From Spirochaetaceae bacterium (lineage in GTDB: Bacteria > Spirochaetota > Spirochaetia > DSM-27196 > PWMO01): a stretch of 64,000 nt of DNA. The DNA lies in assembly GCA_007693325.1 (NCBI GenBank), contig REDW01000081.1:1-64000 (forward strand), given 5' to 3'. The position numbers and the translations under genes are program-made. The stretch's first letter is position 1; each line of letters opens with the position of its first letter. Positions 1-64,000 of this stretch are shown here, piece after piece. Under the pieces are notes generated by a model. The model was given only the letters and a program-made list of their open reading frames with translations, searched no databases and was not told the DNA's origin.

Positions 1-531
1 ACGGCATGGTATGTCGTTCGGGGTAACCAGAACTACGTCGCAAAATATGTTGAATACAATGGGGCAACCTACGTCGGCACAACGGTTGGAACATCGGTAA
101 CCTACGTTGCAGCAGACGAAGACGGCAACCCCTCGGGCGGGCAGGATCTTGAACTGCTTATTGTCCGAGACCAGGGTTCAATGGCAAATTACGTCGAAAG
201 CATACAGAACGGCGGTTTCGGCATCATGACCGGGTTTGGCGATACCGTACAGCCGGTTACAACCACGGCTTACGGACAGGTCACCAAGCGCGGTTCAAGC
301 TACTGGGACTTTGGCCTTGGCTGGCAGGGAAATATTGATGCAATCGAGGAATTCATTGAAGAAAACGGCTGGAACTTCAACATTGCAGACATGAGCCGAG
401 CGGAAGAACCCAATGACGACGATCAAAGACTGTGGTCAGTCGCCGACGCCGTAACAGGTGCCACCCTCTCGGATTTTCCGGATTATTTTATAAACGCTCA
501 GATGGCACTCGTGCAGCTGGAGCGAAACTGA
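1..531 (+). CDS. C-terminal part of a probable FMN-binding-domain protein (5' truncated)
   Basis: The frame is open from base 1 to a TGA at 529-531, so the real gene starts outside the window and the track's ATG at 181 is internal. About 176 residues are visible. The last 30 contain DAVTGAT followed by a predicted helix. This matches the D-x-(V/I)-(S/T)-G-A-T signature at the end of FMN_bind domains (NqrC/RnfG type and related secreted proteins), in which the final Thr can carry FMN. The preceding sequence is rich in Gly, Tyr and Asn and looks like an extracytoplasmic beta-rich protein. The N-terminus with any signal peptide is missing. A strong terminator follows 28 bases after the stop. The family call is from motif only. 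Confidence 0.55.
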   Translation, partial: TAWYVVRGNQNYVAKYVEYNGATYVGTTVGTSVTYVAADEDGNPSGGQDLELLIVRDQGSMANYVESIQNGGFGIMTGFGDTVQPVTTTAYGQVTKRGSSYWDFGLGWQGNIDAIEEFIEENGWNFNIADMSRAEEPNDDDQRLWSVADAVTGATLSDFPDYFINAQMALVQLERN

Positions 532-558
532 GACTGACTGGACAGACCGGTTACATAG

Positions 559-592
559 AACGTGCAGCGATGTCTCGCTGCACGTTTTTTTT
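559..592 (+). terminator. Rho-independent terminator
   Basis: A perfect 12-bp stem (AACGTGCAGCGA / TCGCTGCACGTT) with a 4-base loop TGTC runs straight into a run of eight T. It lies 28 bases after the stop of the FMN_bind-like gene and ends that transcript. Confidence 0.93.
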
Positions 593-696
593 GGGCCGCT
601 GATGGATGCCGGCTCGCGGGCCGTGCGCTGCAAGTCAGTCGCACCCTTAGCAGGGTAGTCCTGCGGACCGCAAACCGCTACAATCCGATATGAACT

Positions 697-784
697 GGTG
701 CCGATTTTGTTGTTTACCCTGTCTGAACGGGTTGAAGGGGGGGCGAAAGGGGCGTTACGACGACCGAACAACAAAATCGGCACC
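697..784. repeat. Long inverted repeat upstream of the diguanylate cyclase gene
   Basis: GGTGCCGATTTTGTTGTT at 697-714 is repeated exactly as its reverse complement at 767-784, with a 52-base spacer holding G-rich sequence. The pair is bracketed by a direct repeat CAATCCGATA (681-690 and 790-799). It ends 26 bases before the ATG of the GGDEF gene, so in a transcript from upstream it would form a long 18-bp stem in the leader. The rest of the 593-810 gap shows only a small hairpin (GCAGG/CCTGC, 650-664) and no recognisable promoter. It does not resemble the class I c-di-GMP riboswitch consensus as I know it. Confidence 0.8.
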
Positions 785-810
785 GCTCCCAATCCGATAG
801 GCAATAAACT

Positions 811-1818
811 ATGAGGACACCACCGCAGTTGCCCGACAGCAATTCAATCAATAGCTTCCGCCTGCATCTGATCATTCTGATTGCCGGCGTGGCTTTTGTA
901 TTTGTTGGCGGTTTTGCTGTGTATCGCTACATCTACGGGCCGCTGGTTGTCGCGCTGATCGACACCCTGATTGTGCTGGCCGGTGCAGCGATTGCGTTCT
1001 ATGCGTGGCGGACCGGCAACGTAGAGCACGCGGGAGCGGCCATGGCCGTGGTCTTCGCCATAGCTGCCATTGCGGTGACCGCCTGGATAGGTGTGAGCGG
1101 GGCGGTGTGGATCTACACCGTGATACTGTTTGTCTTCTACCTGGCTCCCCCGGCACTCGGACTCGGCGTTATTCTGTTCTCGATAGCTGCCATAGTGGTG
1201 CTGCACCTCGGCAGCGCGCGCAGCGTGTTTGACAGCAGCGAACAGATGGCCAGCTTCATGGCATCGGCTACCGCCATGACGGCTTTCAGCTACTATTTTG
1301 CTGCGCGCAATCGGATGCAGAACGAGCAGTTGCTGCAGTTAGCCACCCGTGACCCGCTGACAGGACTAGAGAACCGCCGCCGTCTTGAACCTGAACTCAA
1401 CGTAGCGGTTGAGGCCGCCAAGCGCCACAACCGACCGTACGGCTTGATCATCATGGATGCCGACAACTTCAAGAAGATCAACGATGCGCACGGACACGCC
1501 GCGGGTGACGCAGTGCTGAAGGCTCTGGCCGACACCATTGCCTCCACCACGCGGCTGGAGGACCGCGCGTTTCGCTATGGCGGTGACGAGTTCATCATCA
1601 TCCTTCCCGACGTCGGGCCCGAAGGCCTGGAAACTGTCTCGCACAAACTGGTGCACGCGATTGAGTCTCGTGGACAAAGCGACGCCCACGGCATTACAGT
1701 ATCGATTGGTGCCGCGCTACTGCGCTCTGAGGACAACAAGGACTCGTGGAATCGCCGTGCCGACCAGCACATGTACCGTGCCAAAGAACGCGGCGGCAAC
1801 CGCTGTGAAATCGACTGA
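811..1818 (+). CDS. Membrane-bound diguanylate cyclase (GGDEF)
   Basis: Predicted to make cyclic di-GMP from two GTP at the inner membrane. The 335-residue product has about six hydrophobic helices in residues 20-163 with no recognisable periplasmic sensor domain, then a full GGDEF domain from about residue 175. Visible are the entry motif RDPLTGLENRR, the active loop RYGGDEF (GGDEF 257-261) and an RxxD product-inhibition site (R248-D251) exactly five residues before it. It should therefore be active and feedback-inhibited. No EAL domain is present. The ATG at 811 has only a weak ribosome-binding site. The gene is alone on its strand behind a large inverted repeat, and runs convergently toward a small MshE-N-like gene. 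Confidence 0.9.
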   Translation: MRTPPQLPDSNSINSFRLHLIILIAGVAFVFVGGFAVYRYIYGPLVVALIDTLIVLAGAAIAFYAWRTGNVEHAGAAMAVVFAIAAIAVTAWIGVSGAVWIYTVILFVFYLAPPALGLGVILFSIAAIVVLHLGSARSVFDSSEQMASFMASATAMTAFSYYFAARNRMQNEQLLQLATRDPLTGLENRRRLEPELNVAVEAAKRHNRPYGLIIMDADNFKKINDAHGHAAGDAVLKALADTIASTTRLEDRAFRYGGDEFIIILPDVGPEGLETVSHKLVHAIESRGQSDAHGITVSIGAALLRSEDNKDSWNRRADQHMYRAKERGGNRCEID

Positions 1819-1861
1819 CCTCTACAGGACGCCAAGCACCCCGGGACGGTCACGCGGCCGA

Positions 1862-2065
1862 TCAGCCGTGGTGCGCCGGTGAAGCAAGATAGCGGTCAAC
1901 CGCTTCGTCGTTGATGTAGCCGAGTTCGATCGCAATCTCACCAAACAGCCGGCCCGGCTGTTGGCGTTGCAGTTGCAGCACCTCATCGCGCTGCCCGGTG
2001 CTGATTGCGCCGATCTTTACCAGAAACTCTCCGATTCGCTGAATCGAAGTATCACTATCGGTCAT
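1862..2065 (-). CDS. Small one-domain protein resembling GspE/MshE N-terminal domains
   Basis: The 67-residue product starts at the ATG at 2065, which has a good ribosome-binding site (GAGAGGGGAA then TACA). The track's longer version from 2104 lacks one. It has two short similar units: RIGEFLVKIGAI..., with a Gln-rich helix, then RLFGEIAIELGYI.... This is the pattern of the T2SSE_N/MshEN fold at the start of type II secretion and type IV pilus ATPases, some of which bind cyclic di-GMP. Here nothing else is attached: no ATPase, no membrane segment. It lies tail to tail with the diguanylate cyclase and about 160 bases downstream of hcp on the same strand. The c-di-GMP link is inference. Confidence 0.6.
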   Translation of the reverse strand: MTDSDTSIQRIGEFLVKIGAISTGQRDEVLQLQRQQPGRLFGEIAIELGYINDEAVDRYLASPAHHG

Positions 2066-2222
2066 TGTATTCCCCTCTCTACGCCAATGTGTTTGGTGTA
2101 CCATCGTGCTCTCCGCCCCTCACGACCCCAATTTAACCCATTCTATTAAAAAAGTCTACCACCTTCTGAGGAGATTAGCCACCACGGCGTTCAGTTTTTT
2201 TTTGGGCCGAGCAGGCTCAAAC

Positions 2223-3860
2223 TCAGCTGGTCAACATGGCCTCGATGTCCGCAGCCGCCTCACCGATCGGCATCAGGTTGAACTTACGGCTGATGACCTC
2301 TACAACCGCCGGAGACAGAAACGCCGGCAGAGTGGGCCCGAGGCGGATATTACGCACACCCAGCGAGAGCAGCGCCAGCAGTACGCAGACCGCCTTTTGC
2401 TCGTACCAGGCGATATCGTACGAAATCGGCAGGTCGTTGATATCGTCCACCCCCAGGATCTCTTTCAGCTTGTGAGCTATCACCACCAGGCTGTACGAGT
2501 CGTTGCACTGCCCGGCATCCAGTACGCGCGGGATGCCGTTGATGTCTCCCAGGTCAAGCTTGTTGTAGCGATACTTGGCGCAGCCGGCCGTCAGGATCAC
2601 GGTATCGTCAGGCAACTCTTCGGCAACCTCGGTGAAATAGCTGCGACCGCGCTGACGCCCGTCGCAGCCGCCCATGGCTACAAAGCGCTTGATGGCTCCG
2701 CTTTGGAGCGCGTCGGCTAGTTTGTCGGCCAACGCTTCCAGCTGGGCGTGGGCAAAGCCCCCGACTATGCTGCCGGACTCGATCTCGGTGGGACTGTTGC
2801 AGCGCCTGGCGCGTTCAATGACTGCACTGAAATCTTTGGGTTTGCCGTTCTTCCGATCCGGGATATGCGGTACTCCCGGATAACCGGCCATTCCGGTGGT
2901 AAAAATGCGGTCGAGGTAGCTGTCGCGGACCGGTGTAATACAGTTGGTGGTCATCACTATTGCCCCGTTGAAGCTCTCGAACTCTCTGTTCTGCCTCCAC
3001 CACGAGTTGCCGTAGTTGCCGATGAAGTGATCGTAGCGCTTGAACGTCGGGTAGTAGTTAGCCGGCAGCATCTCACAGTGCGTGTAGACGTCCACGCCGC
3101 TGCCCGCGGTCTGCTGCAGCAGTTCTTCCATATCACGCAGATCGTGGCCCGAGATCAGGATGCCGGGATTTGAGCCAACACCGATATTGACCTCGCTGAT
3201 TTCAGGAGCGCCGTAGGCGCCGCTATTGGCTTTGTCCAGCAGTGCCATGGTCCGCAGCGCAAGATTGCCGGTCTCCAGCACCAGGTCAACGAGTTCCTCC
3301 ACACCGCGACTGTCGTCGGTGGTAACAGCCAACAGACGCACCAGATCGCGGTAGATTGTTTGGTCGTGGTGGCCGAGGACCGCGGCGTGGTCACCGTAGG
3401 CGGCGATACCGCGCAATCCATAGACAATAGTCTCCCGCAGAGAGCGGATATCCGGATCCTCGGTTGCCAGCACGCCAACGCGGGCGGCCTCACTCTGATA
3501 ATCCTGCTGTTCAGCGCGCCAGGTTGCGGCTGCAGGCAGCTGGTCAGGCCGCCTGTTGCCCAGTTGGTCGGATAGACGGTCGCGCAGCGCCAATCCTTCA
3601 CCGATCAGGGCCTCGAAGCGCCGGTTATCGAAATTTGCATTGGTGATTGTAGCAAACAGCGCCTGCATGCAGAACAGACCAGCGTCCGCAATTGAGTGGC
3701 CGTGCTCGGCCGCCCGATCGGCGTAGAACGCGATACCCTTGCAGACAAAGGTCAGCAGGTCCTGCAGCCGTGCAGTATCGCTCTCCTTACCACATACGCC
3801 ACGGACGGTGCACCCCTCGTTCCTGGCTGCCTCCTGGCATTGATAACAGAACATCTTCAT
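2223..3860 (-). CDS. hcp: Hydroxylamine reductase / hybrid-cluster protein
   Basis: Hcp proteins carry a hybrid 4Fe-2O-2S cluster plus a second FeS cluster. They reduce hydroxylamine in vitro and NO in vivo, and belong to nitrosative-stress defence in anaerobes. The N-terminus is [17 protein letters not shown], giving Cys 5, 8, 17 and 23 for the first cluster. Hybrid-cluster regions are visible downstream: [27 protein letters not shown] and [10 protein letters not shown]. The length, 545 residues, is usual. I chose the ATG at 3860, preceded by GAGGGGG, over the track start at 3914, because family members begin at MFC(Y/F)QC. It is divergent from a Crp/Fnr-type regulator, the usual neighbour of hcp. 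The electron donor Hcr is not next to it. Confidence 0.95.
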
Positions 3861-3904
3861 AGTACTATCCCCCTCATCGATACGTGCTTCAACTGCATAG
3901 GTTG

Positions 3905-3934
3905 ATTTTAACATACCCAGACCCGAGACGCCAA
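3905..3934 (-). promoter_or_regulatory. Candidate hcp promoter in the hcp/crp divergent region
   Basis: On the minus strand TTGGCG and TAAAAT lie 18 bases apart, which would give an hcp leader of about 38 bases. An imperfect dyad GGTTGATTTTAACATACC (3899-3916) covers the -10 and could be the operator of the neighbouring regulator, but its arms match only partly. The whole divergent region, 3861-3945, is short. Confidence 0.4.
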
Positions 3935-3945
3935 AGCGGTATCAA

Positions 3946-4671
3946 ATGTTACATCCCCGGCAACCAAAACCACGTTCAACTCCTGATATCCAGTTCCACC
4001 TGGCAGACAGCCTCGCGCGCTGCCATCCGTTCAGCATCGTTCCCCGCGAACAACTCGCGGCAGCACTCGCGCGCCATCATTATCGGTTGAACCGTTACCG
4101 CCGCGATGCAATCATGGCGTTTCGCGGTGACCACTACGACCGTTTGCTGGTACTGCTTTCAGGGACGGCACGCAGCGAGATGAGTTCCTACCACGGCAAG
4201 CGCTACACGGTGGCCGAGCATTCAGCGCCGTGCGTTCTGGCGCCGGCATTCCTGTTTGGGGCAGCTAATACGCTGCCGGTATCAATTGTCTGTACGGCCG
4301 ACGCTGAACTGCTTCGCCTGCCGCGCTCCACGGTAGTTGACCTGTGCCGGCAGCACGGCGCGTTCCTGCAGGCGTTTCTGAGCGAAGTATCGGACCGCCT
4401 TGCCGCGTTGGCGGAAAAGCTGCGCCTGTCGCGGTTGGCAACTCTGCGTGAACGCGTTGCCGACTACCTGCTGGACGCCAGTGACGTCCAGGGAACGCGA
4501 ACCGTCCAATTGCCGCACTCGCGCCAGGCGCTGGCCGAAATCATGGGAGTGACCCGCCCTGCACTCTCGCGCGTTTTCAGCGAACTGGCTGAGGCGCAAC
4601 TGATCCAATACGATCGTGGTGCGCTGCAGATTCTCAACCCCGACGGCCTGCGCCAACTGGTTCCCGAGTAA
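3946..4671 (+). CDS. Crp/Fnr-family transcriptional regulator, probable regulator of hcp
   Basis: The 241-residue product has an N-terminal cyclic-nucleotide-binding-type beta-roll (about 20-145), a long dimer helix and a C-terminal winged helix. The recognition region SRQALAEIMGVTRPALSRVF is typical of the Crp superfamily. There is no N-terminal Cys cluster of the FNR kind, so it is not an oxygen-sensing FNR. HcpR-type members next to hcp respond to nitrosative stress, and position plus family suggest the same here. The ATG at 3946 is the only start after the in-frame stop at 3898 that keeps the full domain, but it has no clear ribosome-binding site. A hairpin follows six bases after the stop. 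Confidence 0.85.
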   Translation: MLHPRQPKPRSTPDIQFHLADSLARCHPFSIVPREQLAAALARHHYRLNRYRRDAIMAFRGDHYDRLLVLLSGTARSEMSSYHGKRYTVAEHSAPCVLAPAFLFGAANTLPVSIVCTADAELLRLPRSTVVDLCRQHGAFLQAFLSEVSDRLAALAEKLRLSRLATLRERVADYLLDASDVQGTRTVQLPHSRQALAEIMGVTRPALSRVFSELAEAQLIQYDRGALQILNPDGLRQLVPE

Positions 4672-4676
4672 CGCGT

Positions 4677-4709
4677 AGTGCGCTACGGATCAGCGCTACC
4701 GCACTTTTC
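4677..4709 (+). terminator. Probable terminator after the Crp/Fnr gene
   Basis: AGTGCG-c-TA pairs with TA-c-CGCACT around an 11-base loop, followed by TTTT then C. The stem has one internal C-C mismatch and the T run is short, so efficiency is uncertain. Confidence 0.5.
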
Positions 4710-4744
4710 ATCAGCGACAGGTTGGTGGTATTTTCTTGAAAGAT

Positions 4745-6094
4745 ATGCAACGTAACAGCCAAACTGCACCTGTGGACCCTGCGACGCCTCCGGCGCGCGT
4801 CATTGTTATGTACGGCCGTAGCCTGATGTCACTGGTAATCGCTCACTCGCTGGGCAAGCGCGGGATTGAGGTCATCGGCTGCGATGATGTGGACTTGACC
4901 GTGCTGTCGTTCTCGCGCTACGTGAAGCGCAGCTTTGTCCACGCCGCCATGGACAAAGACCCTGAGGTATTTATCGCCGACCTGCTGGCAAAAGTGCGCA
5001 AGTTCAAACCCGGCGATGACCGGCCCTACCTGCTGATGCCGGTCTTCCGCGAGACCGAACTGATAGCCCGTTACCGTGAGCGCTTTGAACCGTTGATTAC
5101 CGTTGCGGCTCCGCCGTACGAAGCGATCAGCAGAGTTCATCCCAAGGATCGTCTGTTCCACACCGCAAGCGAACTGCACATCCCTATCCCCAGGACATGG
5201 CAACCGCGAACAGAGCAGCAACTGCAGCGGGCACTGAAAGAGATACGCTTTCCGGTACTGATAAAACCGCCGGATCAAGTGGGAGGCCGAGGGATCGAGA
5301 CCTGCCGCAGCGCTGCCGAGCTGCGCGACAGACTGGATCGCTACGACGCTGCCCGCTACGGCCCCGCACTCATTCAACAGGCGGTAGCCGGAGAGGACTA
5401 CTGCCTGACGGTACTGTTTGAACAAGGCCGCCTCAAGGCCAGTATGGCGTACAAGAATCTGCGCAAGTTTCCGGCGGACGCCGGCGCCGGCATTGTACGC
5501 GAGACAGTCGATGACCGACAGTTCCTGGATATTGCACAACGCCTGCTGGGGCCTCTGGAATGGAACGGGATTGCCGAACTCGACTACCGCTGGAACGGTA
5601 ACCCCGACAGCGTTCCGAAACTGATCGAGGTCAACCCGCGCTTCTGGGCCGGTCTGTTTCAGTCGGTAGAATCGGGAATAGACTTCCCGTGGCTGTTGTA
5701 CGAGCTTGCGCTAACCGGGCACGCCCCATCACCACAACCAAGCCAGATCGGCAAGCGGACCAAGATTCCAGGGTTGTGGTTGCTTGGTGCAATCCGTGAC
5801 GTTACAAGCAGCGAAACCCGCTTCGAGCAGCTGCGCAGCGCGTGGCGCGAAGCACGAGACAAGATTGAGAACAGGCAGATCAACGACGCGTTCCAGATAC
5901 TGACACGCTCGTTGGAGAGTCAAGTGTCGTTCCGCGAAACGATTGCAACTCTGCGCCGGGTGGTGCACGACGGCCGCAGCGCCCGGAACGACCTGTTCTA
6001 CCGTGATGATCCTTTCATTGTGCTTGGTGTTATGTTCATTCTGGCGTCACTGATCCGGCATCGCAAACTGCCACCGGAGATCACTAACCGCTAA
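4745..6094 (+). CDS. ATP-grasp carboxylate-amine ligase-like protein
   Basis: A 449-residue ATP-grasp enzyme. The family joins a carboxylate to an amine or thiol through an acyl-phosphate. An N-terminal Rossmann-like pre-ATP-grasp domain (MYGRSLMSLVIAHSLGKRG...) is followed by the nucleotide-binding loop FPVLIKPPDQVGGRGI and the metal-binding strand LIEVNPRFWAG. The last 90 residues are basic and helical and end in one hydrophobic stretch (IVLGVMFILASLI). The track starts at TTG 4736. I prefer the ATG at 4745, though neither has a strong ribosome-binding site. Thirteen bases separate it from the C26-type hydrolase gene, so the two are probably co-transcribed and may make and cleave the same amide. 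The substrate cannot be read from the sequence. Confidence 0.75.
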   Translation: MQRNSQTAPVDPATPPARVIVMYGRSLMSLVIAHSLGKRGIEVIGCDDVDLTVLSFSRYVKRSFVHAAMDKDPEVFIADLLAKVRKFKPGDDRPYLLMPVFRETELIARYRERFEPLITVAAPPYEAISRVHPKDRLFHTASELHIPIPRTWQPRTEQQLQRALKEIRFPVLIKPPDQVGGRGIETCRSAAELRDRLDRYDAARYGPALIQQAVAGEDYCLTVLFEQGRLKASMAYKNLRKFPADAGAGIVRETVDDRQFLDIAQRLLGPLEWNGIAELDYRWNGNPDSVPKLIEVNPRFWAGLFQSVESGIDFPWLLYELALTGHAPSPQPSQIGKRTKIPGLWLLGAIRDVTSSETRFEQLRSAWREARDKIENRQINDAFQILTRSLESQVSFRETIATLRRVVHDGRSARNDLFYRDDPFIVLGVMFILASLIRHRKLPPEITNR

Positions 6095-6106
6095 CCGGAA
6101 AGCTGA

Positions 6107-6808
6107 ATGACGATTCGCCCGCTGATCGGCATTACTTCATCGCGGCACCTGGTGTCTCCATCGTACCTGGGACTCTGGCTTGCGGTACGTCTGGCCGGCG
6201 GGCAGCCTCGCCGTATCTGCGCTGGATGCCGCAATGACGTGCAGCAGATCGACGGACTGATTCTAGCCGGTGGGACCGATGTATCGCCGTTCCTGTTCCA
6301 CCGCTCCCCCAGACCGTTACAGCACTATGACCGGGAACGCGATACTCTGGAAATCCGGATGCTGCAATGGGCACGCCGGCGCCGTTTACCGCTGCTGGCA
6401 ATCTGCCGCGGCGCTCAGTTGCTCAACGTAGCTCACGGCGGCTCCATACACATGGCGGTGCACAAGGCCTATCGCAACGCGCGCTATCCGCACCATCCGC
6501 TGGCTCACTTGACCTTCCGCAAAATGGTGCAGATCGCACCGGCCTCACTGTTTGGGCGAATCTGCGGCGTACCAACGCTGACGGTCAATTCGCTTCATCG
6601 CCAGTCCATTGACCGGCTGGGGTCCGGCCTGCAGATCAGCGCCTGCGAAGCCAACGGTGTGATTCAGGCCATCGAGGATCCATCGCTACCGTTTTACCTG
6701 GGAGTGCAGTTTCACCCTGAGTTGCTGCTCTACCGCGCGGTATATCGCAGACTGTTTCGCGCGTTCATAAATAGCGCAGCGGCAGAAAGAGTGGGATCTT
6801 CTGGTTGA
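6107..6808 (+). CDS. Class I glutamine amidotransferase-like hydrolase (peptidase C26, PuuD-like)
   Basis: The 233-residue product begins MTIRPLIGITSS like gamma-glutamyl-GABA hydrolases. It has the loop LAGGTDVSP, the nucleophile elbow AICRGAQLLNV (Cys) and the catalytic pair in GVQFHPEL (His and Glu), so the Cys-His-Glu triad is complete. There is no synthetase domain, which points to a free hydrolase of gamma-glutamyl or related amides. The upstream ATP-grasp ligase suggests a two-gene pathway. Its last 44 bases overlap the 3' end of the CheA-like gene on the other strand. Confidence 0.85.
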   Translation: MTIRPLIGITSSRHLVSPSYLGLWLAVRLAGGQPRRICAGCRNDVQQIDGLILAGGTDVSPFLFHRSPRPLQHYDRERDTLEIRMLQWARRRRLPLLAICRGAQLLNVAHGGSIHMAVHKAYRNARYPHHPLAHLTFRKMVQIAPASLFGRICGVPTLTVNSLHRQSIDRLGSGLQISACEANGVIQAIEDPSLPFYLGVQFHPELLLYRAVYRRLFRAFINSAAAERVGSSG

Positions 6809-8579
6809 CGCTCTGGCTGAAGACCTGGTCGCGTGAATCGATATCACGCAGCACAGTTTCAATGCCGACCGTCCGGTTGACCACGATCAGTTGCCGCGAT
6901 TCACCGATCTGCAGCAGCACGCCCTGCAGCTCACTTTGATCGGAAGCGTGTACTCCGCTCTTATGCAGTGAACGCAGCGGCACCTCGTGTCCATCGTGCT
7001 GGTAGTGCAGCAAGCCTTCCGCGTCGCGCGTAACACTCGTGGTATCGATCGCTATCGTGTTTTCAATGTAGGCGGCTGGAATGGCGCTATAGCGGTTGTT
7101 GGCCTCGACCACCAGAACGCGTAGTGGCCGGTCTCCGGTTGGTATGCGCAACTCAAAAACCGCGCTTCCGCCGGAGCCGGACTCCGCTTTCACGCTACCG
7201 CCGATGATACGCTCGATCGAATAGCGCACTGCATCAAGCCCAACTCCTTCACCGGAGACGCTGGTTCCGGCGGCAGCTGTGGAAAAACCGGCTGCAGATA
7301 TGGTATCCCACACCGACTGCCCACTACGCGCCACGGGTAGTCCCTGCCCATCGTCGGCAACGCGAAGTAGCATGTACGGATCGTCATTCTTGACACTGAC
7401 CGTGATTACACCCTCTTCCTGCTTACCGCGCTCACGCCGCGCGTGTGGAGACTCAATTCCGTGATCAACCGCGTTGCGAATAAGGTGCAGCACTGCGTCC
7501 CGAACCACGTCGGCCACCGGCAAAAAGAGCGACACTTCCTCGCACGAAAGCTGCAGGCGCACTCTCTTGCCCGAATCGCGTGCAAGCCGGCGTACGATTG
7601 CCGGCAGGGGATCGAGTAGCTCGCGCGCACTGACGTAGGAATTGCGGTACACAGTGTTGTTGACCGTGTAGGCCAGTTTCTCGCTCAACGCTACGCGCAG
7701 CTGCGCCGGGCGCGGCAGAGTCTTGAACTGCTCCGCGCTGCGTTTCTGGACCTCGCGCAACTGGTGCACCAACTCATCGGTATGCAGACAGAGCCGTTCG
7801 TATTCGCGTGTTTCGATATCAACGCTGACGCGCGATACGCCGGGAAGCGCACCGCTGTGGGGACTCTCAGCGGAGCGTACGTCGAGTTCGGCGTAATCGA
7901 GTGCCTGAACTTCGATATCCTCGACAGCATCAACTGCCAGAGCGCGTCGAATCTCCTTTTCACCGCCGGCGGCCGTACACAGCACCTCCAGTCCATCAAC
8001 CCCGTCCAGATTACCGTCGAGTCGCGGCAGAGTATCAACCACGTGCGTTGCCTTTTCCAGGTTCCCCACTACCAGAAAGAGCCGCGGCGCTATCATCTCG
8101 GGCTGCTCGGTGATCCTGCAGCGCACCAGATAGAGACTTTCGCCGCGAGTGCGTGACTGACGCAAGCGATGAAGCTGAACTTCATCCAGCGGGGTTTCCA
8201 CAAGAGAGGCAGAAGAGGTTACCGGCGCACCGGTTTCAGAACCACGTTGTGGTTCGCGCAACGCCGAGAATTCGTGTTCGAGCGCCACAACCGCGCTGCG
8301 GATGGCCTCAACATCGGCAGCGGCAACAGCGCCGCGGGCACGGCATCCTCGCAACACCAGCTCCAACTCGCGCGCAGCCTCTACTATCGAAGCGTAATGC
8401 AGAAACGACGCCTCGGAACGGATTGAGTGCGCGTAGCGAAATGCCTGATCGATCGAACTCACTACGGACTCACCGCGCTGCAAACGGGTCACAATCAGGT
8501 GCAGCAGCTCGATCATGCCCTCGCTATCCTGGCGGAACATCGAATGCAGTCGGGCGCTCTGTGTTGCCGTTTGAGCCAT
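6765..8579 (-). CDS. CheA-type sensor histidine kinase
   Basis: A 604-residue kinase with the CheA layout. The Hpt-like P1 domain carries a candidate phospho-His in YAHSIRSEASFLHY (H51). A P2-like middle domain spans about 130-235 and a dimerisation region about 245-310. The HATPase domain has N-box LIRNAVDHGIE, VADDGQGL and GEGVGLDAV. The C-terminus, from about 475, is CheW-like. The P1 motif has Ser-Glu-Ala where chemotaxis CheA proteins have Lys-Gly-x-Ser, so this is probably a divergent paralogue. No cheY, cheR, cheB or receptor is adjacent. The ATG follows the J-domain gene by two bases with GGAGG upstream, so the two are one operon. It is the last gene of the long minus-strand array. 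Confidence 0.88.
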   Translation of the reverse strand: MAQTATQSARLHSMFRQDSEGMIELLHLIVTRLQRGESVVSSIDQAFRYAHSIRSEASFLHYASIVEAARELELVLRGCRARGAVAAADVEAIRSAVVALEHEFSALREPQRGSETGAPVTSSASLVETPLDEVQLHRLRQSRTRGESLYLVRCRITEQPEMIAPRLFLVVGNLEKATHVVDTLPRLDGNLDGVDGLEVLCTAAGGEKEIRRALAVDAVEDIEVQALDYAELDVRSAESPHSGALPGVSRVSVDIETREYERLCLHTDELVHQLREVQKRSAEQFKTLPRPAQLRVALSEKLAYTVNNTVYRNSYVSARELLDPLPAIVRRLARDSGKRVRLQLSCEEVSLFLPVADVVRDAVLHLIRNAVDHGIESPHARRERGKQEEGVITVSVKNDDPYMLLRVADDGQGLPVARSGQSVWDTISAAGFSTAAAGTSVSGEGVGLDAVRYSIERIIGGSVKAESGSGGSAVFELRIPTGDRPLRVLVVEANNRYSAIPAAYIENTIAIDTTSVTRDAEGLLHYQHDGHEVPLRSLHKSGVHASDQSELQGVLLQIGESRQLIVVNRTVGIETVLRDIDSRDQVFSQSVNQKIPLFLPLRYL

Positions 8580-8581
8580 TG

Positions 8582-9250
8582 TCAGCCTACCTCCGCCTGG
8601 CGCTTACCCGCGGATGCCCGAGCGTACAAAGAAAGGCAGCGGCGCCGAACCGATGGTTCACTGTCGCGCAGCCCTACCAGCAGTGTATCGTGGTATCGAG
8701 CCGGAGACGCGCTCTTCTCTATTACGTCGAGAACAAGGTGCTTCAGTTCACTATCGCCACGGCAGAATACGCTGCCGAGCTCGGCCGCACCCTGAGCGGT
8801 CTGCAGCATACCGATTGCGCGTACCGCAGACTTCACCACCAGCGGATCAGCGTCAAACAGCGCTCTGCGCAGGAAGCCGTAGGCCGAACGCTTGCCGGAA
8901 TACCCGAGCCGCCGCGCAGAAAAGGCACGCGTTGCCGCATTGCGGCTGTGCAGCACCAGGTGTCCCAGAGTCGCCAGCTCCGCCGGGCCAATCTCAACCG
9001 GACCGCGTCGAGCAGCAGCGCTGCGTCCCGTTCCCTGCGCAGCGCTGCGCGGGAACGGGACCACCTTCGGCCGCCGCTCGCAGAGAACCCGGTAGGCATC
9101 CACAACACGCTCGAGACGGTCGCGATCGACGCTGTCACCCGTAAGATCCGGATGATAGCGTTTCACCAGCCGATGATAGGCGCGCCTGAGCGCGACAGGA
9201 TCATCTCCGGGATTTACTGCCAGGACACGACACGCCTCAAGCACCTGCAT
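8582..9250 (-). CDS. J-domain protein with HEAT-like repeats
   Basis: The 222-residue product begins with a short J domain (about 1-58) containing the HPD tripeptide in KRYHPDL, which stimulates Hsp70 ATPase. After a Pro/Arg/Ala-rich linker come helical pairs such as FLRRALFDADPLVVKSAVRAIG and GLRDSEPSVRRRCLSLYA. This is the pattern of HEAT repeats, used for protein binding. It lacks the Gly/Phe and zinc-finger regions of DnaJ, so it is a specialised co-chaperone. It overlaps the end of the Hsp70 gene by 14 bases and its stop is two bases before the CheA-like ATG. The obvious partner is the upstream Hsp70. Confidence 0.85.
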   Translation of the reverse strand: MQVLEACRVLAVNPGDDPVALRRAYHRLVKRYHPDLTGDSVDRDRLERVVDAYRVLCERRPKVVPFPRSAAQGTGRSAAARRGPVEIGPAELATLGHLVLHSRNAATRAFSARRLGYSGKRSAYGFLRRALFDADPLVVKSAVRAIGMLQTAQGAAELGSVFCRGDSELKHLVLDVIEKSASPARYHDTLLVGLRDSEPSVRRRCLSLYARASAGKRQAEVG

Positions 9251-10925
9251 CGTCGGCCTCGGTTTCCTGCGCCATCAGCACCAGTTCATCCACCAGCGTT
9301 TCGAGGGCAATCAGCGACTCACGCATCGTCTTATGGTCCGAGCGCTTGACTGAGCGTTCAGCGTGTGCCAGCAGATCATCGATTTCCCTGGCAAAACCCT
9401 GGTCCAGCTGCGCTCCGGCACTCTGTTTGAGCCCGCGTATGCGCGCTACCAGCGCCTGCAACCGGCGCTCAACCTGATCCGCGCCGGCGGTACTGTCGTC
9501 TCCCAGCGGGTGCACCGTTATCCGCTGCGCCGCGCCGGTATCTTTATCGCGCGCGGTAACGTGAGCCATGCCGCCGGCGTCAACAGAAAACGTTACCTCG
9601 ATTCGCGGCTCACCACGGGCGCCTTCGCGGATCCCGGAGAGCAGAAATCGCCCCAAAGAGTGGTTACTGGAAACGTCCGGATGCTCTCCCTGCAGCACGT
9701 GGATTTCCACCGCATTCTGGTTATCGGTAACCGTGGTGAAGACCCGCCGCGTCTCGGCAGGTATTTGTGTCTGCTTCTTGACAAGATCGACAAAACGCCC
9801 GTTGTCGATCTCTACCCCCAGGGTGTAGGAAACAACATCGTGCAGTTGAATCAGCTGGGAATCGCCGGCAAGCATCTCGGCCTGCACCGCGGCTCCCAGC
9901 GCAACGATCTCATCGGGGTTCACCAGCGCCACCTCGCGTACCCCCAGCTCTTCACGCAGACGTCGCTGTACCAATGGGATTCTGCTGGAGCCGCCGGAGA
10001 GAACGAGGCTATCGATACCCGTCCGGTCGAATCCGCTGTGGTTGACCGCCTGCAGCGTCAACTCGATTGAACGATCCAGCAGACCGCTAACCAGATGTTC
10101 AAACCGATCACGACCAAGGCTGTACTGCAGGTGCAGCGGCTTGCCGCCGGCAACATAGAACGGCAGTGCCAGCGACGCGCTGTCGCGGCTGGACAACTCG
10201 ATCTTGACGCGCTCGATCATCTCACCCAACTGCTGCATCAACAACGGATCAGCGGCCATATCAAAACCGGCCTGCTCGCTGAAAGCGGCCAGCGCTTCGG
10301 TCATCAGCAGCGCGTCGATGTCCATTCCGCCGAGGTGATTGTCACCGCAACTGGCTGTGACCGTGAACGTTGTTCCGTCGGTCTCGAGACAGGTGGCGTC
10401 AAACGTCCCTCCGCCCAGATCGTAGACCAGAATGCGGGCATTGTCTCCTCCGCGAGCGCCGTACGCCAGCGCGGCTGCCGTGGGTTCGTTGATGATGCGC
10501 AGTACGGTCAGCCCCGCGAGCCTTCCTGCCTCTACGGTAGCCTTGCGTTGCTTATCGGAAAAATGCGCCGGTACCGCAATCACCGCCTGACGGACCTCGG
10601 TCCCCAGGAAACTCTCGGCGTCCTGCCTGACTTTCTTGAGAATCAGCGCGCTGATCTGTTGCGGGGTGTAGCCGTTCCCATCGATGTCAATCAGCTGGTT
10701 CTGACCCATCCGGCGCTTCACGTGCACTACTGTGCGCCCGGCGTTGACCACCGCCTGGTTGCGCGCTGACTCGCCAACCAGAACCTCACCGGAGTTCCCA
10801 AACGCCACTACCGACGGCGTCAGATGATTGCCGCGATCATTGGGAATCACCCGCGGCTGCGTACCTTCCATGAATGCGGCAACGGTATTTGTTGTACCCA
10901 GGTCTATTCCGATTATTCGGCCCAT
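9237..10925 (-). CDS. Hsp70-family chaperone (DnaK paralogue)
   Basis: The 562-residue product has the complete Hsp70 ATPase fold: GIDLGTTNTVAAF (phosphate 1), INEPTAAALAYG (connect 1), VYDLGGGTFDAT (phosphate 2) and LSGGSSRIPLVQ (adenosine). A substrate-binding beta domain follows (HDVVSYTLGVEI..., EVTFSVDAGG). The C-terminal lid is shorter than in DnaK (about 638 residues) and has no EEVD-like or charged tail. It is not next to grpE or dnaJ but to a J-HEAT gene and a CheA-like kinase, so it is unlikely to be the housekeeping DnaK. It follows the coiled-coil gene after five bases. Confidence 0.93.
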   Translation of the reverse strand: MGRIIGIDLGTTNTVAAFMEGTQPRVIPNDRGNHLTPSVVAFGNSGEVLVGESARNQAVVNAGRTVVHVKRRMGQNQLIDIDGNGYTPQQISALILKKVRQDAESFLGTEVRQAVIAVPAHFSDKQRKATVEAGRLAGLTVLRIINEPTAAALAYGARGGDNARILVYDLGGGTFDATCLETDGTTFTVTASCGDNHLGGMDIDALLMTEALAAFSEQAGFDMAADPLLMQQLGEMIERVKIELSSRDSASLALPFYVAGGKPLHLQYSLGRDRFEHLVSGLLDRSIELTLQAVNHSGFDRTGIDSLVLSGGSSRIPLVQRRLREELGVREVALVNPDEIVALGAAVQAEMLAGDSQLIQLHDVVSYTLGVEIDNGRFVDLVKKQTQIPAETRRVFTTVTDNQNAVEIHVLQGEHPDVSSNHSLGRFLLSGIREGARGEPRIEVTFSVDAGGMAHVTARDKDTGAAQRITVHPLGDDSTAGADQVERRLQALVARIRGLKQSAGAQLDQGFAREIDDLLAHAERSVKRSDHKTMRESLIALETLVDELVLMAQETEADDAGA

Positions 10926-10930
10926 ATCAG

Positions 10931-11425
10931 CTACGGCTTCCTTCTGCGCATTGAGACAATCAACTCCACTTCGCCCACCGTGGTGCCCACTCGCGCTGCA
11001 ATGATATTTGGTGCAATACCTTTTTCGTACAGGTCCATGATCTGTGCGCGTCGATCTTCGCTACCGCCCTCGTTCTGTTTGTCCGCCTGCTGCTCGTGCT
11101 CCTGGCGCCGCTGCACCGCGGCCTGCTGCACGATATCGCTGTAGACCCGTGTACCGGATTCATGTGCGTCGAGTTCGCGCCGCAGCACCGCCACGCGCCG
11201 GTCTGCGGTCTCTATGAGGCGATTCAAACGCACGATGCGCTCTTCGAGCAAGCCGATATTGCGTTCCGTGGTCTGGTTGAACTCTACAATCAGCTCATCT
11301 ACCTCACCGCGGATCTGGTTTAAGACAGCGGTCGGCTCTATTCGCCGCTCGATGCGGCGAATGAGCAAAACCACTGCCGCTGCGGTGACCAGCAAGCTGA
11401 TCAGAAGCACTGAAAACCAGCTCAT
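10931..11425 (-). CDS. Membrane-anchored coiled-coil protein of unknown function
   Basis: The 164-residue product has one N-terminal membrane helix (SVLLISLLVTAAAVVLLI). A long heptad-like region to about residue 95 follows (LLEERIVRLNRLIETADRRVAVLRREL), then a polar Gln/Glu-rich linker. It ends in a small helix-turn-helix-like segment, MDLYEKGIAPNIIAARVGTTVGEVELI, resembling the tail of DUF6115-type proteins. The orientation would leave the coil and tail in the cytoplasm. It sits between a 106-residue unknown (8-base gap) and the Hsp70 gene. I do not recognise a function; a link to flagellar assembly is suggested by position only. Confidence 0.75.
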   Translation of the reverse strand: MSWFSVLLISLLVTAAAVVLLIRRIERRIEPTAVLNQIRGEVDELIVEFNQTTERNIGLLEERIVRLNRLIETADRRVAVLRRELDAHESGTRVYSDIVQQAAVQRRQEHEQQADKQNEGGSEDRRAQIMDLYEKGIAPNIIAARVGTTVGEVELIVSMRRRKP

Positions 11426-11433
11426 GGTCTGGC

Positions 11434-11754
11434 TTACCCTGAGACGTCCACATTGCGGCCGAGATCGGGATCGCGAAACACCTCCAGATCGTCGCTGGAG
11501 TCAGACCTGTCATGCCGGGAGTGATCCTGCTTCTGCTCGGCGTTGCTTTCGTCGTCATCGTGCAGCTGTTCGGGGCCGCCCTCAACGTCGTGCGATTCGC
11601 GCACAACGCTCTTCTCGAGCTCGCTGCGACGTGCTATCTCCGATCCTGCTACCGCCTGCCCCTGCAGCAGCGCATTTCGCTCGGCCGACTGCTCTTGCCC
11701 GATCTGGTTCAGCCGGAGAAACAGGGTCTGTAAGTCGATCGGTTGAATGGCCAT
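11434..11754 (-). CDS. Small hydrophilic protein of unknown function
   Basis: The 106-residue product begins MAIQPIDLQTLFLRLNQIG, an amphipathic start followed by a Gln/Glu/Asp/His-rich, probably disordered remainder (DDDESNAEQKQDHSRHDRSD). No membrane segment or known motif is visible. Its ATG overlaps the stop of fapA as TGATG, which argues for a real, translationally coupled gene. A longer reading on the opposite strand in this region is a shadow. Confidence 0.65.
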   Translation of the reverse strand: MAIQPIDLQTLFLRLNQIGQEQSAERNALLQGQAVAGSEIARRSELEKSVVRESHDVEGGPEQLHDDDESNAEQKQDHSRHDRSDSSDDLEVFRDPDLGRNVDVSG

Positions 11755-13697
11755 CAGCTCTTCCGCGTGATACTTATATCGTCGTCAGTCTCCTGGTATT
11801 TTGTGACCTTTACGGTATTGGCTTCGCTTATGAACGTAACCGCCTTGAACTCGTTGCGAACCTCCAGGCTGGCTTCTTTGATGTGCACCTTGACTCCGGC
11901 GTAGACGGTGCCCGAGGCACTGACGCGTCCGTGAGTTTTCAACTCGCCGAGATACTGCTGAATCTCTTCGATCTCGCTGTCGAGTTTCTTGACCTCTTTC
12001 AGAATCTCCTGCTTGCGCTTCTGCTCTTCCAGCAGATGCCGCACCTTTTCCTGGGTCAGCTTACCCTTCTGCCGTTTCAGACTCTCCAGCGTGGCCAGAT
12101 TGCGGTCGATTTCCTCGAGTTCCTTGGAAAGCTCCTCTTTGCGCTCCTGGAGCTCGTCCATTCGCTTCTTGCTTACAGGATCGTAGCCGACCTCCAGAAT
12201 CGTTTCCATTCCGGCTACCGAGCCCAGCGTCTTGGCGTCTATTTCTTCACTGGCGCGGATCCTGCCACCAACAATACTGGCGCGTTTACCGCGGCAAATA
12301 ACCTTCTTGTGCGAACTCACCTCGGAGTTGATGATTCCGTCGCTGACCGCCACCACTCCACCGGCTTCCACCATGGCATTCTCTATGAACTTGGACCAGA
12401 TGTTCTTGCCGCTGCGAATGGTTCCCGCGGTCTTACCGGCAATTCCCTGGTGAACAATCACGTCACCTTCTGCATCCAGGTTACTCTTGCCGACATTTCC
12501 CATGACCTCGATGTTACCGGCGGCTTTGACACTAAAACCGTCGTCAACGTTCCCTTTGACCAGCACCGTACCGAGGAACAGAACGTTGCCGGTCTTGAGG
12601 TTGACATTACCGTTGATCACGTAGACCGGCTCAACGTTGATCTTTCCGGCCAGGAGCGTGACCTGACCGTTGATTTCCGCGTAGGCGGTCATCTGATCCT
12701 CCGCCAGCCGTACGTTCTTGCCGACCTGAATGGTGCAGTCTGCACCGTCATTGGCCGAGAGCAGCTTGCCGGTCACGGTCCGTCCCGGTTTGCCTCGTTC
12801 GGGTGGAATCTTCTTGGCAAGCACCTGGCCTTCGACAACGTTCTGCACCAGGTTCAGTTCCTTGAAGTCTACCTTGCCGTCGGTCTCCTTGAGCTGCACT
12901 TTGCTGGAATCACTTTCGAAGTTGAGTACAACCCTGGCATCGGCACCGTTCTCTGGACTGGTCCCTTCTGCCACCAGCACCGCTTCCTTGTAGAGAGGGT
13001 CATCGACGAAGGCGTCGATGACGTCGTCTTTGAAGCCTTCTACCACGCCGTTGCCTTGCAGAAAATTGAGAATAGTATCGCGGTCAGGATCCCCTCCACC
13101 GCGTCCCGGCGGCAGAGCGGTAAGATAGGCCTTCATTTCCTGGTCGGTGATCTCGACCGACAGAACCGCATCGGAAGCCGGATTATAATCGAAGGTTCCC
13201 ACGCGCACAAACTGCCCATCGGCTAACCGTACGACTTTGGATACCATGCCGCTGTCTACTGCGGCGTCGGTACGCGACGTGATCTTCTCTATCGCCATGC
13301 GCTCGGTGGCCCGAACCCCGCCATGCTCGGGCTTGGTAACCTTCAGCATAACGCCATCAGGAGTCAGGCGAACGAAGACTTGCCCGTCACGCATCTGCTC
13401 TTCGCCCACGTCGTCAAACGAGAAACCGCTGTCAAACTGCTGGTCGGAGTCGGCTTCATGACTGCCGCCGGCCGGGTATGCCAGCAGCATGAAGGGCTTG
13501 CGCGACTTACCGAACAACCCCTTGGCGCCTTTCTCCAGCACTTCGTACTCGATTCTCTTGATTGGCAGCGACAACTCGATCGATGCCTCGCGCAGGGCCT
13601 CCTCCAGAGATTCACCGGAGACATGGACAAACTGGCGCTGCCTGTCCTCGTCCAGTTGCTTTTTCATGTACGTCTGCAACTGGGACATGTTGACCAT
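11754..13697 (-). CDS. fapA: FapA/DUF342 flagellar assembly protein with N-terminal Jag-type domain
   Basis: The 647-residue product starts with a Jag_N-like domain (SLEEALREASIELSLPIKRIEYEVLEKG...). A long FapA region of repeated short beta-strands follows, typical of DUF342 (TGKLLSANDGADCTIQVGKNVRLAEDQ...; GNVNLKTGNVLFLGTVLVKGNV). Next is a coiled coil at about 500-575 (RMDELQERKEELSKELEEI) and a short beta tail. FapA proteins are polar localisation or assembly factors of flagella in several phyla. The gene begins one base after the sigma-28 stop, with AAGGGG upstream, and ends in a TGATG overlap with the next gene. Confidence 0.85.
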   Translation of the reverse strand: MVNMSQLQTYMKKQLDEDRQRQFVHVSGESLEEALREASIELSLPIKRIEYEVLEKGAKGLFGKSRKPFMLLAYPAGGSHEADSDQQFDSGFSFDDVGEEQMRDGQVFVRLTPDGVMLKVTKPEHGGVRATERMAIEKITSRTDAAVDSGMVSKVVRLADGQFVRVGTFDYNPASDAVLSVEITDQEMKAYLTALPPGRGGGDPDRDTILNFLQGNGVVEGFKDDVIDAFVDDPLYKEAVLVAEGTSPENGADARVVLNFESDSSKVQLKETDGKVDFKELNLVQNVVEGQVLAKKIPPERGKPGRTVTGKLLSANDGADCTIQVGKNVRLAEDQMTAYAEINGQVTLLAGKINVEPVYVINGNVNLKTGNVLFLGTVLVKGNVDDGFSVKAAGNIEVMGNVGKSNLDAEGDVIVHQGIAGKTAGTIRSGKNIWSKFIENAMVEAGGVVAVSDGIINSEVSSHKKVICRGKRASIVGGRIRASEEIDAKTLGSVAGMETILEVGYDPVSKKRMDELQERKEELSKELEEIDRNLATLESLKRQKGKLTQEKVRHLLEEQKRKQEILKEVKKLDSEIEEIQQYLGELKTHGRVSASGTVYAGVKVHIKEASLEVRNEFKAVTFISEANTVKVTKYQETDDDISITRKS

Positions 13698-13698
13698 G

Positions 13699-14493
13699 CT
13701 ACATGATCCCCTTCTTGATATTGGTGAGCTTGGCGCGCAGCCGCATGATGGCTTTGGTATGCAGTTGTGACACCCGTGATTCGGTTACTTCCAGCACCTG
13801 GCCGATCTCCTTCAACGTCAGATCTTCGTAGTAGTAGAGTACCAGCACCGTTTTCTCTTTCTCGGGCAGTTCCTGAATTGCCTCTACGATCACACGTTTT
13901 ATCTCATCCTTTTCCACAATTACATCGGGGTTGAGGCTCTGCGGAGATTCAATACTGTCAGCTATCGACACTTTGTCGTTGTCGTCACCGGTGTACCATA
14001 CGTCGTTCAAGGACAGAATCGATGTACCGCTGATCTTGATCATCAGCTTTTCGAGCTCTTTGGTGGTGATACCGAGGTCCCGCGCCACTTCTTCGTCGGT
14101 TGCGGCGCGCCCGAGCGAGGCCTCCAGCCGGCGCACCGATTCCTCGATCTCGCGCGTCTTTTGACGCACCGAGCGCGGCACCCAGTCGATCGAGCGCAAT
14201 TCGTCGAAAATTGCGCCCCGAATGCGCGTCACCGCGTAGGTCTTGAATTTGACGTGCTTGTCAGGATCAAACTTCTCAATCGCATCGAATAGACCAAAGA
14301 CCCCGTAGCCTACCAAATCGTCAAACTCGACGTTGTGCGGCATCCCGACGGCAACTTTTCCGGCAACGTATTTCACCAGTGGAGCGTATTGCTTGACCAG
14401 AATCTCACGGATGTCCGGGTTGCGGGTATCGCGGTAGAGCTGCCAAAGTTCTTCCTCGGTTTTCTCGGCCAGAAGGTTGTCGCCCATCCTCAC
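13699..14493 (-). CDS. fliA: Flagellar sigma factor (sigma-28, FliA/WhiG family)
   Basis: The 264-residue product has the regions of a group 3 sigma factor: [16 protein letters not shown] (1.2/2.1), [22 protein letters not shown] and [29 protein letters not shown] (2.2-2.4), region 3, and [29 protein letters not shown] (4.2). FliA/WhiG proteins direct late flagellar and chemotaxis promoters. Its ATG overlaps the stop of the acidic membrane protein by four bases (ATGA), and fapA starts one base after its stop. No flgM anti-sigma gene is present in the window. Confidence 0.95.
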
Positions 14494-15191
14494 TCATCCC
14501 TTTTCAGTATAGTCTGGAGCGCCCTGGCCATTAAGGCAGGATCCTGGTCACTCGAACTGCGGTTGCTCTCGCTCTCGCCACCTGAGGCGATACCCTCGGA
14601 GCCTTCGAATGCATCCGAATAACCGCCAACATCGGGCAGTTGATCTACACCGCTGGCGTCGATGCCGTCAGCCGGGTCCGGTGCAGCCGCCGGGAACTCC
14701 CTGTCCTGATCAGCCTCCACCTCTTCGGCTTCGGCTACCAGATCATCAACCGGCTCTGCGTCGCCATCCGGTTCCCGATCCGGTTCCAGCTCAGCATCGT
14801 AGCCGCCGCCTTCATCCCCAACCTCCAGCAGCCCGTCGTCGCCCACGTCTTCGCTGCCGCTCTCGTCAGCCATATCCGCTACCTGAGCTGAACCCACGCC
14901 GTCTACGTCATCGCTGTCGTCCACCACTATGTCGACCGCCGGCCGCGCTTCGCCGGCCGCGTCAGACTCCTGCGCATCAACATTCGATCCGTCCAGCACC
15001 TGCTCGAGTTCAGGAAGAAAGCGCGATACCGCTACTTGAGCTGCGCTACCGAGCCCGGCAAAGACCACTGCGAACACCAGCGCCCGGATCACAACCGTGG
15101 CAAACGGCACACCGGTAACGATCCCGCTGAAAAGCGAGACAATCAGGGCAAATAGTGCGCACCCTACGCTGAACCCGATACGGACCTTCAT
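14490..15191 (-). CDS. Membrane protein with a long acidic tail, coupled to sigma-28
   Basis: The 233-residue product has two hydrophobic helices in residues 5-58 ([38 protein letters not shown]). About 150 residues dominated by Asp, Glu, Gly and Ser follow, probably disordered. A short terminal helix, [17 protein letters not shown], looks like a conserved peptide. The hairpin topology places the tail in the cytoplasm. The ATGA overlap with the sigma-28 gene means their translation is linked. I recognise no family. A membrane-tethered regulator of the sigma factor is possible but unproven. An 85-base gap separates it from flhG. Confidence 0.75.
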
Positions 15192-15276
15192 TCGACTCGC
15201 GCCTCTTGTCCCCTCTTAGCCGTTTCTCGCCGCGCCTTACAGAGTAGGAAAAATGGTACAGCCCGTCAAGGCATGA

Positions 15277-16146
15277 TCATTCATCCTGCCCTCGTCCAAA
15301 CAGGCGCTTGAGAAATCTACCGACTCCGCCTCCTTCGCGATGCTCCACATTTTCCAACCGGCTGGCGATGTGCACTACGCAGGCTGAAGCCTTGCCTTTG
15401 GGATCCGCAGCCAGAAACGGTTTCTGTCGCAGCACCGCCTGGTGCACCGCCGGGTCTTCGTATACGTAGCCGAGGTAATCAACTTTCAAATTGAGAAACT
15501 GTCCGGCGATGTTGATGACCCGTTCAGCCACTTTCTTGCCTTCGGTGACCGACTTCACCCGGTTGACAATCAGTTTCAGGCCGATGCCCAGGTTGTCGAT
15601 TTCGGTTGCAATGATCTTTATGATACCGTAGGCGTCGGTAATCGCCGTAGGCTCCGGGGTTGTCACAATGATGGCCTCGTCGGCAGCTGCAACAAAGGCC
15701 AGGACATTATTCGAAACACCGGCGCTGGTATCGATTATGATAATGTCCGCATTGGACATCTCCGAAAGCTCGTTTATGAAATTGTGCCGCTCCTCCTCCG
15801 ACAGGTTGGCGATCTTGGCAAAGCCCGAGGCTCCGGCAACAATCTGGATCCCGTAATCGGTATCCATGATGATTTCACGCATCGTCTTCTGCTTGCGGAT
15901 CAGATGGTACAGGTTGTACTTGGGGATAATCCCGAGCACAACGTTCACATTGGCGAGACCGAGGTCGGCGTCCATCAGGATGACGCGCTTGCCCAGCTTT
16001 GCGTAGGCAATCGCCAGGTTGGTCGAAATATTGGTCTTGCCGACTCCGCCTTTACCACTGGCCACGGTAATGATGCGCGTCCTGGACTCGTTTGAGTTGT
16101 TCTTGTTCTTCATCAACTCGCGCAGGGTTTCTGCTTGATCAGCCAT
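15277..16146 (-). CDS. flhG: FlhG/FleN (MinD-like) flagellar number regulator ATPase
   Basis: The 289-residue ParA/MinD-type ATPase has the deviant Walker A SGKGGVGKTN, DADLGLANVN and IIIDTSAGVS, and ends in a basic amphipathic stretch (GRFLKRLFGRGQ), a likely membrane-targeting helix. The N-terminus MADQAETLRELM carries the DQAxxLR motif by which FlhG activates the GTPase FlhF. FlhG limits flagellar number and placement. I chose the ATG at 16146 (GGAG six bases upstream) instead of the track start at 16185. It overlaps flhF by eight bases. Confidence 0.95.
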   Translation of the reverse strand: MADQAETLRELMKNKNNSNESRTRIITVASGKGGVGKTNISTNLAIAYAKLGKRVILMDADLGLANVNVVLGIIPKYNLYHLIRKQKTMREIIMDTDYGIQIVAGASGFAKIANLSEEERHNFINELSEMSNADIIIIDTSAGVSNNVLAFVAAADEAIIVTTPEPTAITDAYGIIKIIATEIDNLGIGLKLIVNRVKSVTEGKKVAERVINIAGQFLNLKVDYLGYVYEDPAVHQAVLRQKPFLAADPKGKASACVVHIASRLENVEHREGGGVGRFLKRLFGRGQDE

Positions 16147-17347
16147 TCGACTCTCCGTCATTCGGTTTTGCGTACGTCTCTGCAATACGCCGGCGGTTGA
16201 TATGCAGCTCTTCCAGCGTCAGCAACAGCCGTTCTACAGTTGCGCGTTCAAGATTCTCGGGAACGCGCTGCCCGTCGGTGAGATACGAGATCGGTTTCTG
16301 TTTCTCGTGCAGCACACTGATAACGTTGCCGATTCGGGTTGTCTCATCGAGCTTTGTAACTATTATCGACCGATAACCGAACGGCTCAAATTGCCGCAAC
16401 AGTTCGTACAGATCACTGGTCTTTGTGGTGGCGCTGATAGCGAGATGCACCTGGGCCGATCCGCCGCACGCCCGCACCACCTCATTCATCTCACCGAGCT
16501 GGCTGAACTGCCGCGGGCTCTTACCGATGGTGTCCACAAACACTACATCGGTATCCTGGAACAGCGCAATCTGCTTCTTCATCTCCTGGGCAGAATCGAC
16601 GCAGGCAACCGGAATATCCATGATACTACCGTATGTTTCAATCTGTTCGCGGGCGCCGATGCGGTAGTTGTCGATGGTTATAATGCGCACGCTGGCCTGT
16701 GAGCTGCCGTTCGCGGTGCCGTTCATGCCGTGTACCGCTGCAAGCTTGGCTATCGTGGTAGTCTTGCCAACCCCGGTGGGCCCCACCAGGACAAAAACAG
16801 TCGGATGGTCGCCGCGCTCGGGCTGGTAGATCTGGATAGACTCGCCGATCCAATCGACAAGCTGTGCCTCGACCATTTCCTGATCGTCGAGTTCATCGAT
16901 CGAAAACGTTGCACGCAGCCGCTTGATCATGGCCGCGATGTAGCCGGGGGTGAAATCGTTGTACTGCAGCAGTTCTTCCATCCGAGCAAGCGTCGGGTGG
17001 TCGGTGGTCCGCGGAACAGACGTCTGCTGCGGCTGATCCATCTTCTCTTTGATTGTCTGCAGCTCTTTGAGCACCATGTCGATGGTCTTCTCGGACTTGA
17101 CCGAGCCGAGTATCTTGCGCTTCTCTTCTTCCAGATCTGCGCTCTTGCGCGATGTTTCGGGCCTCCCCTTCGGCGGTTCGTGCGAGAAGTAGCCGGTCAC
17201 TTCTACCCCTTCACGGGTGAAGAGCCCCAGGAACCCGCCCAGCCGGATTGTCTTGTGATGCATGATGCGCGCCTTGTCGCCGTACTTGGTGCGGATCTTT
17301 GATTCGGCCTCACGGTGTGAGGCCGCTTGTTCTACAAAGTACTCCAT
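16139..17347 (-). CDS. flhF: FlhF, SRP-type GTPase for flagellar placement
   Basis: The 402-residue product has the B domain start MEYFVEQAASHREAESKI and the motif IRLGGFLGLFTREGVEVTGY. A helical N domain follows, then the NG GTPase: G1 [16 protein letters not shown]3 DTIGKSPRQ and G4 TKLDE. FlhF marks the cell pole and recruits early flagellar parts; its partner FlhG is next. The ATG at 17347 follows GAGAGGGGAAGC and matches the family start, so the track's extra six residues were dropped. The next upstream gene, flhA, ends 10 bases before. Confidence 0.96.
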   Translation of the reverse strand: MEYFVEQAASHREAESKIRTKYGDKARIMHHKTIRLGGFLGLFTREGVEVTGYFSHEPPKGRPETSRKSADLEEEKRKILGSVKSEKTIDMVLKELQTIKEKMDQPQQTSVPRTTDHPTLARMEELLQYNDFTPGYIAAMIKRLRATFSIDELDDQEMVEAQLVDWIGESIQIYQPERGDHPTVFVLVGPTGVGKTTTIAKLAAVHGMNGTANGSSQASVRIITIDNYRIGAREQIETYGSIMDIPVACVDSAQEMKKQIALFQDTDVVFVDTIGKSPRQFSQLGEMNEVVRACGGSAQVHLAISATTKTSDLYELLRQFEPFGYRSIIVTKLDETTRIGNVISVLHEKQKPISYLTDGQRVPENLERATVERLLLTLEELHINRRRIAETYAKPNDGESNG

Positions 17348-17357
17348 GCTTCCCCTC

Positions 17358-19445
17358 TCATTCATCTATCCGTATTTCGCCTACACTCTCTACTCGTATC
17401 TCGGGAACGATCTCCGGCACCGAAAGAACCACCAGCTCGGTTACGTCGCGCGCCGCGCTCGCTTTGACCAGCGGCCGTGCGGCCTCCGAGCACAGCACAA
17501 TCGGGAAGACCCCGCGTTCCTGCACACCCTTGATCGAGTTGCGCAGCGCGCCAATCCACTTGCGCTGAACATCGGGAGGCAGCGCCGGGATGACTCCGGC
17601 GGAGGTCTCAACCCGAGACTCGATGATTCGCTGCTCCAGTCCGGGCTCGATGGTCAGTACCCGCAGCGCCTTGTCGTCATCGGCGTACTGCAGCGAGAGC
17701 TGACGCTTCAGCGCCTGGCGCACCTTTTCCACCAGGAAGCTGGGCTCCTTGGTGACGTTGCCGTAATCCGACAGCGACTCGAGTATCGTAACGATGTTGC
17801 GAATTGAAACCTGTTCACGCAACAGTCCCTGCAGCACCTTCTGGATATCCCCGAGCGACAGAACGCTTTGCACGTCTTCGATCACTGCCGGATAATCGCG
17901 CCGCAGCGCTTCGAGTATGCCCTTGACTTCCTGCCGTCCCAGAATGTCCGCGCTGTTGCGTTTGATGATCTCGGTCAAGTGCGTTGCAATAATCGAAGGC
18001 GAGTCAACCACTGTGAACCCGCTACGTTCGGCCTGTTCGCGGTGCTCTTCGGTGATCCAGAGCGCGGGCAGCCCAAAAGCCGGATCGACGGTCTTCTCAC
18101 CGGGAATGTCTTCGCGTTCCCCGCCGGGATTGATACACAGGTAACGCCCCATGCGGATGACTCCGCGGCCAACCTCCACACCGCGGATCTTTATGCAGTA
18201 CTCAGAGGGGTCGAGGCGCATGTTGTCGATGATGCGGATGCGCGGCACCACCAGACCCAGGTCGAGCGCTGTCTCACGCCTGATGCGCGTCACACGATCG
18301 AGCAGCTCGGCGCCCTTATCCTTATCCACCAGCGGCACCAGCGCGTAGCCCAGTTCCAGCGAGATCGGGTCGAGCGGGGCCACCGGTGATATCTCTGTTG
18401 GCGCTTCCTTTGCTCTGGCCTGCTTCTCCTCAGTAGTGACCCGCTCGGCGTCAATCATCTGGCGCCGTCCCAGGGTGAGCCCCAGAAAGGCCGACAACAC
18501 TCCCATTGGAACCAGGATGTACCACGGAAACCCGGGAAGAATCGCCAGCACAAACAGGAAACCGGCGGCAATCCAGTAGATACGCGCCTGATTCGAGAAC
18601 TGCCGCGTGACGTCTTCACCAAAGGTTGCGTCGGAAATGGCGCGGGTAACAATCAAGCCGGTAGCCGTTGAGATAATCAGCGCCGGAAACTGGGTTACCA
18701 ACCCGTCACCGATGGCAAGCGAAATGTAGGTGTTGAGCGCCATGTCAAAGCTCTCGCCGTGAATGGTCATCCCGACTATCATTCCGCCTACAATATTGAC
18801 CACCGTGATCAGCAGTCCGACCTTGACGTTTCCCGAGACAAACTTGGATGCACCATCCATGGCACCGTAGAAGTCGGCCTCGCGCTCGAGATCGGTCTTC
18901 TTGCGGCTGGCCTCTTCTTCGGTGATGGCACCGGAGTTGTACTCGGCTTCGATTGCCATCTGTTTGGCAGGCAGTGAATCGAGCGTGAAGCGCGCGGCAA
19001 CCTCGGCAACTCTGGTGGCGCCCTTGGTGATGACGATGAACTGCACCGCTATGATGATGATGAAGATGATCAGCCCGATCACCAGGCCCTCGGCACCCTC
19101 GGTACCAACAACAAAGGTAGAGAACGCGCGCACGATCTGACCGCCGAAATCGCCGCCCTGCGCCAGTATCAGCCGGGTTGAAGAGACGTTGAGCGCCAGG
19201 CCGTACACGGTGACCACCAGCAGCAACGTTGGGAACACCGAGAACTCCAGCGCGTTCTTGGTGTAGAGCACAATCAGGATCACCAGCAGACTCAGCACCA
19301 GGTTGAGCGCCATGAAGCTGTCCAGCAGTACCGTTGGCAGCGGGATGATCAGCATCATCACCACCGCAACCACGCCTACCGCTACCAGCACGTCGGTACG
19401 GTGACGCAGCAAAGAATTACTCAAGACCGACTGTACATCCGCCAT
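17358..19445 (-). CDS. flhA: Flagellar export apparatus protein FlhA
   Basis: The 695-residue product has about eight membrane helices in the first 330 residues, with the conserved loop segment RFTLDSLPAKQMAIEAEYNSG. This is the FHIPEP region that couples export to the proton motive force. A large cytoplasmic domain (from about 360) makes the nonameric ring that receives chaperone-substrate complexes (VLRRDYPAVIEDVQSVLSLGDIQKVL-type sequence). The length is usual. It begins one base from the end of flhB. Confidence 0.97.
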   Translation of the reverse strand: MADVQSVLSNSLLRHRTDVLVAVGVVAVVMMLIIPLPTVLLDSFMALNLVLSLLVILIVLYTKNALEFSVFPTLLLVVTVYGLALNVSSTRLILAQGGDFGGQIVRAFSTFVVGTEGAEGLVIGLIIFIIIIAVQFIVITKGATRVAEVAARFTLDSLPAKQMAIEAEYNSGAITEEEASRKKTDLEREADFYGAMDGASKFVSGNVKVGLLITVVNIVGGMIVGMTIHGESFDMALNTYISLAIGDGLVTQFPALIISTATGLIVTRAISDATFGEDVTRQFSNQARIYWIAAGFLFVLAILPGFPWYILVPMGVLSAFLGLTLGRRQMIDAERVTTEEKQARAKEAPTEISPVAPLDPISLELGYALVPLVDKDKGAELLDRVTRIRRETALDLGLVVPRIRIIDNMRLDPSEYCIKIRGVEVGRGVIRMGRYLCINPGGEREDIPGEKTVDPAFGLPALWITEEHREQAERSGFTVVDSPSIIATHLTEIIKRNSADILGRQEVKGILEALRRDYPAVIEDVQSVLSLGDIQKVLQGLLREQVSIRNIVTILESLSDYGNVTKEPSFLVEKVRQALKRQLSLQYADDDKALRVLTIEPGLEQRIIESRVETSAGVIPALPPDVQRKWIGALRNSIKGVQERGVFPIVLCSEAARPLVKASAARDVTELVVLSVPEIVPEIRVESVGEIRIDE

Positions 19446-19446
19446 T

Positions 19447-20619
19447 CTATCCTGCCTTCACCGTACGCCCGCCGATGCGGTAGACTTCCTTGAGCACTGC
19501 AACCACAGCTTCAAAGAACTTTTCCGGAATCACATCACCAATTTCCACTTCCGAATAGAGGGCCCGTGCCAGAGGTTTGTTCTCCATCACCGGCACGTTG
19601 TTCTGCTGGGCAACTTCACGAATGCGCTGCGCGATGGCGTCCTGCCCCTTGGCAATTACCGTCGGTGCCGGCATCGAGAGCCGGTTGTACTCCAGCGCCA
19701 CCGCGAAGTGCGTCGGGTTGGTGACAACAACGTCAGCCTTGGGGACGTTCTGCACCATGTTGCGTGACAGGATCTCCTGCATACGCTGACGCAGACGGCT
19801 CTTGATCAGCGGATCGCCCTCAAAGGTCTTGCGTTCTTCCTTGACCTCTTCCTTGGTCATCTTGATGGACTCGATGTGCTGTTTGCGCTGGAACATGTAG
19901 TCGAACAACGACAGTACCAGCAGAATCACCGCCACCTGCACCAGGATCGAAAACGCAACTCCTGCCACCAGCGTTAACGACTGCAGGAACGGCCGGTGGA
20001 CCAGGTTCACCATGCGGCCAACCTGGGCACGAATATTGAAGAAGGCTACCAGCGCAATAATGATAATCTTGCCCAACGATTTGGCCAGGTTGAAACCGGC
20101 CTCGGCCGATGCAAACGCCTTCTTGAAGAACTTGGGAAAGTTGGGTGCTATGCGGTTGAAATCCGGTGTGATAGGTTTCAGCGAAAACAGCGGACCCACC
20201 TGCAGGTATCCACCCATGAACGCTGCTACAAACGCAATTGCACCGATCGGAAGCGTCAGCCGCACAAAGAAGCGGTAGAACGCCAAGAATGCGCGGGCAT
20301 CAGAGGTTACATCGATAGCGGTAGCCTGACTGATGAAAAAATGCACCATCTCACGTGCCACCTCCAGGATGTGGCCCGCCAGCAGCCCCAGCCCCAGAAC
20401 CGAAAACAGCAGCACGATGGCACCGGTGACATCCTGCGACTTGGCAACCTTGCCATCTTCACGCGCCTTGCGGATCTTATGCTCGGTAGGATCCTCGGTG
20501 CGGCCCTCATCTTCGGCGGCAAACCACTGCAGGTGCATAGCCGCCAGTTGCTGCCGAAGCAGTCTGCCCGGATCATCAAACGGCAGCATTCCAATAGCGC
20601 GGTTGCCGGTCACAATCAC
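19447..20619 (-). CDS. flhB: Flagellar export switch protein FlhB
   Basis: The 390-residue product has the N-terminal segment EDPTEHKIRKAREDGKVAKS, four membrane helices, and the cytoplasmic domain with the NPTH self-cleavage site (VVVTNPTHFAVALEY). Cleavage at this site switches export from hook to filament substrates. It starts at GTG (20619), overlapping the fliR stop as GTGA. An internal ATG is 30 bases in, so the exact N-terminus (about 30 residues ahead of the conserved start) is uncertain. Confidence 0.97.
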   Translation of the reverse strand: MIVTGNRAIGMLPFDDPGRLLRQQLAAMHLQWFAAEDEGRTEDPTEHKIRKAREDGKVAKSQDVTGAIVLLFSVLGLGLLAGHILEVAREMVHFFISQATAIDVTSDARAFLAFYRFFVRLTLPIGAIAFVAAFMGGYLQVGPLFSLKPITPDFNRIAPNFPKFFKKAFASAEAGFNLAKSLGKIIIIALVAFFNIRAQVGRMVNLVHRPFLQSLTLVAGVAFSILVQVAVILLVLSLFDYMFQRKQHIESIKMTKEEVKEERKTFEGDPLIKSRLRQRMQEILSRNMVQNVPKADVVVTNPTHFAVALEYNRLSMPAPTVIAKGQDAIAQRIREVAQQNNVPVMENKPLARALYSEVEIGDVIPEKFFEAVVAVLKEVYRIGGRTVKAG

Positions 20620-21407
20620 GACGCACCTCCGCGGGCAAGCCGCAGCACTTCCAGCAGACCGTCGAAGGCGTGATCCAGCAGCGCGGCAAAGGCGTCGGCC
20701 AGAAACGGCATCGATACAAAGATCAACATGAAGCTGACGCTGATCGAGATCGGAAAACCGAGAATCAGCAGGTTCATCTGCGGCGCGGCCTTGGCCAACA
20801 GCCCCATCGCCACGTAGACCAGCACCAGGGTTCCCAGAATCGGGAAGGCCAATACCAGCGAGTACTGGAACAGCTGCGACAACCGCACCAGCATTCCCAC
20901 CAGCAGCCCCTCGCGCACACCGACAAAATCCACCGCGCGCACCGCCTGAAACGAACGCACTACACCGATGTAGAACAGCCGCTGAAACCCGTCAACACCG
21001 ATAAAAAGCATCATCGCCACCAGGTTCAGCAACTGCCCCATGAGCGGGATCTCCACCTGTGCCAGCGGATCAAAGACCGACGATGCTCCAAACCCCATCT
21101 GAAGTGAAAACAGCTGTCCTGAGACCTGAAATGCAACGTAGATAATTGCCAGGAAGAACGCCATGATGATTCCCACCAGCGCCTCACCTATCAGCAGCAG
21201 CACGTACGACAGCGCATCATCGGGAATTGGATACCCCGCGGCAGCCACCCACGGGAACACCAGAAAGGCGCACAGCACTGAGAGTGCCACCTTTGCCTGT
21301 TGCGGGATCGATTGCGAAGAGACCAGTGGTGCGATTTCAATCATGGCGAATACGCGCGCCATGATCAGCAGAAAGAGCTGCGTATTATAGACAAACGTCG
21401 GCCCCAT
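20616..21407 (-). CDS. fliR: Flagellar export gate protein FliR
   Basis: The 263-residue integral membrane protein has about six helices and the conserved stretch FQVSGQLFSLQMGFGASSVFDPL. FliP, FliQ and FliR build the export gate inside the MS ring. A GAGGTGG ribosome-binding site lies before the ATG. The 40-base gap to fliQ shows nothing else. Confidence 0.97.
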   Translation of the reverse strand: MGPTFVYNTQLFLLIMARVFAMIEIAPLVSSQSIPQQAKVALSVLCAFLVFPWVAAAGYPIPDDALSYVLLLIGEALVGIIMAFFLAIIYVAFQVSGQLFSLQMGFGASSVFDPLAQVEIPLMGQLLNLVAMMLFIGVDGFQRLFYIGVVRSFQAVRAVDFVGVREGLLVGMLVRLSQLFQYSLVLAFPILGTLVLVYVAMGLLAKAAPQMNLLILGFPISISVSFMLIFVSMPFLADAFAALLDHAFDGLLEVLRLARGGAS

Positions 21408-21447
21408 CTATCTTACCACCTCACACGTGCTGCGGTACCAGCGCATG

Positions 21448-21717
21448 CTAACCGGCCATTGCCGGTATCTGCTGGAACAGTGTCAGCGTGAACTGCACCA
21501 GTGACTGGACCATCCACGGTCCAAACAGGATCAGTGCACCCAGAATTGCGGCAATCTTGGGAATGAAACTCAGGGTCTGATCCTGGATCGAGGTGGTTGC
21601 CTGAAAGATCGATACGATCAATCCAACCGCCATGCCGATGCCGAGCAGTGGTGCCGCCAGCATCAGCACCTGCAACACCCCAAGCCGAATCAGATTAATG
21701 GCGAATCCGGTATTCAT
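21448..21717 (-). CDS. fliQ: Flagellar export gate protein FliQ
   Basis: The 89-residue product has two membrane helices with the family core LLGIGMAVGLIVSIFQATTSIQDQTLSFIPKI. Its start overlaps the fliP stop by one base (TGATG). Confidence 0.97.
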   Translation of the reverse strand: MNTGFAINLIRLGVLQVLMLAAPLLGIGMAVGLIVSIFQATTSIQDQTLSFIPKIAAILGALILFGPWMVQSLVQFTLTLFQQIPAMAG

Positions 21718-22511
21718 CAGAATCCTCCAAAGCTGGCAACCAGCTGTTGGGTAATCAGTCCCCAGCCGTCAACCAGCACAAACAGAATGAGCTTGAACGG
21801 CAGCGAAATCATTACCGGCGGCAGCATGATCATGCCCATGGACATCAGTATCGATGCCACCACCATGTCCACGATAATGAACGGAATAAACAGCAGTATT
21901 CCAATCTTGAACGCCACGGTGAGTTCGTGCAGGATGAATGCCGGGATCAATACCCGCGTTGGCACTTCCGAGAGGTTATTGGGCCGCGGCAGGTCACTCA
22001 TGCGCATGAACAGCGCGATGCTGTCCGGATTAGCGCGCATCTGGCGATACATGAACACGCGTATCGGTGCCTCGAAGTTGCCGTACGCCTCCTCGATGCC
22101 GATCTCGCCTTCGGAAAACGGTGCGTAGGCGTTATCGTAGATGTCGATAATGGTAGGCCACATGATAAACACCGTCATGAACAGCGCGATGCCCATCAGG
22201 ACCTGGTTTGGCGGCACCTGCTGCAGCGAGAGAGCGCGTTTTACGAAATCCAGCACAATCGAAATGCGCAGAAAGGATGTCATCAGAATGATGATCGACG
22301 GAGCGAGGCTCAATACCGCCAGGATCAGCAGCAACTGCAGCGACAGCGCTACCTCCTGGTTGGTATCGGGTTGGCGGATCGAGAGATCTACAAACGGAAT
22401 TCGCAGCGCTTCTTCACCGGCAACCTCGCCAACGGCATCCTGGGCCGGCAGTGAGGGCGCCAACCCCGCAAGAAGCACCACACATACGAGCAGCAGTACT
22501 GGTCTTTTCAA
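21717..22511 (-). CDS. fliP: Flagellar export gate protein FliP
   Basis: The 264-residue product has a signal peptide (KRPVLLLVCVVLLAGLAPSLPAQ), usual for FliP. The conserved helices follow (TSFLRISIVLDFVKRAL; PPNQVLMGIALFMTVFIM; LTVAFKIGILLFIPFIIVDMVVASILMSMGM). It starts at TTG, with GGAGGGG placed correctly upstream. Confidence 0.97.
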   Translation of the reverse strand: MKRPVLLLVCVVLLAGLAPSLPAQDAVGEVAGEEALRIPFVDLSIRQPDTNQEVALSLQLLLILAVLSLAPSIIILMTSFLRISIVLDFVKRALSLQQVPPNQVLMGIALFMTVFIMWPTIIDIYDNAYAPFSEGEIGIEEAYGNFEAPIRVFMYRQMRANPDSIALFMRMSDLPRPNNLSEVPTRVLIPAFILHELTVAFKIGILLFIPFIIVDMVVASILMSMGMIMLPPVMISLPFKLILFVLVDGWGLITQQLVASFGGF

Positions 22512-22543
22512 GTTCCCCTCCCATTGGCGAACAAGGCGTTCGG

Positions 22544-23218
22544 TTAACGCAGTTTTCTCAATCGCTCCTTCTGCTGATTCATGAATTGAAATGGCCCGGC
22601 TGCAGCCGAGGCCCCATTGTTGCGTGCGCCTCCGAGAACAGCGCCGAGCAACTCCGAGAAACTCTTCTTGCGGTTGCCGCTTTCCGTGGCAGCCTGCAAC
22701 ACAAGCTGATCGATGCTTTCCTTGTCCGTAATCTCGGCGATCAGATTGATCGCGTGGTCTGCGGCCCCCACCAGAAACACCTGCTGTCCGATTTCCACCA
22801 GGTGCAGCGACTTGTTCCCCGGGAGGGTCCTGCTGCCCAGCGGACGGATCAGATCGCTGTCTCCCGTTGTTCCTGCTGAGGCTTTCTTTATGACGAAGAA
22901 GATCCCGTAGATGGCCGCAACCACCGCCGCCAGCACCAACACCATGCGCACGAAATCGCCCACGCCGAAGCTGGGCCCGCCGCTGAAATCCTGGCCGGGC
23001 TCGGTTGACCCCGGCTCGTCGAAAAGCAGCGTTGACTCGTCAACACGTTCAGGCTGAGTGCGTTGTGGCTGTTCGGATTGATCTGTCTGATCAGACGGCG
23101 CCGCCGTCTCTCCAGACTCCTGCGCTATCAGATCCAGCGCGGGTGCCGCCACAAGTAGCAGCACCACAAGGCATAGGTGTAGCTGTTTCAGTGTCCCCTC
23201 CCCTAACACACAATTCAC
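22544..23218 (-). CDS. fliO: Flagellar biosynthesis protein FliO (spirochaete FliZ)
   Basis: A signal-peptide-like start (LKQLHLCLVVLLLVAAPALDLIAQ) is followed by a Gln/Thr/Glu-rich periplasmic segment, one membrane helix (MVLVLAAVVAAIYGIFFVI) and the small FliO beta domain (RPLGSRTLPGNKSLHLVEIGQQVFLVG). FliO helps assemble the FliP ring. Coordinates use the track's GTG. However, the only good ribosome-binding site (AGGGGAGGGG) is just before a CTG at 23191, which would start exactly at the signal peptide. A GTG at 23209 is the other option. Confidence 0.85.
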   Translation of the reverse strand: MNCVLGEGTLKQLHLCLVVLLLVAAPALDLIAQESGETAAPSDQTDQSEQPQRTQPERVDESTLLFDEPGSTEPGQDFSGGPSFGVGDFVRMVLVLAAVVAAIYGIFFVIKKASAGTTGDSDLIRPLGSRTLPGNKSLHLVEIGQQVFLVGAADHAINLIAEITDKESIDQLVLQAATESGNRKKSFSELLGAVLGGARNNGASAAAGPFQFMNQQKERLRKLR

Positions 23219-23252
23219 GCCGGTCTGCAGTCCGCCGTGAACCGCTGCTATT

Positions 23253-24341
23253 CTACGTCATATTCGTCACTCTTTCCATAGGCGAAACGATTTCCGTTAC
23301 GCGTACACCAAAGTTCTCGTCAATAACCACAACCTCACCCTTGGCAATCAGCTTATGATTGACCAGGATGTCCACCGGCTCGCCAGCGAGCTTGTCCAGT
23401 TCGATGATGGTTCCCTCACCCATACCGAGAATCTCTTTGATCAACTTCTTGGTACGCCCGAGCTCCACGGTCATCTCCATGTAGACGTCCATCAGAAGGC
23501 TGATGTTGCCTTGCTCGGTATGCGTTACCTGCTGCTGCAGATTGGGGAACTGCACAGACTGAACCGCCGGACCGCCGCCGCCGGAGTTGATGGCTCCGCC
23601 GGCCGATGATTCCTGTGCGCCGCCCATTGCACCAAAACCGCTGCTTTCCGCTGCGCCGCCAAATGGATTTGGCTGCGCCTGCGGAGCGCCTGCAGACTGA
23701 GATTGCCCGGCGATAGCCTTGACAATCGAAGCATCGTAGACCTCGATGATCTGCGCCGCCTCGTCACCCTCAACGGTGAACTTGTACATCACGGCCACAA
23801 AACTGCCTTCGGGCAGCGCCACCTGCTGTTTGGCGACCACGCGCCCGGCCGGCGCGTCGGTCATAATGGTCTTGTTGCTCTTGTCTCCCAGCGCGGTGAT
23901 CACCGGGCCGGAAACCTGAGAAAACGCCTCCTGCAGCGCGTTGACCGCAGCATCGTCGAGCTCTACGCCCTCCTGGCCCATCATCGGCGAGGCGATACGG
24001 ATTGCCGAGGCGCCATCCATCAAATAGAGATGTCTGCCTTCTACGCCATCGGAAAAATCCAGTCCTATCTCAACTACCTCATCTGCCAGACGCGACAACA
24101 GGCCATCGCCTGCCAGCACTTCGGCACCGGTAGCCTCTACCGACGCGTTCCTGGTCACAAGCATCGAGAAGTTGGACTTCTGAGACCCGACGGTGTCCTT
24201 TATAACGGCAAAAAACGCCTGTCGTTCGGCGTCGCTGATACCGCCGCCTGCGGCTGGTTCGGCCTCTGCGCCAAACTCCATTCCCCCGGTTCCTTGCAAC
24301 AACGCGTCAATTTCGTCCTGGGACAGAGACCCATCGCTCAT
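23253..24341 (-). CDS. fliY: Flagellar motor switch protein FliY/FliN
   Basis: The 362-residue product begins with the switch-binding peptide LSQDEIDALLQG shared with FliM. A CheC-like domain (about 45-210) follows, then a Gly/Ala/Ser-rich linker, and finally the SpoA domain of FliN (DVYMEMTVELGRTKKLIKEIL ... GEVVVIDENFGVRVTEIVSP). The C-ring and export docking roles belong to the SpoA part. The CheC-like part may dephosphorylate CheY-P in other species, but its Asn appears replaced here. I used the ATG at 24341 (GGAG before it); the track's 37 extra residues are non-coding. It starts two bases after the fliM stop. Confidence 0.93.
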   Translation of the reverse strand: MSDGSLSQDEIDALLQGTGGMEFGAEAEPAAGGGISDAERQAFFAVIKDTVGSQKSNFSMLVTRNASVEATGAEVLAGDGLLSRLADEVVEIGLDFSDGVEGRHLYLMDGASAIRIASPMMGQEGVELDDAAVNALQEAFSQVSGPVITALGDKSNKTIMTDAPAGRVVAKQQVALPEGSFVAVMYKFTVEGDEAAQIIEVYDASIVKAIAGQSQSAGAPQAQPNPFGGAAESSGFGAMGGAQESSAGGAINSGGGGPAVQSVQFPNLQQQVTHTEQGNISLLMDVYMEMTVELGRTKKLIKEILGMGEGTIIELDKLAGEPVDILVNHKLIAKGEVVVIDENFGVRVTEIVSPMERVTNMT

Positions 24342-24343
24342 GC

Positions 24344-25369
24344 CTACTCTCCTTCCTCCGCGGCCAGCTCTTCGAAATCTTCCTGCTCGATGTCTTCCAA
24401 TTGGTCGATGATCTGAACCGCCAACTTGCTGCCCACCTGACCCGGCTTGCACAGAAACTTGGGGCGATTACCTATCTTGAGCACCATCGGGTCCGAGGTG
24501 CGAGTATTCTGTAACCGGATGACGTCTCCACCGCGCAGCGACAGCACATCGCGAACGGTCAGGTCCATAGCGCCTATCTCGGCAACCAGCGCAACTTCGA
24601 TAGTGGAGAGGCGGTCACGCAGAATATTGAGGTTCTCGGTAGTGGTGCCACGGCGAACCGAGGAATACCAGTACTGCGCCGAGAGCTTGGAGATGATTGG
24701 TTCGATTGTGAGATAGGGAATGCAGAAGTTCATCATGCCTTCAACGTCGCCAACCTTGGTTTCAAGGGTCACCAGCACCACCATCTCGGTTGGCGGTACA
24801 ATCTGGGCAAACTGCGGGTTGGTCTCGATCTGGCCCAGCCGTGGCCGCAGATCGATTACCTGGCTCCACGCCTCGCGCATGTTGCCGAGTACGCGAACGA
24901 TGATGCCTTCCATAACCGAACTCTCGATGTCGGTCAATTCGCGCATCACGTTGGTCCCCTCACCGTGACCGCCGAACAGGCGGTCAATGATCGAGAACGT
25001 GATTGCCGGATCGATTTCCAGGATTGCCGAGCCCTTCAGCGGATCCATGTTGATTACCGCGAGCGTGGTTGGATTGGGAATCGAGCGGATGAACTCTTCG
25101 TAGGTCAACTGATCCACCGACGCCACGTGCACCTGCACCAGGCTGCGCAGCTGGGCACTGAGGCTGGTAGTGGTGAGCCGGGCAAAGGTCTCGTGCATGA
25201 TCGAGACCGTTCTAATCTGTTCCTTGGAGAATTTATCCGGACGCTTAAAATCGTATATCTTGATTTTGCGCTGGCCGGTGGGTTGGCGACTTTCTTCGGT
25301 TTCTACATCTCCGGATGAAAACGCGGTCAGTAACTGATCGATCTCATCCTGAGAAAGGACCTCGGTCAT
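24344..25369 (-). CDS. fliM: Flagellar motor switch protein FliM
   Basis: The 341-residue product has the N-terminal CheY-binding peptide EVLSQDEIDQLLTAF, the middle CheC-like domain with DRLFGGHGE and a C-terminal SpoA domain (AMDLTVRDVLSLRGGDVIRL). It binds CheY-P and transmits the switch signal to FliG. GGAGAGGGGAG precedes the ATG. A 75-base gap to fliL contains a small hairpin. Confidence 0.97.
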   Translation of the reverse strand: MTEVLSQDEIDQLLTAFSSGDVETEESRQPTGQRKIKIYDFKRPDKFSKEQIRTVSIMHETFARLTTTSLSAQLRSLVQVHVASVDQLTYEEFIRSIPNPTTLAVINMDPLKGSAILEIDPAITFSIIDRLFGGHGEGTNVMRELTDIESSVMEGIIVRVLGNMREAWSQVIDLRPRLGQIETNPQFAQIVPPTEMVVLVTLETKVGDVEGMMNFCIPYLTIEPIISKLSAQYWYSSVRRGTTTENLNILRDRLSTIEVALVAEIGAMDLTVRDVLSLRGGDVIRLQNTRTSDPMVLKIGNRPKFLCKPGQVGSKLAVQIIDQLEDIEQEDFEELAAEEGE

Positions 25370-25425
25370 TGTGTAGTGCTCCCCTCTCCATTCCCAGCTG
25401 GAATTCTCTCACAGATCGCCGAGTT

Positions 25426-25443
25426 TTGCAACAACTGTTGCAA
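25426..25443 (-). other. Intercistronic hairpin between fliL and fliM
   Basis: TTGCAAC-AGTT-GTTGCAA forms a perfect 7-bp stem directly after the fliL stop. No T run follows, so it is more likely an RNA 3'-end or processing element than a terminator. Confidence 0.5.
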
Positions 25444-25444
25444 C

Positions 25445-26008
25445 TCAAAAATCAACAATCTGAAATGAGTCAAAAGCAACGTCCCGGATGCGTCCTGAAC
25501 GCATAATATTGTTGTTGATGCGGGTCACCAGATCCTGCTTGATTCGATTACGGTTCTCTACCCCCTCCAGTTCAGATACGCGCCGCGAGCTGAAATAGAG
25601 CAGGATCTCTTCGCGGATCTGAATGTTACGCTGGATCAGCTCGTTCTGCACGGCGCGGTTTTCCTGCTCGTAGCCGATGTGCGGCTGGACGATAAACGTG
25701 TGGCGCGCTTCATCGGCGGTCTGGCCGCGCAGCTCGCCGATCCCGCTGTACCAGTCGAGGATCGGCCGGCGGTCCGCGTAGGCCTCCGATTCAGCGGGTA
25801 TTCTCGATTGCGTAGCAAAACCGTCACCCATGAAGTTGAGCGTCACAACCACAATTGTCACAACGAAGATGACCGCTCCCAGCACGATCCCGGTCCACTT
25901 GAGAATCTGTATCACAATGCCGGGCAGGAAGCCGATCTTTCTTCCGCCCGAGGCTATCTCTTCGCCGGCAACCTCGTCTTCGGCGTCAAACAGTTCGTTG
26001 TCAGACAT
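25445..26008 (-). CDS. fliL: Flagellar basal-body-associated protein FliL
   Basis: The 187-residue product has an acidic cytoplasmic start, one membrane helix (WTGIVLGAVIFVVTIVVVTLNF) and a periplasmic domain ending NRIKQDLVTRINNNIMRSGRIRDVAFDSFQIV, the typical FliL end. It supports the stator around the motor. Gene order motA-motB-fliL-fliM supports the call. Confidence 0.95.
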   Translation of the reverse strand: MSDNELFDAEDEVAGEEIASGGRKIGFLPGIVIQILKWTGIVLGAVIFVVTIVVVTLNFMGDGFATQSRIPAESEAYADRRPILDWYSGIGELRGQTADEARHTFIVQPHIGYEQENRAVQNELIQRNIQIREEILLYFSSRRVSELEGVENRNRIKQDLVTRINNNIMRSGRIRDVAFDSFQIVDF

Positions 26009-26020
26009 CTCCCATACTCC

Positions 26021-26749
26021 TTACAGGTGCCCTTCGGTCAGAATAATTACGTCAACACGGCGGTTGTACGCGCGGCCTTCGGCGGTCTCGTTGCTTGTCA
26101 AAGGCGCCGTATCGGACAGCCCCATAACCTGGAAGCGATTTTCGGGAACCTGGTAGTCCTGCAGCAGACGGAAGGTATTCAAGGCGCGCTCGATAGATAG
26201 TTCCCAGTTTGTCGGCCACGGACCCTCGGGATCGGTCGGAATGCTGTCGGTATGACCCTCTATGCGGAAGGTGCGGTTGTCCAGCTGCTCCGAGCGCAGC
26301 AGATCAGCCAGCCGCACAAAGACGTTGCGCGACTGCTCGATATTCAGCTCAGCGCTGGCGGTCTCGAAGAATGCGTCGGCCGCCAGCGAGATAACCAGCC
26401 CGCGCTCGTCCTGCGTCACCCTGACCTTCTGCGAGCGGATCTCCGGTTCAAAAATGCTGACCGCGGTGCGTCGCGCCTCGTCAAGCGCACGACCGCGCTG
26501 CATGGAAGGCAGCGTCATGACGGTGTTGCCCAACTCGGCCAGACGGCCCTCCTGCAACGTGGCGCCACCGTCCATGCTGCCCAAACCGGCAAAAGCCGCC
26601 AGAATCAGCTCCAGCCGTTCGCCGTCAATGGTGGCCGCGGTGTACATCAGTACAAAGAACGTGAGCAGCAGCGTTACCATGTCACCGTAGGTAAGCAGCC
26701 AGTCGGCTGCGCCCTCGGATTGACGCTTCTTTCTTCTTCTGGGCCCCAT
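26021..26749 (-). CDS. motB: Stator protein MotB
   Basis: The 242-residue product has one membrane helix, with the ion-binding Asp in WLLTYGDMVTLLLTFFVLMY (D23). A periplasmic linker and an OmpA-like peptidoglycan-binding domain (FRIEGHTDSIPT ... ELSIERALNTFRLL) follow. It anchors the stator to the wall. It is six bases from motA. Confidence 0.97.
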   Translation of the reverse strand: MGPRRRKKRQSEGAADWLLTYGDMVTLLLTFFVLMYTAATIDGERLELILAAFAGLGSMDGGATLQEGRLAELGNTVMTLPSMQRGRALDEARRTAVSIFEPEIRSQKVRVTQDERGLVISLAADAFFETASAELNIEQSRNVFVRLADLLRSEQLDNRTFRIEGHTDSIPTDPEGPWPTNWELSIERALNTFRLLQDYQVPENRFQVMGLSDTAPLTSNETAEGRAYNRRVDVIILTEGHL

Positions 26750-26755
26750 GGCGTC

Positions 26756-27538
26756 TTAGTCCCTTCCGCTTTCCTGACGAATCACCTCCCGCTGGCGCGG
26801 AGGCAGGAACGAGACCAGTTTTTCAAGCAGAATTCGCGGATTATCGCCGGACTGGATCGAGAGAATACCCTCTATAATAACCTCTTTGGTACGGGTTTCC
26901 TCCTTATCACGGTCCTCGAGCTTGCTGCGAATTGGTATCAGCACCAGGTTGGCAAAGATGGCGCCGTACATCGTGGTGATCAGCGCCAGCGCCATACCGG
27001 AACCGATGGCGTCCTGGTCCTCGAGGCTGGCGAGCATCGCAATCAGACCGGCCAGCGTACCGATCATGCCGAACGCCGGCGCAATCTTGCCCCAGTCGTC
27101 AAACACCTTGATCCCGGTACCGTGACGTTCCTGGATCTGGGTGAGGTCATTATAGAGAATCGTCTTGATGATATCCGGGTCGGTACCGTCGACTACCAGT
27201 TGCAGCCCCTTGCGCATGAACTCATCTTCCACCTGGTCCATATTGTCTTCCAGCGCCAGAAGCCCTTCGCGGCGCGCGCGTTCGGAAAACCCGACCAGCT
27301 CATTGATGACCTTCTCCTCCTGCCAGTCCGGGATGCGCAGCGCGTGGTTGACGTACTTCATAACCCCCAGCATCCGGCTCAGCGGATTGGCAACCATCAT
27401 GGCCGCAAACGAACCACCGATAACCATGATGGCCGACGGCAGGTTCACGTACAGTTGAAGCGCACCGCCTGATGTGAATATGGCCATCACAATCAGAACA
27501 AATCCGGCAACAACTCCTACGATTGTTCCAAGATCCAT
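26756..27538 (-). CDS. motA: Stator protein MotA
   Basis: The 260-residue product has four membrane helices. The conserved GKIAPAFGMIGTLAGLIAML and GAIFANLVLIPI helices line the ion path, and a cytoplasmic loop with charged residues contacts FliG. GAGGAG precedes the ATG. Whether it uses H+ or Na+ cannot be told from this alone. Confidence 0.97.
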   Translation of the reverse strand: MDLGTIVGVVAGFVLIVMAIFTSGGALQLYVNLPSAIMVIGGSFAAMMVANPLSRMLGVMKYVNHALRIPDWQEEKVINELVGFSERARREGLLALEDNMDQVEDEFMRKGLQLVVDGTDPDIIKTILYNDLTQIQERHGTGIKVFDDWGKIAPAFGMIGTLAGLIAMLASLEDQDAIGSGMALALITTMYGAIFANLVLIPIRSKLEDRDKEETRTKEVIIEGILSIQSGDNPRILLEKLVSFLPPRQREVIRQESGRD

Positions 27539-27544
27539 GAAACA

Positions 27545-27742
27545 CTACTCCTCGTTCTTGAAGGCCCCGATTTGCCGCCGGTACTCGACAATACGATCAA
27601 AAACGGCCTGGTAGTCTTCCTGCACCACCAGGCGTTTTCCTGAAAGCATGATAAGCGTTGTATCCGGATTCGCCTCGATGTACTCGATCTGATGCGGGTT
27701 CACGTAGTAGCTCTTGCCATCGAGGCGACTGACCTGTATCAC
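27545..27742 (-). CDS. flbD: Flagellar protein FlbD
   Basis: A small protein of 65 residues (MIQVSRLDGKSYYVNPHQIEYIEANPDTTLIMLSGKRLVV...) that matches the FlbD family found between flgE and motA in spirochaetes and firmicutes. Its role is not well defined. The start is GTG with AAGGGG rather far upstream. Confidence 0.93.
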   Translation of the reverse strand: MIQVSRLDGKSYYVNPHQIEYIEANPDTTLIMLSGKRLVVQEDYQAVFDRIVEYRRQIGAFKNEE

Positions 27743-27759
27743 AATCTTATACTACCCCT

Positions 27760-29169
27760 TTAGCGCTTGAGTGTTAAGACTTCCTGCAGCATCTGATCCG
27801 CGGTCTGGATGGAACGCGAGTTTGCCTGGAAGCCACGCTGGGTTACAATCATGTCGGTGAACTCCTGCGACAGATCCACGTTGCTCATCTCCAGGGTACC
27901 GGCAATCAGTACACCCTTACCGGCGGTACCAGGAGCGCTGATATCGGCCAGCCCCGAGTTGATAGACTGCACGTAGGTGTTCTCACCAGCCTTCTCCAGG
28001 CCACCAGGATTGGTGAATGACGCCAGCGCTACCTGGCCCAGGATGCGGTTGGTGCCGTTGGAGAATATTCCGGTGATCTCGCCGGACTGATCGATGCGGA
28101 AATCTTCAAGATAGCCCATCGGGTAGCCGTTCTGGCGAAACACCTTGGTGGAGCTCTGTGAGCTGTACTGGGTCATGGAATCGGTAAACGCCCCGACCTG
28201 TCCCAGATTGAGCGTAAACTCCTGGGTTGCCGGTCCCTCGGGCAGTCCGGTATCGGGATCGATCGGGATAGACGCTTCGGGAACCTGGAAGGACAGATCG
28301 ACCGCCAGGTTGCCCTCGTCCAGTACGCCGCCCTCGGGGTTGGAAATCGACTGCAGTGTACCGTCGTTGGCAAACTCTACAATGAAGCTCTGCGTATCAG
28401 CGCTGGCCACACCGCCAACCGAAACGTTCTGCAGCACTTCATCCGCGGCTTCCGGACTGATCTGCACGTTGGCGTTCCAGCGGTTTGGCTCATCCTCGAT
28501 GCGTGTGAAATCAACGCGCAGCGTATGAGTATTGCCAAAGCTGTCGAAGATGTCGTATTCGACCGACCAGGTTCCTTCACGGACCTCGGCAGCGGTTGCG
28601 TCTGCGCCAATCACCGGCGTGTTCTTGTTGAGATTACTCGCCAGAAAAACCTCGGTGGTGGCGGATGCCGGATCCTTTCCGCCAACCGGGATAGTCAGAT
28701 CTTCTATAGCTGCAGAGGTGTTGATGATCGACTCTCCGTCGAGCTGTTCGGCCATCCAGCCCTGCACACGCATGCCGTTGGCAGGATTGACCAGTACGCC
28801 TTCCTCGTCCAGCCCAAACGCTCCGGCGCGGGTGAAGAAGCTCTGGTCGCCGCTGCGTACTACGAAGAAGCCGCTGCCCTGCACCGCAACGTCGCTCTTG
28901 ACTCCGGTGGTCTGCAACGAACCCTGCGTGTGAATGGTATCGATAGCTGCAGTCTGCACACCGAGCCCGACCTGTTTAGGATTGACTCCGCCGACTTCCT
29001 CGCGCGGGCGCGCCGCGCCCTCCATCATCTGCGAGATCATGTCGTGAAAGTTTACACGCCCACGCTTGAATCCCGTGGTGTTCACATTGGCAACGTTGTT
29101 ACCGATTACGTCCATCCTGACCTGGTGGTTCTGCAGACCGGAAACGCCGGCCCATAGTGAGCGCATCAT
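27760..29169 (-). CDS. flgE: Flagellar hook protein FlgE
   Basis: The 469-residue product has the rod/hook N-terminus MMRSLWAGVSGLQNHQVRMDVIGNNVANVNTTGFKRGRVNF and C-terminus (SNVDLSQEFTDMIVTQRGFQANSRSIQTADQMLQE), with a large variable centre. In Treponema, hook subunits crosslink through Lys165 and Cys178 (lysinoalanine). Here Lys165 is present, but residue 178 is Ser (FLASNLNK), and the whole protein contains no Cys. See findings. Confidence 0.97.
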   Translation of the reverse strand: MMRSLWAGVSGLQNHQVRMDVIGNNVANVNTTGFKRGRVNFHDMISQMMEGAARPREEVGGVNPKQVGLGVQTAAIDTIHTQGSLQTTGVKSDVAVQGSGFFVVRSGDQSFFTRAGAFGLDEEGVLVNPANGMRVQGWMAEQLDGESIINTSAAIEDLTIPVGGKDPASATTEVFLASNLNKNTPVIGADATAAEVREGTWSVEYDIFDSFGNTHTLRVDFTRIEDEPNRWNANVQISPEAADEVLQNVSVGGVASADTQSFIVEFANDGTLQSISNPEGGVLDEGNLAVDLSFQVPEASIPIDPDTGLPEGPATQEFTLNLGQVGAFTDSMTQYSSQSSTKVFRQNGYPMGYLEDFRIDQSGEITGIFSNGTNRILGQVALASFTNPGGLEKAGENTYVQSINSGLADISAPGTAGKGVLIAGTLEMSNVDLSQEFTDMIVTQRGFQANSRSIQTADQMLQEVLTLKR

Positions 29170-29181
29170 GGCGAAGCCCCC

Positions 29182-29616
29182 TTATTCCTGTACTCTTCGA
29201 ACTTGGCTGTAGTCATAATAGGTTCCATTGACCATCAACTGCGGGTAGTCACCGCCGGTTACCTCGCTGACGCGCCCGCTGACGGTCCGCTCTCCGTGCA
29301 CAACCTCGACCTCCCTGCCGAGCAGATTAAGAGCCTGCCCCGAAGAGATAAGCCGTGCCAGCTTGGAGAACTCGCCGGACATGTTGGTCATCTGCTCCAG
29401 CGACGAGAACTGCGCCATCTGGGCAATGAACTCGCGGTCTTCCATTGGCGCCGTTGGGTCCTGGTTCTGCAACTGAGTAATCAACAGCTTCAGAAAGTCA
29501 TCCTTGCCCAGGCTCTGCGTTGGCGGCTTACCCTCGTTGAGCTCGTTGTTGAAACGATTTACCCTGCTTTCCAGGCGCGCCAGCTGGTCGCCGCTCATCA
29601 TGTTGGAGATTTCCAT
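29182..29616 (-). CDS. flgD: Hook-capping scaffold protein FlgD
   Basis: The 144-residue product has the FlgD N-terminal signature LGKDDFLKLLITQLQNQDPTAPMEDREFIAQMAQFSSLEQM. It is short: it keeps the N-terminal half and a small beta segment but lacks the large C-terminal FlgD domains. It lies between fliK and flgE. Confidence 0.95.
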   Translation of the reverse strand: MEISNMMSGDQLARLESRVNRFNNELNEGKPPTQSLGKDDFLKLLITQLQNQDPTAPMEDREFIAQMAQFSSLEQMTNMSGEFSKLARLISSGQALNLLGREVEVVHGERTVSGRVSEVTGGDYPQLMVNGTYYDYSQVRRVQE

Positions 29617-29631
29617 CTCGCGTCAAACTCC

Positions 29632-31161
29632 TTATGCGTACACGTTGACGAGTCCGATCTCGTCCCACCACTCACCGAGGCCAGGAACCAGCTCATCAAA
29701 CTCGGCAGCCGCTGCTCGGCGTAACCCGCTCTGGTTACCGCGGCCGGCGTTGTCGCCGCCGCCCTCGCCAACGGAGACCTCCAGTCCGGAGGTCTCGATA
29801 CCGCTCTGCTGCAGAGAGCGCTGCAACGCCTGCAGATTCTCCTGGAAGGCCTCTTTTACACTACTATTTTCGACAATAATCCGCCCTGCTATACGGTTAT
29901 CTTCGAGGTGCAGATTGATTCGCACGCGGCCGAGGTGCTCGGGTTTCAGTACCAGCCGGATATCACCGGACGATTCACCGCGTACCACAAGGCGCGCCTG
30001 GCGTACGATCTCGGGGTTGGCCTGCTCGCGCAACGCTCGTGACAGCGTTGTGTGTCCCCGCCCTCCGTCGCTCTGCAGCCGCTCAGCGTCGGCCTGCAGC
30101 CGGCGCGTCAGGCTCGATCCATCGGTCTCAACACGCGCGCTGCGCGCTTCGCTCGAATCAGCACCGTTCTTGTCGCTGTCGGGACGCAGATCGCGTACCT
30201 CGACAGTAACCGCCGCACGCCGTTGGTTGCGCTCCACAGAACGCGAGTCACTCTGGTCATCCTGCTCGTGGCTGCCATTCTGATCGGCGCTCTCATCCGC
30301 GCCGGATTTCTGCCCGACCGAACGGCGTGCCGCGCTGAGCGCCTGGCGAATCTCGCTCTCGTGTGAGTCAGCCTCCGGACCGCCTGCGCCTGATTGACGC
30401 TTTGGCTGCAGCGCTGCTTCTTCATTGCGGCTCACAGCAGCGCGCTCGAGCGCCGCGCCTCGGTCATCCGCTTTCGATGTATCAACATCGGCAGCCTCTG
30501 CATCGCCGAGTCGCACGCTGTGCGCAACAGAACCTGACGCAGACTCCTTCTTCTCCGCCGCCAATTCTTCGCCGTCCGGCTTGGCGGTTTTACCTTCTTT
30601 GGCCACTTTGCCGGCATCGGTCAGCCGTGACAACTTGACTTTACGATCGCTGTTGGCTGTCCTGGACTCCGCTGCCGGTGTGTCGTTGTCCTCATCACGC
30701 TCCGCCGCAGTCTTCTTGCGCTCTGCCTTTGAGCCCTGCTCATCCTGGACCTTCTCGCCCTCAGACTTCTGCCTGGACTCCTTCCTGGTGCGTTGGGCCT
30801 CACCATCTTCAGCGGCGGCTTTGGCATCACTGTCACTCTCTTCCGTATCGCTCTTAGTCTGCGTGTACTCGCTGCGTGCTGTATCGTGGCGGTCAGCTTC
30901 AGAGAGCGCGCCGTTCTGCGCTTGCTGTTGATCTGCGCGTTCGGCTGAATACTGTTGCTGCGTGGCCTCGTAGCGGTGCGCCTCCTCTAAGGGAGAACGA
31001 ACCGTAGACGAGCGCTCGCGGGCAATGACTGCGTCGAGCTGATCGCGAAACAGATTGGGCCCACCGGTAGCCGGATCAAGCGCAGAAAGCGTCTGAGCCG
31101 GTCTGGCCTGCACCACAAAATCAGCGAGAACAGGTAGTGATCCGCCGGGGTTCTGCAACAC
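29632..31161 (-). CDS. fliK: Flagellar hook-length control protein FliK
   Basis: The 509-residue product has a long, charged, low-complexity N-terminal two thirds rich in Glu, Lys, Ser, Asp and Gln (the molecular ruler part). A compact C-terminal Flg_hook domain follows (RLVLKPEHLGRVRINLHLEDNRIAGRIIVENSSVKEAFQENL). It starts at GTG with GGAGGTG five bases upstream. The low complexity produces several false ORFs on other frames. Confidence 0.93.
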   Translation of the reverse strand: MLQNPGGSLPVLADFVVQARPAQTLSALDPATGGPNLFRDQLDAVIARERSSTVRSPLEEAHRYEATQQQYSAERADQQQAQNGALSEADRHDTARSEYTQTKSDTEESDSDAKAAAEDGEAQRTRKESRQKSEGEKVQDEQGSKAERKKTAAERDEDNDTPAAESRTANSDRKVKLSRLTDAGKVAKEGKTAKPDGEELAAEKKESASGSVAHSVRLGDAEAADVDTSKADDRGAALERAAVSRNEEAALQPKRQSGAGGPEADSHESEIRQALSAARRSVGQKSGADESADQNGSHEQDDQSDSRSVERNQRRAAVTVEVRDLRPDSDKNGADSSEARSARVETDGSSLTRRLQADAERLQSDGGRGHTTLSRALREQANPEIVRQARLVVRGESSGDIRLVLKPEHLGRVRINLHLEDNRIAGRIIVENSSVKEAFQENLQALQRSLQQSGIETSGLEVSVGEGGGDNAGRGNQSGLRRAAAAEFDELVPGLGEWWDEIGLVNVYA

Positions 31162-31177
31162 CCGAGCACCTCCGGTA

Positions 31178-31801
31178 TCACTGGTCGGCTCTGATGGTCA
31201 TCTTGCGCTGAATCTCTGCCGCGCGTTGCGGCGGGAATTGCGACAACCAGAACGGAACCAGCGAGAATTCACCAGCCTCGGCTGCACGTTCTTCGGTAAT
31301 CTGCAGCGTCTCGATCAGCAGCTGGTCTTCAAAGCCCTGCAGAATGGCAACCGCATTGTCCGGTGGCATACCGGTCAGGTTGCGCGAAATCTGCTCGACC
31401 CTTGCTCTTCTATTCTCGTCCTCCCGCACCCGTTGGTTGAATGAAATCTCGCGGTCCTGCAGCTCCGCCTCGCGCGCCTCGATCTCGTCGCGCAGCAGAG
31501 CCAGCTCGGCGGTGGTGTTCTCAAGCTCGCGCTCGCGGCGGGCGATGTCCTCGGAAACCAGCTGCAGAGCCTGTTCGCGCTTGGCGAGCCGCGCGCTGTC
31601 CAGCAGGATTGCGTCGTCCGCCGGGTCTACTTCGGTTGGGCGCCCGACGCCAAAAAGCGCCGCGACCGGGGTTATCACCGCGCGCGCGTCTATCAGCCCC
31701 AGGTAGTTGAACCAGAGGGTCCCGCCCACAAGCAGGACAAGTACCAGCAAGATAAGTACCAGGATCCGTGGAGCTGCCCCCACTCTGCTATAGCGAGCCA
31801 T
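31178..31801 (-). CDS. flbB: FlbB, spirochaete flagellar collar protein (MotE-like)
   Basis: The 207-residue product has one N-terminal membrane helix (ILVLILLVLVLLVGGTLWF) and a long coiled coil (about 75-130, REQALQLVSEDIARRERELENTTAELALL). The helical end NLTGMPPDNAVAILQGFEDQLLIETLQ resembles the MgtE N-terminal/MotE domain. In Borrelia FlbB builds the base of the periplasmic collar around the motor. Its position between fliJ and fliK is the spirochaete order. It overlaps fliJ by 14 bases. Confidence 0.88.
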   Translation of the reverse strand: MARYSRVGAAPRILVLILLVLVLLVGGTLWFNYLGLIDARAVITPVAALFGVGRPTEVDPADDAILLDSARLAKREQALQLVSEDIARRERELENTTAELALLRDEIEAREAELQDREISFNQRVREDENRRARVEQISRNLTGMPPDNAVAILQGFEDQLLIETLQITEERAAEAGEFSLVPFWLSQFPPQRAAEIQRKMTIRADQ

Positions 31802-32261
31802 CGACGGTAGCCTCCCATGCTATTTTTCGGGCGCGCGCGCTGCGAGCGTTGGTCGAATCGTCGAGCACTTTGCCCTCGTGAAGCAGTTGCTCGCGGCGGT
31901 GCGCCTCCTCCTGCCGCTCCTTGAGGTTGGAGAGAACCTTGCGCTCGCGCATTGCAGCCACGTACTGCTGCTGCACTTCGTTGCGCGCACGCTGGGCCTC
32001 TTCGAGATCCGAGGATAGCTGCTGTCGCCGCTGTTCGAGATGCGCCATATAGGCGCCCTGCCACAGCCGAAACTCTATGTCGGCCGCCTGAGCTCCGCCA
32101 CCCGCGGCAACGGTCTGCTGGTGCTCGCGTGCCACCGTGGCAATCTCATCCTGCAGCCTCACGCAACGCGAGGTTGCCTCGCCCAGCTTGAGTTCCCACT
32201 CTGATTCGCGGTGCTGCCGCAGTCGCAATACTGCTGCCAGCGTAAACTGAAACCGTCTCAC
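31788..32261 (-). CDS. fliJ: Flagellar export chaperone/stalk protein FliJ
   Basis: The 157-residue, almost entirely alpha-helical coiled-coil protein starts MRRFQFTLAAVLRLRQHRE, typical of FliJ. It inserts into the FliI ring. It starts at GTG, overlapping the fliI stop by four bases. Confidence 0.9.
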   Translation of the reverse strand: MRRFQFTLAAVLRLRQHRESEWELKLGEATSRCVRLQDEIATVAREHQQTVAAGGGAQAADIEFRLWQGAYMAHLEQRRQQLSSDLEEAQRARNEVQQQYVAAMRERKVLSNLKERQEEAHRREQLLHEGKVLDDSTNARSARARKIAWEATVDGSL

Positions 32262-33610
32262 TGCCGCTGCTCCTCGCGGTCATTTGCCAGTGCATCGGCT
32301 TCACCCATGCCGGCAATCGCCAACACCGCGCTGCGAGTTGCCTCCAGCGGCGCCTTCTCGTCGATGTCCTGGCGCAGGAATCCGTTTATCTGCGGCATCT
32401 TTGCGATTGCCTCATCGATCTCACGGTTGGTTCCCTTCTGGTAGGCTCCGACGTTTATCAGATCCTCGCTGTCGGTGTAGGCCGCCATCAGTCGGCGTAC
32501 GTAACCGGCGGCGTCGCGCACGCGCTGCGAGGAGACTCTGTTGGCAAGCCGCGAGATAGAACTGAGTATGTCGATCGCCGGGTAATGGTAGCGCTGAGCC
32601 AACCGACGCGCCAGCACCAGGTGCCCGTCGAGAATACCGCGCACCGCGTCGGCAATCGGCTCATCCATGTCATCGCCTTCCACCAGGATATTGTAGAAGC
32701 CGGTGATAGTGCCGCGCGCCGAGGTGCCGCAGCGCTCGAGCAGTTTGGGCAGGGTGGAGAACACCGACGGGGTGAATCCGCGTGTAGCCGGCGGCTCGCC
32801 CACTGCAAGGCCGATCTCGCGCTGAGCACGCGCAAAACGAGTCACAGAATCAAACAGCAGCATGACATCCTTGCCCTGATCGCGGTAGTACTCAGCAATG
32901 GCGGTGGCAACGTAGGCACCGCGCAGCCGCGCCAGCGGCGGCGTATTGGATGTAGAGACCACCACCACCGATCGAGCCAGCCCCTCGGGCCCCAGGTCAT
33001 GCTCAATGAACTCGCGCACCTCGCGCCCGCGCTCTCCAATCAGCGCAATGACGTTGACCTCGGCAGAGGTGTTGCGGGCAATCATTCCCAGCAGTGTCGA
33101 TTTGCCGACGCCACTGCCGGAGAAGATCCCCAGCCGCTGGCCCTTGCCCACCGGTAACAGTCCGTCGATAGCGCGCACACCGGTGACAATCTGTTCATTG
33201 ATGGCACTGCGGTCAAGCACGTCCGGCCCATCCCCCACCGCGGGATAGAGCTCGGCTGAACCTATGTCTCCAGCGCCGTCGATCGGACGGCCGCGCGCAT
33301 CGAGCACCCGTCCGAGCAGCTTGTCGGAAACCGGGACCTGCAGCATCTCGCCGGTCCCCACAACAGAGCAGCCAACCTCTATGCCGTCGACCTCGGTATA
33401 GGGCATCAACTGTACCGTAGAGCCCGCCACACCAACCGCCTCGGCCCACACGGCGGTGCCGCGCGGCATCACCACCTGGCACAGTTCGCCGACAAACACC
33501 TGCGGACCGTCACTCTCCAGCAACAGCCCCTGCACGCGGCGAATCCTTCCCACCTGCTTGATCGGCTCAATCCGATCAACTACTGCGGTATATTTGTCAA
33601 ACATTCCCAC
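32258..33610 (-). CDS. fliI: Flagellar export ATPase FliI
   Basis: The 450-residue F1-type ATPase has Walker A GSGVGKSTLLG, GERGREVREFI and Walker B VMLLFDSVTRFARAQREIGLAVGEPPATRGFTPSVFSTLPKLLER, as in type III secretion ATPases. It hexamerises at the export gate with FliH and FliJ. A GTG start at 33610 and an ATG two codons later are both possible. Confidence 0.97.
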   Translation of the reverse strand: MGMFDKYTAVVDRIEPIKQVGRIRRVQGLLLESDGPQVFVGELCQVVMPRGTAVWAEAVGVAGSTVQLMPYTEVDGIEVGCSVVGTGEMLQVPVSDKLLGRVLDARGRPIDGAGDIGSAELYPAVGDGPDVLDRSAINEQIVTGVRAIDGLLPVGKGQRLGIFSGSGVGKSTLLGMIARNTSAEVNVIALIGERGREVREFIEHDLGPEGLARSVVVVSTSNTPPLARLRGAYVATAIAEYYRDQGKDVMLLFDSVTRFARAQREIGLAVGEPPATRGFTPSVFSTLPKLLERCGTSARGTITGFYNILVEGDDMDEPIADAVRGILDGHLVLARRLAQRYHYPAIDILSSISRLANRVSSQRVRDAAGYVRRLMAAYTDSEDLINVGAYQKGTNREIDEAIAKMPQINGFLRQDIDEKAPLEATRSAVLAIAGMGEADALANDREEQRQ

Positions 33611-33636
33611 GGGCTCCCTCCCTTTGGCCCGCGACG

Positions 33637-34557
33637 CTATTCCTTCAGCTTTGCCCTGGACTGAATCGGCGTGATCTCCAGGATGCGGTCCTCGATTTCT
33701 CGAAGCTGCGAAGAAATACGCGCGTCGATACGACCGAAATCGGTCTCGATAATGCAGCCACCCGGGTCAACGGTTGTATCCTCGGCAACGCTTACGTTGC
33801 CGACCCGCTCCACCATCTCGATGACCTCTTTGACGTGGTCGGTTGCCATCTCGAGGTCCTGCAGATTGACCCTGACGATGACATCGGACTTGGTCTTCAG
33901 CTTGCGCAGCGCCTGCACCATGTTGTTGACAACTACGTTCTTCTGGTTCTCTGAGATTACCTTGACAACCTTAGCGGCAATCCCGAGCACCAGGTGAATC
34001 AGCTGCGATTCGGACTCCTCAATGATCTCGTTGCGTCGCGCTATAGCCTTGTCGATAATCACGTGCAGCCGATCGATCAGGCGACTGACCTCGGCCTTAC
34101 CCGAATCGAAGCCCTTGGCTTCGCCCTGTTCCAGCCCGCGCTGATAGGCGTCCTGTTCAACCTCGGTGGCACGGGCCTCGGCGTCGGCAACGATCTTGTC
34201 AGCCTGTTGCTTTGCCTCAGCCACCAGCCGCTCGGACTCCTGCTCGGCCTGCTGTTTGATCTCCTGCGCCTCGGCGGTGCGCCGTTTGACCTCGTCAAAA
34301 GCGCGATTCTCGGCCTCTTCGGTGATCTGATTGGCCGCTTGCCGGGCTTCGTCAATCATCTTCTCACGCTCGGCATCCCAGTTCTGCTTGAACTGCTCGG
34401 CCTCGCGGCGCAGGTCATCGGCTGTGGGTCCGCTGTACTCCTCGATATCGGCAACCTCGTCGAGTGTCTCGATTGGCTGCGGGGCTTGCGGGCCCTCTAT
34501 GAAGATTTTACCATCGAGAACTTTGACTTCACCGGATCGAAACACGTTCTTGGCCAC
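33637..34557 (-). CDS. fliH: Flagellar export regulator FliH
   Basis: The 306-residue product has a highly helical Glu/Gln/Ala-rich middle (ADDLRREAEQFKQNWDAEREKMIDEARQAANQ). The C-terminal FliH/HrpE domain resembles ATP synthase delta (VIRVNLQDLEMATDHVKEV ... VSVAEDTTVDPGGCIIETDFGRIDARISSQL). It tethers FliI to the C-ring. The start is GTG with AAGGGAAG upstream. Confidence 0.95.
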   Translation of the reverse strand: MAKNVFRSGEVKVLDGKIFIEGPQAPQPIETLDEVADIEEYSGPTADDLRREAEQFKQNWDAEREKMIDEARQAANQITEEAENRAFDEVKRRTAEAQEIKQQAEQESERLVAEAKQQADKIVADAEARATEVEQDAYQRGLEQGEAKGFDSGKAEVSRLIDRLHVIIDKAIARRNEIIEESESQLIHLVLGIAAKVVKVISENQKNVVVNNMVQALRKLKTKSDVIVRVNLQDLEMATDHVKEVIEMVERVGNVSVAEDTTVDPGGCIIETDFGRIDARISSQLREIEDRILEITPIQSRAKLKE

Positions 34558-34579
34558 AACTCTTCCCTTATCTGGTGAG

Positions 34580-35647
34580 CTAGACTACCAGCTCGTCCTC
34601 GCCGGCGCGGGCAACCACGATCTCGCCCTGCTCCTCGAGTTTTCTGATAATTGAGACGATCTTCTGCTGCGCTTCTTCAACGTCCTTCATGCGGATCGGT
34701 CCCATGTATTCCATGTCCTCCTTCAACAGCGTGGCTGCGCGCTTGGACATGTTGCGATAGATCTTGTCCTGCACCTCGGTATCAACAGACTTGAGCGCCT
34801 TGGCCAGCTCGGTAGTATCAACCTCGCGCAGAACTTTCTGAATTGCACGGTCGTCGAGCATAACGATGTCCTCAAAGACAAACATGCGCTTCTTGATGTC
34901 TTCTGCCAGCTCGGGATCCTCGTCCTCCAGCGACTCGATGATCTTCTTCTCCGTTGATCGATCAACCAGATTGAGGATCTCCACGATGCTCTCGACCCCG
35001 CCTGCCGAGGTATAGTCTTCTGATGAGAGCGTTGAGAGCTTCTTCTCCAGCACGCGCTCGACCTCGCGCAGAACCTCCGGTGACGTGCGGTCCATCTTGG
35101 CGATGCGCTTGGCAACGTCGGACTGTACTTCGTGCGGCAGATTGGAGAGAATGGTAGAAGCCTTCTGCGGCTCCAGATAGGCCAGAATCAGTGCGATAGT
35201 CTGGGGATGCTCCTGCTGAATGAAGTTGAGTAGATGGGTAGGATCGGTACGGCGAATGAAATCGAACGGCCGCACCTGTAGACTCGAGGTCAGACGATTG
35301 ATGATATCAACTGCCTTCTGCGATCCGAGCGACTTCTCCAGCAGTTCACGCGCGTAGTCTATGCCGCCGGTGGTGATGAAGTCGTGAGCCATCATCAGCT
35401 CCTGGAACTCCATCAACACCTTGTCGCGGTCTTCGGGCTCTATATTCTCCAGCCGCGCGATTTCAAACGTCAAAGACTCGATTTCATCCTCACGCAGATG
35501 CTTGAAGATTTCAGACGAGATCTCTGATCCAATGGTGATCAAAAACACCGCCGCCTTCTGACGGCCGGTGAGCTCTTTGCGATGACCGGAGCCTTTCTTG
35601 GAGGTGGTTGCCGTACCGCCGGCGCTTGACCGGGTTGCCTTTGCCAT
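34580..35647 (-). CDS. fliG: Flagellar motor switch protein FliG
   Basis: The 355-residue product has N, middle and C domains of FliG: LTGRQKAAVFLITIGSEISSEIFKHL, the middle EHPQTIALILAYL and the C-terminal torque helix (FVFEDIVMLDDRAIQKVLREVDTTELAKALKS). Spirochaetes carry two FliG proteins; this one, in the main operon, is the standard switch protein. AGGAG lies before the ATG. Confidence 0.97.
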   Translation of the reverse strand: MAKATRSSAGGTATTSKKGSGHRKELTGRQKAAVFLITIGSEISSEIFKHLREDEIESLTFEIARLENIEPEDRDKVLMEFQELMMAHDFITTGGIDYARELLEKSLGSQKAVDIINRLTSSLQVRPFDFIRRTDPTHLLNFIQQEHPQTIALILAYLEPQKASTILSNLPHEVQSDVAKRIAKMDRTSPEVLREVERVLEKKLSTLSSEDYTSAGGVESIVEILNLVDRSTEKKIIESLEDEDPELAEDIKKRMFVFEDIVMLDDRAIQKVLREVDTTELAKALKSVDTEVQDKIYRNMSKRAATLLKEDMEYMGPIRMKDVEEAQQKIVSIIRKLEEQGEIVVARAGEDELVV

Positions 35648-35650
35648 GGC

Positions 35651-37357
35651 CTACTCCTCCATCAACCAGGTGCGAATCAGCTGTGCCACGTCTTCAGGAT
35701 GCTCGCGTGCCATGTTGATGGCGTTCTCCTGCATCTCGAGTCGAGCGCGTTCTTCAACCGACATCTCGACGTCGGTTCCCTCTTCCTCGGCGCTGCGCAG
35801 CGCCGCTTCGCGCATCGCCTGATGCTGCCGCGCCAGCTCCTCTTCGCGCAGGCGGCGGCGGCGCTCGATCTCGCGCGAAATCAGGCGGAAGACGATGAAC
35901 GACACCAGCAGAATTGCAATACCGATCAACGAGTAGAGGATGATCATCTGGATCTGCCGCCGGCGCCGGAACGCAGCGTCTTCCTCTTCGTGCTCAAGCG
36001 AACGGTCAAACTGGATGTGCTGTACACTGACCGAGTCACCGCGAGCCTGACTGAATCCCACTGCGTTGCGCGCCAGATCGAGAGCACGGTCGAGCTCATC
36101 CTGACTGACCGGTACGTACTCACGGGCAATGCTGCCGTCGGGGTTTGTCACCAGGTTCCCCTGCTCATCATACTGTTTGCGCCAGACACCGTCCAGCGCG
36201 ATGCTGGCGGTCATGCGCCGGATCTCGGGGCTCTTCTCTTCGTACAGCCGCCGCGTATTCATTTCGTAATTGGTGCGGCTCTCAACGTTGGACCAGCGAC
36301 CGACCATTCCGTCGAGGTCTCGATACGCCGGCGGCGTCTGGCCCTCCTGCCCCGGGGGACCCTGCGGGTTGAAGCCGGTTCCTTCGTAGAGTTCTTCGAG
36401 CATTTCGGTCGAGCGCGGCACCGACATCACAAATTCGCGCTCGCTGAACGGGGTGCGAGGATCATCGGGCACGGTCTCAATCGGGAAGACCTCTTCGGTC
36501 TCGGAGGTGCGAACTCCCATCAGCAGATCAACGTCTATATTGACAACTTTAACACGGCTCTGACCGTAAATCTGGGACAGCGCATCATGAATTGCCTTGA
36601 TGTAGCGCCCTTCGACTTCACGCTTGAGGTTGAACTCGCGGCGAGTCAATTCGAGCCGATCGAACCCTTCCATGCCTTCGAAGTCATTGAGCACTATGCC
36701 GGCGCGATCGGTGATGGTGATGTGCTCGCTGCGCAGTCCTTCGACGGCAAACTGTATCAGCTTCTCAATGCCCTCGATCTTGCGCCGGTTCTCACGGATA
36801 TCCGAACCGGGCTTGGGGGTAATTATCACCGAAGCGGTAACCGGATTCTGATCATCGCGGAAGAGCTCGGCCTGGGGTATTACCAGGTTGACGCTGGCAG
36901 CGTCCACATCATCGAGTGCCACGATGTGCTGCTGCAACTGGCGCGTGATCGAGCGCTGCAGATTCACGTTACGCTCAAAGTCGGTCTGCGTCCAGCGATC
37001 GATATCGAATAGTTCCCAGGGGTCGGTGTCTCTGGGCAACAGGTCCTCGCGTGTCAGAATTGCGCGCATGCGCTGCGCAGTGGATTCATCGGGGACCATG
37101 ATGCGCCGGTCGGCGGTCACGCTGTAGCTGACGTTCTCCTGATCGAGACGCGTAGTGATGCGGTTCAGCTCGACGTCGTCGATGACGGCGCGGCTGATCA
37201 GCGGTACCGCACGCGGTGCTGCGCTGAAGCTGACCAGCAGAACGATGCCGATCACCGCAGCGACAAGCACTGCTACAAAGACACCCTTCTGCAGCGGTTT
37301 CCATTTTCCCCACAGATCCCTGATCTGCCGGGCTGTGTTTGTGAGCCAGTTGTTCAT
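35651..37357 (-). CDS. fliF: Flagellar MS-ring protein FliF
   Basis: The 568-residue product has a first membrane helix at about 24-45 and ring-building motif domains (RAVIDDVELNRITTRLDQENVSYSV...). A second membrane helix lies near residue 480 (MIILYSLIGIAILLVSFIVFRLI), followed by a C-terminal FliG-binding tail (NAINMAREHPEDVAQLIRTWLMEE). GGGAGGGG precedes the ATG. Confidence 0.97.
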   Translation of the reverse strand: MNNWLTNTARQIRDLWGKWKPLQKGVFVAVLVAAVIGIVLLVSFSAAPRAVPLISRAVIDDVELNRITTRLDQENVSYSVTADRRIMVPDESTAQRMRAILTREDLLPRDTDPWELFDIDRWTQTDFERNVNLQRSITRQLQQHIVALDDVDAASVNLVIPQAELFRDDQNPVTASVIITPKPGSDIRENRRKIEGIEKLIQFAVEGLRSEHITITDRAGIVLNDFEGMEGFDRLELTRREFNLKREVEGRYIKAIHDALSQIYGQSRVKVVNIDVDLLMGVRTSETEEVFPIETVPDDPRTPFSEREFVMSVPRSTEMLEELYEGTGFNPQGPPGQEGQTPPAYRDLDGMVGRWSNVESRTNYEMNTRRLYEEKSPEIRRMTASIALDGVWRKQYDEQGNLVTNPDGSIAREYVPVSQDELDRALDLARNAVGFSQARGDSVSVQHIQFDRSLEHEEEDAAFRRRRQIQMIILYSLIGIAILLVSFIVFRLISREIERRRRLREEELARQHQAMREAALRSAEEEGTDVEMSVEERARLEMQENAINMAREHPEDVAQLIRTWLMEE

Positions 37358-37375
37358 GTCCCCTCCCAGTTCATG

Positions 37376-37390
37376 GCGCCCCCCGGGCGC
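37376..37390 (-). other. GC-rich hairpin between fliE and fliF
   Basis: GCGCCC-GGG-GGGCGC forms a 6-bp stem in the 62-base gap. There is no T run. It may slow read-through or protect the downstream RNA; function unknown. Confidence 0.4.
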
Positions 37391-37419
37391 AGCGCTCTCT
37401 CTATCCGTTCACGGTGGCG

Positions 37420-37746
37420 CTACCGTATGTTGATAACATCGCGATACGCACGAATCACGCGATCAACAACGTTGCGCGCGATATTCAGTGACATATTGGC
37501 CTTTGCCCCGGCAATGGTGACGTCGTGCGGGTTAACGCTCTCGGGGTCGATGATAGCCTGTACCGACAGTTCGGCGTGATCCCGCTGCAGCTGGTTCACG
37601 TTGTTCAGGCCATCAAACAGCATGCTGCGAAAATCCTCTGCAGGCTGAAGTTCAGCCTGATCACGCCTGCCGGAGACGTGGCGCGGATTTGTCTGTTCAA
37701 GGCGAAATATATCGCCGTGCACTTGTTGTGGATTCAACAGTCTCAT
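37420..37746 (-). CDS. fliE: Flagellar hook-basal body protein FliE
   Basis: The 108-residue product ends NPHDVTIAGAKANMSLNIARNVVDRVIRAYRDVINIR, the FliE signature. It joins the MS ring to the rod. It lies between flgC and fliF as expected. Confidence 0.96.
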   Translation of the reverse strand: MRLLNPQQVHGDIFRLEQTNPRHVSGRRDQAELQPAEDFRSMLFDGLNNVNQLQRDHAELSVQAIIDPESVNPHDVTIAGAKANMSLNIARNVVDRVIRAYRDVINIR

Positions 37747-37771
37747 ATGCTACCCTCCCAGAAACTCTGCA

Positions 37772-38230
37772 TTATCGACCGATTTCCAGCGCGCGGGTAA
37801 ACATGGTGCGCGCCCCGTTGATCACCTGAACGTTTGCTTCGTAGGACCTCGATGCCGAAATCAGATCTACCATTTCGTTGACTACGTTCACGTTGGGCAT
37901 TTCTACATACCCCGCCTGCGGTCCGGACTGTATTGCATCCGGATGGGTGGGATCGTACACAAGCCGCAACTCGGCGTCGTAGTCTTTCTCAATTGCCGAG
38001 ACGCGAACTCCTTTGCCAACCCCGTTATCGAGCCGCTGCGGCACAAATGGCCCTTTGAAGTAGGGCTGCTCGACCCGCGGCCGGAAGATCACCCGGCTGC
38101 GGCGGTATGGACCGCCCTCGGTTGTGCGCGTTGTACTCGCATTGGCGATGTTATCCGCAATCACGTCCTGGCGCAGCCGCTGTGCTGTCAGCCCGCTGGC
38201 TGCAGTATTGATGCTATTGAACATTCCCAT
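37772..38230 (-). CDS. flgC: Flagellar rod protein FlgC
   Basis: The 152-residue product begins MGMFNSINTAASGLTAQRLRQDVIADNIANASTTRT and ends EMVDLISASRSYEANVQVINGARTMFTRALEI, both standard rod-protein ends. It is 13 bases from flgB. Confidence 0.97.
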   Translation of the reverse strand: MGMFNSINTAASGLTAQRLRQDVIADNIANASTTRTTEGGPYRRSRVIFRPRVEQPYFKGPFVPQRLDNGVGKGVRVSAIEKDYDAELRLVYDPTHPDAIQSGPQAGYVEMPNVNVVNEMVDLISASRSYEANVQVINGARTMFTRALEIGR

Positions 38231-38243
38231 GGTTCAGCCCCAC

Positions 38244-38666
38244 TTATCCGCGCAACACGCTATTGACCGCTTCGAATTGCGAGTTCAGCGAATTGGTCAT
38301 CAGGGTGTAGAGCAGTTGATTGGTCAAGAGCTCGGCACTCTCGACTTCGATATCGACGTTGTTATCGTTGTTCTTGCTCGACGTAAGATGATCGAGGAAA
38401 CGGGACGGCCGTACCGAACGATAATCCACCGGACGATGAAACGGGATGTGCCGCTCATTGGTCAGTGCGGCCTGCAATCGTGGCTGAGTCTGCTCTGACC
38501 GCAACGCATCGCCCAGCGCCGTCTCAAAGTTGACAACCGAGCGCTTGAAATTGGGAGTATCGGCGTTGGCGATGTTGTTGGCGATGACGTCCTGCCGCAG
38601 CAGACTGACGTCCATAGTGCGGTGCAGTATATCAACCGTGCGTCCAAAGTTGTTGTTGACAAACAT
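38244..38666 (-). CDS. flgB: Flagellar rod protein FlgB
   Basis: The 140-residue product has the rod motif DVSLLRQDVIANNIANADTPNFKRSVVNFE. It is the first gene of the flagellar block, 59 bases after hslU. The gap holds GGGAGGAGG for its start and small palindromes (CTGAA/TTCAG) but no terminator. Read-through from hslU is therefore likely. Confidence 0.96.
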   Translation of the reverse strand: MFVNNNFGRTVDILHRTMDVSLLRQDVIANNIANADTPNFKRSVVNFETALGDALRSEQTQPRLQAALTNERHIPFHRPVDYRSVRPSRFLDHLTSSKNNDNNVDIEVESAELLTNQLLYTLMTNSLNSQFEAVNSVLRG

Positions 38667-38725
38667 CGCGTCTTCTTCCTCCTCCCTCTTATTCTCGGCT
38701 GCAGCCCGGCCTTCTGAAGCGCTTT

Positions 38726-40150
38726 TCAGAGAATGTAGCGCGTCAGGTCCTGGTCCTGTACCACCTCATTGAGCCGTTCTCCGACGTACTCGCGCGTAAT
38801 CGGAATCTTCTGTCCCTTCAGATCCGGCGCCGTGAATGATACCTCCTCGAGCAGCACTTCCATAATGGTGTGCAGCCGCCGTGCACCGATATTCTCGGTC
38901 TTGCTGTTGACCTGCGCCGCGATTTCCGAGAGTTCGCGGATTGCATCCTCGCTGAAGCTGAGCTCAACGCCCTCGGTCTTCATAAGCTCGGTGTATTGTA
39001 TGATCAAGGCGTTCTGCGGTTTAGTCAGGATGTTGAAAAAGTCCTCGCTGCCCAGCGCCTCGAGCTCGACACGCAGCGGGAAGCGTCCCTGCAGCTCAGG
39101 GATCAGATCACTCGGCTTGCTGGTATGGAACGCACCGGCGGCAATGAACAGAATGTGCGAGGTATCGACCATGCCGTGCTTGGTGTTGACCTTGCTGCCC
39201 TCGACGATCGGCAGGATATCACGCTGAACCCCTTCACGGCTGACATCCACGCCCTGGCGGCCCTCCTTGGAGGCCACCTTGTCTATCTCGTCAATGAAGA
39301 TGATTCCCATCTGCTCCACCCGGTTGCGGGCCAGTTCCGAGAGCCGGTCCGAATCAACCAGCTTATCCATCTCCTCCTGCAGGATGAGCTCGCGTGCATT
39401 CCTGACCGAGGTGCGCTTCTTCTTCTTGCGTCCACCAAAGAGATTGCCCAGATTACCGAGATTGAGGTCCATCTCCTCAAAACTGGATCCGGAGAACACT
39501 TCGATCGACGGGAAACCGCCGCCACTGGACACCTGGACCTCAATCTCCTTGTCCTCGAGCTTGCCGTCGCGCAGCATCTTGCGGAATTTCTCGCGTGTTG
39601 CCTGTGACACGCCTCCCTCGGACTCAGCGCTATCATCGCTGCGTGGCGTAGCGGGTGTAACATCGATCTGGCCGGCTGAAGCATCAGGCTCGGCTGTCTC
39701 CCCGGCCGCTGCCTGGCGCCGGCCGCCGGGCAGCAGCAGATCCAGCAGTGCGTCTTCGGTGCGGCGCTCGGCCTCTTCGCGCACCTCCTCCTGCAACTCG
39801 CTCTTGACCATCGAGATTCCAACCGATACAAGGTCGCGCACCATGGACTCGACGTCGCGTCCCACGTAGCCCACCTCGGTGTACTTGGTTGCCTCGACCT
39901 TGATGAACGGAGCGCCGGTCAACTTGGAAAGCCTGCGCGCGATCTCGGTCTTGCCCACGCCGGTGGGTCCGATCATGATGATATTCTTGGGAGCCACTTC
40001 ATCGCGCAGTTCCTCGGGCAGCCGCTGCCGCCGCAGCCGATTGCGCAGGGCTATGGCAACGACCTTCTTGGCTTTCTCCTGACCGATGATGAACTTGTCC
40101 AGTTCTCGCACGATCTCGGCAGGCGTCAGCTCGGATAGTTCACGTTTCAT
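38726..40150 (-). CDS. hslU: HslU, ATPase subunit of the HslUV protease
   Basis: The 474-residue AAA+ unfoldase has Walker [15 protein letters not shown], Walker [10 protein letters not shown] and a large intermediate domain insert. The conserved C-terminal tail ending TRYIL docks into HslV and activates it. It overlaps hslV by four bases (ATGA). Confidence 0.97.
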
Positions 40151-40686
40151 GAAAGCTCCTCCAACACGATCTCGGCATTGGTGTAGATGCAGATGCCGGC
40201 GGCAATTGCCAGTGAGCGTTCTGCAATTTCGGCTGCTGTCAGCTGGTCGCTTTGCAGAAATGCCAGCGCGGCTGCGTAGGCAAAGTTGCCGCCCGATCCA
40301 ATTGCAATGGCATCGCTGTCCGGCTCGACTATGTCGCCGGTACCCGAAATCAGCAGCGTCTTGTTTCTGTCGGCCGTCAGTATCAGCGCTTCCAGGCGCC
40401 GCAGAGCACGATCCATGCGCCAGTCCTTGGCCAGCTCCACCGCCGCGCGGGTGATGTCACCCGAATACTCCTTGACCTTACCCTCAAAGCGCTCAAACAG
40501 CGTAAACGCGTCTGCGGTAGCTCCGGCAAATCCGACCAGCACAGAGTCATCGTGAATTCGGCGAATCTTGCGCGCGTGCGCCTTCATGATCGTATTCCCC
40601 AGGGTCACCTGGCCGTCGGCAGCCATGGCTACCGTGCCGTTTCGGCGTACGCTGATGACCGTTGTACTGCGCCATTTGTCTTGCAT
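40147..40686 (-). CDS. hslV: HslV, peptidase subunit of the HslUV protease
   Basis: The 179-residue Ntn-hydrolase has its catalytic Thr at the start of [10 protein letters not shown], after a short propeptide MQDKWRS that must be removed. The rest shows the HslV pattern ([41 protein letters not shown]). It follows xerC after two bases, the same xerC/codV-hslV-hslU order as in Bacillus. Confidence 0.97.
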
Positions 40687-40688
40687 AG

Positions 40689-41609
40689 CTATTCTCCCTC
40701 TGCCTTGGCTACCCCGCCGCCGTGCGGATGTGCCTGTGCGTAGATCTTACGCAGTTTGCCCAACCCCATGTGGGTGTAGACCTGCGTGGTGGACAGTCCG
40801 GCGTGTCCCAGCAGCTCCTGCACCACGCGGATATCTGCACCATGGTCGAGCACGTGGGTTGCAAAACTGTGACGAAACGTGTGCGGCGAGGTGTGGGTCA
40901 CAATGCCGGCCTGCCTGACCCGCTTGTCTATGATCAGCGCAACACCACGCGCGCTGAGCGCGCCGGCGTTTTGGTTCAGGAACAGCGCACGCTCGGAGTC
41001 TGCACCGTGACGGTGCAACAACGCCGCGCGCAGCGGCAGATACTCCGCCAGCACTTTACGCGCCGGAGCCCCCATGAACACCATCCGGTCTTTGCGCCCC
41101 TTGCCGTGCGCGATAACGCTGCCTTTCTTGAAATTGATGTCATCCACGCAGATCGCCACAAGCTCAGAGACGCGGCAGCCGGTGGAATAGAGCGTCTCGA
41201 GTATCAGCCGGTCACGCACGCTCTCAAAGTCACCACCCTCGATAGCCAGCAATGTCGATATATCGGCTTCGAAAAGGATGTCCGGCAGGCTGCGTTCGCG
41301 ACGCAGACTCCTGACGCCGTCAGCCGGCGACGCGTCGATCAAACCCTGGCGGCGCAGAAAACGGTAGTAGCCCTTCAACGCGGACAGCTTGCGGTTAATC
41401 GATGACGAGGCAATGTTCATCCGCGCCAGATGCGATACCCACGCGCGTACCACTCGCGTGTCTATGCTCTGCTGGCTGCCAACCCAGGCAAAGAACGAGG
41501 CCAGATCAACTCCGTAGGCACGGACGGTAGCCGGTGAAAGGTTCCTCACGCTGGTGAGATACTTGAGATAGCGTTCCAGGTGGTCTGCCTGATTCCGGTG
41601 TTTGTTCAT
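40689..41609 (-). CDS. xerC: Tyrosine recombinase XerC
   Basis: The 306-residue product has an N-terminal SAM-like core-binding domain and a catalytic domain with Arg in [14 protein letters not shown], Lys in [38 protein letters not shown] and Tyr in the last motif. All catalytic residues are present. It resolves chromosome dimers at dif with XerD. It overlaps dprA by four bases. Confidence 0.93.
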
Positions 41610-42595
41610 TTGAACCCTACCTTCAACTCCGCCTCCAGTTCCAGCGCCAGCTGCCGGCCGGCCGCTGCAGGACGTCGATCAGCCGATACGACTGTCACCG
41701 TTGCAGACGCCGCAGCCGGGGCGGCGCTGCCGCCCACCCAGTCGGCGATGATGTCGGCTGCCGTACTCACCATGACAGAGCCGTCGGCGGCCAGGTTGCG
41801 GCCGCCGGCTCCGCTGTCGCCGTCGAGTCCTTCGCGTAAGACAAACAGATCGCGGCCCTGTTCCAGCGCGTACTCGGCGGTGATCAGGGCTCCCGAGCGA
41901 ATCGGAGCCTCCGCCACCACCACGGCGCGCGCCAGTCCGCTGATAATTCGGTTGCGCTCGGGAAAGTGATAGCGCGTTGGCGCGGTGCGCGGAGGATACT
42001 CACTGACAAGGGCGCCTCCATTGGCCAGGATGCCACGTGCCAGCGCTTTGTGCGCCTGCGGGTAGATGACATCGATGCCGCTGCCGAGTACCGCCAGCGT
42101 TACACCGTGCGCACTTACCACGCCGGCGTGTGCGGCCGCATCGATGCCGCGAGCCAGCCCAGAGACCACCGCAATCCCGGCAGCAGCACAACTCTCTGCC
42201 AGACGGCGGGTTGCCAGCAGGGCCTGCTCGCTGGGGCTGCGCGTTCCTACAATCGCCACCAGCGGCCTGTCCCACGCCGGTAGTGTGCCGCGGTAGTGCA
42301 ACAGGAACGGCGGATCGTAGATCGCCCCCAGCTGCGCCGGATACGCGTTGTCAGTGACCAGGATTGTTCCAATTGACTCGCGCTCGAGGTAACGCACGTC
42401 CTGTTCGGCCTGGTGCAGAAAACGCGCCGGATCCCAGCTTGTGGCTCGCAGGATCCTCCCGACTATCTGCGAGAGGTCATCGACAGAGAGCGACAGAAAG
42501 AACTGTTCGCTGTCAACCAGCTCTGCTACAAGCTGTTTCTCGCGGCAGGTCAGAAACTCAGCGCGGTTGATTGCCAGCAGGAAGCGCGATTTCAT
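41606..42595 (-). CDS. dprA: DNA-processing protein DprA
   Basis: The 329-residue product has the Rossmann fold of DprA: VGTRSPSEQ, VSGLARGIDAAAHAG, VLGSGIDVIYP, SEYPP and FPERNRIISGLA. DprA loads RecA on incoming single-stranded DNA during transformation. The C-terminus after IIADWVGG is a short Ala/Arg tail and not the usual winged-helix domain. It overlaps both neighbours by four bases. Confidence 0.95.
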   Translation of the reverse strand: MKSRFLLAINRAEFLTCREKQLVAELVDSEQFFLSLSVDDLSQIVGRILRATSWDPARFLHQAEQDVRYLERESIGTILVTDNAYPAQLGAIYDPPFLLHYRGTLPAWDRPLVAIVGTRSPSEQALLATRRLAESCAAAGIAVVSGLARGIDAAAHAGVVSAHGVTLAVLGSGIDVIYPQAHKALARGILANGGALVSEYPPRTAPTRYHFPERNRIISGLARAVVVAEAPIRSGALITAEYALEQGRDLFVLREGLDGDSGAGGRNLAADGSVMVSTAADIIADWVGGSAAPAAASATVTVVSADRRPAAAGRQLALELEAELKVGFK

Positions 42596-43353
42596 CGCAT
42601 TGCCTCCCGCACCTGGTCCCGATTGCGAATTGCTTCCCTCCTGATAGACTCGTCATCAGCGGTCTCGGCTACACGGCCGTACATCTGCGCCGCCTGCTCC
42701 AGCCGCCCGGTTGCCGCGTAGACGCGCGCCAGCAGTGCCATTGCCTGAACATGGCGCGACTGCCGCTGCAGCACCTGCTCCAGCAGCGGTTCAGCCTCGG
42801 CAGGTCGATCGAGTTCAAACACGTAGAGTATCGCGAGGGCGTAGAGCGCGCTCACGTAACGCGGATTGAGCTCGATCGCACGCCGGTAGAAAGACTCCGC
42901 GTGTTGCAGATAGCGCTCACGCTCGGCGTGCTCGACCTGGGCCTTCGAGAAACGCGCCGCAGAAACCCCTGCCCAGTAGAACAGCACCGGGTTTTCCGGC
43001 TCGATGCGGATGGCCTGCTGCAGCTGTTCCAGAGCCAGACCATACATGCCGCGGTCGATGTATTCGATTGCCAGCATTCTATGATACACACCCAGCTGTT
43101 GCGACGCTTCAACTTTGCGCTCGACAATCTCTTCAAACTCGCGAATTCCCTCCTGAAGTTCACGAATTCTCTGATCGCTGATACCCTCGCGCCCGTACTC
43201 GGGCGATTCCATAGCGCTAAGCTCGCGTAACATTGGATCATCATCGCGGCTGCACGCTGAGAGCAGCAGCGAGAGTCCCACAGCCATCAGCGCCGACGCC
43301 AGAATTGAAAGTGTGCGCTTTTGCGTGTGTTCGGCGTGGCTTAGCTGCAACAT
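42592..43353 (-). CDS. TPR-repeat lipoprotein
   Basis: The 253-residue product has an N-terminal hydrophobic segment with the lipobox-like LLLSAC and then charged sequence, so it is probably a lipoprotein. Three to four tetratricopeptide repeats follow (YGLALEQLQQAIRIEPENPVLFYWAGVSA; YLQHAESFYRRAIELNPRYVSALYALAILY; AEPLLEQVLQRQSRHVQAMALLARVYAATGRLEQAA). TPRs bind proteins; the partner is unknown. It overlaps dprA by four bases. Confidence 0.85.
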   Translation of the reverse strand: MLQLSHAEHTQKRTLSILASALMAVGLSLLLSACSRDDDPMLRELSAMESPEYGREGISDQRIRELQEGIREFEEIVERKVEASQQLGVYHRMLAIEYIDRGMYGLALEQLQQAIRIEPENPVLFYWAGVSAARFSKAQVEHAERERYLQHAESFYRRAIELNPRYVSALYALAILYVFELDRPAEAEPLLEQVLQRQSRHVQAMALLARVYAATGRLEQAAQMYGRVAETADDESIRREAIRNRDQVREAMR

Positions 43354-43358
43354 CTCGG

Positions 43359-44246
43359 CTAACCTCTTGGATGGTGCGTTGTGTGCCAGGTTTGCAACGC
43401 TTCCTTATCTATATGGGTGTAGATCTGAGTGGTTGCGATATCCGCGTGCCCCAGCAGCTCCTGAACTGCGCGTAGATCGGCACCGCCTTCCAGCAGATGG
43501 GTAGCAAAAGAATGGCGCAGCGTGTGAACCTTGGCGCGAATCCCGGCTTTGGCGCACAATTCGTGGAACTTTTTCCACATTCCCTTGCGCGACAAACCGC
43601 TTCCGAGATGATTGAGGAACAGCTTATCGCTGCGGCGATTGCCCCTGACCAGCCTGGGGCGGCCATCCTTAATGTAGCTGCGCAACCAGCGCACCGCTTC
43701 CGGCCCCATTGGGACCAGACGTTCCTTGCCGCCCTTACCGCGGACGCGTAGAACTCCCTCTTCAAGGTATACCTTGGCCACCGTCAGATCAACCGTTTCC
43801 GAAATACGCAGCCCTGAAGAGTAGATGAGTTCAAATAGCGCACGGTCACGTAGTCCCAGTGGAGTAGAGACGTCCACCGCTTTGAGCAATGCTTCGACCT
43901 CTTCAACCGAAAGCACCCCGGGCACGCGATGCTCCATCTTGGGAGACTCTACCAGCAGCGCCGGATTGTCGCTGCGCTGCTCATCGAGTACCAGAAACTG
44001 CAGAAACGAACGCAGCGCCGAGAGAATCTTGGCCACGGTTCGCTGGTCAACACCGTTGTCGCGTGTCTGGCGGTCAATGAGATAGTCAGCAATCGTAGTC
44101 ACGCCCACCTCGGCCGCCGTCTCGCCGCGCTCTTCGAGATAGGCCTCAAACAGTCCGGACTCACGCACGTAGGTCTCCACAGTGCGCGGTGACAAACGCA
44201 GCTCGGTCACCAGGTAGTCACTGAAGCGCTGGGCGAAGTGCATCAC
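43359..44246 (-). CDS. xerD: Tyrosine recombinase XerD
   Basis: The 295-residue product has the full catalytic set: [41 protein letters not shown] and [17 protein letters not shown]. It is similar to but clearly distinct from the xerC product. It starts at GTG, overlapping the ftsZ stop by four bases, so it is part of the division operon. Which of the two is XerC or XerD is assigned from neighbourhood and is somewhat uncertain. Confidence 0.9.
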
Positions 44247-45424
44247 GCGCCGCCCGATCCCCCGGAAACCTGCCGGTAACGCAGTACAGCGGGGATGCCC
44301 AGTTCTTCGGTAATCGGCTCGTCACTGCTGAGGTTGTCGCGCGACTGCCGCCCGCGCCCGCTGGTCATCTCAACCCACTCATCGAGTGAAATGAACTGTT
44401 CGCGTTTCTGCTTGGTCGGCTCGGCGGCAGCGTCGTGACGGATCTCGTTGTCAAATCCGGTGGCAATGACGGTTACCTTGACTTCGTTCTCCATCAGTTC
44501 GTCAACCGCGCTGCCGGCGATAATCAGGGCGTCGTCATCGGCGTTAGCGGTGATGATATTGAGAACTTCCTCGTACTCGGATAACGAAAAATCCAGTCCG
44601 CCGGAGACGTTGACCAGAATGCCTTTGGCACCCTCGATGCGCGCATCTTCGAGCAGCGGGTTGTTGATGGCGTTGGTAGCGGCATCCACGGCTCGATTCT
44701 CGCCGTTGCCGACGCCGATACCCATCAACGCATCACCGCGTCCGTTCATGATGGTCTTGACGTCGGCAAAGTCGATGTTGATCTCGCCCGGTTTAGTGAT
44801 CAGATCCGATATTCCCTGCACACCCTGGCGCAGCACGTCATCGGCGATCAGAAACGCCTCCTTGATGGGCGTACGACGCTCGACAATCTTGAGCAGGTGC
44901 TGGTTGGGAATAGTTATCAGGGTATCGACGGCTTCGCGGAGTTTGGCGATTCCCTCCTCGGCAAGCTGTAGTTTGCGTCGCCCCTCAAAGTCAAATGGCT
45001 TGGTAACAACCGCCACCGTCAGGATGCCCATCTCCTTGGCAACTTCGGCGATTACCGGCGCGGCTCCGGTTCCCGTCCCGCCTCCCATACCGGCGGTGAT
45101 AAAGACCATGTCCGCACCGCGAATGACGTTCTGAATCTCCTCCTTGTCCTCCATTGCGGCCTTCTCGCCCACTTCAGGCTTACCGCCGGCGCCTAATCCG
45201 CCAGTGAGCTTGGAGCCCAGCGGCAACCGCGTTTCCGCGTTGGACATCTGCAGCGCCTGCAGGTCGGTGTTGACCGCCATGAACTCAACATTGCCCAGAC
45301 CGCTGGCGATCATGCGGTTGACGGCGTTACTGCCGCCGCCCCCAACACCAATCACCTTGATGACCGTCGGGTTCCCGAAGGAATCCTGCAACGACGTGCT
45401 TTCCTCGATGATCTCGAACTTCAT
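44243..45424 (-). CDS. ftsZ: Cell division GTPase FtsZ
   Basis: The 393-residue product has the tubulin-type signature [20 protein letters not shown], the [11 protein letters not shown] nucleotide loop and a short linker. The C-terminal peptide [12 protein letters not shown] binds FtsA. I chose the ATG at 45424; the track start four codons earlier lies within the ribosome-binding site GGGAGGGG. Confidence 0.97.
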
Positions 45425-45449
45425 ATCCCCTCCCAAGGTTATCGACTCG

Positions 45450-45473
45450 CTCGTCCGTACTGCAGTAGACGAG
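45450..45473 (-). other. Hairpin in the ftsA-ftsZ gap
   Basis: CTCGTC-TAC-TGCA-GTA-CG-GACGAG folds into a stem with a small bulge, about 26 bases before the ftsZ ATG. No T run follows. It could tune ftsZ translation or RNA processing. Confidence 0.5.
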
Positions 45474-45487
45474 AAGGTCCGCTCTTA

Positions 45488-45507
45488 CCCAATCTATCCC
45501 AATCTAT
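45488..45507. repeat. Tandem 10-bp repeat over the ftsA stop codon
   Basis: CCCAATCTAT occurs twice in direct succession. The repeat covers the ftsA stop (45504-45506) and the first bases of the spacer, so it looks like a small duplication. Confidence 0.7.
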
Positions 45508-46739
45508 TCAAAGAAGTTGCGTAACCAACCTCTGAATCCCTCCATCATTCCCGGCTGCTGCTCTTTGCGCTGGCCGTCGCGACCGGCCGCGGTCAAAATC
45601 GAATCACGATAGAGCATCAACCCTACAACCGTTGCAAAATCTGCTCTCTGGTAGTGATTGATTGAACCGCCGAGATTGGCCGGCTGCCCTACGCGTGCCG
45701 CGGTCTGGAATACATCCTGCGCCAGTTCAACTGCACCGTTCAGCAGCGCGCCGCCGCCGGTCAGCACCACGCCACCACCGAGGTGTTTCATCAGCCCCTT
45801 CTTTTCGATGCGCTCGCGTACCAGCGCAAAAATTTCGGCCATGCGCGGTTCAATTATGTTGGCAATATCGCGCTTGCGTGCCGACAGCGGTGGCCTTCCG
45901 CCAACACCGGGAATGATTACCGGCTCACCCTCTTCTACCAGCGAGCCGTAGCAGCAGCCGGAATCACGCTTGATGGCTTCAGCGGATTCCATCGGTGTCT
46001 TGAGCATGATCGAGAGATCCGAGGTAACCTGCGCCCCGCCAACCGGAAGCACGCTGGTGTAGTACGGAGCGCCGTCTATGTGCAGCAGCACATCGGTTGT
46101 TCCTCCGCCAAGGTCGACCAACAGCACACCCAATTCCTGCTCATCCTTTGACAGCACTGCCCTGGATGACGCCAACGACTGAAGCACGATGTCCTCGACT
46201 TTGAAACCAGAACGGTTGATGCACTTGACCAGGTTCTGCGCCGAGGTAACCGAGCCGGTTATGATGTGCACCTCGGCTTCCAGCCGCACTCCGATCATGT
46301 CGAGCGGGTTACGGATACCGCCCTGATCGTCCACGATGAACTCCTGCGGAATCACGTGCAGCACCTCGCGGTCCATCGGTATGACCACCGCCTTGGCGGC
46401 GTCAATCACCCGGTCCACATCGTTCTGCGTTATCTCGCGGCCTTTACCGGTCACCGCAACTACACCGCGCGAGTTCAACCCCTCGATATGCCCACCGGCG
46501 ATACCGGTAACCACCGACTCCACCTCGCGCCCGGCCATCTGCTCGGCGGCTTCAATAGCCGCGTTTACCGATTTGAGAGTACTCTCGATATTGATGACCA
46601 CCCCGCGGCGCAGGCCGTAGGAAGGACTCTCTCCAACGCCGGTGATCTGCAGCCTGTCGTTTTCATCGTATTCTCCGATAACCGCGGCCACTTTGGTAGT
46701 ACCGATATCGAGCCCGACGATCATGTCATCTGAGGCCAC
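45504..46739 (-). CDS. ftsA: Cell division protein FtsA
   Basis: The 411-residue actin-like protein has GLDIGTTKVAAVIGE, LLVDLGGGTTDVLL, and VVLTGGGALLNG. The C-terminal amphipathic helix MMEGFRGWLRNFFE is the membrane anchor. It tethers FtsZ to the membrane. The GTG start follows the ftsQ stop directly. Confidence 0.96.
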   Translation of the reverse strand: MASDDMIVGLDIGTTKVAAVIGEYDENDRLQITGVGESPSYGLRRGVVINIESTLKSVNAAIEAAEQMAGREVESVVTGIAGGHIEGLNSRGVVAVTGKGREITQNDVDRVIDAAKAVVIPMDREVLHVIPQEFIVDDQGGIRNPLDMIGVRLEAEVHIITGSVTSAQNLVKCINRSGFKVEDIVLQSLASSRAVLSKDEQELGVLLVDLGGGTTDVLLHIDGAPYYTSVLPVGGAQVTSDLSIMLKTPMESAEAIKRDSGCCYGSLVEEGEPVIIPGVGGRPPLSARKRDIANIIEPRMAEIFALVRERIEKKGLMKHLGGGVVLTGGGALLNGAVELAQDVFQTAARVGQPANLGGSINHYQRADFATVVGLMLYRDSILTAAGRDGQRKEQQPGMMEGFRGWLRNFFE

Positions 46740-47561
46740 TCAATCCTCCCTCAGCCGGTAGACTACTTCACCGGCGCGAAAATCGAGTTCCGCGAGCGCC
46801 GACAGCTTGCCTTCGCGCTGAAACACGTCCAATACCATCACGATATACTTGAACAGCGTTTCGTCAAGGGTTGTTCCGATGCGCACCGGTACTGGATAGC
46901 TCACCGGGTAGAGCACCACGTCAAAATCCTGTTCACCGCGGCGCACGATCCGGTACTCGGAAATCTGGCGGAACAGCGCCGGCGCTGCCAGTTGCAGCTG
47001 CTTGAGATCGGCCAGGAAGCCGTGCAGCATCGCAGGCAGCTGGACTCCCGGACGCACGCTCTCCAACTGCAGTCCGGAAACCACCGGCAAATCCCAACCG
47101 CTGACCGCCGTACCGACTTCAAAAACCACACCGTGCTCATCGAAGACTACCGGAACACTGACTCCGCCCACAGTCGCAAACGATACCGCCAGCGGTTTAC
47201 GCGCCTCCAGTGAGATTCGCAGCGTATCGGGAAACGCCTTGTGCACCGTGGCGGAACGCACCGCGGGGTACTGTTCCAGGTTCTGCCGTATCATCTCGGT
47301 ATCCAGGGCAAAGAAATACTCCGACTCACCGATTCCGGCGATCTGCAGCAGTTCGGCGGTAGTAAAACGTAACTCACTCTCAACCGCCACTCTCTGGATC
47401 ACCAGAGTATCCTTGAGCAGCAGGTGAAACAGCGCTTCGGCGGCCCCCAGGCTGACAAGCACTACCGCCGCACCAATCAGCAGCGGATGGAATCTTTTGC
47501 GGTGCCCCCTGGTGCGGGCTCTGCCGTGAACGCGCCGCGCTCCAAGGACTGCATCAGCCAT
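46740..47561 (-). CDS. ftsQ: Cell division protein FtsQ/DivIB
   Basis: The 273-residue product has a basic cytoplasmic start, one membrane helix (LLIGAAVVLVSLGAAEALFHLLL), a POTRA domain (VIQRVAVESELRFTTAELLQIAGI) and the FtsQ beta domain (TLRISLEARKPLAVS). Sequence conservation in the family is low; position between ftsW and ftsA supports the call. Confidence 0.88.
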   Translation of the reverse strand: MADAVLGARRVHGRARTRGHRKRFHPLLIGAAVVLVSLGAAEALFHLLLKDTLVIQRVAVESELRFTTAELLQIAGIGESEYFFALDTEMIRQNLEQYPAVRSATVHKAFPDTLRISLEARKPLAVSFATVGGVSVPVVFDEHGVVFEVGTAVSGWDLPVVSGLQLESVRPGVQLPAMLHGFLADLKQLQLAAPALFRQISEYRIVRRGEQDFDVVLYPVSYPVPVRIGTTLDETLFKYIVMVLDVFQREGKLSALAELDFRAGEVVYRLRED

Positions 47562-48684
47562 GCGTGTCTCCTTGTTCTGTTCGGCGCGAAATGTTGAGCA
47601 GCAGGCCGCACATTACCAGAGTCACAAACACGGATGAACCGCCGGACGAAAAGAACGGCAGCGGTACCCCGGTGGCCGGGACCAGCCCCGAGACCACCGC
47701 CATGTTGAGCAGCGCCTGCAGAAGGATACTGGAGGTAAGTCCAAAGGCCAGAAACGAGTGAAAGCGATTGCCGCAGCGATAGGCAACGCGGTAGCCCCGA
47801 TAGGCCAGCAGTGCAAACAGGGCCACAATCGCAATTACGCCAATGAAGCCGAGTTCCTCTGCAATCACGGCAAACACAAAATCTGAATGCGCCTCCGGCA
47901 GCCGGCCCAGTTTGCGCACGCTTGCGCCAACGCCCACACCCCACACTCCACCGTGCTCTAGTGCCGCGCGCGCGGTCAGCACCTGATAGCCGGCACCGGC
48001 GGGATCTCGCGCCGGATCGATGAACGCCAGAACGCGGTTGACGCGGTGCTCGCGTGTCAACAACAGCAACAGAGACAACGGGGTGATCATTGCTCCCAGA
48101 CTCAGGAAATAGCGTATCGGCACCCCGGCAATGAAGAACATCGCCATGGCAACCACAATCACAAACCCCGCGCTGGAAAAATCGTTCTGCAGGTAGATCA
48201 GCGCCACAAAGAGACCGACTACGATCACCGGAGGCAACAGCGCGTTAACCGGATCGTCTATCTGATCGTACTTGCGACTCAGAATATGCGCGAGGTAGAT
48301 CACCAGTGTCAGCTTCACCAGCTCGGAGGGCTGAAACGAATAACCCATCACGAAAATCCAGCGCCGCGCACCGAGAAAACGCACCCCAATGCCGGGTATG
48401 AAAGTGAGAATCATCAGCGCCAGCGTCAGCAACAGCAGCGACGGTATCCAGCGCTGCAGTCTATCCAGCGAGACGCGCGCCGCGGCCAGCGCCGCAATTG
48501 CCCCGAGGGCCACCCATGCCGATTGCCGACGCAGGAAATGCAGTGGATCGGCAAACAGGTTCTCTGCCCGAAAGTAGGATGATGAAAACAGCATCGTTGT
48601 TCCGATGCCGACCAGCATAAGCAGAACGGTGAGAAAGACGAGATCAAACTGTTTTTTTTCAACCCGTTCCGCGGTGAACATCAT
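47554..48684 (-). CDS. ftsW: Peptidoglycan glycosyltransferase FtsW
   Basis: The 376-residue SEDS protein has about ten membrane helices, with the family motifs MGYSFQPSELVKL, LIYLQNDFSSAGFVIV, LPEAHSDFVFAVIAEELGFIG and VPATGVPLPFFSSGGSS. It polymerises septal glycan. I chose the ATG at 48684, which overlaps the mraY stop as ATGA; the track's extension is not needed. Confidence 0.95.
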   Translation of the reverse strand: MMFTAERVEKKQFDLVFLTVLLMLVGIGTTMLFSSSYFRAENLFADPLHFLRRQSAWVALGAIAALAAARVSLDRLQRWIPSLLLLTLALMILTFIPGIGVRFLGARRWIFVMGYSFQPSELVKLTLVIYLAHILSRKYDQIDDPVNALLPPVIVVGLFVALIYLQNDFSSAGFVIVVAMAMFFIAGVPIRYFLSLGAMITPLSLLLLLTREHRVNRVLAFIDPARDPAGAGYQVLTARAALEHGGVWGVGVGASVRKLGRLPEAHSDFVFAVIAEELGFIGVIAIVALFALLAYRGYRVAYRCGNRFHSFLAFGLTSSILLQALLNMAVVSGLVPATGVPLPFFSSGGSSVFVTLVMCGLLLNISRRTEQGDTHG

Positions 48685-49760
48685 CGTAACTTCAGTGTCG
48701 AGAGACTCAGAATTGCAAACAGACCACCGATTATCCACAGCCGCATCACGACTTTGGTCTCGGGCCAGCCCATCAGTTCAAAATGGTGGTGCAACGGAGC
48801 CATAAGAAAGACCCGTTTGCCGCGTGTCTTGTACGACACAACCTGAATGATGACCGACAACACCTCCAGGACGAATACGCCGCCCACCACCACCAGCAGA
48901 ATCTCTTTCTTGATCATCATGGCAACTACGCCTATTGCGCCGCCGAGCGCCAGGCTGCCGGTATCGCCCATCATGATCTCGGCTGGATGCGAGTTGTACC
49001 ACAAGAACCCTACGCACGCCCCGACAACCGCCAGGCAGTAGATCGCCAGCTCACCACCGCCAGGGATAAAAACGATCTGCAGGTACTGCGCAAAATCAAC
49101 GCGGCCGGCCAGATACGCCAGCACCGCAAACGTCAGTCCCACCATGATCACCAGTCCGGTTGCCAGGCCGTCGAGCCCATCGGTAAGATTCACGGCATTG
49201 GCGCAGCCGACCAGCAGAAACACGCCAAACGGAATATAGAACCACGACAGGTCGAGCAACGGATCCTTGAAGAACGGAAAGAACAGCTGAGTGGTAGTGG
49301 ATCCACCGCGCGCGTAGAGCCACACGGTTATTACCAGCGCGACGATTGTCTGCCCGGCGAACTTGACGCCGGCGCGCATGCCATCGGAGTTCCTGTGGTA
49401 CAGTTTCAGGTAATCGTCAACGAAGCCGATAGTGCCGAAGGCAACAACCGAGAACAGCGCAACCCACGTGTAGTGGTTTGAAATATCCATCCAGAGGATA
49501 CCCGAGATGGCGATTGCCGGCACCATCAGGAGCCCGCCCATTGTCGGAGTGCCCGATTTTGCCTGATGGCTCTTTGGTCCGTCGGCACGAATCGACTCGC
49601 CGGCCTCGCTGCGACGCAGACGGGCAATCATCGACGGTCCGACGAGAAAGCAGATCAGCAGCGCCGTGATTGCAGCGTATGCTGCACGAAACGTGATGTA
49701 CTGAAAGACGTTGAACGGCGTGAAGTAGCGCACCAACGGAAACAGGAATTCGTAGAACAT
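48681..49760 (-). CDS. mraY: Phospho-N-acetylmuramoyl-pentapeptide transferase MraY
   Basis: The 359-residue product has about ten membrane helices with KSGTPTMGGLLM, GFVDDYLKL, NAVNLTDGLDGLATG and the HHHFE motif near the end (LMAPLHHHFELMGWPETKVV). It makes lipid I. GAGGAG precedes the ATG. Confidence 0.97.
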   Translation of the reverse strand: MFYEFLFPLVRYFTPFNVFQYITFRAAYAAITALLICFLVGPSMIARLRRSEAGESIRADGPKSHQAKSGTPTMGGLLMVPAIAISGILWMDISNHYTWVALFSVVAFGTIGFVDDYLKLYHRNSDGMRAGVKFAGQTIVALVITVWLYARGGSTTTQLFFPFFKDPLLDLSWFYIPFGVFLLVGCANAVNLTDGLDGLATGLVIMVGLTFAVLAYLAGRVDFAQYLQIVFIPGGGELAIYCLAVVGACVGFLWYNSHPAEIMMGDTGSLALGGAIGVVAMMIKKEILLVVVGGVFVLEVLSVIIQVVSYKTRGKRVFLMAPLHHHFELMGWPETKVVMRLWIIGGLFAILSLSTLKLR

Positions 49761-49763
49761 GGC

Positions 49764-51158
49764 CTACTCCTCTTTTTCGGTGATGTACGGCACAAGCCGT
49801 TCAAGTTCGAGACTGCGGCTTCCCTTGATCAGCACCAGATCACCGGGAGACGTCAGTTCGCACAGCGCCTGAACCAACTCCTCAAACGAACTGCAGTAGT
49901 TCAGCCGCTGGTCATCGCTTGCCAGCGCTGCCGGAGCAAACTCCTGCCCCAGCAGCAGCACTGCATCAAGATCCGATTGCAGCGCGGATGCCAGTATGGC
50001 GCGATGCGCGTCAGCGGCGTGCTCGCCGAGTTCCTTCATCGCTCCGAGCACCGCAATGCGCTTGCCGTCGGTCTTCAACGATACGGCAAAGTCAAGCGCC
50101 TGCCGCACAGACTCCGGATTGGCGTTGTAGCAGTCCACAATTGCGGTGACCGCACCGTTGACGATCTGGCCGCGGCCGAACAGCGGGCGCACAGACTCAA
50201 TTGCATCAACGATTGCGTGCTCGTCTACCTCCAGAATCACGCCGATGTGAATTGCCGCCAGAGCGTTGCGCACGCTGTGCTCACCCGGTAGTGCCAGTCT
50301 GATCGAGTGCCCGCGCCACAACAGCGTTGATCCTTCCAGTCCACCACTGCGGTGCCCCTGCCATCCGTCGGTGGAGCGAGGGCCGTAGGGCAGGACCTCG
50401 CCGTCTACGCCTTCGGCGAGTTGCTCAAAGTGAGGCTCATCCTCCCAGATCAGCAGCCGTTGGCTTCCGTTGAATTCGGCACAGATCGATCTCTTTTCGT
50501 TGATGATTTTTGGGATCGAGCCGATATTGCCGATGTGGGCAGTCCCGATGTTGGTAATAAGCGCGATATCAGGACGTGCGATCGCAGCCAACTGGCGCAT
50601 CTCGCCGACGCGGTTCATACCCATCTCCAGCACTGCGAAGCGATGCTGCGGCGTGATGTCGAAGACCGACAGCGGCAACCCGATGTCGGAGTTAAGGTTA
50701 CCGCGGCTTACCAACGTCTGTGCGTGACGCGATACTATCGCCCCGACCAGCTCCTTGGTTGTTGTCTTGCCGTTACTGCCGGTAATGCCAATCACGCTCA
50801 GTTCCGGCATGCGAGAACGGTGTTCGGCAGCCAGCATCTGCAGTCCTGCCAGCGTATCGCTGACCGTCAGAATTGCCGCCCGCGGATAGTCTGCCGTCAA
50901 CCTCTCGATTGGGGGCATCAGCCCGCCGGCACCCTGATTTGAGGCCAGCACAGCAGCGGCACCGGCAGCCAACGCGTCTGCTACAAAACGGTGGCCGTCG
51001 GTGCGTTCACCGGGCAGCGCAACGAACAGCGCTCCCGCTGTAACCGCACGCGAATCCACCGCAACCGCGTTGATCCTGGCGCCGTCTGCACCGTGCAGGC
51101 GGGCAGAAAGAACTGCGGCGGCTTCGCGCGCGTCGAACAGCAGCGGAGCAGAACCCAT
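49764..51158 (-). CDS. murF: UDP-MurNAc-tripeptide--D-Ala-D-Ala ligase MurF
   Basis: The 464-residue Mur ligase has the N-terminal domain ARINAVAVDSRAVTAGALFVALPGERTDGH, the ATP loop ITGSNGKTTTKE, and the NPESVRQALDFA and IKGSRSLELERLV motifs of MurF. It adds D-Ala-D-Ala to the muropeptide precursor. The ATG at 51158 with GAGGAG upstream is the start; the track's extra 75 residues run back into ftsL. Confidence 0.96.
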   Translation of the reverse strand: MGSAPLLFDAREAAAVLSARLHGADGARINAVAVDSRAVTAGALFVALPGERTDGHRFVADALAAGAAAVLASNQGAGGLMPPIERLTADYPRAAILTVSDTLAGLQMLAAEHRSRMPELSVIGITGSNGKTTTKELVGAIVSRHAQTLVSRGNLNSDIGLPLSVFDITPQHRFAVLEMGMNRVGEMRQLAAIARPDIALITNIGTAHIGNIGSIPKIINEKRSICAEFNGSQRLLIWEDEPHFEQLAEGVDGEVLPYGPRSTDGWQGHRSGGLEGSTLLWRGHSIRLALPGEHSVRNALAAIHIGVILEVDEHAIVDAIESVRPLFGRGQIVNGAVTAIVDCYNANPESVRQALDFAVSLKTDGKRIAVLGAMKELGEHAADAHRAILASALQSDLDAVLLLGQEFAPAALASDDQRLNYCSSFEELVQALCELTSPGDLVLIKGSRSLELERLVPYITEKEE

Positions 51159-51159
51159 G

Positions 51160-51435
51160 CTATCTCCTCGACTCCAGGTGGATGGTGAAAACGCGTGTGG
51201 CATCCACGCGTTCGAGTTCGAGCTGTTCTGCAGCGATTTCGCGGATACGCGAGGGTGACCGAAGCACCGAAAGGGTTGTGATGTAGCGCTTGTTTTCTTC
51301 AATGAGGTCGTGCTGCTGCTGCTCCAGCCGCGAAACCTCACGCGAGAGCATCTCAAAGCGAAATGCCTGCCACGTGTTGGCAAAAAGCAGAATCGGGAAA
51401 AGCAACGCGATCAGCACAACCAGATAGCGTTTCAC
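51160..51435 (-). CDS. ftsL: Cell division protein FtsL
   Basis: The 91-residue product has one membrane helix and a leucine-zipper-like coiled coil (RFEMLSREVSRLEQQQHDLIEENKRYITTLSVL). Size, topology and place between rsmH and murF support FtsL, though the family is poorly conserved. The start is GTG just after the rsmH stop. Confidence 0.85.
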   Translation of the reverse strand: MKRYLVVLIALLFPILLFANTWQAFRFEMLSREVSRLEQQQHDLIEENKRYITTLSVLRSPSRIREIAAEQLELERVDATRVFTIHLESRR

Positions 51436-52389
51436 TCACGACACCCCTTCGGTCTTCTCGAGTTCAGTCTTCTCGAGCACCCGGAATTTGGCACTGCGGG
51501 CCGCAGGATTCCGCAGACATTCATCCTGATCGGCTACCAGCGGCTTCTTGGTGAGAACCTGCACCCGCTCACTACTACTCATCGGCGCCTGCGAGGCGCT
51601 GATCGAGCGATTCTTGCGCTCGCGGAAGGCATGCTTCACGATTCGGTCTTCAAGCGAATGGAAAGAAATCACGCCCAGCCTTCCGCCGACCGCCAGGACA
51701 TCGATTGCCGCGTCCAGCGCACGCGCCAACCGATCGAGTTCACCGTTTACCGCGATGCGCAGCGCCTGAAACGTCCTGGTGGCCGGATGAATGCGCCCGT
51801 GGCGATAGGCCGGCGGAACGCAGCGGTTGACGATATCGGCCAGATCGGCAGCGGTCTCGATCGGCGCCTGATGACGGCGGCGCACAATGGCCGCCGCTAT
51901 ACGGCGCGAGTAGCGTTCCTCGCCCAGCTGGAAGATCAGATCGGCGAGTTGCCGCTCGCTTGAGGTGTTGACAATAGTAGCGGCCGATGTCTGTGACGAG
52001 GGATTCAACCGCATGTCCAAGCGCTCCTGCTCACGAAACGTAAAGCCCCTCCCGGACTGCCGAAAATGGTACATCGAGATCCCAAGGTCAAAGAGCACCG
52101 CCACCGGCCGCTCCTGCTCCTGGGAATACGACGCAAAATAGTCGTCAAACCAGACGTGATGCAACGAATACCTGCCGCTGTACGGAGCGAGCCGCACGGC
52201 GGCTCGCTCCAACATGGTTGCATCAGCGTCCAGCCCAACCAGATGTACGTGAGCTGAAGTCTCAAGGAAAAGCGCTGAATGCCCCCCTTCCCCCAGCGTG
52301 GCGTCCACGACCAGCCCCCGGTTTTGCGCCGGAGCAAGATACCGGAGCACCTGTTGCGGCATCACCGGCACATGTATCAGATCGCTCAT
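51436..52389 (-). CDS. rsmH: 16S rRNA m4C1402 methyltransferase RsmH (MraW)
   Basis: The 317-residue product has HVPVMPQQVLRYL, VDATLGEGGHSALFLE (SAM site), RSGRGFTFREQERLDMRLNPS, and RTFQALRIAVNGEL ... GGRLGVISFHSLEDRIVKHAF. All are family signatures. It methylates C1402 in the ribosomal P site. Confidence 0.97.
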   Translation of the reverse strand: MSDLIHVPVMPQQVLRYLAPAQNRGLVVDATLGEGGHSALFLETSAHVHLVGLDADATMLERAAVRLAPYSGRYSLHHVWFDDYFASYSQEQERPVAVLFDLGISMYHFRQSGRGFTFREQERLDMRLNPSSQTSAATIVNTSSERQLADLIFQLGEERYSRRIAAAIVRRRHQAPIETAADLADIVNRCVPPAYRHGRIHPATRTFQALRIAVNGELDRLARALDAAIDVLAVGGRLGVISFHSLEDRIVKHAFRERKNRSISASQAPMSSSERVQVLTKKPLVADQDECLRNPAARSAKFRVLEKTELEKTEGVS

Positions 52390-52398
52390 TGTGCCACC

Positions 52399-52839
52399 CT
52401 AAAAGGAAACGAGTCCTCCCAGTTCTTCAGCAGCCTCCTGGAACTCCTCCTCACTCTCGCTCAGATAGGCGTCGTATTCTTCGACGTCCCAAATCTCTAC
52501 GTACTTCTTGATACCGAGAATCACACACTCCCGCTGCAATCCAGCGGCAGACTGCAGCGCCTGCGGAATGTTGACCCTGCCGGCCTTATCAAGCTCTACC
52601 TCCTGCGCCGGTGCAATGATTCGGCGCTGCAGCAGACGCGCCCGCCGGGTGAACGGCGAAGCCGCTCCCATCAGGCTATCCGAAAGCGCGCGCCAGTGCT
52701 CCGGCGGAAACAACCAGAGACAGCGGTCGAGTCCACGCGTGATTACCAGAACGTTGCCGCTGATCTCTGCACGAATACGGGATGGAATGAGCAGCCTCCC
52801 CTTGTCGTCCAGCGCATTCTGAAACTGCCCGGTCAGCAT
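52399..52839 (-). CDS. mraZ: Transcriptional regulator MraZ
   Basis: The 146-residue product has two SpoVT/AbrB-type repeats (GQFQNALDDKGRLLIPSRIRAEI and ...EVELDKAGRVNIPQALQSAAGL). MraZ represses the dcw operon by binding short direct repeats near its own start, and such repeats are present upstream. Confidence 0.96.
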   Translation of the reverse strand: MLTGQFQNALDDKGRLLIPSRIRAEISGNVLVITRGLDRCLWLFPPEHWRALSDSLMGAASPFTRRARLLQRRIIAPAQEVELDKAGRVNIPQALQSAAGLQRECVILGIKKYVEIWDVEEYDAYLSESEEEFQEAAEELGGLVSF

Positions 52840-52846
52840 CCCTTAA

Positions 52847-52883
52847 CCACCACTTTTTACCCTGTTCTACCACTTTTCTCCAC
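52847..52883 (-). promoter_or_regulatory. MraZ-binding repeats
   Basis: On the minus strand GTGG occurs with exact 10-base spacing (52880-52883, 52870-52873 and 52850-52853), with a degenerate fourth unit (AGGG, 52860-52863) in the gap. A further overlapping GTGG sits at 52847-52850. Same-face direct repeats of this type are the known MraZ operator. They lie between the promoter and the mraZ ATG and overlap the ribosome-binding region. Confidence 0.85.
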
Positions 52884-52893
52884 TGCAGAACTC

Positions 52894-52921
52894 ATTCTAT
52901 GTCATCTCGACTGCTTGTCAA
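52894..52921 (-). promoter_or_regulatory. Promoter of the mraZ/dcw operon
   Basis: TTGACA and TAGAAT are separated by 16 bases on the minus strand, a near-consensus sigma-70 promoter, with an AT-rich region upstream (52922-52990). The start would fall near 52886, just before the MraZ repeats. Confidence 0.85.
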
Positions 52922-53001
52922 CAATGTAGACAGAATAAACACAACGAATTTATCAACTTTTGAGAGAAGACTATAATTTTGTGTAGTAGTACGGCGTCTG
53001 A

Positions 53002-54639
53002 TCAGACTTTGGGGACCGATTGGGCGGTCTGCACCGCAATCGACGTCGGCCGCGAGGCTTCTTCGCGAAACATGCGGTAGTCGATGTCCGGGTAAATCAG
53101 GTTCTTCTTCTCAACCCGTGTCAACCACTCGGTACTGACCGCGCTGCGGCAGAGCGAGTCATAGATAGTATTGAAGTTGTTGACGTGCTCTTTGATACGC
53201 CGCACTGCGTAGGAAAGGTTGGTTCCAGCGCGGATGATGAACGGCCAGTCCGAGGATTGACTCAGCAGCACCTCGCGCGCCGCCTGATCAAGCGCGCGCT
53301 TCTTGAGCCCACTCTCGTTGGGAAACCTGCTGACCAGTTCCGTCATGCGCTCGATCACTTTGTGCGTGTGACGATAGATCCAGTCATTGGTGCCGTCCAA
53401 CCAGACCTCCGAGTACCCCTTGTTGCCCCAGCTGGAAAACGCCGGTTGCATTACCTGTGCCGGTGGATAGCGCTTGAGATAGCTGGAGGCAGTGGTCATC
53501 TCCAGCTGATCGCTGGCAGCAATCCGCCGCATAACCTCCTCCAGCCACAGCGGTCCCTCAAACCACCAGTGCCCGAACAGCTCGGCGTCGTAGGGACACG
53601 ATATTATCGGCGGCCGATCCAGCAGCGGCGTCAGCCTGGTAATCAGCTTCTGCTGCATATAAAGAAAGTTCTCGGCATGCTCGTTGACCGTGCGCCGCGC
53701 GTCTTCGGGCCGGTATGGGCGCTTGTCATTAGTCTTGCCGGTAACCGCGTGGTACTTGAATCCGGTTGGGATACGTATATCGCCCTGGTGAACATAGGGA
53801 CCAATGTAATCCAACGGCAGATCGTAGCCGATGTCGCGGTAGAAATCGCGGTACGAGAAGTCCCCGGGGTAGCCTTCGTCGGCCGACCAGACGGCGTTAG
53901 CAGAGTAGAGGTCACGTCCGAATGCAGCCACCCCGTTTGGACACGAGACCGGCTGATAGACTCCCCCGAGTGAACGCTCGGGCGCAAACAGCAGTCCGTG
54001 AGCCGCCGAAAAGAAATAGCGGAACCCGTGACGCTCCAGCACCTCCTCGATCCCCGGGTAGTAGCCGCACTCCGGCAACCAGAAACCCCTGGGAGATTTG
54101 CCAAAAGCCTTGCGATGCGCATCGGCGGCGAGTTCCACCTGTGCGTTGATTGCCAGTGGGTAGTTCTGATAGAGCGGCAGAAAAGCGTGGCTTGCCGCGG
54201 TGGTCAGAAGCTCCAGCCGTCCGAGTTTGTAGTAACGGTCAAACCCGCGCAGGATGTCCTTCTCGTAGCGCTCAGCAAAATCGCGGTAGCTCTCGCGGTA
54301 GAGATCGCGATACATGCGCGCCAGCGGTGCGAAGTCCGGGTCATCGGCAGTTCGGCGAACCTCGCAATCGGCAAGCTCCAGCTGTTTTTCCAGATGGGCA
54401 ATGTAGCGATTCTGCAACAGCTCATCGTGCAGCATCGCGGCCAGGGTTGGAGAAATTGAAACGCTCAACTTGAACGGGACGTCCTCGGCGTGCAGACGGT
54501 CCATGACGCGCAGCAGAGGCAGGTAGGTCTCGGAAATAGCCTCGAACAGCCAGTTCTCTTCCAAAAACCAGTCATATTCGGGATGGCGCACAAACGGCAG
54601 ATGCGCGTGAAGTATCAGAACTACATAGCCCTTGGACAT
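53002..54639 (-). CDS. Family GH57 1,4-alpha-glucan branching enzyme
   Basis: The 545-residue product has the GH57 (beta/alpha)7 barrel: VLILHAHLPFVRHPE at the start, the nucleophile in GFWLPECGYYPG (E190) and the acid/base in CPYDAELFGHWWFEGP (D351). A C-terminal helical DUF1957 domain follows (GLKKRALDQAAREVLLSQSSDWPFI). The motif set and length fit glycogen branching enzymes of the TK1436 type better than amylases. I used the ATG at 54639 with GGGAGA upstream. No other glycogen genes are adjacent. Its stop lies in a perfect 12-bp palindrome. Confidence 0.92.
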   Translation of the reverse strand: MSKGYVVLILHAHLPFVRHPEYDWFLEENWLFEAISETYLPLLRVMDRLHAEDVPFKLSVSISPTLAAMLHDELLQNRYIAHLEKQLELADCEVRRTADDPDFAPLARMYRDLYRESYRDFAERYEKDILRGFDRYYKLGRLELLTTAASHAFLPLYQNYPLAINAQVELAADAHRKAFGKSPRGFWLPECGYYPGIEEVLERHGFRYFFSAAHGLLFAPERSLGGVYQPVSCPNGVAAFGRDLYSANAVWSADEGYPGDFSYRDFYRDIGYDLPLDYIGPYVHQGDIRIPTGFKYHAVTGKTNDKRPYRPEDARRTVNEHAENFLYMQQKLITRLTPLLDRPPIISCPYDAELFGHWWFEGPLWLEEVMRRIAASDQLEMTTASSYLKRYPPAQVMQPAFSSWGNKGYSEVWLDGTNDWIYRHTHKVIERMTELVSRFPNESGLKKRALDQAAREVLLSQSSDWPFIIRAGTNLSYAVRRIKEHVNNFNTIYDSLCRSAVSTEWLTRVEKKNLIYPDIDYRMFREEASRPTSIAVQTAQSVPKV

Positions 54640-54671
54640 CAATATGCTCTCCCGGCGGTTGTCACGAGGTT

Positions 54672-55406
54672 TCAGTCACCAATCAGCGAAATGAGGCGTT
54701 GAGATCGGCGTTCTCCGTAGGTAGCAACGTCAAGTTTCTGTAAACCTGATAGAGCAAGGATCTGATCGGCACGCGCAGCCAGTTCATCCTCACCGTTGGC
54801 GGCCAGGTTCCCCGGCGGCACCGCAACCACATTGGACTCTGCCAGAAGAGCCCTACGGCCGCCGCAACAGGCGTACAGATCTATCCGGTAATAGGTACCC
54901 TGCTGGGGCAGATGAATGTACCACGACGAGTCAGACGGCTGCACCGGAATATCAAACGATGCCACCGGTTCAACAGTGGTGCGGTGATTGACGCCGGTGT
55001 GCGCGTCTACCTCTACTACGCACAGCAGCAACTCTTCGAAATCATCGTCATCGATGAACTCCTGCAGCGTTCCATCGTGCAGGTCCCAGTAGGTAAAGGC
55101 CCACGCCGGATCACGCAGCATGAGCACAATGCGCGTCTCATTGTACGACTCGGGAAGCGATACCTCTTCGCCCGGCGGCGGAGATTGCGAAAACGCAGCG
55201 GCGCCGAGCAGATCGTACTTCATCTGTTCAATGCGGATCGGGTGGTTGTCCAGCCACTCGCGCTCCAGTTCGGTCTCTTCCAGCTCTTCGGCAATCAACT
55301 CAACCAGCTCCGCTTTGGCGATACCATCTCTCACTTCAAGCTCGTGGACATGAGCAAAATCGAGAAGCGTTTGGATCGGCATTTCCGCCAGCTGCTGCCT
55401 GATCAT
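54672..55406 (-). CDS. DUF4912 protein
   Basis: The 244-residue product has a short N-terminal helical segment (MPIQTLLDFAHVHELEVRDGIAKAELVELI) of the SAP/Rho-N type. A beta-rich DUF4912 domain follows (RIVLMLRDPAWAFTYWDLHDGTLQEF ... SFDIPVQPSDSSWYIHLPQQGTYYRIDLYACCG), which has the look of a carbohydrate-binding or Ig-like fold. DUF4912 genes often accompany GH57 branching enzymes, as here, 32 bases upstream. Function is not established. The ATG at 55406 has no ribosome-binding site but lies nine bases after a possible -10. Confidence 0.85.
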   Translation of the reverse strand: MIRQQLAEMPIQTLLDFAHVHELEVRDGIAKAELVELIAEELEETELEREWLDNHPIRIEQMKYDLLGAAAFSQSPPPGEEVSLPESYNETRIVLMLRDPAWAFTYWDLHDGTLQEFIDDDDFEELLLCVVEVDAHTGVNHRTTVEPVASFDIPVQPSDSSWYIHLPQQGTYYRIDLYACCGGRRALLAESNVVAVPPGNLAANGEDELAARADQILALSGLQKLDVATYGERRSQRLISLIGD

Positions 55407-55415
55407 GGTAGAGGT

Positions 55416-55445
55416 ATGGTACGGAAAAGCTCCGAGGGATGTCAA
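55416..55445 (-). promoter_or_regulatory. Candidate promoter of the DUF4912-GH57 pair
   Basis: TTGACA and TACCAT lie 18 bases apart. A start 6-8 bases later would fall one to three bases before the ATG, so the mRNA could be leaderless, in agreement with the missing ribosome-binding site. The -10 match is only 4 of 6. Confidence 0.45.
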
Positions 55446-55466
55446 GACTGCCGTGGCAGCGGCGAT

Positions 55467-56312
55467 TCAAGCAGGCTTACGCGCCAGAATTGCGCAAACA
55501 TCACCGACATTGAGCGCCTTTGCCAGGCGGTCCGCGGGGCGCTTGAGCGGCTGCAAAGCGCTGCCGGCCGCCAGCCCGCCCCAACTGCGCTTGCGCACTA
55601 CCGAGAACCCCAACTCACGCATCAGGCGCATCAGCTGACCGCTGGAGAACAGGTTGACGTGATCGGCAATGGCTGATCTCCAGCGGCTGCCGAACAGCCG
55701 CGCCTGAAATCCGCTGCGATCCGGCGTAACGATCACAGCCAGGCCCCCGGGACACAGCAGTTGGTAAATGCGCTGCAGGAAGATCCGTGGATCGGGAACG
55801 TGCTCGATGACGTGCGACGTGTGGACCACAGCGCACGAGCCTTCGGCAAGCGGCGCACTCTCAACCGGCCCCACATGAACCGGAACGGACCGACGCTCTA
55901 TGGCGTATCTGGCTGCCGGCTCGCATATCTCGATTCCCTGTACCCGCCAGCCGCGCCGGTACATGTTCTGCAGCAGCACGCCGGTCGCACAACCGAGATC
56001 CAGAAACAGGCCGCGCTCGCGCAGTAGCTGCTCGTGAGCGAAGAAGTCGAGGTCCTGCAACCCCTTGTGCATGAGCTGGTAAAACTGCTCGGCGTTATCG
56101 AGTTCATACTGGAAGTACTCGTAGTCGTAACGCAGTTCCAGATCATCGGACAGCGGCTGTGGGTTCTGATAGACGTGACCACAGCGGCGGCAGCGCACAA
56201 AGCTGAAGTCGCCACAATCCCAGTACGGCGCCGCTGAGTCGACGCCGCAGACAGCACACGGACGAGACGCCAGCCGTTCGTCCTGCGCCGGGCGCTTGGA
56301 AAAGGTCTTCAT
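55467..56312 (-). CDS. Class I SAM-dependent methyltransferase with N-terminal zinc ribbon
   Basis: The 281-residue product has an N-terminal CAVC ... CRRCGHVYQNP pair (four Cys, zinc-ribbon-like) followed by the SAM-binding motif LFLDLGCATGVLLQNM. Later motifs are SHVIEHVPDPRIFLQRIYQLLCPGGLAVIVTPD and VNLFSSGQLMRLMRELGFSVV. This arrangement is usual for methyltransferases acting on sugars, lipids or small molecules. The substrate is unknown. It is followed by a small CTGCC/GGCAG hairpin. Confidence 0.85.
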   Translation of the reverse strand: MKTFSKRPAQDERLASRPCAVCGVDSAAPYWDCGDFSFVRCRRCGHVYQNPQPLSDDLELRYDYEYFQYELDNAEQFYQLMHKGLQDLDFFAHEQLLRERGLFLDLGCATGVLLQNMYRRGWRVQGIEICEPAARYAIERRSVPVHVGPVESAPLAEGSCAVVHTSHVIEHVPDPRIFLQRIYQLLCPGGLAVIVTPDRSGFQARLFGSRWRSAIADHVNLFSSGQLMRLMRELGFSVVRKRSWGGLAAGSALQPLKRPADRLAKALNVGDVCAILARKPA

Positions 56313-56342
56313 AGGCAGAACCTCTTCATACCTTCACCGCGT

Positions 56343-57233
56343 TCACATCTCCTGATGCACGCTCTGGACTGTGATGCTGCGCTGGACGGCGTTGCCGGAG
56401 AAGTCGCGCACGCGAATGCGTACTGTGCTCGGCTCATCACTCACTTCAATGGTTCCCAGATCGACCAGCCTGTCACCGCGGTATAACTGATCGGCGGTAT
56501 GACTGCCACCGAGCAGCAGGCGCCCATCGCGTCCCTGCACCGTTTCAAACACGATCCGCCGCAGCTCGCGCTCATCCTGCGCTACCACGACCTCGTACGG
56601 TGCCAGGATCTGTAGAAACGCCGCCTCTGCACTGGGATCGTACAGTTCGGCCAGCAGCCTTACGCTACCTTCAGCACTTATCAGTGTCTGTTCGGCGGCT
56701 TGCTGCTGCTCTCCGTTGTACTCGAGCACAATTGCATCGAGCACCGGATTGCGGGCATCCGGCCGTTCCGGCAGGATCAGCAGCGGATTGACAAAGGCAT
56801 CGAGTTCCTCATCGATGATCTGAAAGATAGTCTGCGGACCCAGAGCGTATCCCGAGCTGCCGACGCGCGCCAGCGGCTGCGACCCAGACAGCAGCCGCTG
56901 CTGCGGCCCGTTGTCCAGCTGCGCCAGGTTTGCGTAGACGGTGCGGAAACCTCCTTCATGATGCAGCACAATGAAATTCCCCAGCGGGTGCGAGAAGCGG
57001 CTGCCGTCAAAGCGGAACACCAGCTCTCCGTCGCTGGCCGGATAGACGTATTCGGCGCCACCGCTGATGATTACCCCGTGCGAGAAATCTCCGTAGTGCA
57101 GCTGCCCGAAGGTGGTGGAAAGCACTCCGTCTTCAACCGGCCACTGCCAGGCGTACAGCGATGCCGCAGCCACTGCCAGGGCCAGGGTCAGGGCCAGCAC
57201 TGCTACGCCGTGCCTGCTTCCAGCGGCAGCCAT
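56343..57233 (-). CDS. Degenerate LytM/M23-domain protein
   Basis: The 296-residue product has a signal-anchor start (GVAVLALTLALAVAAASLYAW) and a domain with the outline of M23 LytM peptidases: VLSTTFGQLHYGDFSHGVIISG, VYPASDGELVF, GNFIVLHHEGGFRTVYANL, SGYALGPQTIFQIIDEELDAFVNPL. The metal-binding HxxxD and HxH are not kept (HGVII; QTI where HLH is expected). It is therefore probably not an active endopeptidase but an EnvC/NlpD-like activator or structural protein. The last third is beta-rich. It starts two bases after the propeller gene ends. Confidence 0.8.
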   Translation of the reverse strand: MAAAGSRHGVAVLALTLALAVAAASLYAWQWPVEDGVLSTTFGQLHYGDFSHGVIISGGAEYVYPASDGELVFRFDGSRFSHPLGNFIVLHHEGGFRTVYANLAQLDNGPQQRLLSGSQPLARVGSSGYALGPQTIFQIIDEELDAFVNPLLILPERPDARNPVLDAIVLEYNGEQQQAAEQTLISAEGSVRLLAELYDPSAEAAFLQILAPYEVVVAQDERELRRIVFETVQGRDGRLLLGGSHTADQLYRGDRLVDLGTIEVSDEPSTVRIRVRDFSGNAVQRSITVQSVHQEM

Positions 57234-57235
57234 CG

Positions 57236-58321
57236 CTAACCTCGCTCCAGCCGGTAGGATGCCACCCGGTCCTGGACACCAAGCAGCAGATTCCTGCCGT
57301 CAACCCGTACAAACGTGTCCCCGTGTGGTAGCGGTAACCGGATGATCGGTCTGGAGTACGGCGGCTGCAGCAGAAGCATTGCGTCTTCGTCACGTGTAAT
57401 GACCGCCAGCAACTGCATCTCGGGGATGTCGGCAAATCCGGACACAGCACCGTCCAGCGGCAGCTCAAATCGCCTACGGCTGCCGATCCGCAGTCCGCCA
57501 AGACCGTCGCGCTGCTCCCACAGCAGGGTTCGGTCCGAGAACGCGAATTGCAGCAGCAGCGGGCGGCGCAGCGAATCCGGCAGTTCAAGCTCAGTGCTGA
57601 GCTCGTAGCCAGTTTCGCTGCGCTCAAAAAGCGCAACACGCTGGGGATCGATGTCGAGTACCGCTGCCGCCAGCGCGGCGTCCGAGGACAGCGCCGCTGC
57701 GGCTACTACCGGCAATCTGCCGGAGCGCGAACGGTACTGCAGCAGCTCGCCGCCGCTTTGATCCAGCGCGATCAGGCGTCCGTCAATGGCGCCAATCAGG
57801 GTCACATCGGCGGCAGCGTCAATCGCGCTAAACGCAGCCGGAACCGAATATCGCCACAGGCGCGCGCCGTCGCTACGCCATTGCGAGACAGTAACTCCGT
57901 CGGGATGCAGCAGAACGCTAAGCTCTCCCAGAAACAGCGGGTAACCCTCGGCGTCAATGGTACCGATGATGGAGCCGGCGGGATCCTGAATAACCACGGT
58001 CTGAGACACCTCAGAGTAGTTGGCAAACCGGTTGTCGGTCAGTGTGACGTCGTAGAGCACCGCTTCAGACAGCAGCAGCGTGCCATCGCGGTCCAGGTAG
58101 CCGAAGCGATCGCCCAGGCGGAACGCTCGCGCGCTACCGCTCTGTTGCCGTCCGGCGCCCTGCGCGTTGTTGCCGGCAGGCGCCGCCGGGCTGACGTCAC
58201 TCACCCACTGCGGCAGAAGCTGAAGCTCTTGCCCGGTGCCGCGCGGAAATCCCAACAGATAAACTGCCAGCAGAACCAGCAGCAACACGCCGGATATGCG
58301 TTTAGGTTTAGACTGTCTCAT
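57236..58321 (-). CDS. Membrane-anchored beta-propeller-like protein, unknown function
   Basis: The 361-residue product has one N-terminal membrane helix (GVLLLVLLAVYLLGF). The exported part has repeated short beta blades (GYLDRDGTLLLSEAVLYDVTLTD; IGTIDAEGYPLFLGELSVLLHPDGVTVSQWRSDGARLWRYSV; ALDQSGGELLQYRSR), resembling PQQ/WD40-like propellers. No catalytic motif is visible. It is operonic with the degenerate LytM protein (two-base gap), suggesting a joint envelope role. Confidence 0.75.
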   Translation of the reverse strand: MRQSKPKRISGVLLLVLLAVYLLGFPRGTGQELQLLPQWVSDVSPAAPAGNNAQGAGRQQSGSARAFRLGDRFGYLDRDGTLLLSEAVLYDVTLTDNRFANYSEVSQTVVIQDPAGSIIGTIDAEGYPLFLGELSVLLHPDGVTVSQWRSDGARLWRYSVPAAFSAIDAAADVTLIGAIDGRLIALDQSGGELLQYRSRSGRLPVVAAAALSSDAALAAAVLDIDPQRVALFERSETGYELSTELELPDSLRRPLLLQFAFSDRTLLWEQRDGLGGLRIGSRRRFELPLDGAVSGFADIPEMQLLAVITRDEDAMLLLQPPYSRPIIRLPLPHGDTFVRVDGRNLLLGVQDRVASYRLERG

Positions 58322-58330
58322 TGGCTCAAC

Positions 58331-59140
58331 TCACGCCTCGCTCTTCTCCATCGCCTTGCGCTCGTCGGTTTCCATCTTGGATTTCCAGACGTCGATCTTC
58401 TTCTTGATTACGTCTGATTGCTGCGACTCTCCCAGCATGATGTGAATGCGCCGCAACGCCGCAAGGTAGGCAATAGCCAGTTTGAAGTCATCGATGCGAA
58501 GCGTAGTCAGTTCGTATTTCTCGCGGTAGCGATCGGCAGCGCGCTGAAGGAGCTCTTTGGCCAGATTAAGGTGTCCGACGCGCGCCTCGTAGCCCTCGAC
58601 CCTGGGGTCCATCCCGGCTATCACGGTCTTCATATTGATCAGGTTCTTGGTAACCGTTGCGAAGCGCCCCTCGAGCTCGACAAACGACCAGCGCCATTTG
58701 CTGTTGTCACCAAAATCATCTTCCACCGACTGGATCGTGAATCCGAGCTTGCGCACCAGCGCGAATCGGCGCGAATCGTGATAATCAACGATCATCTCCA
58801 GGTGTTCACGGTAATCCGAGTACGGCGCGTCGATAAACCCGGTAACCACCTGCTCCATGAAGATGATGCTCTGATAGCAGCTCTTGCGCGCATCGTTGAG
58901 AAACGCATCGTTCTTGACGCCCAACAGAGCTACCGAGATGCGGTTCAACAACAGATAGTACGAGGCCAGGTTCAGGCGATCATCGGCCAGGGTGATGCGC
59001 TTGTAGTGGGCACCGTTGTTGTCGCCGGGCAGAGTTTGCAGAATCTTCTTTTCCTGCTGCAGGTACTGTTCGATACGCTGTTTATACTCTCTGACTTTTT
59101 CCGAGTAACGCTGCTTTGCCTCGTTGGAGATCTTGGCCAT
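58331..59140 (-). CDS. Conserved-looking helical cytoplasmic protein, unknown function
   Basis: The 269-residue product is almost entirely alpha-helical and charged, with no signal or membrane segment (MAKISNEAKQRYSEKVREYKQRIEQYLQQEKKIL ...). The composition and even length of helices suggest a scaffold or TPR-like bundle. I recall similar spirochaete proteins of unknown function, but not with certainty. GGAGGG is upstream. It lies six bases after recN. Confidence 0.75.
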   Translation of the reverse strand: MAKISNEAKQRYSEKVREYKQRIEQYLQQEKKILQTLPGDNNGAHYKRITLADDRLNLASYYLLLNRISVALLGVKNDAFLNDARKSCYQSIIFMEQVVTGFIDAPYSDYREHLEMIVDYHDSRRFALVRKLGFTIQSVEDDFGDNSKWRWSFVELEGRFATVTKNLINMKTVIAGMDPRVEGYEARVGHLNLAKELLQRAADRYREKYELTTLRIDDFKLAIAYLAALRRIHIMLGESQQSDVIKKKIDVWKSKMETDERKAMEKSEA

Positions 59141-59146
59141 ACGCAG

Positions 59147-60838
59147 CTACCGCCCTCCGCCGTACTTTGCCAGCAGCTCTTCGGCGTGCGTGCGCGATGT
59201 CTTGCCGGTCCTGTCGCCGGCCAGCATGCGAGCGATCTCCTCTATACGCTGGTCGCCATCGATCTGGTCAATGCGGGTAACCGTCCTGTCGTCCCTGGGC
59301 GCCTTCTCCACCTTGATATGATTATCGGCGCGAACGGCAATCGATGCAAGGTGTGTTATGCACAGCACCTGCTTGTAGCGCGACAGCTGGTGCAGGTGCG
59401 TGCCAACGGCAATGGCCACCTCGCCGCCGATGCCGGCGTCGATTTCATCGAACACCAGCGACTGAATGTGGTCGTTCTGTGCCAGTACGGTCTTGATTGC
59501 CAGCATCACGCGCGAGATCTCGCCGCCGGAGGCAATATCCTTGAGCTCCTTCAGCGGTTCACCCTGGTTGGCGGCAATGCGGAACGAGACAAGGTCCAGG
59601 CCGCTGGCGCCGCAGCTGGGCTTACCCGAAGCAGACTCGCGCGGCTCGACCGCCACGCTGAAACGCGCCTTCGCCATTCCCAGAGTATTGATGATAGCCT
59701 CGATACTCCCGCCGAGCTGTTCAGCAGCACGCTTGCGCTCGGCGGATATCTGGCGTGCCGCGGACAAAAGCGCGCGCTCGCCGTCGCTGATCTGCCGCTG
59801 CAAAGCGGCCTTGTCGTCTTCCCAGGTCTCCAGACTCGACAGTTGCTGCTGAGCCTCCTGCAGATAATCCAGCACATCGGCAACCGTGGCCCCGTATTTC
59901 TTCTCCAGGCGATGAATCAGTGCCAGCCGCTCCTCGCATTGCTCAAGGCGTTCCGAACTGTAATTGACCGTAGACTGATAATCGCGCACCGACTCCACGA
60001 CATCCTCGAGTTCGAAGAACAGATCATCCAGGCGCTTGGCCTGAGCGCTGAGACTGTCATCGATCTGCACCACCGTGTCCATCTCGTGCCGCGCGGCGCG
60101 TACCTGTCCAACGGCACCGCCGCGATTCTCGGCAAGCCGGTCGTAGATCTGGTCAAGCGCACCAAACAGCTTCTCGTGCTGTGACAGGATCCGTTTCTCG
60201 TTCTCGAGCTGCTCTTCTTCCTCGGCGCGCAGCGCGGCGGCTTCAATCTCACGCACCGCGAATTCCAGAATATCCATCTCGCGCTGGCGTTCGCGCTCGC
60301 TGGCCAGCATGCGATCGTAGCGCTTCTTCAGCCCCGAGAGATCACTGAACTGCTGGCCGAGCTGCACCACGCGCTGTTCGATGCCGGCATAGCGGTCGAG
60401 CAGTATCCGATGCTGCTCAGCCACCAGCAGCGACTGATGTTCGTGCTGCCCGTGGAGGTCAAAGATCAAACCGCTGAGCTCTTCGAGATCCGCGCGTGTC
60501 ACCGGTGCGTTTTGAACGTAGATCGATCCGCGTCCGGCGCGCTTGACCGTTCGCCGTACTATTACCGCATCGTCTTCGGGCTCGACCCCGTGTTCGGCTA
60601 ACCACGTCAGCGCCTCGCTGTTGCCGCGCAGGTTGAACACCGCGGAGACCAGCGTTTCATCGGCCCCGGTGCGAATAGCGCCGGTATCGGCGCGCGCGCC
60701 GTGCAGCAGACTGAGCGCACCGGCCAGGATAGATTTGCCGGCCCCGGTCTCTCCGGTCAGTACGTTGAAGCCCGATGTGAAATTGATCACCAGCCGGTCA
60801 ATCAAGGCGTAGTTCTGAATGCTGAACTCTTCAAGCAT
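59147..60838 (-). CDS. recN: DNA repair protein RecN
   Basis: The 563-residue SMC-like ATPase has Walker A LTGETGAGKSILAGALSLL near the N-terminus, long coiled coils, and the C-terminal ABC signature and Walker B (ASGGEISRVMLAIKTVLA ... LVFDEIDAGIGGEVA). It acts in double-strand break repair. Its start overlaps the end of nadK by eight bases, a gene pair common in bacteria. Confidence 0.96.
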   Translation of the reverse strand: MLEEFSIQNYALIDRLVINFTSGFNVLTGETGAGKSILAGALSLLHGARADTGAIRTGADETLVSAVFNLRGNSEALTWLAEHGVEPEDDAVIVRRTVKRAGRGSIYVQNAPVTRADLEELSGLIFDLHGQHEHQSLLVAEQHRILLDRYAGIEQRVVQLGQQFSDLSGLKKRYDRMLASERERQREMDILEFAVREIEAAALRAEEEEQLENEKRILSQHEKLFGALDQIYDRLAENRGGAVGQVRAARHEMDTVVQIDDSLSAQAKRLDDLFFELEDVVESVRDYQSTVNYSSERLEQCEERLALIHRLEKKYGATVADVLDYLQEAQQQLSSLETWEDDKAALQRQISDGERALLSAARQISAERKRAAEQLGGSIEAIINTLGMAKARFSVAVEPRESASGKPSCGASGLDLVSFRIAANQGEPLKELKDIASGGEISRVMLAIKTVLAQNDHIQSLVFDEIDAGIGGEVAIAVGTHLHQLSRYKQVLCITHLASIAVRADNHIKVEKAPRDDRTVTRIDQIDGDQRIEEIARMLAGDRTGKTSRTHAEELLAKYGGGR

Positions 60839-61685
60839 CGGGACCTCCCGACCAGTTGAGTTTGCTGCGTAGCACCTCGTAAAACGTACGTTTGTTGGAG
60901 CGGATGATGTAGGCCTTGCGCGATGCCGTGCGTACCGTGATGCGGTCGCCGGGTTCCAGCTGCAGCTCGGACTGACCGTCTACGGTCATCATGACCGAGG
61001 TACGCTGATCATCGTCAACCGACATTGTAACAACCTCATCCGGCGGCAATACAATTGGCCGATGCGACAACGTAAACGGGCAGATCGGGTTGAGGATCAA
61101 CGCGTCCATTTCCGGGTACAGGATCGGCCCGCCGGCGGCCGCCGAATAGGCGGTTGACCCGGTTGGGGTTGCTACGATCATGCCGTCAGCACGGTAGCGC
61201 CCCAGCGACGCCTCACGCAGCCGGACGGTAAGCTTGACGATCTTTGAGATACCGGCGGCGGACACTACCGCATCATTCAGGCCAATGTAAGCCGCAATCT
61301 TGCGGCCGTTGCGTTCAACACTGACATCTATCAGCAACCGCGGCCCGGCTTCGATCTGTCCGTTGCGGTAGCGCTCAAACGCGTCACGCCACTCGTCCTG
61401 GGTTACCTCGGTGATGAACCCAAAATCCCCCAGGTTGACCGGCAGAATTGGTATCTCGCGTGCACACACGATCCGCGAACTGTAAAGCACTGTGCCGTCT
61501 CCACCCAGTGAGATTGCAAGATCGTAGTGATCAAGTTCAGGATCGGCGGTCTTGCCGCGGAAACCGAACGCAACAACCTCGATGCCCTGTTGCTCCAGAT
61601 AGTCACGGATCTCTTCGGTAATGCGTTCAGCGTGAGGCTTGGACAGGTTGGCAATAACCAGTACGCTCTTGATATTGAATTTCAT
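60831..61685 (-). CDS. nadK: NAD kinase
   Basis: The 284-residue product has the diagnostic SLGGDGTVLYSSR and NLGDFGFITEV motifs, GRYRADGMIVATPTGSTAYSAAAGGPI and PICPFTLSHRPIVLP. It phosphorylates NAD to NADP. A good promoter lies directly upstream, and the leader is about 13 bases with no strong ribosome-binding site. Confidence 0.97.
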   Translation of the reverse strand: MKFNIKSVLVIANLSKPHAERITEEIRDYLEQQGIEVVAFGFRGKTADPELDHYDLAISLGGDGTVLYSSRIVCAREIPILPVNLGDFGFITEVTQDEWRDAFERYRNGQIEAGPRLLIDVSVERNGRKIAAYIGLNDAVVSAAGISKIVKLTVRLREASLGRYRADGMIVATPTGSTAYSAAAGGPILYPEMDALILNPICPFTLSHRPIVLPPDEVVTMSVDDDQRTSVMMTVDGQSELQLEPGDRITVRTASRKAYIIRSNKRTFYEVLRSKLNWSGGPDA

Positions 61686-61704
61686 CGGGGGTGGCCGTCC
61701 TTGT

Positions 61705-61733
61705 ACTATATATACAGCCGCTTCTGTTGTAAA
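61705..61733 (-). promoter_or_regulatory. Promoter of the nadK-recN operon
   Basis: TTTACA and TATAGT are separated by exactly 17 bases on the minus strand, with an extended TATATATA stretch at the -10. The predicted start is near 61698. Confidence 0.8.
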
Positions 61734-61755
61734 GATTCACGTCCAGCGCACTTTT

Positions 61756-62886
61756 TTACGGAATGGTCGACAGTACCTTCTGAACCAACGCAACCTCGTC
61801 CTTTTTCAGCATCGGATAGAGCGGAAACAGCAGACAACGCAGCAGAAAGCTGCGAGCGTTCGGCAGTAACGCCTCCTGCGGCAATGATGCATCGCCAACG
61901 TGGTCAACTGCCTCGACCGCCGGGGCAGCCGCGTTGGGATTGGCGGCGGCATCTCCGGCGACCGTATCGGCGGCAGCGCCGCTGCGGCCGAGAATCGAAT
62001 CGGCAAACGCCGGCACGACCTCGACTCCCTTCTTGCCGGCATAGCCGATGACGTCCCTGGCACCGGTTTCTACGAAAACCGGATACGAAAAAAAGACATT
62101 ATCACCTTCTGCGTGCTGAACCGGCGTTCTGTGATGTGACTGCGCGGTACTCTGGGCGTAGACAGCGGCAATCTCTCTGCGCCTCTGGTTCAAGCGCGGC
62201 ATTTCGAGTGCCTGGATCAATCCCAGCGCCGCGTTCATATCGGGAAGGAACACCTCGCTCGGCAGGCGCTGCACCACCGTCTTGAGCGCCGTGCGCTCCT
62301 TGCGCCCGCGAGCCAGCACGGCGGCCCCGCCGCCGGCGGTGACGATGTGTTGTGGCTCCAGACCACAGATGGTGTAGCGCCCTATCGACCCTGCAACCAG
62401 CCGGCCGCCGTCGGCCGCCGTCTCACAACCGGCACCCAGGCCCTGCGATACGTCCTCGATCAGCGGCAGACCCAATTCAGCCAGCTGCTCCAGATCGACG
62501 CAGTATCCCAGCGTCGAGGCCACCACAACCGCTGCCACGTCCTCGAGAGCCTTCAGTCTGTCCAGATCGATCACCGGACTGTTGGGGTCAACGTCAACGT
62601 AGACCGGCTCAAGCGCCAGCTCGACACAGACGTAGTGATAGACCCACGGCAGTAGCGGCGACAGGGCTACGCGTGCACCGGCTTGCAGTCCCAGGGCCCG
62701 CAACGCCAGCGCAATTGCACGCGGGTACTCGCGCAGAGCGTAGCCGCCAGCGGCGTGGAGATGCTCTGCCAGCACTTTGAGCAGCCGCTCGTTCAGTGTA
62801 GCCGGGCCGATCACATCACTGATGAGGCAGCCGAGAACAGAGTCCATATCTTTGCGCTTGATTGAAGGCTTGAATGTGGGAATCAT
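61756..62886 (-). CDS. DegT/DnrJ/EryC1-family protein lacking the PLP lysine
   Basis: The 376-residue product has the layout of sugar aminotransferases of the DegT family: VYVDVDPNSPVIDLDRLKAL, LIEDVSQGLGAG (the PLP-binding Asp and Gln), and GRYTICGLEPQHIVTAGGGAAVL. In the last motif the Lys that forms the Schiff base is replaced by His. An Ala/Asp-rich insertion (GRSGAAADTVAGDAAANPNAAAPAVEAV) lies near residue 305. It is probably not a normal aminotransferase. It follows cheW by 20 bases. Confidence 0.8.
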   Translation of the reverse strand: MIPTFKPSIKRKDMDSVLGCLISDVIGPATLNERLLKVLAEHLHAAGGYALREYPRAIALALRALGLQAGARVALSPLLPWVYHYVCVELALEPVYVDVDPNSPVIDLDRLKALEDVAAVVVASTLGYCVDLEQLAELGLPLIEDVSQGLGAGCETAADGGRLVAGSIGRYTICGLEPQHIVTAGGGAAVLARGRKERTALKTVVQRLPSEVFLPDMNAALGLIQALEMPRLNQRRREIAAVYAQSTAQSHHRTPVQHAEGDNVFFSYPVFVETGARDVIGYAGKKGVEVVPAFADSILGRSGAAADTVAGDAAANPNAAAPAVEAVDHVGDASLPQEALLPNARSFLLRCLLFPLYPMLKKDEVALVQKVLSTIP

Positions 62887-62906
62887 CGCTGCATGACGCG
62901 CCCGTG

Positions 62907-63389
62907 CTAGCGGCCGCCGATCTTCTCGAGTTCGTGCAGCTCCTTCAGATTGAACAGCCGCTGTACATCGAGAATGATGAGATAGCCCTCTTCCTGATGG
63001 ACTACACCACGGATATACTCAGCGCCGATTCCCGAGAGCATCTGCGGTGGCGGCTGAATATCCTTCAGCTGAACGGTAACCACGCGCGAAACTTTGTCAA
63101 TTATCACGGCCAGATGCGTGTCTTCTATGTTGATAATCACAAAGCCGGACAGCAGGAGATCCTCTTCGGACAGATCTGCAGATTTGAGGCGGAACCGTCG
63201 ATGCAGGTTGATAACCGGAATTATTTCACCACGAAGGTTGAAGATACCTTCGACGTAGTCGGGCGCATGCGGAATCGGGCGAACGTCCTCTACCTTGACG
63301 ATACCCTCCACCTCCATGATATCGACGCCGTACTGCTCAGCACCAAGTTGAAACGTTACCAGTTGTACGTGCGTCCCTTCCTCTGCCAT
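62907..63389 (-). CDS. cheW: Chemotaxis coupling protein CheW
   Basis: The 160-residue protein is a single CheW domain: LVTFQLGAEQYGVDIMEVEGIVKV, HAPDYVEGIFNLRGEIIPVINLHRRF, and IIDKVSRVVTVQLKDIQPPP ... YIRGVVHQEEGYLIILDVQRLF. It links receptors to CheA. I chose the ATG at 63389 with GGGAGGG upstream; the track's extra 20 residues lack support. No other che genes are adjacent. Confidence 0.95.
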   Translation of the reverse strand: MAEEGTHVQLVTFQLGAEQYGVDIMEVEGIVKVEDVRPIPHAPDYVEGIFNLRGEIIPVINLHRRFRLKSADLSEEDLLLSGFVIINIEDTHLAVIIDKVSRVVTVQLKDIQPPPQMLSGIGAEYIRGVVHQEEGYLIILDVQRLFNLKELHELEKIGGR

Positions 63390-63427
63390 GCACCCTCCCA
63401 CAATTCGGCTGCGCTCACAATACGGCA

Positions 63428-63466
63428 AGAGGCCCGTTTGTGCAAGCAAAGCACAGCCGGGCCTCT
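63428..63466 (-). terminator. Hairpin after the SNF-family symporter gene, possible terminator
   Basis: AGAGGCCCG pairs with CGGGCCTCT and an inner TGTGC pairs with GCACA, giving a strong two-part stem 20 bases after the symporter stop. No T run follows on either strand, so factor-independent termination is doubtful. Confidence 0.5.
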
Positions 63467-63485
63467 CGCTTGGTTTGCGTACAAA

Positions 63486-64000
63486 TCAACCGGCAAACGT
63501 CTCTACAATACCCCAGATCATCACAACAAGAATGGCTACCGGTATAACAATACGAATCATGACCGCCAGCCAGTTGCCGACCTTCAGGTTGCCGCTGCCG
63601 AAGTTGGCTTCGTCCTGCACCTTCTTAGCGCCCCAGACGTAGCCGGCAAACACCGCAGTCAGCAGACCACCGAGCGGCAGAAAGATGCTGTTGGCGAACC
63701 AGTCGTAGGTGTCGAGAAGATCCGTGCCTACACCAGGCATCGAGAAGCCCGACCAGACGCTGAAACCGAGCGAGCTCGGAATACCAACCACAAAGATCAC
63801 AACGCCGAGCACGGCTGCAGCCTTGCCGCGCGTCCAGCCCTTCTCATCGATCAGCCACGCCGCCACTACCTCCAGCAGTGAAATGGCCGAAGTCAGCGCT
63901 GCAACTGCCAGCAGGATGAAAAACAGCGTTCCGAACAGCACACCGGCGGGCATCTCGGCAAATACCGCGGGCAGCGTAATGAAGGTCAGTCCGGCGCCGG
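63486..64000 (-). CDS. Neurotransmitter:sodium symporter (SNF) family protein, C-terminal part
   Basis: The frame is open to the window end, so the start lies outside; the track's ATG at 63953 is internal. The visible 171 residues contain ITLPAVFAEMPAGVLFGTLFFILLAVAALTSAISLLEVVAAWL, which matches TM7-8 of bacterial SNF (LeuT-fold) transporters. Further helices follow, ending IRIVIPVAILVVMIWGIVETF. It probably imports an amino acid with Na+. The substrate site lies mostly outside the window. Confidence 0.92.
   Translation of the reverse strand, partial: GAGLTFITLPAVFAEMPAGVLFGTLFFILLAVAALTSAISLLEVVAAWLIDEKGWTRGKAAAVLGVVIFVVGIPSSLGFSVWSGFSMPGVGTDLLDTYDWFANSIFLPLGGLLTAVFAGYVWGAKKVQDEANFGSGNLKVGNWLAVMIRIVIPVAILVVMIWGIVETFAG

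Follow-up and report, generated by a model that had tools for sequence, protein, structure and literature searches.

Serine at the lysinoalanine crosslink position of a spirochaete flagellar hook protein, and the Cys/Ser alternation of this position in Spirochaetota and a second phylum

The window analysed here (the 64,000 nucleotides at positions 1 to 64,000 of contig REDW01000081.1, assembly GCA_007693325.1, Spirochaetaceae bacterium) carries on its minus strand an intact periplasmic-flagella gene cluster around flgE (27760..29169), which encodes a flagellar hook protein of 469 aa (NCBIfam NF004241, 575 bits against a cut-off of 469; fold match to 6ndx/6ndt). The hook assembly gene flgD (29182..29616, minus strand; NF007197, 155 bits against a cut-off of 129) lies directly upstream, and the presence of flbB (31178..31801, minus strand; NF047368, 222 bits against a cut-off of 110), which encodes the periplasmic flagellar collar protein, marks the flagella as being of the spirochaete periplasmic type. 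Downstream of flgE, on the same strand, lie an flbD-like gene, motA, motB, fliL and fliM (24344..27742); motB and fliM exceed their NCBIfam cut-offs, motA and fliL are homologous and score below them, and the flbD-like gene, for which no NCBIfam family match was found, is named by position. FlaA is also encoded in the source genome, and the fold of FlgE, its operon context and the accompanying periplasmic-flagella genes are those of a lysinoalanine-forming spirochaete hook protein.

In the hooks of Treponema denticola and Borreliella burgdorferi the crosslink joins Lys165 to Cys178. The initial annotation of the window read Lys at residue 165, Ser at residue 178 (within FLASNLNK) and no Cys in the whole of FlgE, all of which the translation bears out: Lys165, the predicted Michael donor of the crosslink, is encoded by AAG (28675..28677, minus strand), Ser178, the predicted dehydroalanine precursor, by AGT (28636..28638, minus strand), and the Cys count is 0. 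Asn179 (AAT, 28633..28635, minus strand), a structural residue in T. denticola, follows, and Thr341 and Lys342 (28144..28149, minus strand; alignment columns 341/342, coordinates counted from the start codon at 29169) align to Thr334 and Lys336 of T. denticola. The window protein thus has in common with the T. denticola and B. burgdorferi proteins the register, the D1-D2 fold, K165, N179 and the T334 and K336 equivalents, and departs from the Cys-type subgroup (Treponema, Borrelia, Brachyspira) by Ser178 and the absence of Cys; these last two are one and the same fact and not independent evidence, since Cys-type FlgE in the Spirochaetota rows nearly always possesses exactly one Cys, at position 178. 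The register at 165/178 is secure against structure: phmmer aligned the window protein without gaps through the 165-178 stretch to 6ndx_B (6NDX being the lysinoalanine-crosslinked T. denticola FlgE dimer), placing Ser178 opposite the Cys178 position, where that chain reads Ala (...YAANLDK), and FlgE of a Treponema-like genome reads YACNLDKRLPE at the same site. Furthermore, the AlphaFold model (which covers D1-D2 with pLDDT of about 90, the D0 ends being poor) superposes on chains C and D of 6ndx with 2.1-2.5 A rmsd, and on 6ndt, the dehydroalanine intermediate, with 2.4 A.

The distribution of these residues was followed in FlgE drawn from a 393-genome sample of the phylum, from 46 genomes belonging to the window's order and from named genomes in public databases, and the Spirochaetota counts rest on 165 non-redundant rows. 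Families f12 (genus g18) and f14 of the class Spirochaetia gave no FlgE match group-wide, which would be expected of spirochaete relatives without motility. Every one of the 165 rows has Lys at position 165; at position 178, 94 rows have Cys and the other 71 have Ser; and position 179 is Asn throughout, although the latter is not diagnostic because most FlgE of other phyla carry Asn there. The window protein conforms at all three, Ser (as in Leptospira) standing for the dehydroalanine precursor ahead of Asn179, and its Ser178 is not peculiar to the source genome, being the rule in its order and found in 71 of the 165 rows phylum-wide. Among Ser-rich columns, 178 stands alone in alternating with Cys and nothing else; in the control columns Ser gives way to Ala, Thr, Asn, Gly or further residues. 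Such strict Cys/Ser alternation would look like the outcome of continued selection for a residue capable of yielding dehydroalanine; a need for a small polar residue on structural grounds may also produce it. Moreover, K165 is unchanged throughout the pure-Ser clades (13.3 substitutions per site in total), a conservation that is not decisive by itself because about 19% of the columns in Ser-type rows never change either.

Replacement of Cys by Ser at this site is already known. In Leptospira interrogans FlgE, Ser179 stands for the Cys and forms lysinoalanine with Lys166 in vitro and in vivo, the C178S variant of T. denticola FlgE still crosslinks in vitro, and Brevinema andersonii FlgE also has S178 (PMC10691653). 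The window protein shares with that of Leptospira the Ser for Cys, the conserved Lys and the spacing of 13; Leptospira additionally uses Lys145 and Lys148, whereas the window protein lacks any Lys between residues 91 and 165, so that a single linkage through K165 would be expected and the Leptospira-type combination (Ser178 with extra reactive Lys near 145/148) is present in its Ser only. On these grounds we consider the window's FlgE likely to be a hook protein of the serine type that forms lysinoalanine. FlgE would assemble first, Ser178 (domain D2) of one subunit would shed water to become dehydroalanine, and Lys165 (in the D1-D2 linker) of a neighbouring subunit would add to it, so that a lysinoalanine bond would link the two subunits; the product would be identical to that of Treponema and Borrelia, with water in place of hydrogen sulfide as the leaving group. 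We infer the occurrence of this reaction in the source organism from the chemistry of Leptospira. Ser is a poor leaving group.

It may be, although we regard it as rather unlikely, that the crosslink is made and that dehydration of Ser depends on a separate helper, be it an enzyme, a group that modifies the Ser, or alkaline conditions in the periplasm of a soda-lake inhabitant. Recombinant Leptospira FlgE showed a lower reactivity and required pH 10-11, and its authors suggested unknown cellular factors (PMC10691653); furthermore, the nearest named FlgE (98%) comes from sediment of Cock Soda Lake, a lake of pH 10 (PMC6704655), in which base-driven elimination would be easier. Against such a dependence, crosslinking proceeds unaided in recombinant Leptospira FlgE and in T. 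denticola C178S, and Ser-type FlgE occurs across many families, Leptospira included, so that alkalinity is not generally required; soda-lake pH was rejected as a general driver of Ser178 on account of this wide distribution.

A hook devoid of the crosslink, in which Ser178 and Lys165 are conserved only because their hydrogen bonds at the D1-D2 interface help the hook to pack, and the subunits are held non-covalently as in Salmonella, is in our judgement improbable. Ser is a common residue, many FlgE columns are equally conserved, and the reaction of Ser proceeds slowly in vitro (PMC10691653), all of which would suit such a hook. Packing, on the other hand, needs neither Cys nor Ser at 178, given that none of the 94 FlgE rows from flagellated bacteria that are neither Spirochaetota nor Riflebacteria (Bacillota, Gemmatimonadota, Eisenbacteria and mixed named genomes) has either residue there, the position being mostly Gly (Lys165 is present in about a fifth of these rows). 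Moreover, dehydroalanine can be formed from Cys and Ser alike, the spirochaete site is never occupied by Ala, Thr or Gly, and the Ser-type relative Leptospira does crosslink. The initial annotation had left three possibilities for the lineage, namely that it lacks the crosslink, makes it by dehydrating Ser, or stabilises its hook in another way: the second is well supported, by Leptospira and by Cys or Ser in 165/165 rows, and the first is disfavoured because no third residue occurs at 178 and K165 is invariant. As for an artefact (a misread codon, an error of register or an additional flgE with Cys), the draft state of the source genome (150 contigs, 3.5% contamination) speaks for it, and the chance is nonetheless negligible, as FLASNLNKNT occurs in all five congeners (98% identity in one case) with Ser encoded by AGT or AGC, Ser178 is held by 38 of the 39 rows of the window's order, the alignment to 6ndx has no gaps at the site, and a search of the source genome (97.5% complete) for a second flgE found none, the remaining matches looking like FlgG and FlgF. 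The three doubts attached to the original observation (a sequencing error at 28636-28638, another residue at 178 upon alignment, Cys in a second flgE) are thereby set aside.

Within Spirochaetota, parsimony on an FlgE tree built without the key columns counted about nine switches between Cys and Ser, at least five of which are forced by well-supported branches. A simple symmetric model assigns Ser to the common ancestor of the Spirochaetota and Riflebacteria/Wallbacteria FlgE (0.95) and to the root of Spirochaetota; under it the class Spirochaetia would have started out with Cys, and the window's order with Ser once more. These ancestral states imply that the window's lineage, unlike Leptospira, sits within a class whose ancestral state is reconstructed as Cys, and that it probably represents a Cys-to-Ser reversion, as judged from a single gene with a limited outgroup. 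The one Cys row of the order belongs to genome G398 (MAG PL24a_bin.20; L126 / L042), whose single Cys-type FlgE is nested among the Ser-type ones; this apparent Ser-to-Cys switch would offer a natural pair of close relatives for comparing both chemistries. Isolated Ser-type proteins are likewise found within Cys-type spirochaete groups (L047 of Sediminispirochaeta SpSt-1173, L049 of Guaymas B32_G16, L151 of G096 and L162 of G278). Two further genomes stand apart: G246 (family f16, 1.4 Mb), taxonomically outside the window's order, has a Ser-type FlgE (L007) nested in the order's FlgE clade, by transfer or misplacement, and G399 (a draft with 7% contamination) has two similar flgE copies (L121 and L144), both Ser-type, that may reflect a true duplication or mixed strains. 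Switching between AGY and TCN serine codons at 178 was rejected as proof of passage through Cys, since control Ser columns switch equally often.

The residue pair extends beyond the spirochaetes. Among named non-spirochaete relatives, FlgE of Ca. Wallbacteria (L090) has Lys165 and Ser178 with the spirochaete spacing, and in the phylum that unites Ca. Wallbacteria and Riflebacteria (the genome of L100 included) Lys165 is present in 30/30 primary FlgE rows, of which 16 have Ser178 and 14 have Cys178; these rows slightly outnumber the genomes, a few coming from one genome through two loci. Loci with the pair in this phylum (that of genome G431) include L090, L273, L284, L300 and L302-L316. Divergent FlgE-like paralogues (L301, L317, L318 and L319; genomes G463-G466) keep Ser178 and have Phe, Asn or Ser in place of Lys165, which indicates that the pair can be lost. 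The Riflebacteria/Wallbacteria proteins (L090, L273, L300 and others) thus share Lys165, Cys or Ser at 178 and the spacing with spirochaete FlgE, and differ from it in belonging to non-spirochaetes and in being longer (about 670-860 aa against 469 aa in the window). Gene trees of the N- and C-terminal parts recover the FlgE of the two phyla as sisters (support 97/95); a full-length tree that separated Riflebacteria from spirochaetes was dropped, as it suffered from misaligned inserts in the long Riflebacteria proteins. The sister grouping could stem from old gene transfer as well as from common descent. Searches for FlbB in Riflebacteria gave weak matches, none over the family cut-off, and sub-cut-off matches were also obtained in four control genomes; a search of the available literature found no report of hook crosslinking in Riflebacteria/Wallbacteria.

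The partner residues of the T. denticola site behave less uniformly. The window keeps both, and some relatives within its order lack the T334 or the K336 equivalent. Across Spirochaetota the K336 equivalent is other than Lys in 21 of the 71 Ser rows as opposed to 1 of the 94 Cys rows, and among Riflebacteria rows with a readable C-terminus it is kept in 12/12 Cys-type and 4/11 Ser-type proteins. This is only a hint, drawn from few independent switches, that the Lys336 equivalent may matter more for the Cys route. Independent-pair tests for a joint loss of the T334/K336 equivalents with Ser had at most five supported contrasts, which put significance out of reach, and the association was not retained.

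The clade-wide Ser-type hook protein of the window's order adds a member to a kind already known, and the extension of the residue pair to Riflebacteria/Wallbacteria is the more interesting outcome of these sequence comparisons. We tentatively put forward, as a reading that falls somewhat short of an even chance, that the lysinoalanine crosslink of the hook did not originate with the spirochaetes: the Ser form would have arisen in the common ancestor of the Spirochaetota and Riflebacteria/Wallbacteria FlgE, in both phyla it would have given way on more than one occasion to the more reactive Cys, and some lineages, that of the window among them, would later have returned to Ser. The spirochaete crosslink site tolerates exactly two residues, which have been toggled repeatedly, and Cys is consequently unfit as a marker of crosslinking; the Ser type reaches past Leptospira and Brevinema to a whole spirochaete order, the named members of which include soda-lake genomes. 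The occurrence of the residue pair in a second phylum questions the published view of the crosslink as a spirochete adaptation and, if the proposed ancestry is true, the hooks of Riflebacteria, which possess no clear spirochaete collar gene, would likewise be covalently welded.
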